From an uncultured Bacilli bacterium (lineage in GTDB: Bacteria; Bacillota_I; Bacilli_A; RF39; UBA660): a DNA stretch of 34,598 nt. The position numbers were made by a program, and so were the translations under genes. The stretch spans positions 1 to 34,598 of the forward strand of contig CANRJN010000006.1 in NCBI GenBank assembly GCA_947630945.1, given 5' to 3'. Shown here piece after piece: positions 1 to 34,598 of this stretch (the first letter of the stretch is position 1; every line of letters begins with the position of its first letter). The notes beneath the pieces were generated by a model. The model made no database searches. It was not told the origin of the DNA and was given only the letters and a program-made list of their open reading frames with translations.

Positions 1-85
1 CATCAACAAATGCATTAATAATAGATTTATCTATTAAAAAATGTTGATCTAAATAATTTGTATCATTTTCAAATTCACTATTCAT
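1..85 (-). CDS. N-terminus of a KsgA/Erm-like rRNA adenine methyltransferase (partial)
   Basis: Only the first 28 codons are inside the window. The start ATG is at 83-85, preceded on the minus strand by AGAGG about 9 nt upstream. The visible protein contains DQHFLIDKSIINAFVD, which resembles the Q-N/H-FL-x-D opening of the RsmA(KsgA)/Dim1/Erm family, SAM-dependent enzymes that dimethylate adenines in rRNA. The SAM-binding motif would lie outside the window. It follows the pseudouridine synthase by 15 nt and is probably in the same operon, which fits an RNA-modification role. Another class I methyltransferase is possible. Confidence 0.5.
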   Translation of the reverse strand, partial: MNSEFENDTNYLDQHFLIDKSIINAFVD

Positions 86-100
86 AATTTTAACCTCTTT

Positions 101-763
101 TCATTTCTTAAATATATTAAATGGTTCTCTATTTGGTAAATCAAGTTCAAATGTTAATAACTCGTGAGTAATTGGATGATAAAATTCTAACTTTTTAGCA
201 AATAGTGCAAGTTGTTCATGAATTTTAGCATTCTTATTATATTTTTGATCTCCATATAAAGGATTACCATTATGTGATAATTGTACTCTAATTTGATGAC
301 TACGTCCTGTTTCTAACTTTATTTCAATTAAAGACATATTATTTTTATAATCTAATCTTTTATAATTTAATACTGCAAGTTTACCATTTTTGTTAACTTT
401 TACTATATTATTTTTAGTATCTTTAAGTAAATAATCTACAAGTCTTCCACTTTCATTTATTTTTCCAATACATACTGCATTATAAATTTTATTAAATTGA
501 TTAGTTCTTATTTGTTCTGATAATCTACTTGCACATTTACTAGTTTTAGCAAAAACCATTATACCACCAACAGGTCTATCAAGTCTATGTACAAGACCTA
601 AATATACATTTCCCGGTTTATTGTATTTATCTTTTAAATATTTTTTTAATATTGTAAGTAAATCTTCATCTTTTGAATTATCTTCTTGTACAGGAATATT
701 TATAGGTTTTTCTACAACTAATAAATGATTATCTTCATATATAATATTAATTTTCATATTCAT
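101..763 (-). CDS. RluA-family pseudouridine synthase
   Basis: Isomerises uridine to pseudouridine in rRNA or tRNA. The RluA signature HRLDRPVGG is at residues 59-67, with D62 the expected catalytic aspartate; GRSHQIRVQLSH and the late motif FYHPITHE are also typical. At 220 aa it is a short form without an N-terminal S4 domain. The start overlaps the 3' end of the upstream small membrane-protein gene by 17 nt, so translation is probably coupled; ATG at 757 (third codon) is an equally plausible start and there is no clear ribosome site. It lies between two putative RNA methyltransferases. The exact target uridine cannot be told from sequence. A second paralogue is at 6744-7406. Confidence 0.92.
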   Translation of the reverse strand: MNMKINIIYEDNHLLVVEKPINIPVQEDNSKDEDLLTILKKYLKDKYNKPGNVYLGLVHRLDRPVGGIMVFAKTSKCASRLSEQIRTNQFNKIYNAVCIGKINESGRLVDYLLKDTKNNIVKVNKNGKLAVLNYKRLDYKNNMSLIEIKLETGRSHQIRVQLSHNGNPLYGDQKYNKNAKIHEQLALFAKKLEFYHPITHELLTFELDLPNREPFNIFKK

Positions 764-1088
764 ATACTTCTAACCCATGTTCTTTTAATGATTCTATTGT
801 TACTTTTTTATTATTAATTGCATTTTTTAATAAATCTTTTTCTCCATTATCCCAAACAATTTCAATATTAGCACTTTTAATACAAGGTAAATAATAAGTA
901 CTTTTATTATCTTTATATATTTCTTCTAATCCTTCTGTACAAGAAGTAGTGTTATCTACTATTTTATAGTCAACTATTTTATTAACATCTTCATCTTCAT
1001 TATTACTAAACACAAGAATAACTAATCCAATTAATATTACTATTAATAATGTAACAAATATAATTTTTAAAGTTATTTTAGTTTTCAT
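747..1088 (-). CDS. small membrane-anchored hypothetical protein
   Basis: About 113 aa when started at the ATG at 1086-1088, which has GGTGGGAG just upstream; a longer in-frame start at 1115 lacks a ribosome site. One hydrophobic helix (about residues 7-28, ending VILVFSNNE) is followed by an acidic extracytoplasmic part with two cysteines (TTSCTEG and YLPCIKS) that could form a disulfide. The start overlaps the stop of the upstream methyltransferase by 11 nt and the end overlaps the pseudouridine synthase start, so it is embedded in the RNA-modification operon. I do not recognise a family and the role is unknown. Confidence 0.7.
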   Translation of the reverse strand: MKTKITLKIIFVTLLIVILIGLVILVFSNNEDEDVNKIVDYKIVDNTTSCTEGLEEIYKDNKSTYYLPCIKSANIEIVWDNGEKDLLKNAINNKKVTIESLKEHGLEVYEYEN

Positions 1089-1953
1089 TTCTCTCCCACC
1101 TTCCATATACACCACAAGGAAGTATCATATTTGTACTAGTTATTTTTAAACCTATTTCATCAGTTGTTACAATACCATTTTTAAGTTTACCTTCTATACT
1201 TGTATTTAAAACATTTTTAAGTATTTCAGGAGTTATTCCTTTTGTATATGAACTAATTAATAGAAATAATGGCTCATCACTTAATATATCAATACAACTA
1301 TCTATTAATTTATTTAAACTATCTTCAAATCTCCATAATTCTTTTGATGGTCCTCTACCATAAGTTGGTGGATCCATTATAATAGCATCATATTTATGCC
1401 CTCTTCTTTTTTCTCTTTCAACAAATTTTAAACAATCATCACAAATGTATCTTATTTTATTATTTTCTAAATGAGATAATTTTGCATTTTCTTTTGCCCA
1501 TTCATTCATACCAGCAGATGCATCTACATGTACAACTTCAACAGCACCAGCATAAGATGCAGCCATCGTAGCGCCACCTGTATATGCAAATAAATTTAAT
1601 ACTTTAATATCTCTTTTAGCAGATTTAATCTTATTAATAATAAAATCCCAATTTGCTGCTTGTTCTGGAAATAAACCTGTATGTTTAAAACCGGTAGGAC
1701 TTACTTTAAAAGTTAAATCTTTGTAATTTATAGTCCAAAATTCAGGAAAATTTTTGATATTTTCCCAATAACCTCCACCTTTATCACTTCTATGATATAT
1801 TGCATGATAATTATTCCAAGCATTTGTATTTTTATGAGTCCAAAGTGCCCATGGATCAGGTCTTCTTAAAATTACATTTTTCCATCTTTCTAACTTTTCA
1901 CCATTACCAGCATCAATACATTCATAATCTTTCCAATCATTACTTACAAGCAT
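1078..1953 (-). CDS. class I SAM-dependent methyltransferase, RlmI/RlmK-like
   Basis: 291 aa, predicted RNA methyltransferase. The SAM-binding motif I is VLNLFAYTGGATMAASYAGA, an acidic ribose-binding position follows (VVHVDAS), and the catalytic-site motif is IIMDPPTYGRG. The pre-motif FKHTGLFPEQAANWDFI is characteristic of the RlmI-like group that methylates bases of 23S rRNA. It lacks the N-terminal PUA domain of E. coli RlmI, as is usual for this roughly 290-aa version, so the exact substrate is uncertain. Start: ATG preceded by AAAGGGG. It heads the minus operon down to position 1 and is driven by the promoter at 1978-2006. Confidence 0.85.
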   Translation of the reverse strand: MLVSNDWKDYECIDAGNGEKLERWKNVILRRPDPWALWTHKNTNAWNNYHAIYHRSDKGGGYWENIKNFPEFWTINYKDLTFKVSPTGFKHTGLFPEQAANWDFIINKIKSAKRDIKVLNLFAYTGGATMAASYAGAVEVVHVDASAGMNEWAKENAKLSHLENNKIRYICDDCLKFVEREKRRGHKYDAIIMDPPTYGRGPSKELWRFEDSLNKLIDSCIDILSDEPLFLLISSYTKGITPEILKNVLNTSIEGKLKNGIVTTDEIGLKITSTNMILPCGVYGRWERNEN

Positions 1954-1977
1954 AAATATACCCCTTTCTTATTTATA

Positions 1978-2006
1978 ATTATATCAATTAAAATTGTGTA
2001 ATTCAA
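1978..2006 (-). promoter_or_regulatory. promoter of the RNA-modification operon
   Basis: On the minus strand TTGAAT (2001-2006) and TATAAT (1978-1983) are separated by 17 nt, upstream of the methyltransferase start at 1953. It overlaps back to back with the promoter for the divergent DUF3800 gene. Confidence 0.7.
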
Positions 2007-2010
2007 TCTA

Positions 2011-2038
2011 TTGATTTTAGAAAAAAATTATGTATAAT
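2011..2038 (+). promoter_or_regulatory. promoter of the DUF3800 gene
   Basis: TTGATT (2011-2016), 16-nt spacer, extended -10 TGTATAAT (2031-2038). The predicted start of transcription, about 2045, leaves a leader of only about 11 nt with a weak AGAGA ribosome site. Confidence 0.65.
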
Positions 2039-2055
2039 TTTAACAGAGATAATAA

Positions 2056-2724
2056 ATGAAAAGATTAAATATTTTTGTAGATGAAACAGGTGAATTTGGG
2101 TTTGATAAAAATTCATCTAAATTATATGGAATATCTTTCACATTTCATGAACAAAAAGATAATATTAAATTAGAAATAAATAATTTAAATGAAAGACTTG
2201 AAAGAATTGGTTATAGCAATATGATACATATGGCTGATTTAATTATGTCTCGTGGTGATTACTCACATTTTGATATCAAAAAAAGGAAAAGTATTTTTAA
2301 CTCAATTTATCAATTTTCGAAGAAAATTCCTGTAAAATATTACACCATCATTATAGATAAGAAATATACTGATAGTGCAAGAATATTAAGACAAAAAATT
2401 TTAAATGAAATAAACACATTAATAAAAGAAAACGAAGAATATTTTTATAAATTTGATAAAATTGTAATGTATTACGATAATGGTCAAGAAACACTAGGTA
2501 TTATACTTGAATCTATATTTAATAGATTTAATAATTTTGAACATAAAATTAATTTTAATCATAAAGAAAAAAGATTATTCCAAGTTTCTGATATGCTTAC
2601 ATATATTGATAAATATGATTATAAATATAGAAATAAAATGTCTTTTTCTAAAAGTGAAAAATATTTCTTTTCAGATGAAGAAATAAGAAAAATTTTAAAA
2701 GAGTTAAGTAAAAAAAGATTATAA
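2056..2724 (+). CDS. DUF3800 domain protein
   Basis: 222 aa. The N-terminus reads IFVDETGEFGF, the acidic D-E-[ST]-G motif that opens DUF3800 proteins, which have a predicted RNase H-like fold. The C-terminal part has QVSDMLTYIDKYDY, where DUF3800 proteins carry a conserved Asp followed by aromatic residues. Members are often found in mobile or defence-rich regions and are thought to be nucleases, but the function is not established. Here it is a single gene with its own promoter and no partner protein. Immediately downstream and convergent lies a candidate structured RNA (2729-2852). Confidence 0.8.
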   Translation: MKRLNIFVDETGEFGFDKNSSKLYGISFTFHEQKDNIKLEINNLNERLERIGYSNMIHMADLIMSRGDYSHFDIKKRKSIFNSIYQFSKKIPVKYYTIIIDKKYTDSARILRQKILNEINTLIKENEEYFYKFDKIVMYYDNGQETLGIILESIFNRFNNFEHKINFNHKEKRLFQVSDMLTYIDKYDYKYRNKMSFSKSEKYFFSDEEIRKILKELSKKRL

Positions 2725-2728
2725 CATT

Positions 2729-2758
2729 AAAAAAGCAACCATAATAGGTTACTTTTTT
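2729..2758 (-). terminator. intrinsic terminator (better on the minus strand)
   Basis: Arms 2733-2740 and 2747-2754 with loop ATAATA. As minus-strand RNA, AAGUAACC pairs with GGUUGCUU over all 8 positions with one G-U, followed by six U. As plus-strand RNA the same position is a C-A mismatch. It may serve both the DUF3800 gene and a minus-strand RNA. Confidence 0.6.
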
Positions 2759-2852
2759 AAGCAGCGCCTTGCGCTAACACGGGTTTGGTCCTTTTGACTA
2801 TAAATAGTTTACTAAGACCAAGAGTAGATATAATATCTACAATAATATTATA
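2729..2852 (-). ncRNA. candidate structured small RNA, unrecognised
   Basis: A GC-rich island in an otherwise extremely AT-rich intergenic stretch. It contains three consecutive hairpins: 2763-2775 (AGCGC/GCGCT, loop 3), 2785-2821 (TTGGTC/GACCAA enclosing ACTAT/ATAGT) and 2824-2840 (8-bp perfect arms, GTAGATAT/ATATCTAC). On the minus strand the series ends in the terminator at 2729-2758, and a TATAAT lies just upstream (near 2850), giving a transcript of about 115 nt. I could not match it to a known riboswitch, 6S, SRP or tmRNA. The strand is inferred from the terminator. Confidence 0.4.
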
Positions 2853-3095
2853 TCACTTAACAAGAAAATTATATCAAATTTATTTAAATTTATAAACAAT
2901 TTAAAATATAACTTCTGTTTAATGTATTTTACACTATATTTTATTATATTTCAAGTATTTTTATTAATTAATATGTACATTTACTAACATTAAAAATTAA
3001 AGCATGAAAATGTATAATTTTTTTTATAAAAGTATAAAAAAAATATTAATGTTTATAATATTAATGTGATATACTAAATAAAGGGGATTCGGGAT
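2853..3095. other. AT-rich intergenic stretch
   Basis: About 240 nt with no open frame of note. The only recognisable signal is near the end: a possible promoter for the PBP gene with TATACT at 3070-3075 and a weak TTAATG at 3046-3051, and a direct repeat of ATATTAATGT around 3044-3066. AAAGGGG at 3082-3088 is the ribosome site of the next gene. Confidence 0.4.
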
Positions 3096-5243
3096 ATGAA
3101 AAAGAAAACTAATAAGAACAATAAAAGAAATAAAAAACGTTTAAATAAAATAAATATAATATCCGCTATTATTATAGTCTTTATTATAATTGGTATAAGT
3201 GCTGCTGGGGGATTCTTTTTATACATTTATTTTAATGCACCTGAATTTAATACAGATTTACTATATAAAAAAGAATCATCTAACATTTATGATTCAAAAG
3301 GTAATTTAATAGCAACAATTGGAACTGAAAAAAGACAAATTGTATCTTATGAAGAACTTCCCCAAGTTTTAATAGATGCTATTATCGCGACAGAAGATTC
3401 TAGATTTTTTGAACATAATGGACTAGATGCACCTAGATTTTTAAAAGCAAGTTATGGATACTTTACAGGTGAAAATGCAGGTGGTGCTTCTACTTTAACA
3501 ATGCAAGTATCTAAAAATACATTTACTAGTACAGAAAGTGAAGGACTTGATGGAATTATTAGAAAATTTACTGATATTTATTTATCTGTTTTCAAAATAG
3601 AAAAAGATTATTCAAAAGAAGATATAATTGAGTTTTATGTTAATGCACCATATTTAGGTGGTGGAAATTATGGTGTTCAAATGGCTGCTAGAACATACTT
3701 TCAAAAAGATGTAGGAGATTTGAATTTAATTGAATCTGCTATTATTGCTGGTATGTTTCAAGCACCAGGAGAATATGATCCATATATAAATCCAGATAAA
3801 ACTAATGAAAGAAAAAATGAAGTTCTTGATTTAATGTTAAGACATGGATATATTACTGAAACAGAAGCAAAAGTTGCAAAAGAAATTGATATAAGTGAAG
3901 TAGTTAAAGACACATCTTCAACAGTTAATCCATATCAAGGATTTATTGATACAGTAGTACAAGAAGTAATTGATAGAACAGGTTATAATCCATATGAAAC
4001 ATCAATGGATATATATTCTACTATGGTTAAAAGTAAACAAGATGTTATAAATAAATTTTATAAGACTCATAAATTTAAAGATAATAAAGTTCAAGTTGGA
4101 ATTGGTATGATTGATAATGATACCGGTGCTATTATCGCGGTAGGAGCAGGTCGTAATAAAAAAGGTGCAATGTCACTAAATTATGCAACTCAAATTAATA
4201 GACACCCTGGTAGTACAGCAAAACCATTATTTGATTATGGACCTGGTATTGAATATAAAAATTGGTCTACATATACACCATTTATAGATAAAGCAGTTAA
4301 ATATACAAATGGTGGTACTATGAGAAATGTAGATGGCAGATATTTAGGTTTTTTAACACTTGAACAATGTTTAGTTAAATCAAGAAATACTTGTGCTCTT
4401 CAAGCATTTAAGTCACTTAGTAATTCTAAAATTAATAAATTTGTAACATCTCTTGGTATTACACCTGAATATTTAGGAAATAATAATTACATTAATGAAG
4501 CACATTCTATTGGTGGATTTAATGGTGTTTCTCCTGTACAACTAGCCGCTGCTTATTCTGCATTTGGTAATGGTGGATACTATACAGAACCTCATTCAAT
4601 TACTAAAATAGTTTATAAAAATTCAAAAGAAGAAGTTGTAGAAGAATTTAACTTTGATAAAAATAAAGTTATGAAAAATACAACTGCATATATGATTGCT
4701 TATATGTTAAAGAAAGTTACTAGTTCTTCTGTTAAAGTTAAAGGAACTGATTTAGCAACTAAAACAGGTACTAGTAGTTATGATGAGGCTACATTAAAGA
4801 AATTACATCTATCTTCATCAGTAATTCAAGATGCTTGGACAGTAACATTTAGTCCTGATTATAGTGTCGCGATATGGTATGGATATGATAAATTAACTAA
4901 AAAAACTTATAATACTTCTTCACATGCATGGAGTGAAAGAACTAAAATTCAAAAAGAAATTGTAAATAAAGTAATGGAAAAAAATTCAAAATTTAAAAGA
5001 CCTAGTGGTATCGTAGCAGCAAGAGTTGTAGTAGGAACTAACCCTCCTCTTCTTGCAAACTCTCATACTCCAAGTTCAAAAGTACAAACACATTTATTCT
5101 TAAAAGGTTATCAACCCACAAAAGTAGCAAGTTATACAGCACCTAAAAAAGAAACTACAACGGATAATACTACTAATAGTACAAATAATTCAACAAGTAA
5201 TACAACTACAACTCAAATTCCAAGTGTGATTAGTCCCCAATAA
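3096..5243 (+). CDS. class A penicillin-binding protein (PBP1A-like)
   Basis: Bifunctional peptidoglycan glycosyltransferase and D,D-transpeptidase, 715 aa. A basic cytoplasmic tail (residues 1-19) is followed by a membrane anchor (about 20-46). The GT51 domain has ATEDSRFFEHNG with catalytic E100, then GGASTLTMQVSKN near 130. The transpeptidase motifs are all present: STAK with nucleophile S373, SRN at 429-431 and KTGTS at 556-560. The tail is a Thr/Asn/Ser-rich linker with no recognised domain. Start chosen for AAAGGGG upstream. It is monocistronic, ending at a terminator at 5320-5354. Confidence 0.95.
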   Translation: MKKKTNKNNKRNKKRLNKINIISAIIIVFIIIGISAAGGFFLYIYFNAPEFNTDLLYKKESSNIYDSKGNLIATIGTEKRQIVSYEELPQVLIDAIIATEDSRFFEHNGLDAPRFLKASYGYFTGENAGGASTLTMQVSKNTFTSTESEGLDGIIRKFTDIYLSVFKIEKDYSKEDIIEFYVNAPYLGGGNYGVQMAARTYFQKDVGDLNLIESAIIAGMFQAPGEYDPYINPDKTNERKNEVLDLMLRHGYITETEAKVAKEIDISEVVKDTSSTVNPYQGFIDTVVQEVIDRTGYNPYETSMDIYSTMVKSKQDVINKFYKTHKFKDNKVQVGIGMIDNDTGAIIAVGAGRNKKGAMSLNYATQINRHPGSTAKPLFDYGPGIEYKNWSTYTPFIDKAVKYTNGGTMRNVDGRYLGFLTLEQCLVKSRNTCALQAFKSLSNSKINKFVTSLGITPEYLGNNNYINEAHSIGGFNGVSPVQLAAAYSAFGNGGYYTEPHSITKIVYKNSKEEVVEEFNFDKNKVMKNTTAYMIAYMLKKVTSSSVKVKGTDLATKTGTSSYDEATLKKLHLSSSVIQDAWTVTFSPDYSVAIWYGYDKLTKKTYNTSSHAWSERTKIQKEIVNKVMEKNSKFKRPSGIVAARVVVGTNPPLLANSHTPSSKVQTHLFLKGYQPTKVASYTAPKKETTTDNTTNSTNNSTSNTTTTQIPSVISPQ

Positions 5244-5319
5244 TTTTGTTTTATAGTTACTAAATACATAGAAATCTATGAGATAATTGTATGTAATGTG
5301 AAGATAGTTATGCAATAAT

Positions 5320-5354
5320 AAAGAAACAACGAATTTGTTGTTTCTTTAATTTTA
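5320..5354 (+). terminator. intrinsic terminator after the PBP gene
   Basis: Perfect 11-bp arms (5320-5330 and 5337-5347), 6-nt loop, followed by AATTTT. The arms end in AAAG/CTTT, so it may also work on the minus strand. Confidence 0.65.
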
Positions 5355-5367
5355 TTAATAATTGTTT

Positions 5368-5422
5368 CATAACCATATATGCTTTTAGATAATCTTTTAT
5401 AACGGACTTTTAAGTATAGAAA
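5368..5422 (+). repeat. dispersed 55-bp intergenic repeat, copy A
   Basis: Aligns without gaps to 19474-19528 with 48 of 55 positions identical by eye, including the shared blocks CATAACCAT, CTTTTATAAC and ACTTTTAAGTATAGAAA. It sits between the PBP terminator and the sortase gene and is not coding. Its function is unknown. Confidence 0.75.
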
Positions 5423-5480
5423 CCTTACAAAAAAATAAAAAATTATTTCATTAATTTTAAATTTATTATATAATTTTTTT

Positions 5481-6233
5481 ATGAAGAAAAAACTTATTAT
5501 ATTTATACTATTAATTACTATTTTTACTTTTATATTTAGTTTATATAAAATTATAATGTGGAATAAAGATAATTCACACACTAAATCTTTAACTGAAAAT
5601 ATTTTTAATGAAACAATTAACAATAGTTTAGAAATTGAAAATATAGAAGAAGATTCAGAAGAAGAATTTAAAATAGATTTTGATAAACTAAAAACTCAAA
5701 ATAAAGATGTTAAAGGATGGATACAAGTAAATAATACTAACATTAATTATCCTTTTGTTCAATACAAAGACAATGATTATTATTTAAAGCATTCATTTGA
5801 TAAAAAATATACTGATGCAGGTTGGGTATTTTTAGATTATAGAAATAATATAGATGATTTTGATAGAAATACAATTATTTATGGACATGCTAGACTTGAT
5901 AAAACTATGTTTGGTACTCTTAAAAATGTATTAAAGAAAGATTGGTATACAAATACTGATAATCAAATTATAAAACTTTACACATTAAATGAATATACAG
6001 AATGGCAAGTGTTTAGTGTTTATCATATTGAAACAGAAGACTATTATATAACAACAGAATTTACTGATAGTGAATTTAATGAATTTATTAAAACACTTAA
6101 AAAAAGATCAATATATAATTTTAATGTGGATTTAGATATAAATGATAAAATTCTTACTCTATCTACTTGTCATTTAAAAAATGAAAAAACAGTTTTACAT
6201 GCTAAACTAATTAAAAAAGAAGTTATAGATTAA
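5481..6233 (+). CDS. class B sortase, possibly with a substituted catalytic Arg
   Basis: 250 aa, membrane-anchored transpeptidase that would attach surface proteins to the wall. The N-terminal helix (residues 4-27) is followed by an acidic stalk and the sortase fold. Catalytic His is H136 in IIYGHAR and catalytic Cys is C230 in LTLSTC. Family B usually has an Arg shortly after the Cys (R-[FY]-V-V-H-A-K); here the aligned stretch reads KTVLHAKL, with K236 in that place. No ribosome site precedes the ATG, and a TATAAT at 5469-5474 would put the transcript start at or next to the ATG, suggesting leaderless translation. Its stop codon overlaps that of the convergent downstream gene. Confidence 0.88.
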   Translation: MKKKLIIFILLITIFTFIFSLYKIIMWNKDNSHTKSLTENIFNETINNSLEIENIEEDSEEEFKIDFDKLKTQNKDVKGWIQVNNTNINYPFVQYKDNDYYLKHSFDKKYTDAGWVFLDYRNNIDDFDRNTIIYGHARLDKTMFGTLKNVLKKDWYTNTDNQIIKLYTLNEYTEWQVFSVYHIETEDYYITTEFTDSEFNEFIKTLKKRSIYNFNVDLDINDKILTLSTCHLKNEKTVLHAKLIKKEVID

Positions 6234-6760
6234 CTATTTACAAAATCTATAACTTTACCTTCAAATATTTTATTAATATTATCATTATTAACTAATTCTT
6301 CTGGTCTAAATAAAATTTTATTTTTATCTAATATATTTACATTATCACTAGATAATACTTCATATACAAATTCACTACAATAATATTTATTTCTATGAAG
6401 TTTTATTTTAAAATAAGCAAGTAATAATCCAGCAATATTATATCCTTTATTAGTATCTTTAATTTCTTTTACTTTCTTTCTTATTTCATCATATTGATCC
6501 TTTGTAACTTCTAATTCATATATAGCAAGTATTGCTTTTTTCTTTTTAAATAAACCTTTATTTAAATCTTCTAATTTAAACACACCATAAAATGGAAAAT
6601 GTGTGTATTTTCTTCCAAATGAATACATTTCTTTACAATTCTTATCAAAAGCAATTGATGCATGACAATATTTATCATGAGTAAAAAAATGTATTGCTTT
6701 TGAAATACTTGAATATGTTTGTGATAAAACAATATAAATTTTTTTATTTTGATTTTCCAT
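6230..6760 (-). CDS. YiiX/permuted papain-like (NlpC/P60-related) protein
   Basis: About 176 aa when started at the ATG at 6758-6760, preceded by AGGAG; a longer frame opening at 6808 lacks one. The pattern is that of circularly permuted papain-like enzymes (YaeF/YiiX): a His in KYCHASIAFD near the N-terminus and a Cys in KYYCSEFVYEVL near the C-terminus. These are thought to be amidases or lipid hydrolases. There is no signal peptide, so it is probably cytoplasmic. The start overlaps the RluA gene end by 17 nt, so it is the last gene of the ZIP-RluA operon. No terminator separates it from the convergent sortase. Confidence 0.7.
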   Translation of the reverse strand: MENQNKKIYIVLSQTYSSISKAIHFFTHDKYCHASIAFDKNCKEMYSFGRKYTHFPFYGVFKLEDLNKGLFKKKKAILAIYELEVTKDQYDEIRKKVKEIKDTNKGYNIAGLLLAYFKIKLHRNKYYCSEFVYEVLSSDNVNILDKNKILFRPEELVNNDNINKIFEGKVIDFVNS

Positions 6761-7406
6761 CTTTACTCCTAAAAATATCATTAAAATTATCAGGTATACC
6801 AATATCAATATTTATATTTTCTCTTGTTATTGGATGTATAAAATTAATTTTATTTGCTACTAATAACATATTTCTATAACCATCTTTTATACCATATTTT
6901 TTATCTCCAACAATTGGTGTATTATTATTTTTCATATGTACTCTTATTTGATTTTTTCTTCCTGTTTCAATATCAATATTTAACATAGTATAGTTATTAT
7001 TACTTTTTATTTTAGCATAATTTGTAATTGCAAGTTTACCATTTTTATCATTAGTACTATAAGTATATAATGTTTTAGTTTCTTTTAAGTAAGACTTAAT
7101 TTGTCCTCTCACTTTTGTATTACCATGTACTATTGCTATGTAATTTCTTTTAACAGATTCCCAATTATCTTGTAAATTATTTTTAACTTTTTCTGTTTTA
7201 GCAAATACTATTATACCACAAGTATCTTTATCTAATCTATGTACAACAAAAACTTTTTGATTTTTTTTATGTAAATACTCGTAAACCATTGAATATAAAT
7301 TATCTTTATATTTATCACTTTTAATAGTTGGTATTCCACTTTTCTTATAAACTATTATTAAATATTTATCTTCATATAATATATCTAATTTATTATTTTT
7401 TTTCAT
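6744..7406 (-). CDS. RluA-family pseudouridine synthase (second copy)
   Basis: 220 aa. The signature HRLDKDTCGIIVFAKT is at about residues 56-71, with D59 as catalytic aspartate; GRKNQIRVHMKN and FIHPITRENI are further family motifs. It is the same size as the copy at 101-763 and again has no S4 domain, but differs clearly in sequence, so the two probably modify different sites. It is the third gene of a minus operon starting with the ZIP transporter and is translationally coupled to the papain-like gene. Confidence 0.92.
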   Translation of the reverse strand: MKKNNKLDILYEDKYLIIVYKKSGIPTIKSDKYKDNLYSMVYEYLHKKNQKVFVVHRLDKDTCGIIVFAKTEKVKNNLQDNWESVKRNYIAIVHGNTKVRGQIKSYLKETKTLYTYSTNDKNGKLAITNYAKIKSNNNYTMLNIDIETGRKNQIRVHMKNNNTPIVGDKKYGIKDGYRNMLLVANKINFIHPITRENINIDIGIPDNFNDIFRSKDGKSK

Positions 7407-7421
7407 AAAGCACTTCCTATA

Positions 7422-7802
7422 TTATTTTTTATTCTTTTCTTCAAAATATTTTTTTATATTATCATTAGTTTTATCTTCTATTCTACTTTTTTTATCTTTA
7501 TAAATAAGTAACATTATAATAATTGATATATCATATAAAATAGGCATACCAAATAATAAATTAATAATTGAATAGATAACTATAATATAGATTAAGTAGT
7601 CATTTCTATTTAAATTATATTTAAGTATATCTTTATAAAATAAATATTTAACTATAAAGTATGCTATTAAAATATAGATAATAAAAAATCTATTTAAATC
7701 ATTAAAATTTGGAAGACCTAATATATACATATATTTAAATATTAAAACTAATATTAAATATGAAATAGTAAATTTAATTATATACATTTTTTTATTTTCC
7801 AT
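7422..7802 (-). CDS. hypothetical membrane protein
   Basis: 126 aa with three to four hydrophobic segments (about residues 8-28, 38-56, 68-85 and 86-100) and a charged C-terminal tail ending KKYFEEKNKK. No family is recognised. It is 11 nt downstream of the ZIP transporter gene and 15 nt upstream of the pseudouridine synthase gene, so cotranscribed with both. Confidence 0.65.
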   Translation of the reverse strand: MENKKMYIIKFTISYLILVLIFKYMYILGLPNFNDLNRFFIIYILIAYFIVKYLFYKDILKYNLNRNDYLIYIIVIYSIINLLFGMPILYDISIIIMLLIYKDKKSRIEDKTNDNIKKYFEEKNKK

Positions 7803-7813
7803 TTATATCACCA

Positions 7814-8527
7814 TTAATGTAGTAAAAATCCTAATAATATAAATATTATTCCTAATATTAACCCATATATTAATTCTTTATCTTTAATATGTTCTTTTAC
7901 TTCACATAAAAGTTCAAATAGTGATATATAAATAAGCATACCTAATGATATTGACATTAATATTCCTACAAGTAAATCACTAAAATTTATTTTAAATACA
8001 GTAAGTATTATTATTCCAACTATACTAGATATTGATAGTAGTGATATTAAACTTATTTTTTCTTTTTTATCATGTACTAGTGAAGATATTTGTATACCCA
8101 TTGGTATATTATGAAATGATACCCCAATCATCATAAAAAGTCCTAATTTAATATCAGTAAGTGTAGTTGAATATATTGCAGTTCCCTCAATTATATTATG
8201 TAAAAATAATGCTATTGTTGAAATTATTCCTATATGTTCCATATGACTTTTCTTTTTAGAATGAGAATGATTAGGTAAAAATAAATCAAGTAATTTTAAT
8301 AATAAAATTCCAGAGATTATACATAATATCATTATTAATTTATTATCAAATAATTCTAAACATTCTGGTAATAAATCAATTAGTATAAGTCCAATTATTA
8401 TTGAAAATGAAAAACCAACTGAAAAAATAATTAATTTTTTTTCATTATTAATAAATTTAGTTATAAAATATCCAATAAAAAATGATAATCCTGATAATAA
8501 GGTTATTAATATTGCTTGATAATTCAT
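7814..8527 (-). CDS. ZIP-family divalent metal transporter
   Basis: 237 aa, about eight membrane segments. The family's metal-binding helices are visible: LFLHNIIEGTA (usual HNxPEG) and VSFHNIPMGIQ, where the usual Glu of HNIPEG is Met. A His-rich cytoplasmic loop (HSHSKKKSHMEH) lies between helices III and IV, as in ZupT-like zinc/iron importers. The Glu-to-Met change may alter specificity. Start is ATG with GGGGTGA upstream. First gene of the minus operon reaching 6230; promoter at 8553-8580. Confidence 0.85.
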   Translation of the reverse strand: MNYQAILITLLSGLSFFIGYFITKFINNEKKLIIFSVGFSFSIIIGLILIDLLPECLELFDNKLIMILCIISGILLLKLLDLFLPNHSHSKKKSHMEHIGIISTIALFLHNIIEGTAIYSTTLTDIKLGLFMMIGVSFHNIPMGIQISSLVHDKKEKISLISLLSISSIVGIIILTVFKINFSDLLVGILMSISLGMLIYISLFELLCEVKEHIKDKELIYGLILGIIFILLGFLLH

Positions 8528-8552
8528 TTTTTCACCCCAAATTTCAAGATAA

Positions 8553-8580
8553 ATTATAACACAATTATAAAATATTGCAA
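8553..8580 (-). promoter_or_regulatory. promoter of the ZIP operon
   Basis: Minus strand TTGCAA (8575-8580), 16-nt spacer, TATAAT (8553-8558), about 26 nt upstream of the start codon. Confidence 0.6.
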
Positions 8581-8610
8581 ATAATTATGAATATAGATGA
8601 ATTTAATCAT

Positions 8611-8634
8611 TAAAAAAGCATACTTTTGTATGCT
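8611..8634 (-). terminator. intrinsic terminator
   Basis: AGCATAC (8617-8623) pairs with GTATGCT (8628-8634) across a TTTT loop. On the minus strand it is followed by six T, ending the small export-protein gene. Confidence 0.75.
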
Positions 8635-8651
8635 AATTTCTATATAATTTT

Positions 8652-9170
8652 TTAATTTACTAAATTATTTAATATACCATAAGAAAATATCATCATAATA
8701 GCACTAGCAAGTAATACACCAAGAACTACTGCTAGAAATGATTTTTTTCTATTCATATTTAGAAGACCTGCAACTAAGCAACCTGTCCATGCCCCTGTTC
8801 CAGGTAAAGGTATTCCAACTAATAATACAAGTCCTATATATCCATATTTTTCTATTTTTGATTTATTTTTATTTGCTTTTTTATGTAAAAATTTTGCAAT
8901 TTTTCTAAACATTTTTATTTTACAATTACTCATCCATTCTAATATTTTAGCAATAAATAATAAGATAAATGGTATTGGTATAATATTACCAATAAATGAT
9001 ACTATAAATGTTACAAGTGGTTTTAATCCAAGTAGCGCGCCTGCTACCATACCACCTCTTAATTCTAATATTGGAGATATTGAAATAATAAAGACTATTA
9101 ATTCTCTTCCATATTTTAATGATGTAAGACCACTAAATAAATCAATTATAATATTAACTAAATTTTGCAT
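8652..9170 (-). CDS. putative small multidrug export protein (COG2426 type)
   Basis: 172 aa, four to five membrane helices. Motifs typical of the family are ISPILELRGGMVAGALLGL near the N-terminus and VGIPLPGTGAWTGCLVAGLL toward the C-terminus, two re-entrant-like glycine/proline-rich segments in inverted arrangement as in DedA-like carriers. The substrate is unknown despite the family name. Monocistronic, divergent from murI, with its own terminator; a TATAAT-like box lies at 9185-9190. Confidence 0.8.
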   Translation of the reverse strand: MQNLVNIIIDLFSGLTSLKYGRELIVFIISISPILELRGGMVAGALLGLKPLVTFIVSFIGNIIPIPFILLFIAKILEWMSNCKIKMFRKIAKFLHKKANKNKSKIEKYGYIGLVLLVGIPLPGTGAWTGCLVAGLLNMNRKKSFLAVVLGVLLASAIMMIFSYGILNNLVN

Positions 9171-9278
9171 TAAATCACCTACTAATTATATTCCTCATTT
9201 CATAATTTTATCATTTATTAATCAAAATTAATAGTATTATTTTATAAAGTTTATTATAATTATTAATGAGGTTATTTT

Positions 9279-9983
9279 ATGAATAAAAAAATTGGTATAT
9301 TTGATTCTGGTATTGGTGGTACTACAACATTAAAAGAAATTGTAAAACTTCTTCCAAATGAAGATATTATTTATTATAAAGATTCTAAAAACAACCCATA
9401 TGGTGAAAAAAATGATGAAGAACTTTATAATATTGTTAAAAATATAGTTGAATATTTAATTAAAGAAGATGTTAAATTAATTGTTATTGCTTGTAATACT
9501 GCTACTACTAAATGTATTTCTAAATTAAGAAATAATTATAAAGATATGATTTTTGTTGGAACAGAACCTGCTATTAAAGTTGCTTGTGATAATAATTTTA
9601 AAAATATTTTAGTAATGGCTACTCCTGCTACTATTGCATCAGAAAGAACACATGAATTAATATTAAATAATAAAAAAGAATTTGAAAATATTACACTTTT
9701 ACCTTGTGATGGTCTTGCTAATGCAATTGAAATAAATAATCAAAGTAAAATAGATGAATTACTTCATAAACATTTAGATAAATATAAAAGCGATAATATT
9801 GATACAGTAGTTTTAGGTTGTACACATTATCCACTAATTAAAGATAAAATAAGTAAATATTTTAAAAATGCTAAATTAATAGATGGAAATATAGGTGTTG
9901 CAAAACAAGTAAAATATCAACTTGAAATGCATAATTTATTAAATGAAAATAAGAAACAAGGAAGTATTCAATTTGTAGAATAG
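9279..9983 (+). CDS. murI: glutamate racemase
   Basis: 234 aa; interconverts L- and D-glutamate for peptidoglycan. N-terminal IGIFDSGIGG, the first catalytic Cys C72 in IACNTAT and the second C181 in VLGCTHYPL are all present. It is somewhat shorter than the usual 260-270 aa, mainly at the C-terminus after KYQLEMHNLL. Start ATG with GAGG upstream and TATAAT at 9255-9260. It stands alone; other wall-precursor genes in the window (murF, ddl) are in a separate operon on the other strand. Confidence 0.95.
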   Translation: MNKKIGIFDSGIGGTTTLKEIVKLLPNEDIIYYKDSKNNPYGEKNDEELYNIVKNIVEYLIKEDVKLIVIACNTATTKCISKLRNNYKDMIFVGTEPAIKVACDNNFKNILVMATPATIASERTHELILNNKKEFENITLLPCDGLANAIEINNQSKIDELLHKHLDKYKSDNIDTVVLGCTHYPLIKDKISKYFKNAKLIDGNIGVAKQVKYQLEMHNLLNENKKQGSIQFVE

Positions 9984-10031
9984 TTTCTTGTCTCATTAAA
10001 AATATTTAAGTAATATAATAACACTTTTCTC

Positions 10032-10061
10032 TTTACTAATTAGTATAATTAGAGTTATAAT
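10032..10061 (+). promoter_or_regulatory. promoter of the GANI-repeat protein gene
   Basis: TTTACT (10032-10037), 18-nt spacer, TATAAT (10056-10061); the ribosome site GGGAGG lies at 10074-10079. Confidence 0.5.
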
Positions 10062-10084
10062 AAATTACAAATTGGGAGGTTATT

Positions 10085-10831
10085 ATGAATTCAAATATTA
10101 AACTATTATTAGAAGGATATGGTCTTATAAGAAATTTTGCAGCATTTATAAACTTGATTGAAATAGGTGTTATAAATAAAGATACTGCTTGTGATGCTGT
10201 TATAGAATACAAAAATCCAGAATATATTTGTGAATTTGCGGCAAATATTGAAGGAGCTAATATTCAAAAATTAGAAGATGCCATTATTCAAATTGATGAT
10301 GTAGTTTATATTTATTCTTTTGCTGAAAAAGTAAAAGGAGCTAATATTTCAAGGCTAGAAGATGCAATGTGCAAATCTAAAGATAATAATATTAAAAAAG
10401 CACAATCTATATTTCGTTTCGCTTGTAATATAAAAGATGCTAATATTGATAAATTATGTGATGCAATATGTGAAACTCAAGATGCTGAACTTATCTATGT
10501 TTTTGCTAAAGAAGTAAAAGGAGCTAATATTCAAAAATTAGAAGATGCCATTATTCAAGCTGGAAATATAAATTTTATTAAAACTTTTGCTAAATATATT
10601 AAAGGAGCAAACATTGAAAAGTTAAAACAAGCTGTAGAATATATAAAAGAGAATGTGGAAATGCCTGAAATAAAAAGAGATATGAAATATTTATTGTTTT
10701 GCTTAGTAGATGAACATTACGATTTTATTTCAAAAAACAAACAAGAATTTGCTAAATTATTTATTGATGATACATTTTTAAAAGAAGATAAAGTAACGGA
10801 AAAGACTTTAAAATTAAATAATAAATTTTAA
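10085..10831 (+). CDS. GANI-repeat protein, function unknown
   Basis: 248 aa, cytoplasmic, no signal or membrane helix. From about residue 40 to 195 it consists of units of roughly 30-40 residues with the pattern FAxxVKGANIxKLEDAIIQ, giving five recognisable GANI/DANI repeats. The predicted form is an alpha-solenoid-like scaffold, and such repeats occur in other Bacillota proteins of unknown role. The C-terminal 50 residues are not repetitive. Two of the repeats share a 41-bp identical DNA segment, indicating recent duplication or conversion. I do not assign a function. Confidence 0.65.
   Translation: MNSNIKLLLEGYGLIRNFAAFINLIEIGVINKDTACDAVIEYKNPEYICEFAANIEGANIQKLEDAIIQIDDVVYIYSFAEKVKGANISRLEDAMCKSKDNNIKKAQSIFRFACNIKDANIDKLCDAICETQDAELIYVFAKEVKGANIQKLEDAIIQAGNINFIKTFAKYIKGANIEKLKQAVEYIKENVEMPEIKRDMKYLLFCLVDEHYDFISKNKQEFAKLFIDDTFLKEDKVTEKTLKLNNKF
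10251..10291 (+). repeat. 41-bp exact direct repeat, first copy
   Basis: Identical to 10518-10558. It encodes the GANIQKLEDAIIQ segment in both places, 267 nt (89 codons) apart, in the same frame. Confidence 0.9.
10518..10558 (+). repeat. 41-bp exact direct repeat, second copy
   Basis: Identical to 10251-10291. Recombination between the two would delete or add exactly 89 codons. Confidence 0.9.
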
Positions 10832-10858
10832 GAAAGAATTAGGATAATTATATAATAA

Positions 10859-11047
10859 AAATTAGTAGTAGAACTATTACTAATAATTCCAAGTTTAGCA
10901 TTATCTATTAGAAGACTCCATGACATTAATAAGTCTGGATGGTTTCTATTACTTGGATTAGTGCCAATAGTTGGTAGTATAATTTTATTAGTATTTTATT
11001 GTACACCAAGTGTTAATGAAAATAATAAATATGGTGTTATTGAATAA
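10859..11047 (+). pseudogene. DUF805 membrane protein, C-terminal remnant
   Basis: An open frame of 62 codons without a usable start, ending TAA at 11045-11047. It encodes SIRRLHDINKSGWFLLLGL and a last hydrophobic helix then FYCTPSVNENNKYG. RRLHD-x-x-KSGW is the hallmark of the DUF805 family, normally about 110-150 aa with three or four helices. The N-terminal half is missing and a stop lies immediately upstream at 10856-10858, so this is a decayed gene. Confidence 0.75.
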
Positions 11048-11056
11048 TATTAAAAT

Positions 11057-11083
11057 AAAGGGGCTTAATTTTTAAGTCCCTTT
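11057..11083. terminator. hairpin between DUF805 remnant and ddl
   Basis: 12-bp stem (11057-11068 with 11072-11083) with one G-T pair and a TTT loop, overlapping the ddl stop codon. U-runs are short on both sides, so its strength as a terminator is uncertain. Confidence 0.45.
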
Positions 11084-12255
11084 AATCCTTTAACACCTTT
11101 ACTTCCATTAAATCCTTCAAGAATGTTACTTTCAAAACTTCTTGTTTTTTTATTCTTATTTTTATAATCTTTAATAGCGATTTGTATCATTTCTTCAAGA
11201 AGTTCAGTATAACTCATTCCACATTCTTTCCATAAATAGAAAGATAAACTACCTGGTATTGTATTAGGTTCATTTACATAAAATTTATTTGATTTTTTAT
11301 CTATTAAATAATCTATTCTACAAACACCACTTAAATTTAATAGTCTAAATACTTTTTTAGATGTTTCTTGTATATCTTTTGTTAATTCTTTTGATATTCT
11401 AGCAGGTACAATTCTACTAGTTTGAGCCATTCCTTTACTAGAACCCTTAGTTTTAGAATTTGATAAATATTTATCAGTAAAACTTAATATTTCATCAAGT
11501 CCCATTACTTCCTCTAATGGACTTACTTTTTGATATTCATAATTTCCAAGAACACTTGCATTTACCTCAACTAAATTTTCTACTGCCTTTTCAACTACTA
11601 TTTTATTATCATAACTAATTGCTGTCTCTATTGCTTCATTAATATCTTTTTCACTTTTTACAAAAGTAATTCCTACACTACTTCCAAGAGTTGCAGGTTT
11701 TACTACAACAGGATATTCTAATTTCTTTATATCTTTTAATATTTTATCACTATTTTCTAAATATTCAGTATCATAAAACCAAGTATAATCAACAATAGGT
11801 ATATTTGAAGATGACATAACTTGTTTCATTAAAACTTTATCTTGTCCAAGCGCAGCACCTAAAACATGTGAGCCAACATATGGAATACCAATTGTATCTA
11901 AATATCCTGCAAGAGTTCCATCTTCTACATTATTACCATGAACAACAGGTAAAATAATATCTAAATCAGTAATATCTTTTCTTAATATTCCATTTGTTTT
12001 TTGTAAATAAAACTTATTATCTTTCTTACATAAAACAACCTTAGTTGCAAATTTTTCAGTATTACTAAAATCTTTATAAAAATCCATATCTAATAACATA
12101 TGTCCTGTATACCATATTCTAGATTTAGATATATAAATTGGTACTACTTCATATTTATCCTTATTTAAATTTTGAATTGCTTGTAGTGCAGAAATAATAC
12201 TTACTTCATGCTCTACTGTTTCTCCTCCATAAATTACTCCAATTTTAATTTTCAC
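11065..12255 (-). CDS. ddl: D-alanine--D-alanine ligase
   Basis: 396 aa; joins two D-Ala with ATP for the peptidoglycan stem. N-terminal VIYGGETVEHEVSIISA, the ATP-grasp segment VVKPATLGSSVGI, the loop KGSSKGMAQTSRIVPA and the Mg-binding NEPNTIPGSLSFYLW are typical. It is longer than usual (about 350-360 aa) because of a C-terminal tail with an unusual Gly/Lys-rich ending, NGSKGVKGLKGLKN. The start is GTG with AGGAG 9 nt upstream. Last gene of the hydrolase-murF-ddl operon, 12 nt after murF. Confidence 0.95.
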   Translation of the reverse strand: MKIKIGVIYGGETVEHEVSIISALQAIQNLNKDKYEVVPIYISKSRIWYTGHMLLDMDFYKDFSNTEKFATKVVLCKKDNKFYLQKTNGILRKDITDLDIILPVVHGNNVEDGTLAGYLDTIGIPYVGSHVLGAALGQDKVLMKQVMSSSNIPIVDYTWFYDTEYLENSDKILKDIKKLEYPVVVKPATLGSSVGITFVKSEKDINEAIETAISYDNKIVVEKAVENLVEVNASVLGNYEYQKVSPLEEVMGLDEILSFTDKYLSNSKTKGSSKGMAQTSRIVPARISKELTKDIQETSKKVFRLLNLSGVCRIDYLIDKKSNKFYVNEPNTIPGSLSFYLWKECGMSYTELLEEMIQIAIKDYKNKNKKTRSFESNILEGFNGSKGVKGLKGLKN

Positions 12256-12267
12256 TTCTTACCACTC

Positions 12268-13848
12268 CTACTCATTAAATATATCAGGTAAATCATTTTC
12301 AAGCAATACATATGTTGATTTATCACTTAACTTTCTCATTAAAGGAAAAGCAAGTTTTACATCATTTAAAATATATATTTTCTTTTCATTAAATTTTTCT
12401 TTTTTAAGTCCATCTAATATTGGTTTTGTTTGCTCTTCTCCAATTAATATTACTTCATCACATACTTTTGCTATTTCACGACCAAATTCCATATTATATT
12501 CATATTGTTTATCACCAAGTTCTATCATACCTGGTGTCACTATAATTTTTTTACCATCCATCATACTTAGAACATCAACTGCCATCTTAGCACCAACAGG
12601 ATTAGAATTATAAGCATCATCTATTATATTAATATTATTTATCTTTTTAAGTTCTAATCTATGTTCAACAGGCTTTATTCTTTTAACACCCATTTTTATT
12701 TGCTCAATTGTTAATCCTAAATTATATGCTACCGCGATAGATTCTAAAATATTATATATATTTTCATACCCTAATAACTTTGTTTCCATGTCACAAGTAT
12801 CTTTTGTATCCTTAAATGTACAAGTAAATTTTGTTCCATTACTAGAAAGTTTTATATTACTAGCATAAACATCTGCTTTTTTATCTTTTAATGAAACCCA
12901 TACTTTTTTACATTTACTTTTAATTTTATAATTTTTTTGATATTCATCATCTAAATTTAATACTGCAATACCTGTATCAGGTAAACTATTAATTAATTCA
13001 AATTTTGCTTCTTGTATATTTTTTCTTGAACCAAAACTTTCTAAATGAGCAGTACCAATTGTTGTAAGAATTCCATATTGTGGAAATATAAAATCACATT
13101 TTTCTTGTATTTCTCCTCTTCTAAAAGCACCCATTTCTGCTATAAAGATATCTGTAAATTTATCAAGTTTATTATTTATTGAAATCATAAGTCCATTCAT
13201 AGTATTAAAACTTTTTTCAGTAGCAAATGAATTATATTTAACACTTAATATTTCATTTAATACATTTTTAGTAGTAGTTTTTCCATAACTTCCTGTAATA
13301 GCAATCTTTTTTAAATCACTCATTTCATTTAATTTATTTTTAGCCATACTCTTAAAATGATTAAATATCATTTTTTCAATTGGCTTGTTTATAAGATTAG
13401 CAACATATATTACAAAAGGATTTAAACACATAAATAGTCCAAGTAATGTGTAATTTATAAACAATTTTTCTTCTTGAAAACAAACTATCATAGGTAATAT
13501 CATTAATAAATATATTATTAATTCTGTTACATATAATCTTTTAATTCTAGCAGTTATTACAAGTGGTTTTTTAGATTGTTCTTTGCTTACATCTCTTTTA
13601 TATAGAAAATAGACAATACAATAAAATATACTAAATATTAAAATTAATGGTAAACCTCTAAAAAGCAAAAATATTATAAATAATAAATCATATGTTAAAA
13701 ATATCTTTTTAGGATTTGCAAATATCCAATTTAAATATCTATTACCATCGTTATACCAATTTTGTTGTAGTATATGAAGTGACTTTTTACTTTTAAATAT
13801 TAAATAATATATATAAAATATAAGAGAAATTATAAAATATGTTTTCAT
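12268..13848 (-). CDS. murF: MurF-type Mur ligase with N-terminal membrane domain
   Basis: 526 aa; adds D-Ala-D-Ala to UDP-MurNAc-tripeptide. The ATP site is ITGSYGKTTTKNVL, the central domain has GTAHLESFGS, and the C-terminal Mur ligase domain has IDDAYNSNPVGAKMAVDVL. Unlike standard MurF (about 450 aa), the first 160 residues form four or five hydrophobic helices (for example LIFIIFLLFRGLPLILIFSI), so the enzyme is tied to the membrane. The start ATG touches the stop of the alpha/beta hydrolase gene (TAA then ATG), with GGAGGAGAG inside that gene's end. Partner of ddl, whose product it uses. Confidence 0.9.
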   Translation of the reverse strand: MKTYFIISLIFYIYYLIFKSKKSLHILQQNWYNDGNRYLNWIFANPKKIFLTYDLLFIIFLLFRGLPLILIFSIFYCIVYFLYKRDVSKEQSKKPLVITARIKRLYVTELIIYLLMILPMIVCFQEEKLFINYTLLGLFMCLNPFVIYVANLINKPIEKMIFNHFKSMAKNKLNEMSDLKKIAITGSYGKTTTKNVLNEILSVKYNSFATEKSFNTMNGLMISINNKLDKFTDIFIAEMGAFRRGEIQEKCDFIFPQYGILTTIGTAHLESFGSRKNIQEAKFELINSLPDTGIAVLNLDDEYQKNYKIKSKCKKVWVSLKDKKADVYASNIKLSSNGTKFTCTFKDTKDTCDMETKLLGYENIYNILESIAVAYNLGLTIEQIKMGVKRIKPVEHRLELKKINNINIIDDAYNSNPVGAKMAVDVLSMMDGKKIIVTPGMIELGDKQYEYNMEFGREIAKVCDEVILIGEEQTKPILDGLKKEKFNEKKIYILNDVKLAFPLMRKLSDKSTYVLLENDLPDIFNE

Positions 13849-14595
13849 TTACTCTCCTCCAATAAAACTTTTTAAAACATTTATAGTTTGATTTAATCTT
13901 TCTAAATATGCATAGTGAGTACAATTTTCATAAGTTACAAGACCACAATTAGGTATTAATTTTTCAAGTTCAACAGCATCACTATATAAAACTGCTTCAT
14001 CATTAGTTCCCCATATTAATAGTGTAGGACATTTTATATTTTTTACTTCATTAGTTAAATCTAAATTAACATGACGTACTAATATTTTTCTCATCATAAC
14101 AGATGCATTTTTATAATCAGTTGAGCCAATATACCTTTTAGCAACATCTTCTAGTTTATTAATAACAGGTATTTTTTTCATAGTCTTTAAAACCTTAGTT
14201 TTAACATTATCTTTTTGAACACTTTTTTTATACGGACTTGCTAGTAATACTAATTTTTTAGTTTTATATTTAATGGCATAAGCAAGTGATATTTTTCCTC
14301 CAAAAGAATGACCTATTAATATAGGATTATTTAATTTTAATTCTTTTGCCATTTCATTAATTAGTGCTGCATATTCATAAATATCCCATTCTTCTTTTGG
14401 TTCTTCACTAAGACCAAAACCCGGTAAATCAACAATTAATACATTATAATTTTTAATAAATGGTTTAGCAATAGGCATCATCATTTCAATATTTTGACCC
14501 CAACCATGTAAATAAATTAAATTTGTTTTTGAATTATTATCATAAAAAATATAATTTACACTTACATCCTTATATATAAATTGCATATTATTCAC
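13849..14595 (-). CDS. alpha/beta hydrolase
   Basis: 248 aa. The oxyanion-side motif LIYLHGWGQNIEMM is followed by the nucleophile elbow GHSFGG (Ser near residue 97), an acid in WGTNDEAVLY and the His in ENCTHYAYLER, giving a complete catalytic triad. No signal peptide. It is the first gene of the operon with murF and ddl, which suggests a link to wall precursor metabolism or simple cotranscription; the substrate is unknown. Ribosome site AGGTGA; TATAAT at 14603-14608 with only a weak -35. Confidence 0.88.
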   Translation of the reverse strand: MNNMQFIYKDVSVNYIFYDNNSKTNLIYLHGWGQNIEMMMPIAKPFIKNYNVLIVDLPGFGLSEEPKEEWDIYEYAALINEMAKELKLNNPILIGHSFGGKISLAYAIKYKTKKLVLLASPYKKSVQKDNVKTKVLKTMKKIPVINKLEDVAKRYIGSTDYKNASVMMRKILVRHVNLDLTNEVKNIKCPTLLIWGTNDEAVLYSDAVELEKLIPNCGLVTYENCTHYAYLERLNQTINVLKSFIGGE

Positions 14596-14613
14596 CTAAT
14601 TAATTATATCACA

Positions 14614-14645
14614 TAAAAAGAGTGTTTAGAATTAATAACACACTT
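14614..14645 (-). terminator. probable terminator of the metallopeptidase operon
   Basis: Arms 14618-14626 and 14637-14645 pair with one mismatch; on the minus strand they are followed by a T run. Confidence 0.5.
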
Positions 14646-14652
14646 GTTTACA

Positions 14653-16461
14653 TTATTTATGTCTTAATATTTCATCTGCATCTTTGCTTGCTACTTTATA
14701 TGAATAATTACTATCTCTAAGTTCATTTGTAGTTTTAGATCTTTTTTCATTAACACTTGACCCATAATTTAGTTCAAACACTTCAAATAACCATTCATAT
14801 TTAATCGGATCACTTAATAATTTAGAAACTATTTCTCTACTTTTTAAATAATTACATGATTTTATTATATAATCTATATTTAAATCATATTTAGTTAAAT
14901 AACAAATTTTAAACGCGTCCATTATATCATCAAAAATTTTATCATCTAAGCCAAGATATAATTTATTATTATTTGATTTTACTCCAACTGAAATATAAAA
15001 ATCATATGCAAATAAAACCATTTTTCTTAAAAATTCATCTTCAACAGGAATATTTGTATTTCGATTAACTATTTTACGAGTAGTATTTTTACCACTATCC
15101 GTATCATATATAACATAATTATTTATTAATCTATTAATATCATTTAATTTAATATCATTTATACTAGTTTTAATTAATATAGGATTATCTATATATTTAG
15201 AATTATCAAGTTCTCTATAATCATTACATAAATATATACCCTTTTCTCTAAACGCGCTTTTAATAGCACAAAATACTTTTCTTCTTTCTAATATATCATT
15301 ACCAGGAATATTAAAATATCCATATTTATTTATTTGATCAATAATTTTATTTAGAAAAGAAGATGTTATTTTTCCATATTTAATGCTTCCAGAATCATAT
15401 AAAATTTCATATATTTTACTACATAATATGGGACTAGTTATTTCTTTATTACTACCTAAAAAATATATTTTACCATCTCTATCAATATAAAGTCTTTTAA
15501 TTGCAGACTCTCCTTCTTTTTCCATTAAATCTATAAAGTAGTTATCACTATTTATTCTATTATCATTATTGATTTGTTTTACTGTTTCATTTTTCAAAAC
15601 ATATTTATTTGCATTAATTAAATTAATTAGTTTATTTTTTACTTGTGATTTAATACTCTCATCACCATCTAAATCTAACATTAATCTTTTAATATATTTT
15701 TCTTTTTCACTATTATTTAATTTATTAGCATATGGAATAACAATATTAATTGTTAAATCATTTAATAAAGAATTAACTTTTCTATCATATAATTCTTTCA
15801 TAATTTCACTATTTTGAGATGCATTAATTTTACTAAATAAAATTTGAAGTGCTGTAAGTTTTGCATTAAATGTATCATAATATTTTGAATTTTTAGTAAT
15901 ATCATAAAATTTATTTCTTAATACTGAACTATCTTTAAAATATGCTTCACACATAACATTATTTCCAAATGTACTTCTTATTATTTTAGCAAATAATTTA
16001 AGTTCATTATAACTTTTGACATATTTATTTTCAACATATCCACAAATATCATCAGCAAACATTTGAGTTACACCTTCATTAAGTCCTGTATAGTCAACAG
16101 GCCCCATATCCAATAATCCAGAAGTCACACTATTTTTTGAAGCGACATGTAATAATTCATGTATTAATGAGTGCTCTTCAAAATATGTTTCAGTTTTCAT
16201 AAATGATATAAGTATAGTATTTTGATATCTACAATAATTAGAATTAATTAATATTTTTGTATATGGCTTATTGTGTAAATGTTCAAAATTTGTTTGCATA
16301 ACTGTATTTTTTGGTAAATTATCAACTACCATTAATTGATTTACAGATTTCATCCTATCTACTAAAATTTTAGTGTTTATTCCATACAAAAGAGAACATC
16401 TTTTAGATATTCTATCAATATGTGGCTTTAGAATTAAAAGTGGTAAATTAATATTAATCAT
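14653..16461 (-). CDS. predicted zinc metallopeptidase, unrecognised family
   Basis: 602 aa, soluble, no signal peptide. The zincin motif HELLH (about residues 101-105, in SLIHELLHVAS) is followed 23 residues later by GLNEGVTQMFADD, where the Glu could be the third zinc ligand as in gluzincins. The remaining 450 residues are mostly charged and helical with no domain I recognise. ATG at 16459-16461 lies within the 3' end of the 59-aa gene (8-nt overlap) and has no ribosome site, so translation is coupled. Upstream partners are that small protein and the phosphohexomutase. A role in protein processing is inference. Confidence 0.65.
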   Translation of the reverse strand: MININLPLLILKPHIDRISKRCSLLYGINTKILVDRMKSVNQLMVVDNLPKNTVMQTNFEHLHNKPYTKILINSNYCRYQNTILISFMKTETYFEEHSLIHELLHVASKNSVTSGLLDMGPVDYTGLNEGVTQMFADDICGYVENKYVKSYNELKLFAKIIRSTFGNNVMCEAYFKDSSVLRNKFYDITKNSKYYDTFNAKLTALQILFSKINASQNSEIMKELYDRKVNSLLNDLTINIVIPYANKLNNSEKEKYIKRLMLDLDGDESIKSQVKNKLINLINANKYVLKNETVKQINNDNRINSDNYFIDLMEKEGESAIKRLYIDRDGKIYFLGSNKEITSPILCSKIYEILYDSGSIKYGKITSSFLNKIIDQINKYGYFNIPGNDILERRKVFCAIKSAFREKGIYLCNDYRELDNSKYIDNPILIKTSINDIKLNDINRLINNYVIYDTDSGKNTTRKIVNRNTNIPVEDEFLRKMVLFAYDFYISVGVKSNNNKLYLGLDDKIFDDIMDAFKICYLTKYDLNIDYIIKSCNYLKSREIVSKLLSDPIKYEWLFEVFELNYGSSVNEKRSKTTNELRDSNYSYKVASKDADEILRHK

Positions 16462-16633
16462 CAATTACATTTATGGATTTAAATTCTTCTTGTACTTTTT
16501 CTGGTAATTCTTCATAAAAGACTTCTCCATCTTTTTCTATTACTTTTGAGTATACTACTTTATCATCTTTTAAAAATTTTGCAACTTTACCATATTTAGT
16601 ATTTTCTATATATTCTAGTAATATTAATTCCAT
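16454..16633 (-). CDS. 59-aa hypothetical protein coupled to the metallopeptidase
   Basis: Start ATG at 16631-16633 with AAAGGAG 6 nt upstream. The protein begins MELILLEYIENTKYGKVAKF and ends EFKSINVIDD; it is acidic with a likely small beta-rich fold and no membrane segment. Its stop (16454-16456) overlaps the start of the metallopeptidase gene. The gap to the upstream phosphohexomutase is 29 nt, so the three form one transcript. No family is recognised. It could be a partner, inhibitor or leader for the peptidase, but nothing in the sequence decides this. Confidence 0.65.
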   Translation of the reverse strand: MELILLEYIENTKYGKVAKFLKDDKVVYSKVIEKDGEVFYEELPEKVQEEFKSINVIDD

Positions 16634-16662
16634 ATTTTCTCCTTTTTATCTAATATTATACA

Positions 16663-18033
16663 CTATTTTAAATATTTGTTAACTTCATTTGTAAATTCAC
16701 TTTGTAATTCTTCAAGTTTTTCCTTTGTTGTTGCTTCAAAACGAGTTGTAATATTAGGACCTGTATTAGAGGCACGAACAAGAGCAAAACCATAATCAAA
16801 TTTTGCTTTTACTCCATCAATCGTAATATAATTATAATTCTTTTTATCACAATATTCTTTAATTTTATTAACTATTTCAAATTTAATATTATCATCTGCA
16901 TGTATTTTTATTTCAGGTGTTGAATAATATTTTGAAATATTATCAAGTAAACTACTAAGAGACGTGTTAATGTGAGATAACATTTCAATTAGTCTCATTC
17001 CTACATATATTCCATCATCATAACCTGGAAATTTATCTCTAAAATAAACATGACCAGAAAGTTCACCACTTAAAGGATAATCACCCTTGGCAGATGCTGC
17101 CCTAGTATAAGAGTTTCCTGTTCTATATTCAATTGGTTTAACTCCTAATTTTATTAGTTCATCTTCAAGTGATTTAGAACATTTAACATCAAATAAACAT
17201 TCTTTTTTATCTACTTTATCATATAAATATTTCCACATTATTATTAAGAATTTATCAATTTCAATCATATTACCTTTTTCATCAACAAATCCTACTCTAT
17301 CTCCATCCCCATCATAACCAATACCCAAATCAGCATGAGTTTCTAATACTTTTTCTTTTAACATAGTTAAGTTTTCATAAACACAAGGATCTGGATGATG
17401 AAGTGGAAAATTTCCATCACTAGTATTACATATCCCAATACTTTCAACATTTTTTAAATGAGAAAATATTTCATCCGCTATTATACTAGTAGTACCATTA
17501 CCACAATCATATACTACTTTTATTTTTCTATCACCAAATGATAATTTATTTAATACTAAATCAATATAAGCATCTCTTATATCTGCGTCTTCCACACTAC
17601 CTTTTCCATATATAAATTTTTCACTTTTAATTATATTATATATTTCTTTTACATCACTACCATATGCATTATGAATTCCATTATAAGAAAACTTAAATCC
17701 ATTATATTCTTTTGGATTATGAGATGCTGTTATCATCATACTAGAATTAGTATTTAAATAATTTGCTGCAAAATAACACATAGGAGTAGTAGCAAGACCA
17801 AGTCTTTTAACATGAATTCCTGTTTCAACTAATCCCTTTACAAGTGATGACTCTAAACTAGGAGAAGAAAGTCTATTATCATATGCAACTACTGTTGATG
17901 GAATATTATATTCATTTAACTTAGTTCCAAAAGCAAGTCCTATTTTATATGCAATATCATCATCAATATCAGTACCATATACTCCTCTTATATCATACTC
18001 TCTAAATATTTCTTCATTTAATTTCATATGCAT
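16663..18033 (-). CDS. phosphomannomutase/phosphoglucomutase
   Basis: 456 aa, alpha-D-phosphohexomutase superfamily. It opens IFREYDIRGVYG; the phosphoserine loop is ITASHNP with S104, the Mg site is GYDGDGDRVGF, the sugar-binding loop is GELSGHVYF and the phosphate-binding loop is VRASNTGPNITTRFEA. This is the AlgC/ManB-like layout supplying hexose-1-phosphates for surface polysaccharides. Two in-frame ATGs (18031-18033 and 18025-18027) are possible; GGTGAT favours the first or second about equally. First gene of the operon with the 59-aa protein and metallopeptidase. Confidence 0.93.
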   Translation of the reverse strand: MHMKLNEEIFREYDIRGVYGTDIDDDIAYKIGLAFGTKLNEYNIPSTVVAYDNRLSSPSLESSLVKGLVETGIHVKRLGLATTPMCYFAANYLNTNSSMMITASHNPKEYNGFKFSYNGIHNAYGSDVKEIYNIIKSEKFIYGKGSVEDADIRDAYIDLVLNKLSFGDRKIKVVYDCGNGTTSIIADEIFSHLKNVESIGICNTSDGNFPLHHPDPCVYENLTMLKEKVLETHADLGIGYDGDGDRVGFVDEKGNMIEIDKFLIIMWKYLYDKVDKKECLFDVKCSKSLEDELIKLGVKPIEYRTGNSYTRAASAKGDYPLSGELSGHVYFRDKFPGYDDGIYVGMRLIEMLSHINTSLSSLLDNISKYYSTPEIKIHADDNIKFEIVNKIKEYCDKKNYNYITIDGVKAKFDYGFALVRASNTGPNITTRFEATTKEKLEELQSEFTNEVNKYLK

Positions 18034-18142
18034 ATCACCAATTTTATTTTATATAAATATTTAATTATTTTAAAGTATATTTAAATTTTTTGACAGATTT
18101 TTACATATTAAATTTTATATTTTCTAATCATTTAAACCATAT

Positions 18143-18164
18143 AAAAAGAATTCATAAGAATTCC
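18143..18164 (-). terminator. terminator of the prepilin gene
   Basis: GAATTC (18158-18163) and GAATTC (18148-18153) pair across a 4-nt loop; on the minus strand they are followed by five T. Confidence 0.6.
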
Positions 18165-18169
18165 ATTTA

Positions 18170-19390
18170 TTAATGATCACAAGCATCAAAATCATTTAAT
18201 CTTGATTCTAAGTCTTCTCTATATTTTACATAAGGTTCATTTTTAAGAGCATTTGTTCCTTCAAACATTAGGCATATCCTTGTATCATCATTTACTACAA
18301 ATTTATCACTTAATTTTAGATTTGATAAATTTTCACAATTATAAAACATTCGTTCCATACCTTTGACTTTTGATGTATTAAAATTAGTTAAATCTAAATC
18401 GGTTAAATTTGAACATTCATAAAACATATCATTCATAGTTGTTACTTTTGATGTATCAAAATTACTTAAATTTAATGTTGTTAAATTTGAACATCCTGAA
18501 AACATACTCCACATAGATGTTACTTCTGATGTGTCAAAATTGCTTAAATCTAATGTTGTTAAACTTGAACATCCATCAAACATATCACTCATATCTGTTA
18601 CTTCTGATGTATCTAAATACCTTAAATCTATTGATTCTAAATTTGATAAACCAACAAATAATTCAAAACCTGAACCTGCTCTTACTCCTCCTTCTCCTCC
18701 AATTGTTACTTCATACAAACCATCACCATCTGTATCTGTCCACCACATCATTATATTTCCACTATTATCATATGTTACATCTTTACTTCCAAGGACTCCT
18801 TCTGGTACTTTACTTGTATTTGTAAATTTTAATACTTTTATCTTATTAGATTTTAATGAAGTTGCAAAGAAATATCCATAATAATCTCCGCTTTCATTCA
18901 TTCTAATATCTAGCACTGAATCGTATTGAGGGTTAACTACTATTTCTTCATTACTTCCATCACAAGATGGTACTTCTGTACTTTCTAACGCGATAGTTGT
19001 TTTTCTTGTTTTTTCACTTGTACTACTTCCTATATCTGCTATGTTTATGACTTCCCCTTCTGATACAAATTGATAATTATCATCTTTTACTGTTAAGTTT
19101 ATTACTTGTCCATTATCATTAAATTCTACATAATATTTTATATTATTTCTTCCCGTTAAATTTAATGGATTTGATGTACTACTAAAACATTTACATTCTT
19201 TATTTGATAATGAACCACTTAAATAATTTTGTTCTGCTGTCTTTACTATCTCTTGCACTTCTGTTACAAATGTATTCTCTTTTGCATTCCTAAACATTTT
19301 AAGTACATTTGGCAGTGCTATAATTACTAAAATTGCTAAGATTGCTATTACTGCTAGTAATTCTACTAATGTAAAACCTCTTTTTTTCAT
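18170..19390 (-). CDS. type IV prepilin fused to BspA-like (DUF285) leucine-rich repeats
   Basis: 406 aa. The N-terminus MKKRG/FTLVELLAVIAILAILVI is a class III prepilin leader with the peptidase cut after Gly, the conserved Glu at +5 and a long hydrophobic helix. A pilin-like region with Cys pair ECKCF follows, then an acidic stretch with DTDGDGLYEV that resembles a calcium loop. Residues about 255-375 carry four or five BspA/DUF285 repeats of about 25 aa with the pattern LDLSNFDTSxVTxMxxMFxxC. Such repeats mediate adhesion in surface proteins. Ribosome site AGAGGT. The promoter at 19427-19453 contains a (TA)n tract. Divergent from the TIR gene. Confidence 0.88.
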   Translation of the reverse strand: MKKRGFTLVELLAVIAILAILVIIALPNVLKMFRNAKENTFVTEVQEIVKTAEQNYLSGSLSNKECKCFSSTSNPLNLTGRNNIKYYVEFNDNGQVINLTVKDDNYQFVSEGEVINIADIGSSTSEKTRKTTIALESTEVPSCDGSNEEIVVNPQYDSVLDIRMNESGDYYGYFFATSLKSNKIKVLKFTNTSKVPEGVLGSKDVTYDNSGNIMMWWTDTDGDGLYEVTIGGEGGVRAGSGFELFVGLSNLESIDLRYLDTSEVTDMSDMFDGCSSLTTLDLSNFDTSEVTSMWSMFSGCSNLTTLNLSNFDTSKVTTMNDMFYECSNLTDLDLTNFNTSKVKGMERMFYNCENLSNLKLSDKFVVNDDTRICLMFEGTNALKNEPYVKYREDLESRLNDFDACDH

Positions 19391-19426
19391 TTAATTCTTA
19401 CCTCTTTTCTATTTTTCTACCCTTTT

Positions 19427-19453
19427 ATTATATCGTATATATATATATATCAA
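19427..19453 (-). promoter_or_regulatory. prepilin promoter with (TA)n spacer
   Basis: Minus strand TTGATA (19448-19453), 15-nt spacer, TATAAT (19427-19432). The spacer is almost wholly a TA tract of about seven units (19436-19450), which also runs into the -35 box. One more TA unit would give the optimal 17-nt spacing. The leader to the ATG is 36 nt with AGAGGT. Confidence 0.7.
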
Positions 19454-19473
19454 GAGGCATATTTAAATTTTTA

Positions 19474-19528
19474 CATAACCATCTACACTTTTAGATTGTC
19501 TTTTATAACAAACTTTTAAGTATAGAAA
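19474..19528 (+). repeat. dispersed 55-bp intergenic repeat, copy B
   Basis: 48 of 55 positions match copy A at 5368-5422, same strand, no gaps. Here it lies between the divergent prepilin and TIR genes, about 20 bp upstream of the prepilin -35 box. Confidence 0.75.
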
Positions 19529-19576
19529 GCACAAAAAAGAAAAGAAAAAAAGAAATTTATATCACTTATAAAAATA

Positions 19577-19604
19577 TTGAAATAATTTATAAATTTAGTA
19601 TACT
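19577..19604 (+). promoter_or_regulatory. promoter of the TIR gene, with palindrome over the -10
   Basis: TTGAAA (19577-19582), 16-nt spacer, TATACT (19599-19604). The -10 lies in a perfect 14-bp palindrome, TTTAGTATACTAAA, a possible operator. Ribosome site GGAGG follows at 19619-19623. Confidence 0.6.
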
Positions 19605-19631
19605 AAATATTAAATATGGAGGTATTATTTT

Positions 19632-19865
19632 ATGGATAGTGAAGACTCTTACCTAGGTCAATATGGTCTTGTTAAAATTATTAAAGGAAAATTTAAAGGA
19701 AGATTTGGCTATTATGATGATGATGAAATAAGTTCTAGTGGAAAAGTTAAATCTGTTATTTATTTTGGTGAAATGATGGATAATACAAAATGCTATTATA
19801 TTGATGAAGATAATATTACGAATAAATTTACTATATTAGATTTAAAAAAAGAAAAGAAGAAATAA
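19632..19865 (+). CDS. 5' part of a frameshifted TIR-domain gene (KOW-like N-terminal domain)
   Basis: 77 codons before a stop. The protein has YGLVKIIKGKFKGRFGYYDDDE, a small beta-barrel resembling a KOW-type motif, then KSVIYFGEMM and a lysine-rich end. Strong GGAGG ribosome site 8 nt upstream of ATG. A -1 shift at the A7 run (19844-19850) would join this domain in frame to the TIR domain downstream, giving about 252 aa. From memory, related TIR proteins carry this kind of N-terminal domain; this should be checked. As written, the ribosome would stop here. Confidence 0.7.
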   Translation: MDSEDSYLGQYGLVKIIKGKFKGRFGYYDDDEISSSGKVKSVIYFGEMMDNTKCYYIDEDNITNKFTILDLKKEKKK

Positions 19866-20389
19866 ATCGTAATTTATGGAATGAAATAAGTGATAGTGAA
19901 AGGTTAAAATTAATTGAAGAAAAAGAACTTATTGATTATGAAATAAATAATAGACTTGAAAATTATATTGATTCTAATAAATTAAAAAATAAACAAGTCT
20001 TTCTTTCTCATTCTTCTATGGATAAAGAAATAGTTATATCAGTAGCACTTGATTTAAATGAAAAAGGTATTACTACTTGGCTAGATGCTTTTGATATTTT
20101 ACCAGGAGAGTCAATTGTTTCAAAAATCAATCAAGGATTAAGTAATTGTGAATTTGTATTATTATTTTTATCTAAAAATTCTGTAAAATCTAAATGGGTA
20201 GAAAAAGAATGGGAATCAATTTTATGGGATGAAATAAATTCTAATAAAATTAAAATAATTCCTATAAAACTAGAAGATTGTAAAATACCTAAAATATTAC
20301 AAACAAAGAAATATATTGATTTAAGTAAAGATTATAACTATGGAATAATGCAACTTATTGATGCAATAAAAAGTTACAAATCAAATTAA
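19826..20389 (+). CDS. 3' part of the frameshifted gene: TIR domain
   Basis: This frame is open from 19826 but has no ATG until 20018, which lies inside the TIR domain, so it cannot give a full domain alone. The frame gives a charged helical linker, then QVFLSHSSMDKE (TIR box 1), TTWLDAFDILPGES and SKWVEKEWESIL. The Glu in W-x-x-x-E (E64 counted from Met at 20018) is the catalytic position of NAD-cleaving TIR enzymes. Such proteins act in antiphage defence or toxin-like NAD depletion. No ThsA or other Thoeris partner is nearby. Either it is broken, switched by slippage, or made by -1 frameshifting. Confidence 0.75.
   Translation: MYYIRFKKRKEEINRNLWNEISDSERLKLIEEKELIDYEINNRLENYIDSNKLKNKQVFLSHSSMDKEIVISVALDLNEKGITTWLDAFDILPGESIVSKINQGLSNCEFVLLFLSKNSVKSKWVEKEWESILWDEINSNKIKIIPIKLEDCKIPKILQTKKYIDLSKDYNYGIMQLIDAIKSYKSN
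19841..19851 (+). other. slippery site / homopolymer at the TIR frameshift
   Basis: TTTAAAAAAAG: a -1 slippery heptamer context (A AAA AAG) placed where the two frames overlap (19826-19862). One extra A in the tract would fuse the frames. Confidence 0.6.
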
Positions 20390-20451
20390 TATACATAAAT
20401 ATACTTTTAAAATTAAATAAATACATTTTAGTAATCTACACAAATATAACT

Positions 20452-20470
20452 CTTTCATATAATATGAAAG
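20452..20470 (+). promoter_or_regulatory. inverted repeat overlapping the SleB-gene ribosome site
   Basis: Perfect 8-bp arms CTTTCATA/TATGAAAG with a 3-nt centre. The 3' arm includes the AAAG of the ribosome site AAAGGTGA, and TATAAT-like bases lie in the centre, so it could be an operator or an RNA hairpin masking the ribosome site. Confidence 0.5.
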
Positions 20471-20478
20471 GTGATATT

Positions 20479-20907
20479 ATGCTTATTAAATATACTGATA
20501 AAGAACTTGATTTATGTGCAAGACTTATGAGAGCAGAAGCACTCGGTGAAGGTGAACTTGCTATGCTTATGGTAGGAAATGTTATTGTTAATAGAGCAAT
20601 TGCTGATTGTCTTGACTTTAAAAAGATAAGAAGTATAACTGATGTAGTTTATCAAAAACCTGGTGGCTTTGTTGGAACAAATAGTTCACTTTTTAATAGT
20701 GGAAGTGCTACTACAAAAGAAAAAGAACTTGCAAAAAGAGTATTAAAAGGTGAATATTATCATCCTGCTACTAACGCGTTATGGTTTTATGCACCAAGTG
20801 GTAAAGATGATTGTAAAAGTACATGGTTTAATCAAAGAAATGCAGGAAGATATAAAAATCATTGTTTTTATGAACCAGACCCAGGTGTTTGTGAACAATT
20901 GTATTAA
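20479..20907 (+). CDS. SleB/CwlJ-like cell wall hydrolase
   Basis: 142 aa from the ATG at 20479, chosen because AAAGGTGA precedes it; a longer frame starts at 20464. It matches the Hydrolase_2 domain of spore cortex-lytic enzymes: LCARLMRAEALGEGELAM with the proposed catalytic Glu, VGNVIVNRA, and the C-terminal ALWFYAP plus RYKNHCFYEP. No signal peptide or LysM is attached, so the wall access route is unclear. Members also occur in non-sporulating bacteria, so this alone is no proof of sporulation. Downstream is a glycosyltransferase gene whose -35 overlaps the end of this gene. Confidence 0.88.
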   Translation: MLIKYTDKELDLCARLMRAEALGEGELAMLMVGNVIVNRAIADCLDFKKIRSITDVVYQKPGGFVGTNSSLFNSGSATTKEKELAKRVLKGEYYHPATNALWFYAPSGKDDCKSTWFNQRNAGRYKNHCFYEPDPGVCEQLY

Positions 20908-20927
20908 TCTTAATATTTTGCTATAAT
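20899..20927 (+). promoter_or_regulatory. probable promoter of the glycosyltransferase gene
   Basis: TTGTAT (20899-20904), 17-nt spacer, TATAAT (20922-20927); AGAGG at 20933-20937 is the ribosome site. The -35 overlaps the end of the SleB-like gene. Confidence 0.5.
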
Positions 20928-20944
20928 TATTAAGAGGTTTTTTT

Positions 20945-22453
20945 ATGGAAGTATTAGATTCAATATTAAAAGCAATAGGTAGTTTTTATCAAAATGGTAA
21001 AAATATTAATGATATAATTGGTTTAATTTTTAGTATCATGGTAATACATAAAGCATTTTACTTTGTTATAGGAATGTTTTTTACAAGAAAATTTAAACCT
21101 GCTAAAAATAAACATAAATATGGAATAGTAATTGCTGCTAGAAATGAGAAATATGTTATTGGAAACTTATTAGATAGTATAAATAAACAAGATTATCCAA
21201 AAGATTTATATACTGTTTTTGTAGTTGCAGATAATTGTACAGATAATACAGCAGATATAGCAAGAAGTAAAGGTGCTATTGTTTATGAAAGACATGATAC
21301 AGAGCATAGAACAAAAGGATACGCGCTACAATTTTTATTTGAAAATATTAAAAAAGATTATGGAATAGAGACATTTGAAGGATATTTTGTATTTGATGCA
21401 GACAATTTACTTAAAAAGAATTATATTTCAAAAATGAATGATGCATTTGACTGTGGTCAAAAGATAATAACTTCATATAGAAATACTAAAAACTTTGATG
21501 AGAATTGGGTATCTTCTACATATGCTCTTCATTGGATTCGTTCTATTAGAACTAATCACAGAGCAAGAAGTGTATTAAGACTTGCTACTAATATTCAAGG
21601 TACAGGATTCTTATTTTCAAATGAAATAGTTAAAGATGGATGGAAATATACTTCACTTACAGAAGATAGAGCCCTAACTGCTGATGCAGTAGCACAAGGA
21701 TATCAAATAACATATCAAGATGAAGCAGAATTTTATGATGAACAACCTGTAAGTTTAAAGGTTGCATTAAGACAAAGACTTCGTTGGTCAAAAGGTCATT
21801 TACAAGCATTTGTACAAACAGGACCATATTTATTTATTAATATATTCTTTGGTAAAAAATTCTTAAAAACAAATTGGAATAAAGATAAAAAAATAAATAA
21901 AAAGAATAAAACATTTAAAGATGTTATGCTTAGTATCGTAGAATCTATAAGACATAGATTTGCATCATTTGATACACTTGTACAATTAACACCTCTTGTA
22001 TTTATTAATTTAATAAGATGGATGATATTCTCATTATTCATTTATTCTTGTTATACTTATGCAAATGGAATTAGTAATGTTAATCTATTTAGTGGGGGGT
22101 CTTTCTTAACTAAATTTTTAAGAGATTTAGTTACTATTAAAATAAATATTGAGCCTGGATATTATGCATTATTTATGGGATTCATTCTTACTATTTGGTT
22201 TAGAATATTATATAGAATTGGTGCTTATATTTCAAATATGCTAATGGCTGTTTATCTATTTATAATAGAAGATAGTAGAATTAAGAAAATGAAATTAAAA
22301 GATAAAATATTATTTACATTAACTTGGCCTACATTTGATATTATTGGAAGATATACAACTTATATTGCAGTATTTAAAAAAGTTGAATGGAAACCAATTC
22401 CACATCAAAGTAAAGTTACTATTGATGAATTAAATAATAAGGTTGGTGAATAA
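20945..22453 (+). CDS. membrane family 2 glycosyltransferase
   Basis: 502 aa. An N-terminal helix (about 25-48) precedes a GT-A catalytic domain: GIVIAARNEKYVIGNLLDSI, VVADNCTDNT, the metal-binding FDADN, the acceptor motif TEDRAL and the processive-type QRLRWSKGH. Four to five membrane segments follow. This is the layout of BcsA/NodC/PgaC-like synthases that build and export a polysaccharide, but the sugar cannot be told. Its stop abuts the start of a 64-aa membrane protein gene, probably a partner. The convergent LTA-synthase-like gene is also concerned with the envelope. Confidence 0.9.
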   Translation: MEVLDSILKAIGSFYQNGKNINDIIGLIFSIMVIHKAFYFVIGMFFTRKFKPAKNKHKYGIVIAARNEKYVIGNLLDSINKQDYPKDLYTVFVVADNCTDNTADIARSKGAIVYERHDTEHRTKGYALQFLFENIKKDYGIETFEGYFVFDADNLLKKNYISKMNDAFDCGQKIITSYRNTKNFDENWVSSTYALHWIRSIRTNHRARSVLRLATNIQGTGFLFSNEIVKDGWKYTSLTEDRALTADAVAQGYQITYQDEAEFYDEQPVSLKVALRQRLRWSKGHLQAFVQTGPYLFINIFFGKKFLKTNWNKDKKINKKNKTFKDVMLSIVESIRHRFASFDTLVQLTPLVFINLIRWMIFSLFIYSCYTYANGISNVNLFSGGSFLTKFLRDLVTIKINIEPGYYALFMGFILTIWFRILYRIGAYISNMLMAVYLFIIEDSRIKKMKLKDKILFTLTWPTFDIIGRYTTYIAVFKKVEWKPIPHQSKVTIDELNNKVGE

Positions 22454-22648
22454 ATGAAAGAATATATTCATCAATTTTATAATGAAGGCTTTGCTACAAC
22501 ATTTTATTTAAAACCGGTTAATTTTATAAAAAAGCATATTAAGAATAAAGCAGTATTAAAAGTATTAACATTAATAATTCAAGTGATATATACAATATTA
22601 ATGATAATTATTGGTGTAATTACTTTTATTAAACAATATCCTTTATAA
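22454..22648 (+). CDS. small membrane protein downstream of the glycosyltransferase
   Basis: 64 aa, ATG immediately after the TAA of the glycosyltransferase gene, so translation is coupled (GGTTGGTGA lies upstream). A charged N-terminal half (MKEYIHQFYNEGFAT) is followed by one strong hydrophobic helix (residues about 37-58). No family recognised. The tight coupling suggests an accessory subunit of the synthase, which is inference. Confidence 0.7.
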   Translation: MKEYIHQFYNEGFATTFYLKPVNFIKKHIKNKAVLKVLTLIIQVIYTILMIIIGVITFIKQYPL

Positions 22649-22671
22649 TATTTGATATATAAATATGATAA

Positions 22672-22710
22672 TTAAAAAACTTAACTTTCGTGTTGAGAGT
22701 TAAGTTTTAA
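22672..22710. terminator. bidirectional terminator between convergent genes
   Basis: 12-bp stem (22678-22689 with 22695-22706) with one G-U and a 5-nt loop; A-rich before and T-rich after, so it serves both the glycosyltransferase unit and the LTA-synthase-like gene. Confidence 0.8.
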
Positions 22711-22744
22711 TTTGTTTTGATATGATTTGATTTGTTTTATTTAA

Positions 22745-24730
22745 TTATTTATTTTTATCAGTTTCTTCTTGATTATTATCTTTATTTGTATCTTTTTTAT
22801 TTTTGAAATAATCATATTTTAATGTTAAATCATTTTTTCTAGTTAAATTATTAACATAGAAATTCTTTTCTTCTAATTTTTCTGGTGTTATTTTTTTATT
22901 ATTAGTAACTTCTCCATTTTCTACATAAACATTACCATCATACCATGAATAATCACTAAAAAATACTATACCATTATAACTATTATCTAACGCGTCTTCC
23001 CCAATATAATTATTTGAATTATAATCTACTCCAAATAAATTTAATATAGTAGGAAGTATATTTAATTGTGATGTTACTTTTTTAACACTAGTTTTTGATA
23101 CTCCTTTACCCCATATAAAGAATGGTGTTCTATTAATTAAATTATTATCAGTATTTTTATATTTATCTAATATTGTTTTATCTTCAAGTGTGTATAAATA
23201 GTGATCTGTGAAAACTACAATTATTGTATCATCAAGTAAATCTTTTTCTTTTAAGTTTTCTATTAATAACTGCATCATATAGTCTGTTTCACTTGCTTGT
23301 CTTCTAACACACTCTTCTTCACTCATCTCTGTAAATTCTTCTTCTATCTGAGTTTCTTCAAATCTTTTTTCTTTATCCATATCATATAACATTTTACAAA
23401 CACCCTTAGTATTAGTAAATGGTAAATGACCTGAATATGTAATTATATAATCTAAAAATTTACTTTCTGTATTAAATATTAAATTATTAAATTGTTCATT
23501 TAATATAAGTTCTCTATCTAATTGATATGTATCATCATCATATTTATCAATATCAATAAGTCCATAATAATTATCATATCCCCAATTTAAATAATTAACT
23601 GTTCTAGAATAGTATTCTCCATTATTCATATGGAATGCATTAACACTATAATCAAGATTTTTAAATAAATGAGCAAGTGAATATGGAAAACTATTTTTAT
23701 TAAATGAATATGCATTTCTAGTATATGAAAGTGGTGTAATAAATCCCGTATTAACTGCAAATTCTGAATTAAATGTACTACCACCACCATTATAATATGA
23801 ATAGTGATTAGTAAAATTAATTCCTTCATTCATCATTTTATATAAAGTTGGTGTATCATTTTTATTTATTAACCAATTGTCTGTACCTTCAAGTTGAACA
23901 AGTATTAAATTTTTACCTTTTAATTTACCTGTATATTTATTTTTATGTGTACTATCAGGAGTATATGAACTTTCTAAGAATGTTACTTCTTCTTCGCTTT
24001 CTTGTTCCTCTGTTTTTAAAAATGTTATATAAAAATTTCTAACAGTGTACTCAAAGAAACCACATACTTTAATACTTTTATTATTATCATTAAATGAATT
24101 ATATATATTTTTAGGATTTCTCCAACTAGACCATGTAAGTTCTGTATTTGCTTTTCCTAATGTTAATGGTGTTAGTGAATGTAAAAGAATAAATACAATT
24201 AATATTATGAAAGATAATTTATAATTATTTTTTTTGTTTTTAGGTATTTTTTTAACACCAATGATTATGAATATTAGTATTATTATAAACGAAACATATA
24301 CAAGTATATTACAATTTTTAATAGCATCTAATATGTATGGTGTTCCTTCACTAGCAGATTCTAATAAATTAAAATCAAAGAATGTTTTTGTCATTGAGAA
24401 ATATACATTATTGACTAAAAACATAGATAAAAACAATATATTAAATAATAAATATATGAATACTCCAATTGGCCTTTTAAAAGATAAAGTCAACCCTAAA
24501 AAAAGTATTATCCAAGTTAAACTAAATAATAATGGAGATATAAAGTTATAATTAATATAACTTATACTACTTCCAAATACAAATATAAATGCATCCATTA
24601 ATATAAAAGGTAAAGCCATCCATAAATAATTTGATTTATAATTATCTATAAAAAATTTTTTTATCTTATTTATAGTCCCTTTTATTCTTATGGATTTTAT
24701 AGATTTTTTAATTTTTTTAAACACTTCCAT
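22745..24730 (-). CDS. LTA-synthase-like membrane sulfatase (polyol-phosphate transferase)
   Basis: 661 aa. Five membrane helices (about residues 35-190) precede an extracellular alkaline-phosphatase/sulfatase domain. Metal and nucleophile positions of LtaS are present: Glu in LILVQLEGTDNW, nucleophile Thr in GGGSTFNSEFAVNTG, TYSGHLPF and Asp-His in VVFTDHYLY. It would transfer glycerol-phosphate from phosphatidylglycerol to build lipoteichoic acid or a related polymer. The central part has an acidic insertion (EETQIEEEFTEMSEEEC), and the tail is charged and Asn-rich. Promoter at 24751-24778; ends at the bidirectional terminator. Confidence 0.92.
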   Translation of the reverse strand: MEVFKKIKKSIKSIRIKGTINKIKKFFIDNYKSNYLWMALPFILMDAFIFVFGSSISYINYNFISPLLFSLTWIILFLGLTLSFKRPIGVFIYLLFNILFLSMFLVNNVYFSMTKTFFDFNLLESASEGTPYILDAIKNCNILVYVSFIIILIFIIIGVKKIPKNKKNNYKLSFIILIVFILLHSLTPLTLGKANTELTWSSWRNPKNIYNSFNDNNKSIKVCGFFEYTVRNFYITFLKTEEQESEEEVTFLESSYTPDSTHKNKYTGKLKGKNLILVQLEGTDNWLINKNDTPTLYKMMNEGINFTNHYSYYNGGGSTFNSEFAVNTGFITPLSYTRNAYSFNKNSFPYSLAHLFKNLDYSVNAFHMNNGEYYSRTVNYLNWGYDNYYGLIDIDKYDDDTYQLDRELILNEQFNNLIFNTESKFLDYIITYSGHLPFTNTKGVCKMLYDMDKEKRFEETQIEEEFTEMSEEECVRRQASETDYMMQLLIENLKEKDLLDDTIIVVFTDHYLYTLEDKTILDKYKNTDNNLINRTPFFIWGKGVSKTSVKKVTSQLNILPTILNLFGVDYNSNNYIGEDALDNSYNGIVFFSDYSWYDGNVYVENGEVTNNKKITPEKLEEKNFYVNNLTRKNDLTLKYDYFKNKKDTNKDNNQEETDKNK

Positions 24731-24750
24731 CTAAATCACCATATGTATAC

Positions 24751-24778
24751 ATTATACTATATAATTTATATTTTTCAA
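24751..24778 (-). promoter_or_regulatory. promoter of the LTA-synthase-like gene
   Basis: Minus strand TTGAAA (24773-24778), 16-nt spacer, TATAAT (24751-24756), 20 nt upstream of the ATG with GGTGA as ribosome site. Confidence 0.65.
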
Positions 24779-24817
24779 GAAAAGTATTGTTCTATTGCCT
24801 CTATAAATTATCATTTT

Positions 24818-25555
24818 TTATTCTATTAACTCACTTTCACCTGTTTTATAATCTATTTTTATGCCAGGTTGTACATTGTAAACAAATACATTAAACTTTA
24901 TGCCTTTTCCATTATCTTCTATTGATAATGCTTCCATTTGTACTCCACTTGCTAGTAAGTTATCATTTTCAAATATTGGTGTTACTCGGTATAGTACGTG
25001 ATTTTTTGTATTTCTTATATATTCTGCTACTTTATTTTCAAATTCTAACATACCTACTGTATTCATATATCTTGTACAAGTTATTAAATTATTTTTATTT
25101 GCATTTTCTCCTGTTAATTGAAATCCTATTAAATGACAACGATTATATAAATATTTACCATCAACTATGTCATATTTTACTGTATGCCATCCTGTGGGTT
25201 TAACACTCCCAATACTTCCTCTTTCTTCTGTTGGCATTAAATCAATTCCAATATTAGCATGGGCTTCTGTACATCTTCCTAATTTGTCAAGTTCACCATA
25301 TACTTCAAATGAGTTAGTGCTTTTAGATAAATCATCAAATTCTGGAACATTTTCATTTAATATTACATAGGGTTTTTCTTCATATTTTGGAATTGATGAA
25401 ATATTATATGATATTTGTTTTTCTTCTTTGAATAATTCGTTATTATCTATAAATGATGTTATTTCATCTTTAAAATCACAATATAAAAAGGCACTTATTA
25501 AAGCAATAAGTGGAATAAAACTTAATTTTATTTTTCCAAACTTATTCATTTTCAT
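24818..25555 (-). CDS. secreted DNA/RNA non-specific endonuclease, EndA-like
   Basis: About 245 aa from the ATG at 25553-25555 (MKMNKFGKIK), giving a clean N-terminal hydrophobic anchor; a longer frame begins at 25585 without a ribosome site. The nuclease core matches the beta-beta-alpha-metal family of pneumococcal EndA and DNA-entry nucleases: YNRCHLIGFQLTGENANKNNLITCTRYMN, where RCHL replaces the usual DRGH with the catalytic His kept, and the Asn of NKNN could bind Mg. It degrades extracellular nucleic acid and in some relatives helps DNA uptake. No competence gene other than the prepilin is in view. Confidence 0.85.
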   Translation of the reverse strand: MKMNKFGKIKLSFIPLIALISAFLYCDFKDEITSFIDNNELFKEEKQISYNISSIPKYEEKPYVILNENVPEFDDLSKSTNSFEVYGELDKLGRCTEAHANIGIDLMPTEERGSIGSVKPTGWHTVKYDIVDGKYLYNRCHLIGFQLTGENANKNNLITCTRYMNTVGMLEFENKVAEYIRNTKNHVLYRVTPIFENDNLLASGVQMEALSIEDNGKGIKFNVFVYNVQPGIKIDYKTGESELIE

Positions 25556-25646
25556 TAAAACCACTATCCAATTTAAGAATAACATAAATTAAAAAATTAT
25601 TCTATTATCATTAAATGCAATATATAAAATAATGTTAATAAAATGT

Positions 25647-25671
25647 AAAAAACTAGGATTAACCTAGTTTT
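25647..25671 (-). terminator. terminator of the amidase gene
   Basis: AAACTAGG/CCTAGTTT arms (25650-25657 and 25663-25670) abutting the LysM stop codon, with a T run on the minus strand. Confidence 0.7.
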
Positions 25672-26260
25672 ATGGTACTAATAAAGACGTGCCAATCTGT
25701 AATGTTGAACTGTTTAAATTATTTAATTTCATAAGTTCACTTACACTAGTATTATATTCTTGTGCTATTTTCCATAAACTGTCACCTTTTCTAACTGTGT
25801 AAGTGCCATAACTTTTAGTTGGTAATTTTAATACTTGTCCTATTTGCAAAACATTTGTTGATAAATTGTTTAATGATTTAAGTTCACTTACAGTTGTGTT
25901 ATACTCATTTGCTATATCCCATAAAGTATCACCTTTTTTTACTACATATGTATTAGAATTTACACTCAATTTTTCATTTTTAGGTATTAAAAGTTGCTGA
26001 TTTATTGAAAGTTTATCACTTGTTAAATTATTTACACTTTTTAATGTATCAACAGTTGTATTATATTCTTTTGCTATGTTCCATAGAGAATCTCCACTTT
26101 TTACTTTATATAATATATAATCATCCGGAATTATGTCTTTTTCATTTGATGATATTTTTAATGTTTGACCAACTTGTAAAACATTTGATGACAAGTTATT
26201 TAATTCTTTAAGTTTACTTACTGTTGTTCCATATTTATTAGCAATACTCCACAAGCTATC
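25670..26260 (-). pseudogene. C-terminal LysM part of the interrupted amidase
   Basis: Continuous coding from the junction codon GAT (26258-26260) to TAA: GDSLWSIANKYGTT, then three more complete LysM repeats (VKSGDSLWNIA, VKKGDTLWDIA, VRKGDSLWKIA), each about 44 aa with Ser/Asn-rich linkers. LysM binds GlcNAc of peptidoglycan. There is no true start: the first in-frame start-like codon is the TTG for Leu in SLW. The sequence continues a catalytic part found 3.9 kb away at 30168-30517, so this is one half of a gene split by element 1. Its codons remain free of stops, implying a recent or reversible split. Confidence 0.9.
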
Positions 26261-26263
26261 TCC
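26256..26263. repeat. element 1 attachment junction (recombinase side)
   Basis: CTATCTCC; the first five bases CTATC (GATAG on the minus strand) are shared with the other junction, CTATCCCC at 30168-30175. It lies 15 nt from the recombinase stop codon. Confidence 0.75.
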
Positions 26264-26274
26264 TGATACGTTTT

Positions 26275-27831
26275 TTATGTAGTATTTTTAAATGTAAATA
26301 TAATATCTATCCTTTTATCTTGATAGATATAAATTTTTTCAACTAAATTTATGATTAATTCTCTAGTCGGATTTTCTAATGATAAAAACTCATTAATATA
26401 TTTTTCTATTCTTTTGTTATCTATTTTGTTTGATTCTTGATTTTGATTTTTAAGATTATCAATATACTTTTTATTATCATCTATTTCTTTTTTTATATTT
26501 TCACTTACTCTTAAATATTGTGATTCGTCTATTATTCCTTTTAGCATATCTATATATGTTTTATCTAAATTTTCAGTTAGTTTATTATTTGCAATTTCTA
26601 GACTTTCAATTTGTTTTTTCAGTTTTAAAGTATTGTCTTTAAATTTTATATTTCCTATAGAATCTTTTATTTTGTTTTTATCAAGATATTTATGACAAAC
26701 ATCATTAATATTATCTAAAATAACACTCTCTAATATTTCATAATTATTTGTATGTGTTGTACATACATGATATTTTGAATATGTTCTATAATAATCACAT
26801 GTAGTATAACTTCTTCCTGTTTTATTTTGATATCTTATTGTTATTCGATGCTTACAATCCCCACAATATAAAAGTCCATCTAATAAATAAAATCTTTTCT
26901 TCTCTGGTCTTTTTGCATTTTTAGGAAGTAGTGTTTGAACATAATTAAAAGTATCTCTATCTATTATTGCTTCATGAGTATTTGGAGCAATGATATAGTC
27001 TTTAGGATTGTTTTTAACAGTCTTTTTAAGTTTATAATTTATCTTTTTAGTTTTTCCTTGAACTGAATCTCCTACATAGATTTGATTAGTTAGAATTGCT
27101 TTTATTGTTGTATCAACCCATACGCCTTGTTCTTGTGAAATACATTTGCTACTACACTTTGTATTCCATACATAATTATAATAAGATGCTGGTGTTTTTA
27201 TTTTTCTTTTGGTAAGTTCTTGAGCTATATAATGATAGGTATTACCTTTAAGTGCTAAATCAAATATTAATTTAACTATCTCTGCCTGTTCATCATTTAT
27301 TATTAAATGATTTTTATTATTTGAATCTTTCATATAGCCAAAAGGGCATCTACCAGACACATACAAACCGTCTTTCATTCTTGAATGTAGACTAGTTTTA
27401 ACTTTTTTAGAAATATCTTTGGCGTACATATCATTCATTATTGCCTTAAAAGGTGCGATATCATTATTAGTATTGTCTATAAAAGTATCTATTCCATCAT
27501 TGATAGCAATATATCTTATATTATTATTTGGAAAGTATTTTTCTATTAATTCTCCTGTCCCTATATAATCTCTACCTAATCTTGACATATCTTTAGTAAT
27601 GATCATATTGATTTTACCTATTTCAATGTCTTTAATCATTCTTTTAAAAGCAGGTCTTTCAAAATTAGTTCCAGTAAAACCATCATCAACATACTCATCT
27701 ATAACATTATAATTGTTTTCTTTAACATATTGATTAAGTAAACTTCTTTGACTTACAATACTATCTGATTCAATATTTCCATCATCTCTTGATAATCTTA
27801 TATATAGTCCTACATTAAAACTACTATTCAC
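26275..27831 (-). CDS. large serine recombinase of element 1
   Basis: 518 aa. The resolvase-type catalytic domain starts GLYIRLSRDDG with the nucleophile Ser, followed by VDDGFTGTNFERPAF and ITKDMSRLGRDY (active-site Arg). The recombinase domain follows (about residues 160-280, GRCPFGYMKD, NQIYVGDSVQG), then a zinc ribbon (LLYCGDCKHR ... TTCDYY ... HVCTTH, about 320-365) and a long coiled coil (about 385-475). This is the phage-integrase/TndX-like family, which recombines short attB/attP sites. Start is GTG, overlapping the upstream gene by 4 nt; the stop lies 15 nt from the junction. Confidence 0.95.
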   Translation of the reverse strand: MNSSFNVGLYIRLSRDDGNIESDSIVSQRSLLNQYVKENNYNVIDEYVDDGFTGTNFERPAFKRMIKDIEIGKINMIITKDMSRLGRDYIGTGELIEKYFPNNNIRYIAINDGIDTFIDNTNNDIAPFKAIMNDMYAKDISKKVKTSLHSRMKDGLYVSGRCPFGYMKDSNNKNHLIINDEQAEIVKLIFDLALKGNTYHYIAQELTKRKIKTPASYYNYVWNTKCSSKCISQEQGVWVDTTIKAILTNQIYVGDSVQGKTKKINYKLKKTVKNNPKDYIIAPNTHEAIIDRDTFNYVQTLLPKNAKRPEKKRFYLLDGLLYCGDCKHRITIRYQNKTGRSYTTCDYYRTYSKYHVCTTHTNNYEILESVILDNINDVCHKYLDKNKIKDSIGNIKFKDNTLKLKKQIESLEIANNKLTENLDKTYIDMLKGIIDESQYLRVSENIKKEIDDNKKYIDNLKNQNQESNKIDNKRIEKYINEFLSLENPTRELIINLVEKIYIYQDKRIDIIFTFKNTT

Positions 27832-28013
27832 GATTCTAAATTCATACTCCTTTCACTTTGGGAATAATGAGTATGCTTGAATGGTACCTCCTTATTTAAA
27901 ATATTGCAAGTCATATATTGTTTTTCTATTTCTATTTTTAATACATTAGTTATTATTTCATTTAAAGATTTACCATTTTCTTTAAATTTTAAATTAACCT
28001 TGTATTTAACCAT
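27828..28013 (-). CDS. 61-aa protein upstream of recombinase 1
   Basis: Encodes MVKYKVNLKFKENGKSLNEI followed by ITNVLKIEIEKQ and a C-terminal part HTHYSQSERSMNLES. The core FK-x(4)-S-x-NEIITNxLK resembles the 30-aa protein upstream of recombinase 2 (FKKDSPNIIELVTNYIK). The gene overlaps the 34-aa gene by 8 nt and the recombinase gene by 4 nt. A role in controlling recombination direction is only a hypothesis. Confidence 0.65.
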   Translation of the reverse strand: MVKYKVNLKFKENGKSLNEIITNVLKIEIEKQYMTCNILNKEVPFKHTHYSQSERSMNLES

Positions 28014-28110
28014 AGAGTTTTATACCTCCAATAAATTCTATGGCTTTAATTTTTAAATTAGTAATATTATTTGGTGTAATAATACACCTAACAATATTAC
28101 TTATTATCAT
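28006..28110 (-). CDS. 34-aa micro-protein in the recombinase operon
   Basis: ATG at 28108-28110 with a strong AGGAGG 3 nt upstream; stop at 28006-28008 inside the start of the 61-aa gene (ATGGTTAA overlap). Sequence begins MIISNIVRCIITPNNITNLK and ends EFIGGIKLYG. No family recognised. The perfect ribosome site and nested overlaps support translation. Confidence 0.55.
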   Translation of the reverse strand: MIISNIVRCIITPNNITNLKIKAIEFIGGIKLYG

Positions 28111-28177
28111 AAACCTCCTGATTGTTCATTTTTTGATTAAATATTTTTTCTTTTAAATTAAAATTAAACTTTCCCAT
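28097..28177 (-). CDS. 26-aa micro-protein, first of the recombinase operon
   Basis: ATG at 28175-28177 preceded by AAAGGAGACGAT; begins MGKFNFNLKEKIFNQKMNNQ, stop at 28097-28099. It overlaps the 34-aa gene start by 14 nt and contains that gene's ribosome site. It could be a leader peptide rather than a functional protein. Confidence 0.4.
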   Translation of the reverse strand: MGKFNFNLKEKIFNQKMNNQEVYDNK

Positions 28178-28208
28178 TCATATCGTCTCCTTTCGGGATG
28201 CATGATAC

Positions 28209-28226
28209 CTCTTCTAAAAAGAAGAG
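28209..28226 (-). promoter_or_regulatory. leader hairpin upstream of the recombinase operon
   Basis: CTCTTCT/AGAAGAG stem (7 bp, 4-nt loop) about 30 nt before the first micro-gene. It has no U-run, so it is not an obvious terminator. Confidence 0.4.
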
Positions 28227-28369
28227 TCACGCCATTAAATATAGAAAGTTTTGTCTATCATCCTATAAAACTTGCAAATGCATTAATTTTAAAAGAGCAG
28301 GATAAGATGTTTACACATTAATACTGAACTATTCCTTATTTCATAATGGTTTAGTAATGCGTAAAACTT

Positions 28370-28387
28370 ATTTCGTACTTACGAAAT
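28370..28387. promoter_or_regulatory. perfect inverted repeat, 2-nt centre
   Basis: ATTTCGTA-CT-TACGAAAT. Such compact dyads suit a dimeric repressor or recombinase accessory site. Confidence 0.5.
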
Positions 28388-28448
28388 TCATCCTATTTTA
28401 TAGGTTGATATAAAGGATAAAGTAAATAATATCAATACATTAGAGCAT

Positions 28449-28494
28449 AAAAAAATCATCCTATTATATATTTTTTTATATTTTGTAGGATGAT
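28449..28494 (-). terminator. terminator of the ASCH operon
   Basis: ATCATCCTA (28455-28463) and TAGGATGAT (28486-28494) form a 9-bp stem with a long AT loop; seven T follow on the minus strand. Confidence 0.65.
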
Positions 28495-28520
28495 TAATTT
28501 TAGTTAGATATAAATAAAAA

Positions 28521-28862
28521 TTATATTAATTCAATTCTTATTCCTAAAACACCATATTGTTCTTGTTTTTCTTTTGTATAAAATTGTTCAAGAACAGCAA
28601 TCAATTCGTCTTTAGTCATCGATTTGTCTGATAAAATAGAAATATCAAAATCCTTAAACATATCTTCAAAAGTGTTGTATCTTATCAAACCAATAACTTT
28701 TACTTTAAAAGATTCATTTAATTCTGGTTCCATTAAAAATTTGATAGTGTCTCCAATCTTAATTTGTTGCCTTTTTTCATCATTAAGTCTAATTTCAATT
28801 CTTTTTGTACCATTGAGTATAAAATTATAATACTCAGGTTGTAATTTCATTTCGTGCTCCAT
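28521..28862 (-). CDS. ASCH-domain protein (small)
   Basis: About 113 aa starting at the ATG 28860-28862 (MEHEMKLQPEYY), which follows GGAAGGA; a start 18 nt earlier would overlap the preceding gene. The ASCH fold is a PUA-like beta barrel proposed to bind RNA. Visible motif: ILNGTKRIEIRLNDEKRQQI then KIGDTIKF. In the related E. coli YqfB, an N4-acetylcytidine amidohydrolase, the Lys of G-x-K is catalytic and seems conserved here, but its Thr and Glu partners appear replaced, judged from a remembered alignment. Starts 1 nt after the stop of the second ASCH-like gene. Confidence 0.85.
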   Translation of the reverse strand: MEHEMKLQPEYYNFILNGTKRIEIRLNDEKRQQIKIGDTIKFLMEPELNESFKVKVIGLIRYNTFEDMFKDFDISILSDKSMTKDELIAVLEQFYTKEKQEQYGVLGIRIELI

Positions 28863-28863
28863 A

Positions 28864-29403
28864 TTATTTTTTCCTTCCATTTTTGCTTTGTAATATCATT
28901 TTTTTTGTTTTACTAGGATTACTGCATATATTACCATCTAAACTAAATGCTTCATCCCATTTTTTTATTACATCATATAATGGGTCGTTATCATAGATAA
29001 ATTTTATATATTGTGGCATATCGATATTTCTTGATATGCTACGCATATCTTTTAAAGATAAATATTCCTCGAATTCCGTTACATCATATAATTGTAGTGC
29101 AAAACAATTTGGATTATTTTTACCATAATATTCTACTATTTCATGACCATCACTTCTTTTATCATATCCTGTTATTCTTAATATTTCGTCAGTATTACCT
29201 TTTAAAATATCACTTACTTTAAAATAACCTATAATTGCTTTATCTTCTTTTGCAGAATATACATAAATTTTTTTATTAAACAATTCTTTTTTTAATGGAG
29301 ATTTTCTAAATTCATAAAGTTTTGTTTCATCAAATATTTGCCTAGCATAGTATGTCATTATTGAAATGATAATAATCCTTTTTCTTTTGTTTTTATCCAC
29401 CAT
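28864..29403 (-). CDS. ASCH/PUA-like protein (large)
   Basis: About 179 aa from the ATG at 29401-29403, chosen because AGGAGGGG precedes it. It begins MVDKNKRKRIIIISIMTYYA; the core LYEFRKSPLKKELFNKKIYV and IIGYFKVSDIL match the ASCH/PUA-like barrel pattern (basic E-x-R entry strand, then G-x-F/V-x-V strand). The C-terminal third (SLKDMRSISRNIDMPQYIKF onwards) matches nothing I know. First gene of the ASCH pair, driven by the minus promoter at 29422-29450. Probably RNA- or nucleotide-binding; the exact role is unknown. Confidence 0.7.
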   Translation of the reverse strand: MVDKNKRKRIIIISIMTYYARQIFDETKLYEFRKSPLKKELFNKKIYVYSAKEDKAIIGYFKVSDILKGNTDEILRITGYDKRSDGHEIVEYYGKNNPNCFALQLYDVTEFEEYLSLKDMRSISRNIDMPQYIKFIYDNDPLYDVIKKWDEAFSLDGNICSNPSKTKKMILQSKNGRKK

Positions 29404-29421
29404 ATCCCCTCCTAAGAACAA

Positions 29422-29450
29422 ATTGTACCATAATTTGACATATTTTGCAA
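29422..29450 (-). promoter_or_regulatory. promoter of the ASCH pair
   Basis: Minus strand TTGCAA (29445-29450), 17-nt spacer, extended -10 TGGTACAAT ending at 29422. It overlaps the divergent GNAT promoter. Confidence 0.6.
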
Positions 29451-29463
29451 ATTGTAGTATTAT
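29435..29463 (+). promoter_or_regulatory. promoter of the GNAT gene
   Basis: Consensus TTGACA (29435-29440), 17-nt spacer, TATTAT (29458-29463). Confidence 0.65.
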
Positions 29464-29495
29464 AATTTACCGTTTTAAGGGGGAGAAAAAATTAT

Positions 29496-30065
29496 ATGAT
29501 AAAAGTAGAAAGTTTAAAAGATTATGTTGGGATTATAAGTAATGAAGAATTTATTAACCTAGCAACAAGGATTTATATGATAACTGATTTTATTTGTAAA
29601 GATTATCCAAAACATAAAGAATGGTATTTTATAAAACAATTACCTGCAATAACTGGAGAAAAAAGAAATATTTTATTTGTTAGAAATCCAGAAAATCAAA
29701 ATGAAATTATTTCAATGGCATGTTTAAAAAAAGATGAAGAAGAACAAAAAATATGTACTTTATATGTTTCGGATAAGTGTAGAGGATTAGGAATAGGGAC
29801 AGCCATTGTTGAAGAATCTATGAAATGGTTAGGAACAACAAAACCATTTATAACATTAGCAGATTATAAATTAGAAATGTTTAAATCAATCATAAATAAA
29901 TATAATTGGGAGTTAAAAGAAATAGTTTCTGGATTATATAATAATAGATCACAAGAATTATGTTTTAATGGAATGCTTATTAAAGATAGTGATTATACTT
30001 TAGAACAACAATTACATAATAGACTAGTAAGAGCATTAGAGTATAGAAAAAATCAACTCAAGTAA
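29496..30065 (+). CDS. GNAT-family N-acetyltransferase
   Basis: 189 aa. The acetyl-CoA pyrophosphate loop is YVSDKCRGLGIGTAIVEESM, matching R/Q-x-x-G-x-G/A; the preceding strand is MACLKKDEEEQKICTLYV. Ends with ELCFNGMLIKD and a charged helix. Ribosome site AAGGGGGAG. The substrate is unknown. It is transcribed divergently from the two ASCH genes over shared promoter DNA, inside the same mobile element, so the three look like one functional unit. Confidence 0.88.
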   Translation: MIKVESLKDYVGIISNEEFINLATRIYMITDFICKDYPKHKEWYFIKQLPAITGEKRNILFVRNPENQNEIISMACLKKDEEEQKICTLYVSDKCRGLGIGTAIVEESMKWLGTTKPFITLADYKLEMFKSIINKYNWELKEIVSGLYNNRSQELCFNGMLIKDSDYTLEQQLHNRLVRALEYRKNQLK

Positions 30066-30106
30066 TTTAAAAAAATAGTATTTTGATAAAATAGAAGATT
30101 ATATTT

Positions 30107-30138
30107 AAAAGTAAGTATTAAAGGTTATACTTACTTTT
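30107..30138. terminator. terminator after the GNAT gene
   Basis: Perfect 12-bp arms (30107-30118 and 30127-30138) with an 8-nt loop. A/T-rich ends allow function on both strands, at the inner edge of element 1. Confidence 0.7.
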
Positions 30139-30167
30139 ATTATTACTCATTATTCCCCATAAAAATT

Positions 30168-30175
30168 CTATCCCC
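30168..30175. repeat. element 1 attachment junction (GNAT side)
   Basis: CTATCCCC; shares CTATC with 26256-26260, and 7 of the 8 bases overall. On the minus strand the amidase codons GGG GAT AG end here. Confidence 0.75.
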
Positions 30176-30517
30176 TTTTTTAACAGTATAATATCCACTA
30201 TTTTCAGGTGCTACATATTTTATTCCTTTATAGTCTGTTACAGCTCTAACTACTGCTTCTGCATATTTTTTATAATTTTTTTGAATTTGTTCTACATCAT
30301 CTTTTGGACTATCAATAAATCCATATTCTACAATAACAGTTTCATTATTAGGTGTATCTCTATGCATAAAATAATAATCTTTAATTGGATTACTAGGTAA
30401 ACGTTGTTGATAGTATTTTCTAATATTTTGACCTTCCTTACCTATTTCATCTAATATTTTTTTAGATAAATTACTATTATTACGAAGTGCATAGATTACC
30501 TCAGCACCATCGCCACC
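30168..30517 (-). pseudogene. middle part of the interrupted N-acetylmuramoyl-L-alanine amidase
   Basis: An uninterrupted frame from GGT (30515-30517) to the element 1 junction: GGDGAEVIYALRNNSN, GQNIRKYYQQRLPSN, DYYFMHRDTPNNE, then IVEYGFIDSP, which holds the C-terminal active-site Glu of Amidase_3 enzymes, and finally YYTVKKGD, the start of LysM 1. The enzyme cleaves the amide between MurNAc and L-Ala. The N-terminal zinc ligands must lie beyond element 2, outside the window. As it stands the frame continues 21 nt into element 1 to TAA. An internal ATG at 30365-30367 does not make this a separate gene. Confidence 0.92.
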
Positions 30518-30524
30518 TGGCGAT
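30509..30524. repeat. element 2 attachment junction, palindromic
   Basis: ATCGCCA-CC-TGGCGAT: perfect 7-bp arms around a non-palindromic 2-nt centre, GG on the coding (minus) strand. The right part belongs to the amidase gene; the left part is element 2. An in-frame TGA follows within element 2. Confidence 0.65.
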
Positions 30525-30551
30525 AATCATTGTGTAATTTTTTTATAATTA

Positions 30552-32597
30552 TTATCTTTTATATAGACAAGATCTAGCATAAAATTCAAATTTGTTCCCT
30601 GCCTCAATTAATGATCCAGTAGCATAATAACCCTCTTTTGTTATTCCTATGCAATTAATAAGTGGTGAGGATAATATATTAATTATATCTTCTATATCTG
30701 TTAATGTTGGTTCAATATTGTATTCAGAATCATCTCTTACAGATCTATAAATTTCCTTTGATGATAAAATTCCCTGAGTTACTTCATCCATACTTTCATT
30801 TGTCAAACATTTCATAATTGCAGAAACTAACAATCCATGTCTTTGTATAATATTTCTAGCATCCTCCAAAACATCTATACTTATTAAACCATTTTGTTGG
30901 AATATTTTTTTATAATCAGAACTTGTTAATGGAATAATTGAATGTTCTCTAATTAATGATTCTAATGAATCTACGTCTAACAATCCTACTTTTGACTTTT
31001 GAGCTCTCTCATAGATTTTTTCGCCTTGAAAACTACATCCTATTATTAAACTATAATCTGCTTTATGTAATTCTCTATGTTCCTCAATACTATTAAAATT
31101 AATTAATCCTTCCCCAACCGCTCCCGAAGCTGTAGATTTTGCATCAATTGCAACTTTATAAGAAAATCTTTCAGAAGTTTGAGATTGAATCAATACATCC
31201 GTTTTACCAGAACCACCAAGCAAATTTGCTTTAAATCCAAGGTATTCAAAAACATCCCTAATTGATTTTTCAAATCTGCTAGGATTAGATGAATCTTTTG
31301 AAGATAATCTTAACTCTTTTACTAATTCTTCTACAAATACATTATCAACAATTGCTTTAGAATCACTTAATTCTTCTTTTTCTGATCTAGTATTATTTAT
31401 CTTTTTACACTTGATATCAAATAATGATAATATTTTTTTGCCTCTAATTGTTAATTTATATTTTTCTAATCCATCATCTATAATCAAATTAGCGGACTTC
31501 AAAAAAATAATTCTTTTTCTTATTTCGTCTATATTTTCTCTATCGAAACCATATAATGACTTTGCAATCGCTGTAAGTTCCTTTGTAGTTCTACTTTCAA
31601 CAGATAATTCAGCTAAAAGATCAAAAATAAACAAAAATCGTTTTTCCAAGCAAACTACGAAGTTTAAAGATGATTCGTTATCTAACCACTCAACCCCATA
31701 TTTTGAAGTCTTATAACTCAATTTAGTTAATCTATCAACAAAACCAATATTATTCAAAAATGTTAAAAATGCATTGGACGATGATGGGGCAATTTGATAA
31801 TTAGTTGTTGAGTATTCTCTTATTTCATCAACAAAAGTTTCATTCATCAAAAGATGCAAGTATTCAGAAATAATATTTATAGCATCAATAGTCTTGCCAG
31901 GAATATATCCTATTGTCATTTTCTTTTCAAAGTTTTCACCATTGTTGTATAAATTTAAACTCCAATCTGATAAAGGTATATTGTTTTCTGATTCCGTAGA
32001 ATCAACTACTTCTTCAATATCTGATGGCATTACTACTTTAATTTTGTCTAAAAATTCTTCACCCAAATCTGTTAGACTATATTCTAATTTAAAATCTTCA
32101 TAATTTATAAATCCAATATTCCTGAACCATTTTATCCTATTTCTTATTTCAGAAGGAGTTTTCCAATTTATTTTATATTTTTTTACAGCTATTTCAAGAA
32201 TGTAATTCATTTTTTGCGGAGTTTTTAACAAATACAAAATTTCCCCCATAAATACTAATGAAGAACAAAAAATTGCAGTCAAATATAAATTATCATGAGT
32301 TTCTAAATATTTTTCTGATAGATCTGTAAGTTTCCATACTAAATTTTCTTTTTTTAACAATCCCAAAGGCCTAAGCCATTCATACATCCTATCTAATTTA
32401 AATGCTTTGTCATTTCCCTCAAATTTAATAAAATCATTAGAGTTTTTACCTTCTTGAACAGTTTTTAATATTTTATATATGACCTCCGTTTCACCAATAT
32501 CACTTGTTGGTAATTTTGGCATTGCAAAAGTTTTGAATTTCCATTCTTTATTTTGTGGATATTCACTGATTGGAACTACCATTTGTGTTGTATTCAT
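30552..32597 (-). CDS. restriction-endonuclease-like protein (FokI/Mrr-like PD-(D/E)XK) with winged-helix N-terminus
   Basis: 681 aa from the ATG at 32595-32597, which has AGGAGG 8 nt upstream; an upstream ATG at 32624 lacks one. The first 400 residues contain repeated winged-helix-like units (RMYEWLRPLGLLKKENLVWKL, RIKWFRNIGFINYEDFKLEY, FLNNIGFVDRLTKLSYKTSK), as in the DNA-recognition part of FokI. The nuclease core follows: SRFEKSIRDVFEYLGFKANL, GGSGKTDVLI and VAIDAKSTASGA, giving D...DxK, then a strand LIIGCSF. No methyltransferase is in view, so it may be modification-dependent or a stand-alone defence nuclease. It ends 35 nt from the amidase junction. Confidence 0.78.
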   Translation of the reverse strand: MNTTQMVVPISEYPQNKEWKFKTFAMPKLPTSDIGETEVIYKILKTVQEGKNSNDFIKFEGNDKAFKLDRMYEWLRPLGLLKKENLVWKLTDLSEKYLETHDNLYLTAIFCSSLVFMGEILYLLKTPQKMNYILEIAVKKYKINWKTPSEIRNRIKWFRNIGFINYEDFKLEYSLTDLGEEFLDKIKVVMPSDIEEVVDSTESENNIPLSDWSLNLYNNGENFEKKMTIGYIPGKTIDAINIISEYLHLLMNETFVDEIREYSTTNYQIAPSSSNAFLTFLNNIGFVDRLTKLSYKTSKYGVEWLDNESSLNFVVCLEKRFLFIFDLLAELSVESRTTKELTAIAKSLYGFDRENIDEIRKRIIFLKSANLIIDDGLEKYKLTIRGKKILSLFDIKCKKINNTRSEKEELSDSKAIVDNVFVEELVKELRLSSKDSSNPSRFEKSIRDVFEYLGFKANLLGGSGKTDVLIQSQTSERFSYKVAIDAKSTASGAVGEGLINFNSIEEHRELHKADYSLIIGCSFQGEKIYERAQKSKVGLLDVDSLESLIREHSIIPLTSSDYKKIFQQNGLISIDVLEDARNIIQRHGLLVSAIMKCLTNESMDEVTQGILSSKEIYRSVRDDSEYNIEPTLTDIEDIINILSSPLINCIGITKEGYYATGSLIEAGNKFEFYARSCLYKR

Positions 32598-32653
32598 CAC
32601 TTCAACCTCCTCGTATAATTTCAATATAAGTAATTTATCAATTTTTATGTACT

Positions 32654-32676
32654 CATTGTAACTATTTGTGACAATG
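32654..32676. promoter_or_regulatory. inverted repeat upstream of the nuclease gene
   Basis: CATTGTAAC/GTGACAATG arms (8 of 9 pair) with a 5-nt centre, in the 81-nt gap between the recombinase stop and the nuclease start. No U-run follows, so an operator is more likely than a terminator. A TTGATA lies near 32637 on the minus strand. Confidence 0.45.
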
Positions 32677-32678
32677 TT

Positions 32679-34265
32679 TTATTTGTTTAATATACTAAAT
32701 TTGTAAATTATCTCTATATTCTTATCTTTATCTATAACTATTTTATCAATAATAGTTTGCATAAGTTCTCTTGTAGGATTTTCAATGTTAATTAAAGATT
32801 TTATTTTTTCTTCATATTTCTTTAAATCATTAGTTTTGTTTTTTATAACCTTGTTATCATCCTTCAACTTATTTATTTCTTTTCTTAATTTGGTTAGTAA
32901 AACTTCAGTATCATTAGCAATTCTTTTATACATTTCTTCTGATACTAAACCTTTAAATTTATCTTCATAAAGTGTATCTAATTTATTAAGATATTCTTTT
33001 TCTTTTGATTCTAACTCTTTTATTTTTTCTTGTGTCTTAAAATTATTCTTTTTCTTATTATTAATTTCATTTGCAATATCATATATATTAATAGCTTTTA
33101 AATATTGTTTACAAGTCTTTTTAATTGTATCTAATAAAGCATTCTCTAACTTATCATAAGGTATAAAATGTGGCTCACACATCCTTCTTTTAGGATCTCT
33201 TGAATATCTATTACAATTAATAGTCCAATAATCTTGTTTCTTTTTATAAGTAATCGTAAGCATATTACCACATTCTTTGCAATATAATAAGTTTTCAAAT
33301 AGTCTTTTTTTTCTCTTTGTATTTGCTGTATAATTTGTTCTTTTGACATTATCCTGAACATATTCAAATATAACTCTATCTACTATTGGTTCATGAGTAT
33401 TTTTAACAATATCCCAATTACCTTTAGGAAGTGTCTTTTTCTTTTTTGATTTATAAGATACTTTCGTTTGAACACTTTGTACCATATCACCAACATACAT
33501 TTGATTTTTTAAAATTTTTTTAACAGATGATATAGTCCATATAGGATTATATTTATTTTTAGCATAGGGATTTTTTCTTTTAAGACTACTCGGAGTTTTA
33601 ATTTTACTTTCGTTTAGATAAGTTGTTATGGCAGATAATCCAACACCTTCATAGGCCATATCAAATATTTTTTTTACGACAGGGGCATATTCAGGATCTG
33701 GTATTAAGTGTCCCTTATCATCTGGATCTCTTAAATACCCATAGCTTGGAGCACTACCTATAAACTTCCCATTTCTTCTTTTATCATTTAAGACATTACG
33801 AATTTTTATCGAGTTTTGCTTACTATAGTAATCATTACAAGCAAATATAAAAGTTGAAGAATCATTACTAGCTTGGTTGACTGCATTGTCATAACCTTCT
33901 TGCATAGAAATAAATCTTATTCCATTTTCAGGAAAGAAATTTTCTACATAATAACCTGTCATAATATGGTCTCTCCCAAGTCTGGATAAATCTTTTACGA
34001 TGACTAAGTTAATAACTTTGTTTTTTATATCTTCAATCATTTTTGAAAATCCTGGTCGTTCAAAATTAGTTCCAGAATAACCATCATCAACATATTCTCC
34101 TACAAAGATAAATCCCTTTTCTTTTACAAAATTCATTAGCATATTTCTTTGATTAAGGACACTCTCACTATCAGATTCGTAAGTTTTTCCTTCATCAGCT
34201 TCAGATAATCTTATATATATTCCTGCTTTGTAAAACTCTGGCGTATTTTTTAAAGTGTTATACAA
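32679..34265 (-). CDS. large serine recombinase of element 2
   Basis: 528 aa, start TTG with AGGAG about 9 nt upstream. Catalytic domain: AGIYIRLSEADEG with the nucleophile Ser, EYVDDGYSGTNFERPGF and IVKDLSRLGRDH. The recombinase domain follows (GSAPSYGYLRD, NQMYVGDMVQS), then a zinc ribbon (LLYCKECGN ... INCNRYSRD ... RRMCEPH) and a coiled coil (about 400-485). It is clearly homologous to recombinase 1 along its whole length but diverged, consistent with its different target in the same amidase gene. Recognition is presumably of the palindromic site at 30509-30524. Confidence 0.95.
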   Translation of the reverse strand: MYNTLKNTPEFYKAGIYIRLSEADEGKTYESDSESVLNQRNMLMNFVKEKGFIFVGEYVDDGYSGTNFERPGFSKMIEDIKNKVINLVIVKDLSRLGRDHIMTGYYVENFFPENGIRFISMQEGYDNAVNQASNDSSTFIFACNDYYSKQNSIKIRNVLNDKRRNGKFIGSAPSYGYLRDPDDKGHLIPDPEYAPVVKKIFDMAYEGVGLSAITTYLNESKIKTPSSLKRKNPYAKNKYNPIWTISSVKKILKNQMYVGDMVQSVQTKVSYKSKKKKTLPKGNWDIVKNTHEPIVDRVIFEYVQDNVKRTNYTANTKRKKRLFENLLYCKECGNMLTITYKKKQDYWTINCNRYSRDPKRRMCEPHFIPYDKLENALLDTIKKTCKQYLKAINIYDIANEINNKKKNNFKTQEKIKELESKEKEYLNKLDTLYEDKFKGLVSEEMYKRIANDTEVLLTKLRKEINKLKDDNKVIKNKTNDLKKYEEKIKSLINIENPTRELMQTIIDKIVIDKDKNIEIIYKFSILNK

Positions 34266-34310
34266 GTTTTTCTACTCCTTTCTTTTTTGTATAACAAATT
34301 AAAGCCAACT

Positions 34311-34335
34311 ATATTGTACCATAAAAATACAATAT
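34311..34335. promoter_or_regulatory. inverted repeat overlapping the recombinase 2 promoter
   Basis: ATATTGTA and TACAATAT, perfect 8-bp arms with a 9-nt centre. On the minus strand the downstream arm includes an extended -10, TGGTACAAT. Probable operator for control of the recombinase, 46 nt upstream of its start. Confidence 0.55.
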
Positions 34336-34347
34336 AACGCCATTATT

Positions 34348-34440
34348 CTACTCATTATTAATCACACTTTTTATATAGTTAGTTACCAATTCTATGATAT
34401 TAGGAGAATCTTTTTTAAAAGTTTCTGTTATTTTAAACAT
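34348..34440 (-). CDS. 30-aa protein upstream of recombinase 2
   Basis: ATG at 34438-34440 preceded by GAGGTGG; begins MFKITETFKKDSPNIIELVT and ends NYIKSVINNE. Resembles the core of the 61-aa protein upstream of recombinase 1. It is separated from the recombinase by 82 nt that include the inverted repeat. Function unknown; it may be a control protein for integration. Confidence 0.6.
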   Translation of the reverse strand: MFKITETFKKDSPNIIELVTNYIKSVINNE

Positions 34441-34481
34441 AAGCCACCTCATTTAATTTTATGACTTTGTTATTCAATTAT

Positions 34482-34598
34482 TTATTCATCTCCTATTCTA
34501 AAACAACTTAACAAACTCTCCAAGTACTTTTGTTCATCTTCACTCATTGGTTCAGACTCAACTCTTTTACCATTCCATAATTCTACTCCATCAACATC
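34482..34598 (-). CDS. C-terminal end of an unidentified element 2 gene (partial)
   Basis: The last 38 codons of a frame entering from outside, reading ELWNGKRVESEPMSEDEQKY and ending LLSCFRIGDE. It is acidic and has no recognisable motif. 41 nt upstream of the 30-aa gene, same strand, so probably in one operon. Confidence 0.5.
   Translation of the reverse strand, partial: DVDGVELWNGKRVESEPMSEDEQKYLESLLSCFRIGDE

Follow-up and report, generated by a model that had tools for sequence, protein, structure and literature searches.

A small number of cultured pathogens are known to switch promoters through changes in repeat length, in most cases at a single locus or at few loci. In Mycoplasma hyorhinis, the Vlp lipoprotein genes are clustered and each has its own promoter with a poly-A tract. 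Expression of the Vlp family is described as combinatorial (cited in PMC11868660). The fimbrial hifA/hifB promoter of Haemophilus influenzae contains a (TA)9-11 repeat (van Ham 1993 and Geluk 1998, as cited in PMC2651432). The BspA-like proteins of Candidatus Mycoplasma girerdii are associated with dinucleotide repeats, whose length variation in vivo was found by metagenomics (PMC5476646). Here we describe a (TA)n tract of an uncultured Bacilli bacterium that is probably a contingency switch, one of a genome-wide family of promoters standing ahead of prepilin genes; we assign this reading a probability of about 0.8. The mechanism is already known from Haemophilus hif, while the scale and the combination look new: a whole dispersed type IV prepilin-like family appears to be under repeat-length promoters in an uncultured low-GC bacterium. 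We found no papers on this prepilin/TA-promoter family in the open-access literature.

The promoter lies on the minus strand of the window, the 34,598-nt stretch of DNA analysed here, at positions 19453 to 19427, and reads 5'-TTGATA TATATATATATACGA TATAAT-3'. It consists of a good -35 element (TTGATA, 19448-19453), a 15-nt spacer (19433-19447) and a perfect -10 element (TATAAT, 19427-19432). A perfect (TA)7.5 tract of 15 nt (19436-19450) covers the end of the -35 element and most of the spacer. The G+C content is about 23%. When the window was shuffled 100 times with dinucleotides preserved, no 15-nt TA run arose by chance, and the 27-mer promoter, with up to three mismatches allowed, was likewise found in none of the shuffled sequences. 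The 5' untranslated leader (19391-19426, minus strand) contains an AGAGG ribosome-binding site (19401-19405), and the ATG of the prepilin gene follows the -10 element by 36 nt.

This gene (18170-19390, minus strand) encodes a protein of 406 residues with a class III prepilin signal (GFTLVE) in the N-terminal part and DUF285/LRR repeats in the C-terminal part. The N-methylation motif (PF07963, 2e-7) and the DUF285/LRR block (PF03382, 3e-45; about 18323-18661) were both detected. The class III signal or N-methylation motif, together with a hydrophobic helix, points to a type IV prepilin-like product, which may act as an adhesin. The first-pass annotation of this DNA had reported TTGATA and TATAAT 15 nt apart with a spacer of nearly nothing but TA, which the sequence confirms in every detail, ahead of a surface prepilin with adhesin-like repeats. 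PF07963 exceeded its cut-off both in the window protein and in all seven of the full-length sisters scanned. In each of three genomes, the long prepilins are 85-89% identical over the first 50 alignment columns, whereas identity over most of the remainder drops to about 20-50% in two of the genomes; in the third it is 36-81%. Besides DUF285 repeats, domains seen in the exposed parts are a glycine-rich one (PF12810) and an FGE-sulfatase-like one. A pilus ATPase (PF00437, 7.7e-124) and a prepilin peptidase (PF06750, 1.1e-25) are also encoded.

Like hif, this locus has a TA repeat between -35 and -10, length steps of 2 bp and a gene for a surface filament subunit. On the other hand, hif is one locus of a proteobacterium (although strain F3031 has as many as four copies of hifA), whereas about 18 promoters are dispersed over the low-GC genome studied here. 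The single hif tract serves two divergent chaperone-usher fimbria genes, while the present promoters are single-direction and precede type IV prepilin-like genes. No chaperone or usher was found among the proteins scanned, and the window prepilin has a small ORF and a TIR gene as its divergent neighbours. Also unlike hif, the promoters with TA tracts are of two distinct types. Judging from the position of the repeat and from 2-bp steps across a 17-nt optimum, the window locus would use a hif-type mechanism without being a hif locus. The resemblance to Vlp lies in a multigene surface family, in a separate repeat-controlled promoter for each gene and in combinatorial coats; Vlp differs in its poly-A tracts, lipoproteins and single cluster, where the present system has TA tracts, prepilins and genes scattered over the genome. 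Candidatus Mycoplasma girerdii shares dinucleotide tandem repeats attached to BspA/LRR-type surface proteins, although the effect there was read as a coding-sequence frameshift with a premature stop, whereas the tract described here is a promoter spacer.

We then investigated the genome that carries the window (G000; 156 contigs with a total of 1.57 Mb and a completeness of about 85%). It contains about forty TA runs of at least 15 nt, many of which share a near-identical context, (G)TGCCTC-TTG-(AT)n-CGATATAAT, ahead of other prepilin genes. In this genome, a search with the strict pattern CTCTTG-N9-33-GATATAAT found 16 places, its reversed control 1 and 0, and a looser pattern, TTGATATATATA-N4-30-TATAAT, found 20 versus 0. 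The looser pattern is also enriched over its reversed control in two relatives, G015 (14 versus 0) and G016 (9 versus 1), but each of the remaining 15 genomes in the genus has only 0-2 matches, although similar prepilins are present there. Among the matches listed for a loose promoter pattern in wider genome contigs, which came from unrelated taxa, none had the family promoter itself. In total, the genome of the window has about 18-20 family promoters at dispersed loci, nearly all directly upstream of prepilin genes; a few lie so near the end of a contig that the gene is truncated or no gene is seen. The promoter alignment shows a GCCTC box abutting the -35 element (19454-19458, minus strand, in the window), which is kept in nearly all sister promoters of this type (type A), usually as (G)TGCCTC-TTGATA, and may be an activator contact. 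Most type A promoters have, in addition, a TGTAAAA box farther upstream, beyond the conserved (G)TGCCTC. A second promoter type (type B), TTGACT-TTCC-(AT)n-TATAAT-TTTCTTAGTAG, is found in G016 ahead of the same kind of genes. The same genome has three tandem short prepilin genes (G016:C5:23920-25130) whose promoters, of a TTGACA-TTTCGA-(AT)n-TATAAT type, have spacers of 17, 17 and 19 nt.

The spacers of these promoters fall into a series of 2-nt steps. In the genome of the window, the type A spacers measure 15 nt in 11 promoters (the window included), 17 nt in six and 19 nt in one; in G015, ten measure 15 nt and four 17 nt. The type B spacers of G016, with near-identical flanks, comprise four of 13 nt, ten of 15 nt, two of 17 nt and one of 19 nt. 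Only odd lengths occur, as expected if TA units are gained and lost whole. This 13/15/17/19 series on near-constant flanks amounts to a natural experiment on spacer length. All tract lengths were taken from assemblies, one per species; with tracts this short, sequencing is expected to introduce little error. Promoter orthology between the genome of the window and G015 was assigned from upstream DNA. Of five orthologous tracts compared, three are one TA unit apart (C23, 15 versus 17 nt; C19, 17 versus 15 nt; C21, 15 versus 17 nt, the length in G015 given second) and two are equal (C22, 17 nt in both; C45, 15 nt in both). In the C23 pair, the intergenic DNA aligns closely as far as the tract. 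In a sixth pair, the spacer on C7 of the window's genome is pure TA and 17 nt long, and its counterpart in G015 (C5) is eroded, non-repeat and 18 nt long; if our model is right, the G015 promoter would be locked. At G015:C5:6582, G015:C1:63661 and G015:C36:2069, erosion of the TA tract has left family promoters with a non-repeat 18-nt spacer, and these are possibly locked on.

A different repeat was seen at G000:C127:3220-3260, where TTGACA-CGTA-G11-CGTGG-TAGAAT lies upstream of another prepilin gene, itself cut by the contig end. Poly-G runs are classical slippage-prone tracts, and this G11 is the sole G/C run of at least 7 nt in the approximately 0.7 Mb surveyed. It hints at an independent repeat in the same promoter position of another prepilin.

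To judge which spacing is strong, we surveyed about 0.7 Mb of regions chosen around loci in these genomes, requiring an exact TATAAT and a good -35 element. Promoters of non-prepilin ORFs have a spacer of 17 nt in 25 of 51 cases, of 16 nt in 9 of 51 and of 15 nt in 1 of 51, this lone case being itself a TA promoter. The prepilin promoters of the same survey comprise four spacers of 13 nt, 23 of 15 nt, 12 of 17 nt, six of 18 nt and three of 19 nt. For 15 versus 17 nt, prepilin and non-prepilin promoters differ with a Fisher p of 6e-7, in a comparison where related copies are not independent. Since 17 nt is the norm and 15 nt is almost unused among non-prepilin promoters, a 15-nt spacer is predicted to be weak and a 17-nt spacer strong. 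For the window gene, whose spacer is 15 nt, the prediction is weak or no expression in the majority genotype that the assembly represents.

In the model that we favour, the (TA)n tract would form the spacer of a sigma-A-type promoter, slipped-strand mispairing would alter its length in 2-bp steps, and each change would shift the promoter between unfavourable spacers of 13, 15 or 19 nt and the favourable one of 17 nt. Each surface protein would probably be turned up or down at random as TA units come and go, and random switching at each of the 18-20 or so loci would result in a combinatorial pilus or adhesin coat. We infer slippage as the cause, an effect on transcription and on/off switching within the population from these sequence patterns. 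Against this model, two of the five orthologous tracts are unchanged between species, the clustering of lengths on 15 and 17 nt could also reflect selection for fixed strengths, and the differences between paralogues might have spread by gene conversion rather than by slippage. The first-pass annotation had proposed hif-like phase variation, with the 15-nt spacer as a weak state and a 17-nt spacer one TA unit away. The 17-nt allele does occur at sister loci, the 17-nt norm among non-prepilin promoters agrees with the proposed weak state, and the steps of 13, 15, 17 and 19 nt between paralogues, together with the three of five orthologues that are one unit apart, argue for the phase variation itself. 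That annotation had considered a single locus and missed the multigene system, to which its reading extends with the support of the promoter family.

The tract could instead be a fixed part of a regulated promoter, in which 15 nt holds basal expression low, an activator at the upstream box rescues it, and the different lengths set a fixed strength for each member. This seems unlikely to us. It would account for the (G)TGCCTC box upstream of the -35 element and the TGTAAAA box farther upstream in most type A promoters, and for 15 nt being the modal length in three species; two of the five orthologous tracts are equal. However, a fixed spacer needs no pure repeat, some non-repeat spacers of the family have a near-optimal 18 nt, and the difference at three of five orthologous loci is exactly one TA unit. 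Moreover, the type B promoters of G016 show the same length series without the box, and a poly-G run occupies the equivalent place ahead of another prepilin.

Still less probable is a neutral microsatellite, gathered by an AT-rich genome and copied through recent duplication and recombination of prepilin cassettes. The G+C content of about 23%, the near identity of the promoter copies and the gain and loss of the prepilin slot between species (see below) are compatible with such an origin. Against neutrality, the shuffled windows yielded no 15-nt TA run, the reversed patterns showed no enrichment, and 15 other genomes of the genus possess similar prepilins with no or almost no tracts; furthermore, the unrelated type B promoter has its TA tract at the equivalent place. 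We regard as the most improbable alternative that the tract serves mainly as flexible, easily melted DNA, or as a site for an AT-hook or nucleoid protein coordinating the whole prepilin set. TA steps do melt easily, and every member has the tract, as control by one shared regulator would require, but its phase relative to -35 and -10 is exact, its length moves by 2-bp units, and in a few relatives the promoter persists although its spacer has eroded to 18 nt of non-repeat sequence (C7 versus C5 of G015).

We also investigated the surroundings of the window gene. The prepilin gene, the small ORF (19632-19865, plus strand) and the TIR-domain gene (20018-20389, plus strand) together occupy a variable slot (18106-20431), flanked by a phosphomannomutase-type gene and a cell-wall hydrolase gene. 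In two related species, the slot cargo is absent between the matching neighbours, and a remnant of 35-49 nt of the prepilin upstream region (about 19490-19538) is left in both empty slots. In G016, a different exposed domain of the family type adjoins the same neighbour gene of the slot. Thus, prepilin cassettes come and go, as the slot is empty in two relatives and has a different exposed domain beside it in G016. The promoter did not turn up in a search of viral contigs, which gives no indication that phages carry the prepilin cassette. The TIR-domain gene (PF13676, 1e-26) and the small ORF, which share the slot with the prepilin and are missing alongside it in the two relatives, are possibly defence or effector cargo.

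In the sister species G015, a complete diversity-generating retroelement (DGR) was found at about 21.5-24 kb of contig C23, with a 145-nt template repeat, Avd and RT. Its Avd matches NF033474 at 1.9e-18, below the cut-off of that model, and PF22296 above its cut-off; its RT carries an IGNYTSQ motif. Several prepilin genes at other places in this genome have 3' ends that match the template repeat, and the differences fall at template adenines in 12 of 12 cases in the target on G015:C15 and in 17 of 18 cases in that on G015:C35. As in known DGR systems, template repeat, Avd, RT and adenine-specific differences, here in the 3' ends of prepilin genes, thus occur together, which hints that this element mutates the ends of some prepilins in trans. 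Both targets also have 15-nt TA-spacer promoters, an overlap that would tie on/off switching to targeted hypermutation within one protein family. The window gene was rejected as a DGR target, its C-terminus consisting of DUF285 repeats and not of a DGR variable region. An RT at G000:C8 was likewise rejected as a DGR RT, being group II-like with a PQGGDLSP motif, and no DGR-type RT was found in the incomplete assembly of the window's genome. Taken together, we consider it reasonably likely that surface diversification is layered in these bacteria, with about 20 dispersed prepilin-adhesin genes under their own repeat-length promoters (TA and, once, poly-G), slots gained and lost between species, and in-trans DGR mutation of some exposed ends in at least one species.

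Two further kinds of TA tract were seen. Near the starts of contigs C8, C17, C36, C39 and C110, a repeated sequence contains a TA run that varies from copy to copy within 15-18 nt and overlaps reading frames. A coding-frame switch in the signal peptide was considered for these five and dropped, as the frames are ambiguous owing to overlap with the upstream gene and to contig ends. Finally, a promoter with a 15-nt TA spacer and a leader of roughly 200 nt, without a nearby ORF, is found at G000:C1:27674, G015:C6:26990 and G017:C1:13267. This promoter is apparently kept at the matching locus in three species and possibly drives a leader RNA or a gene with a long leader.
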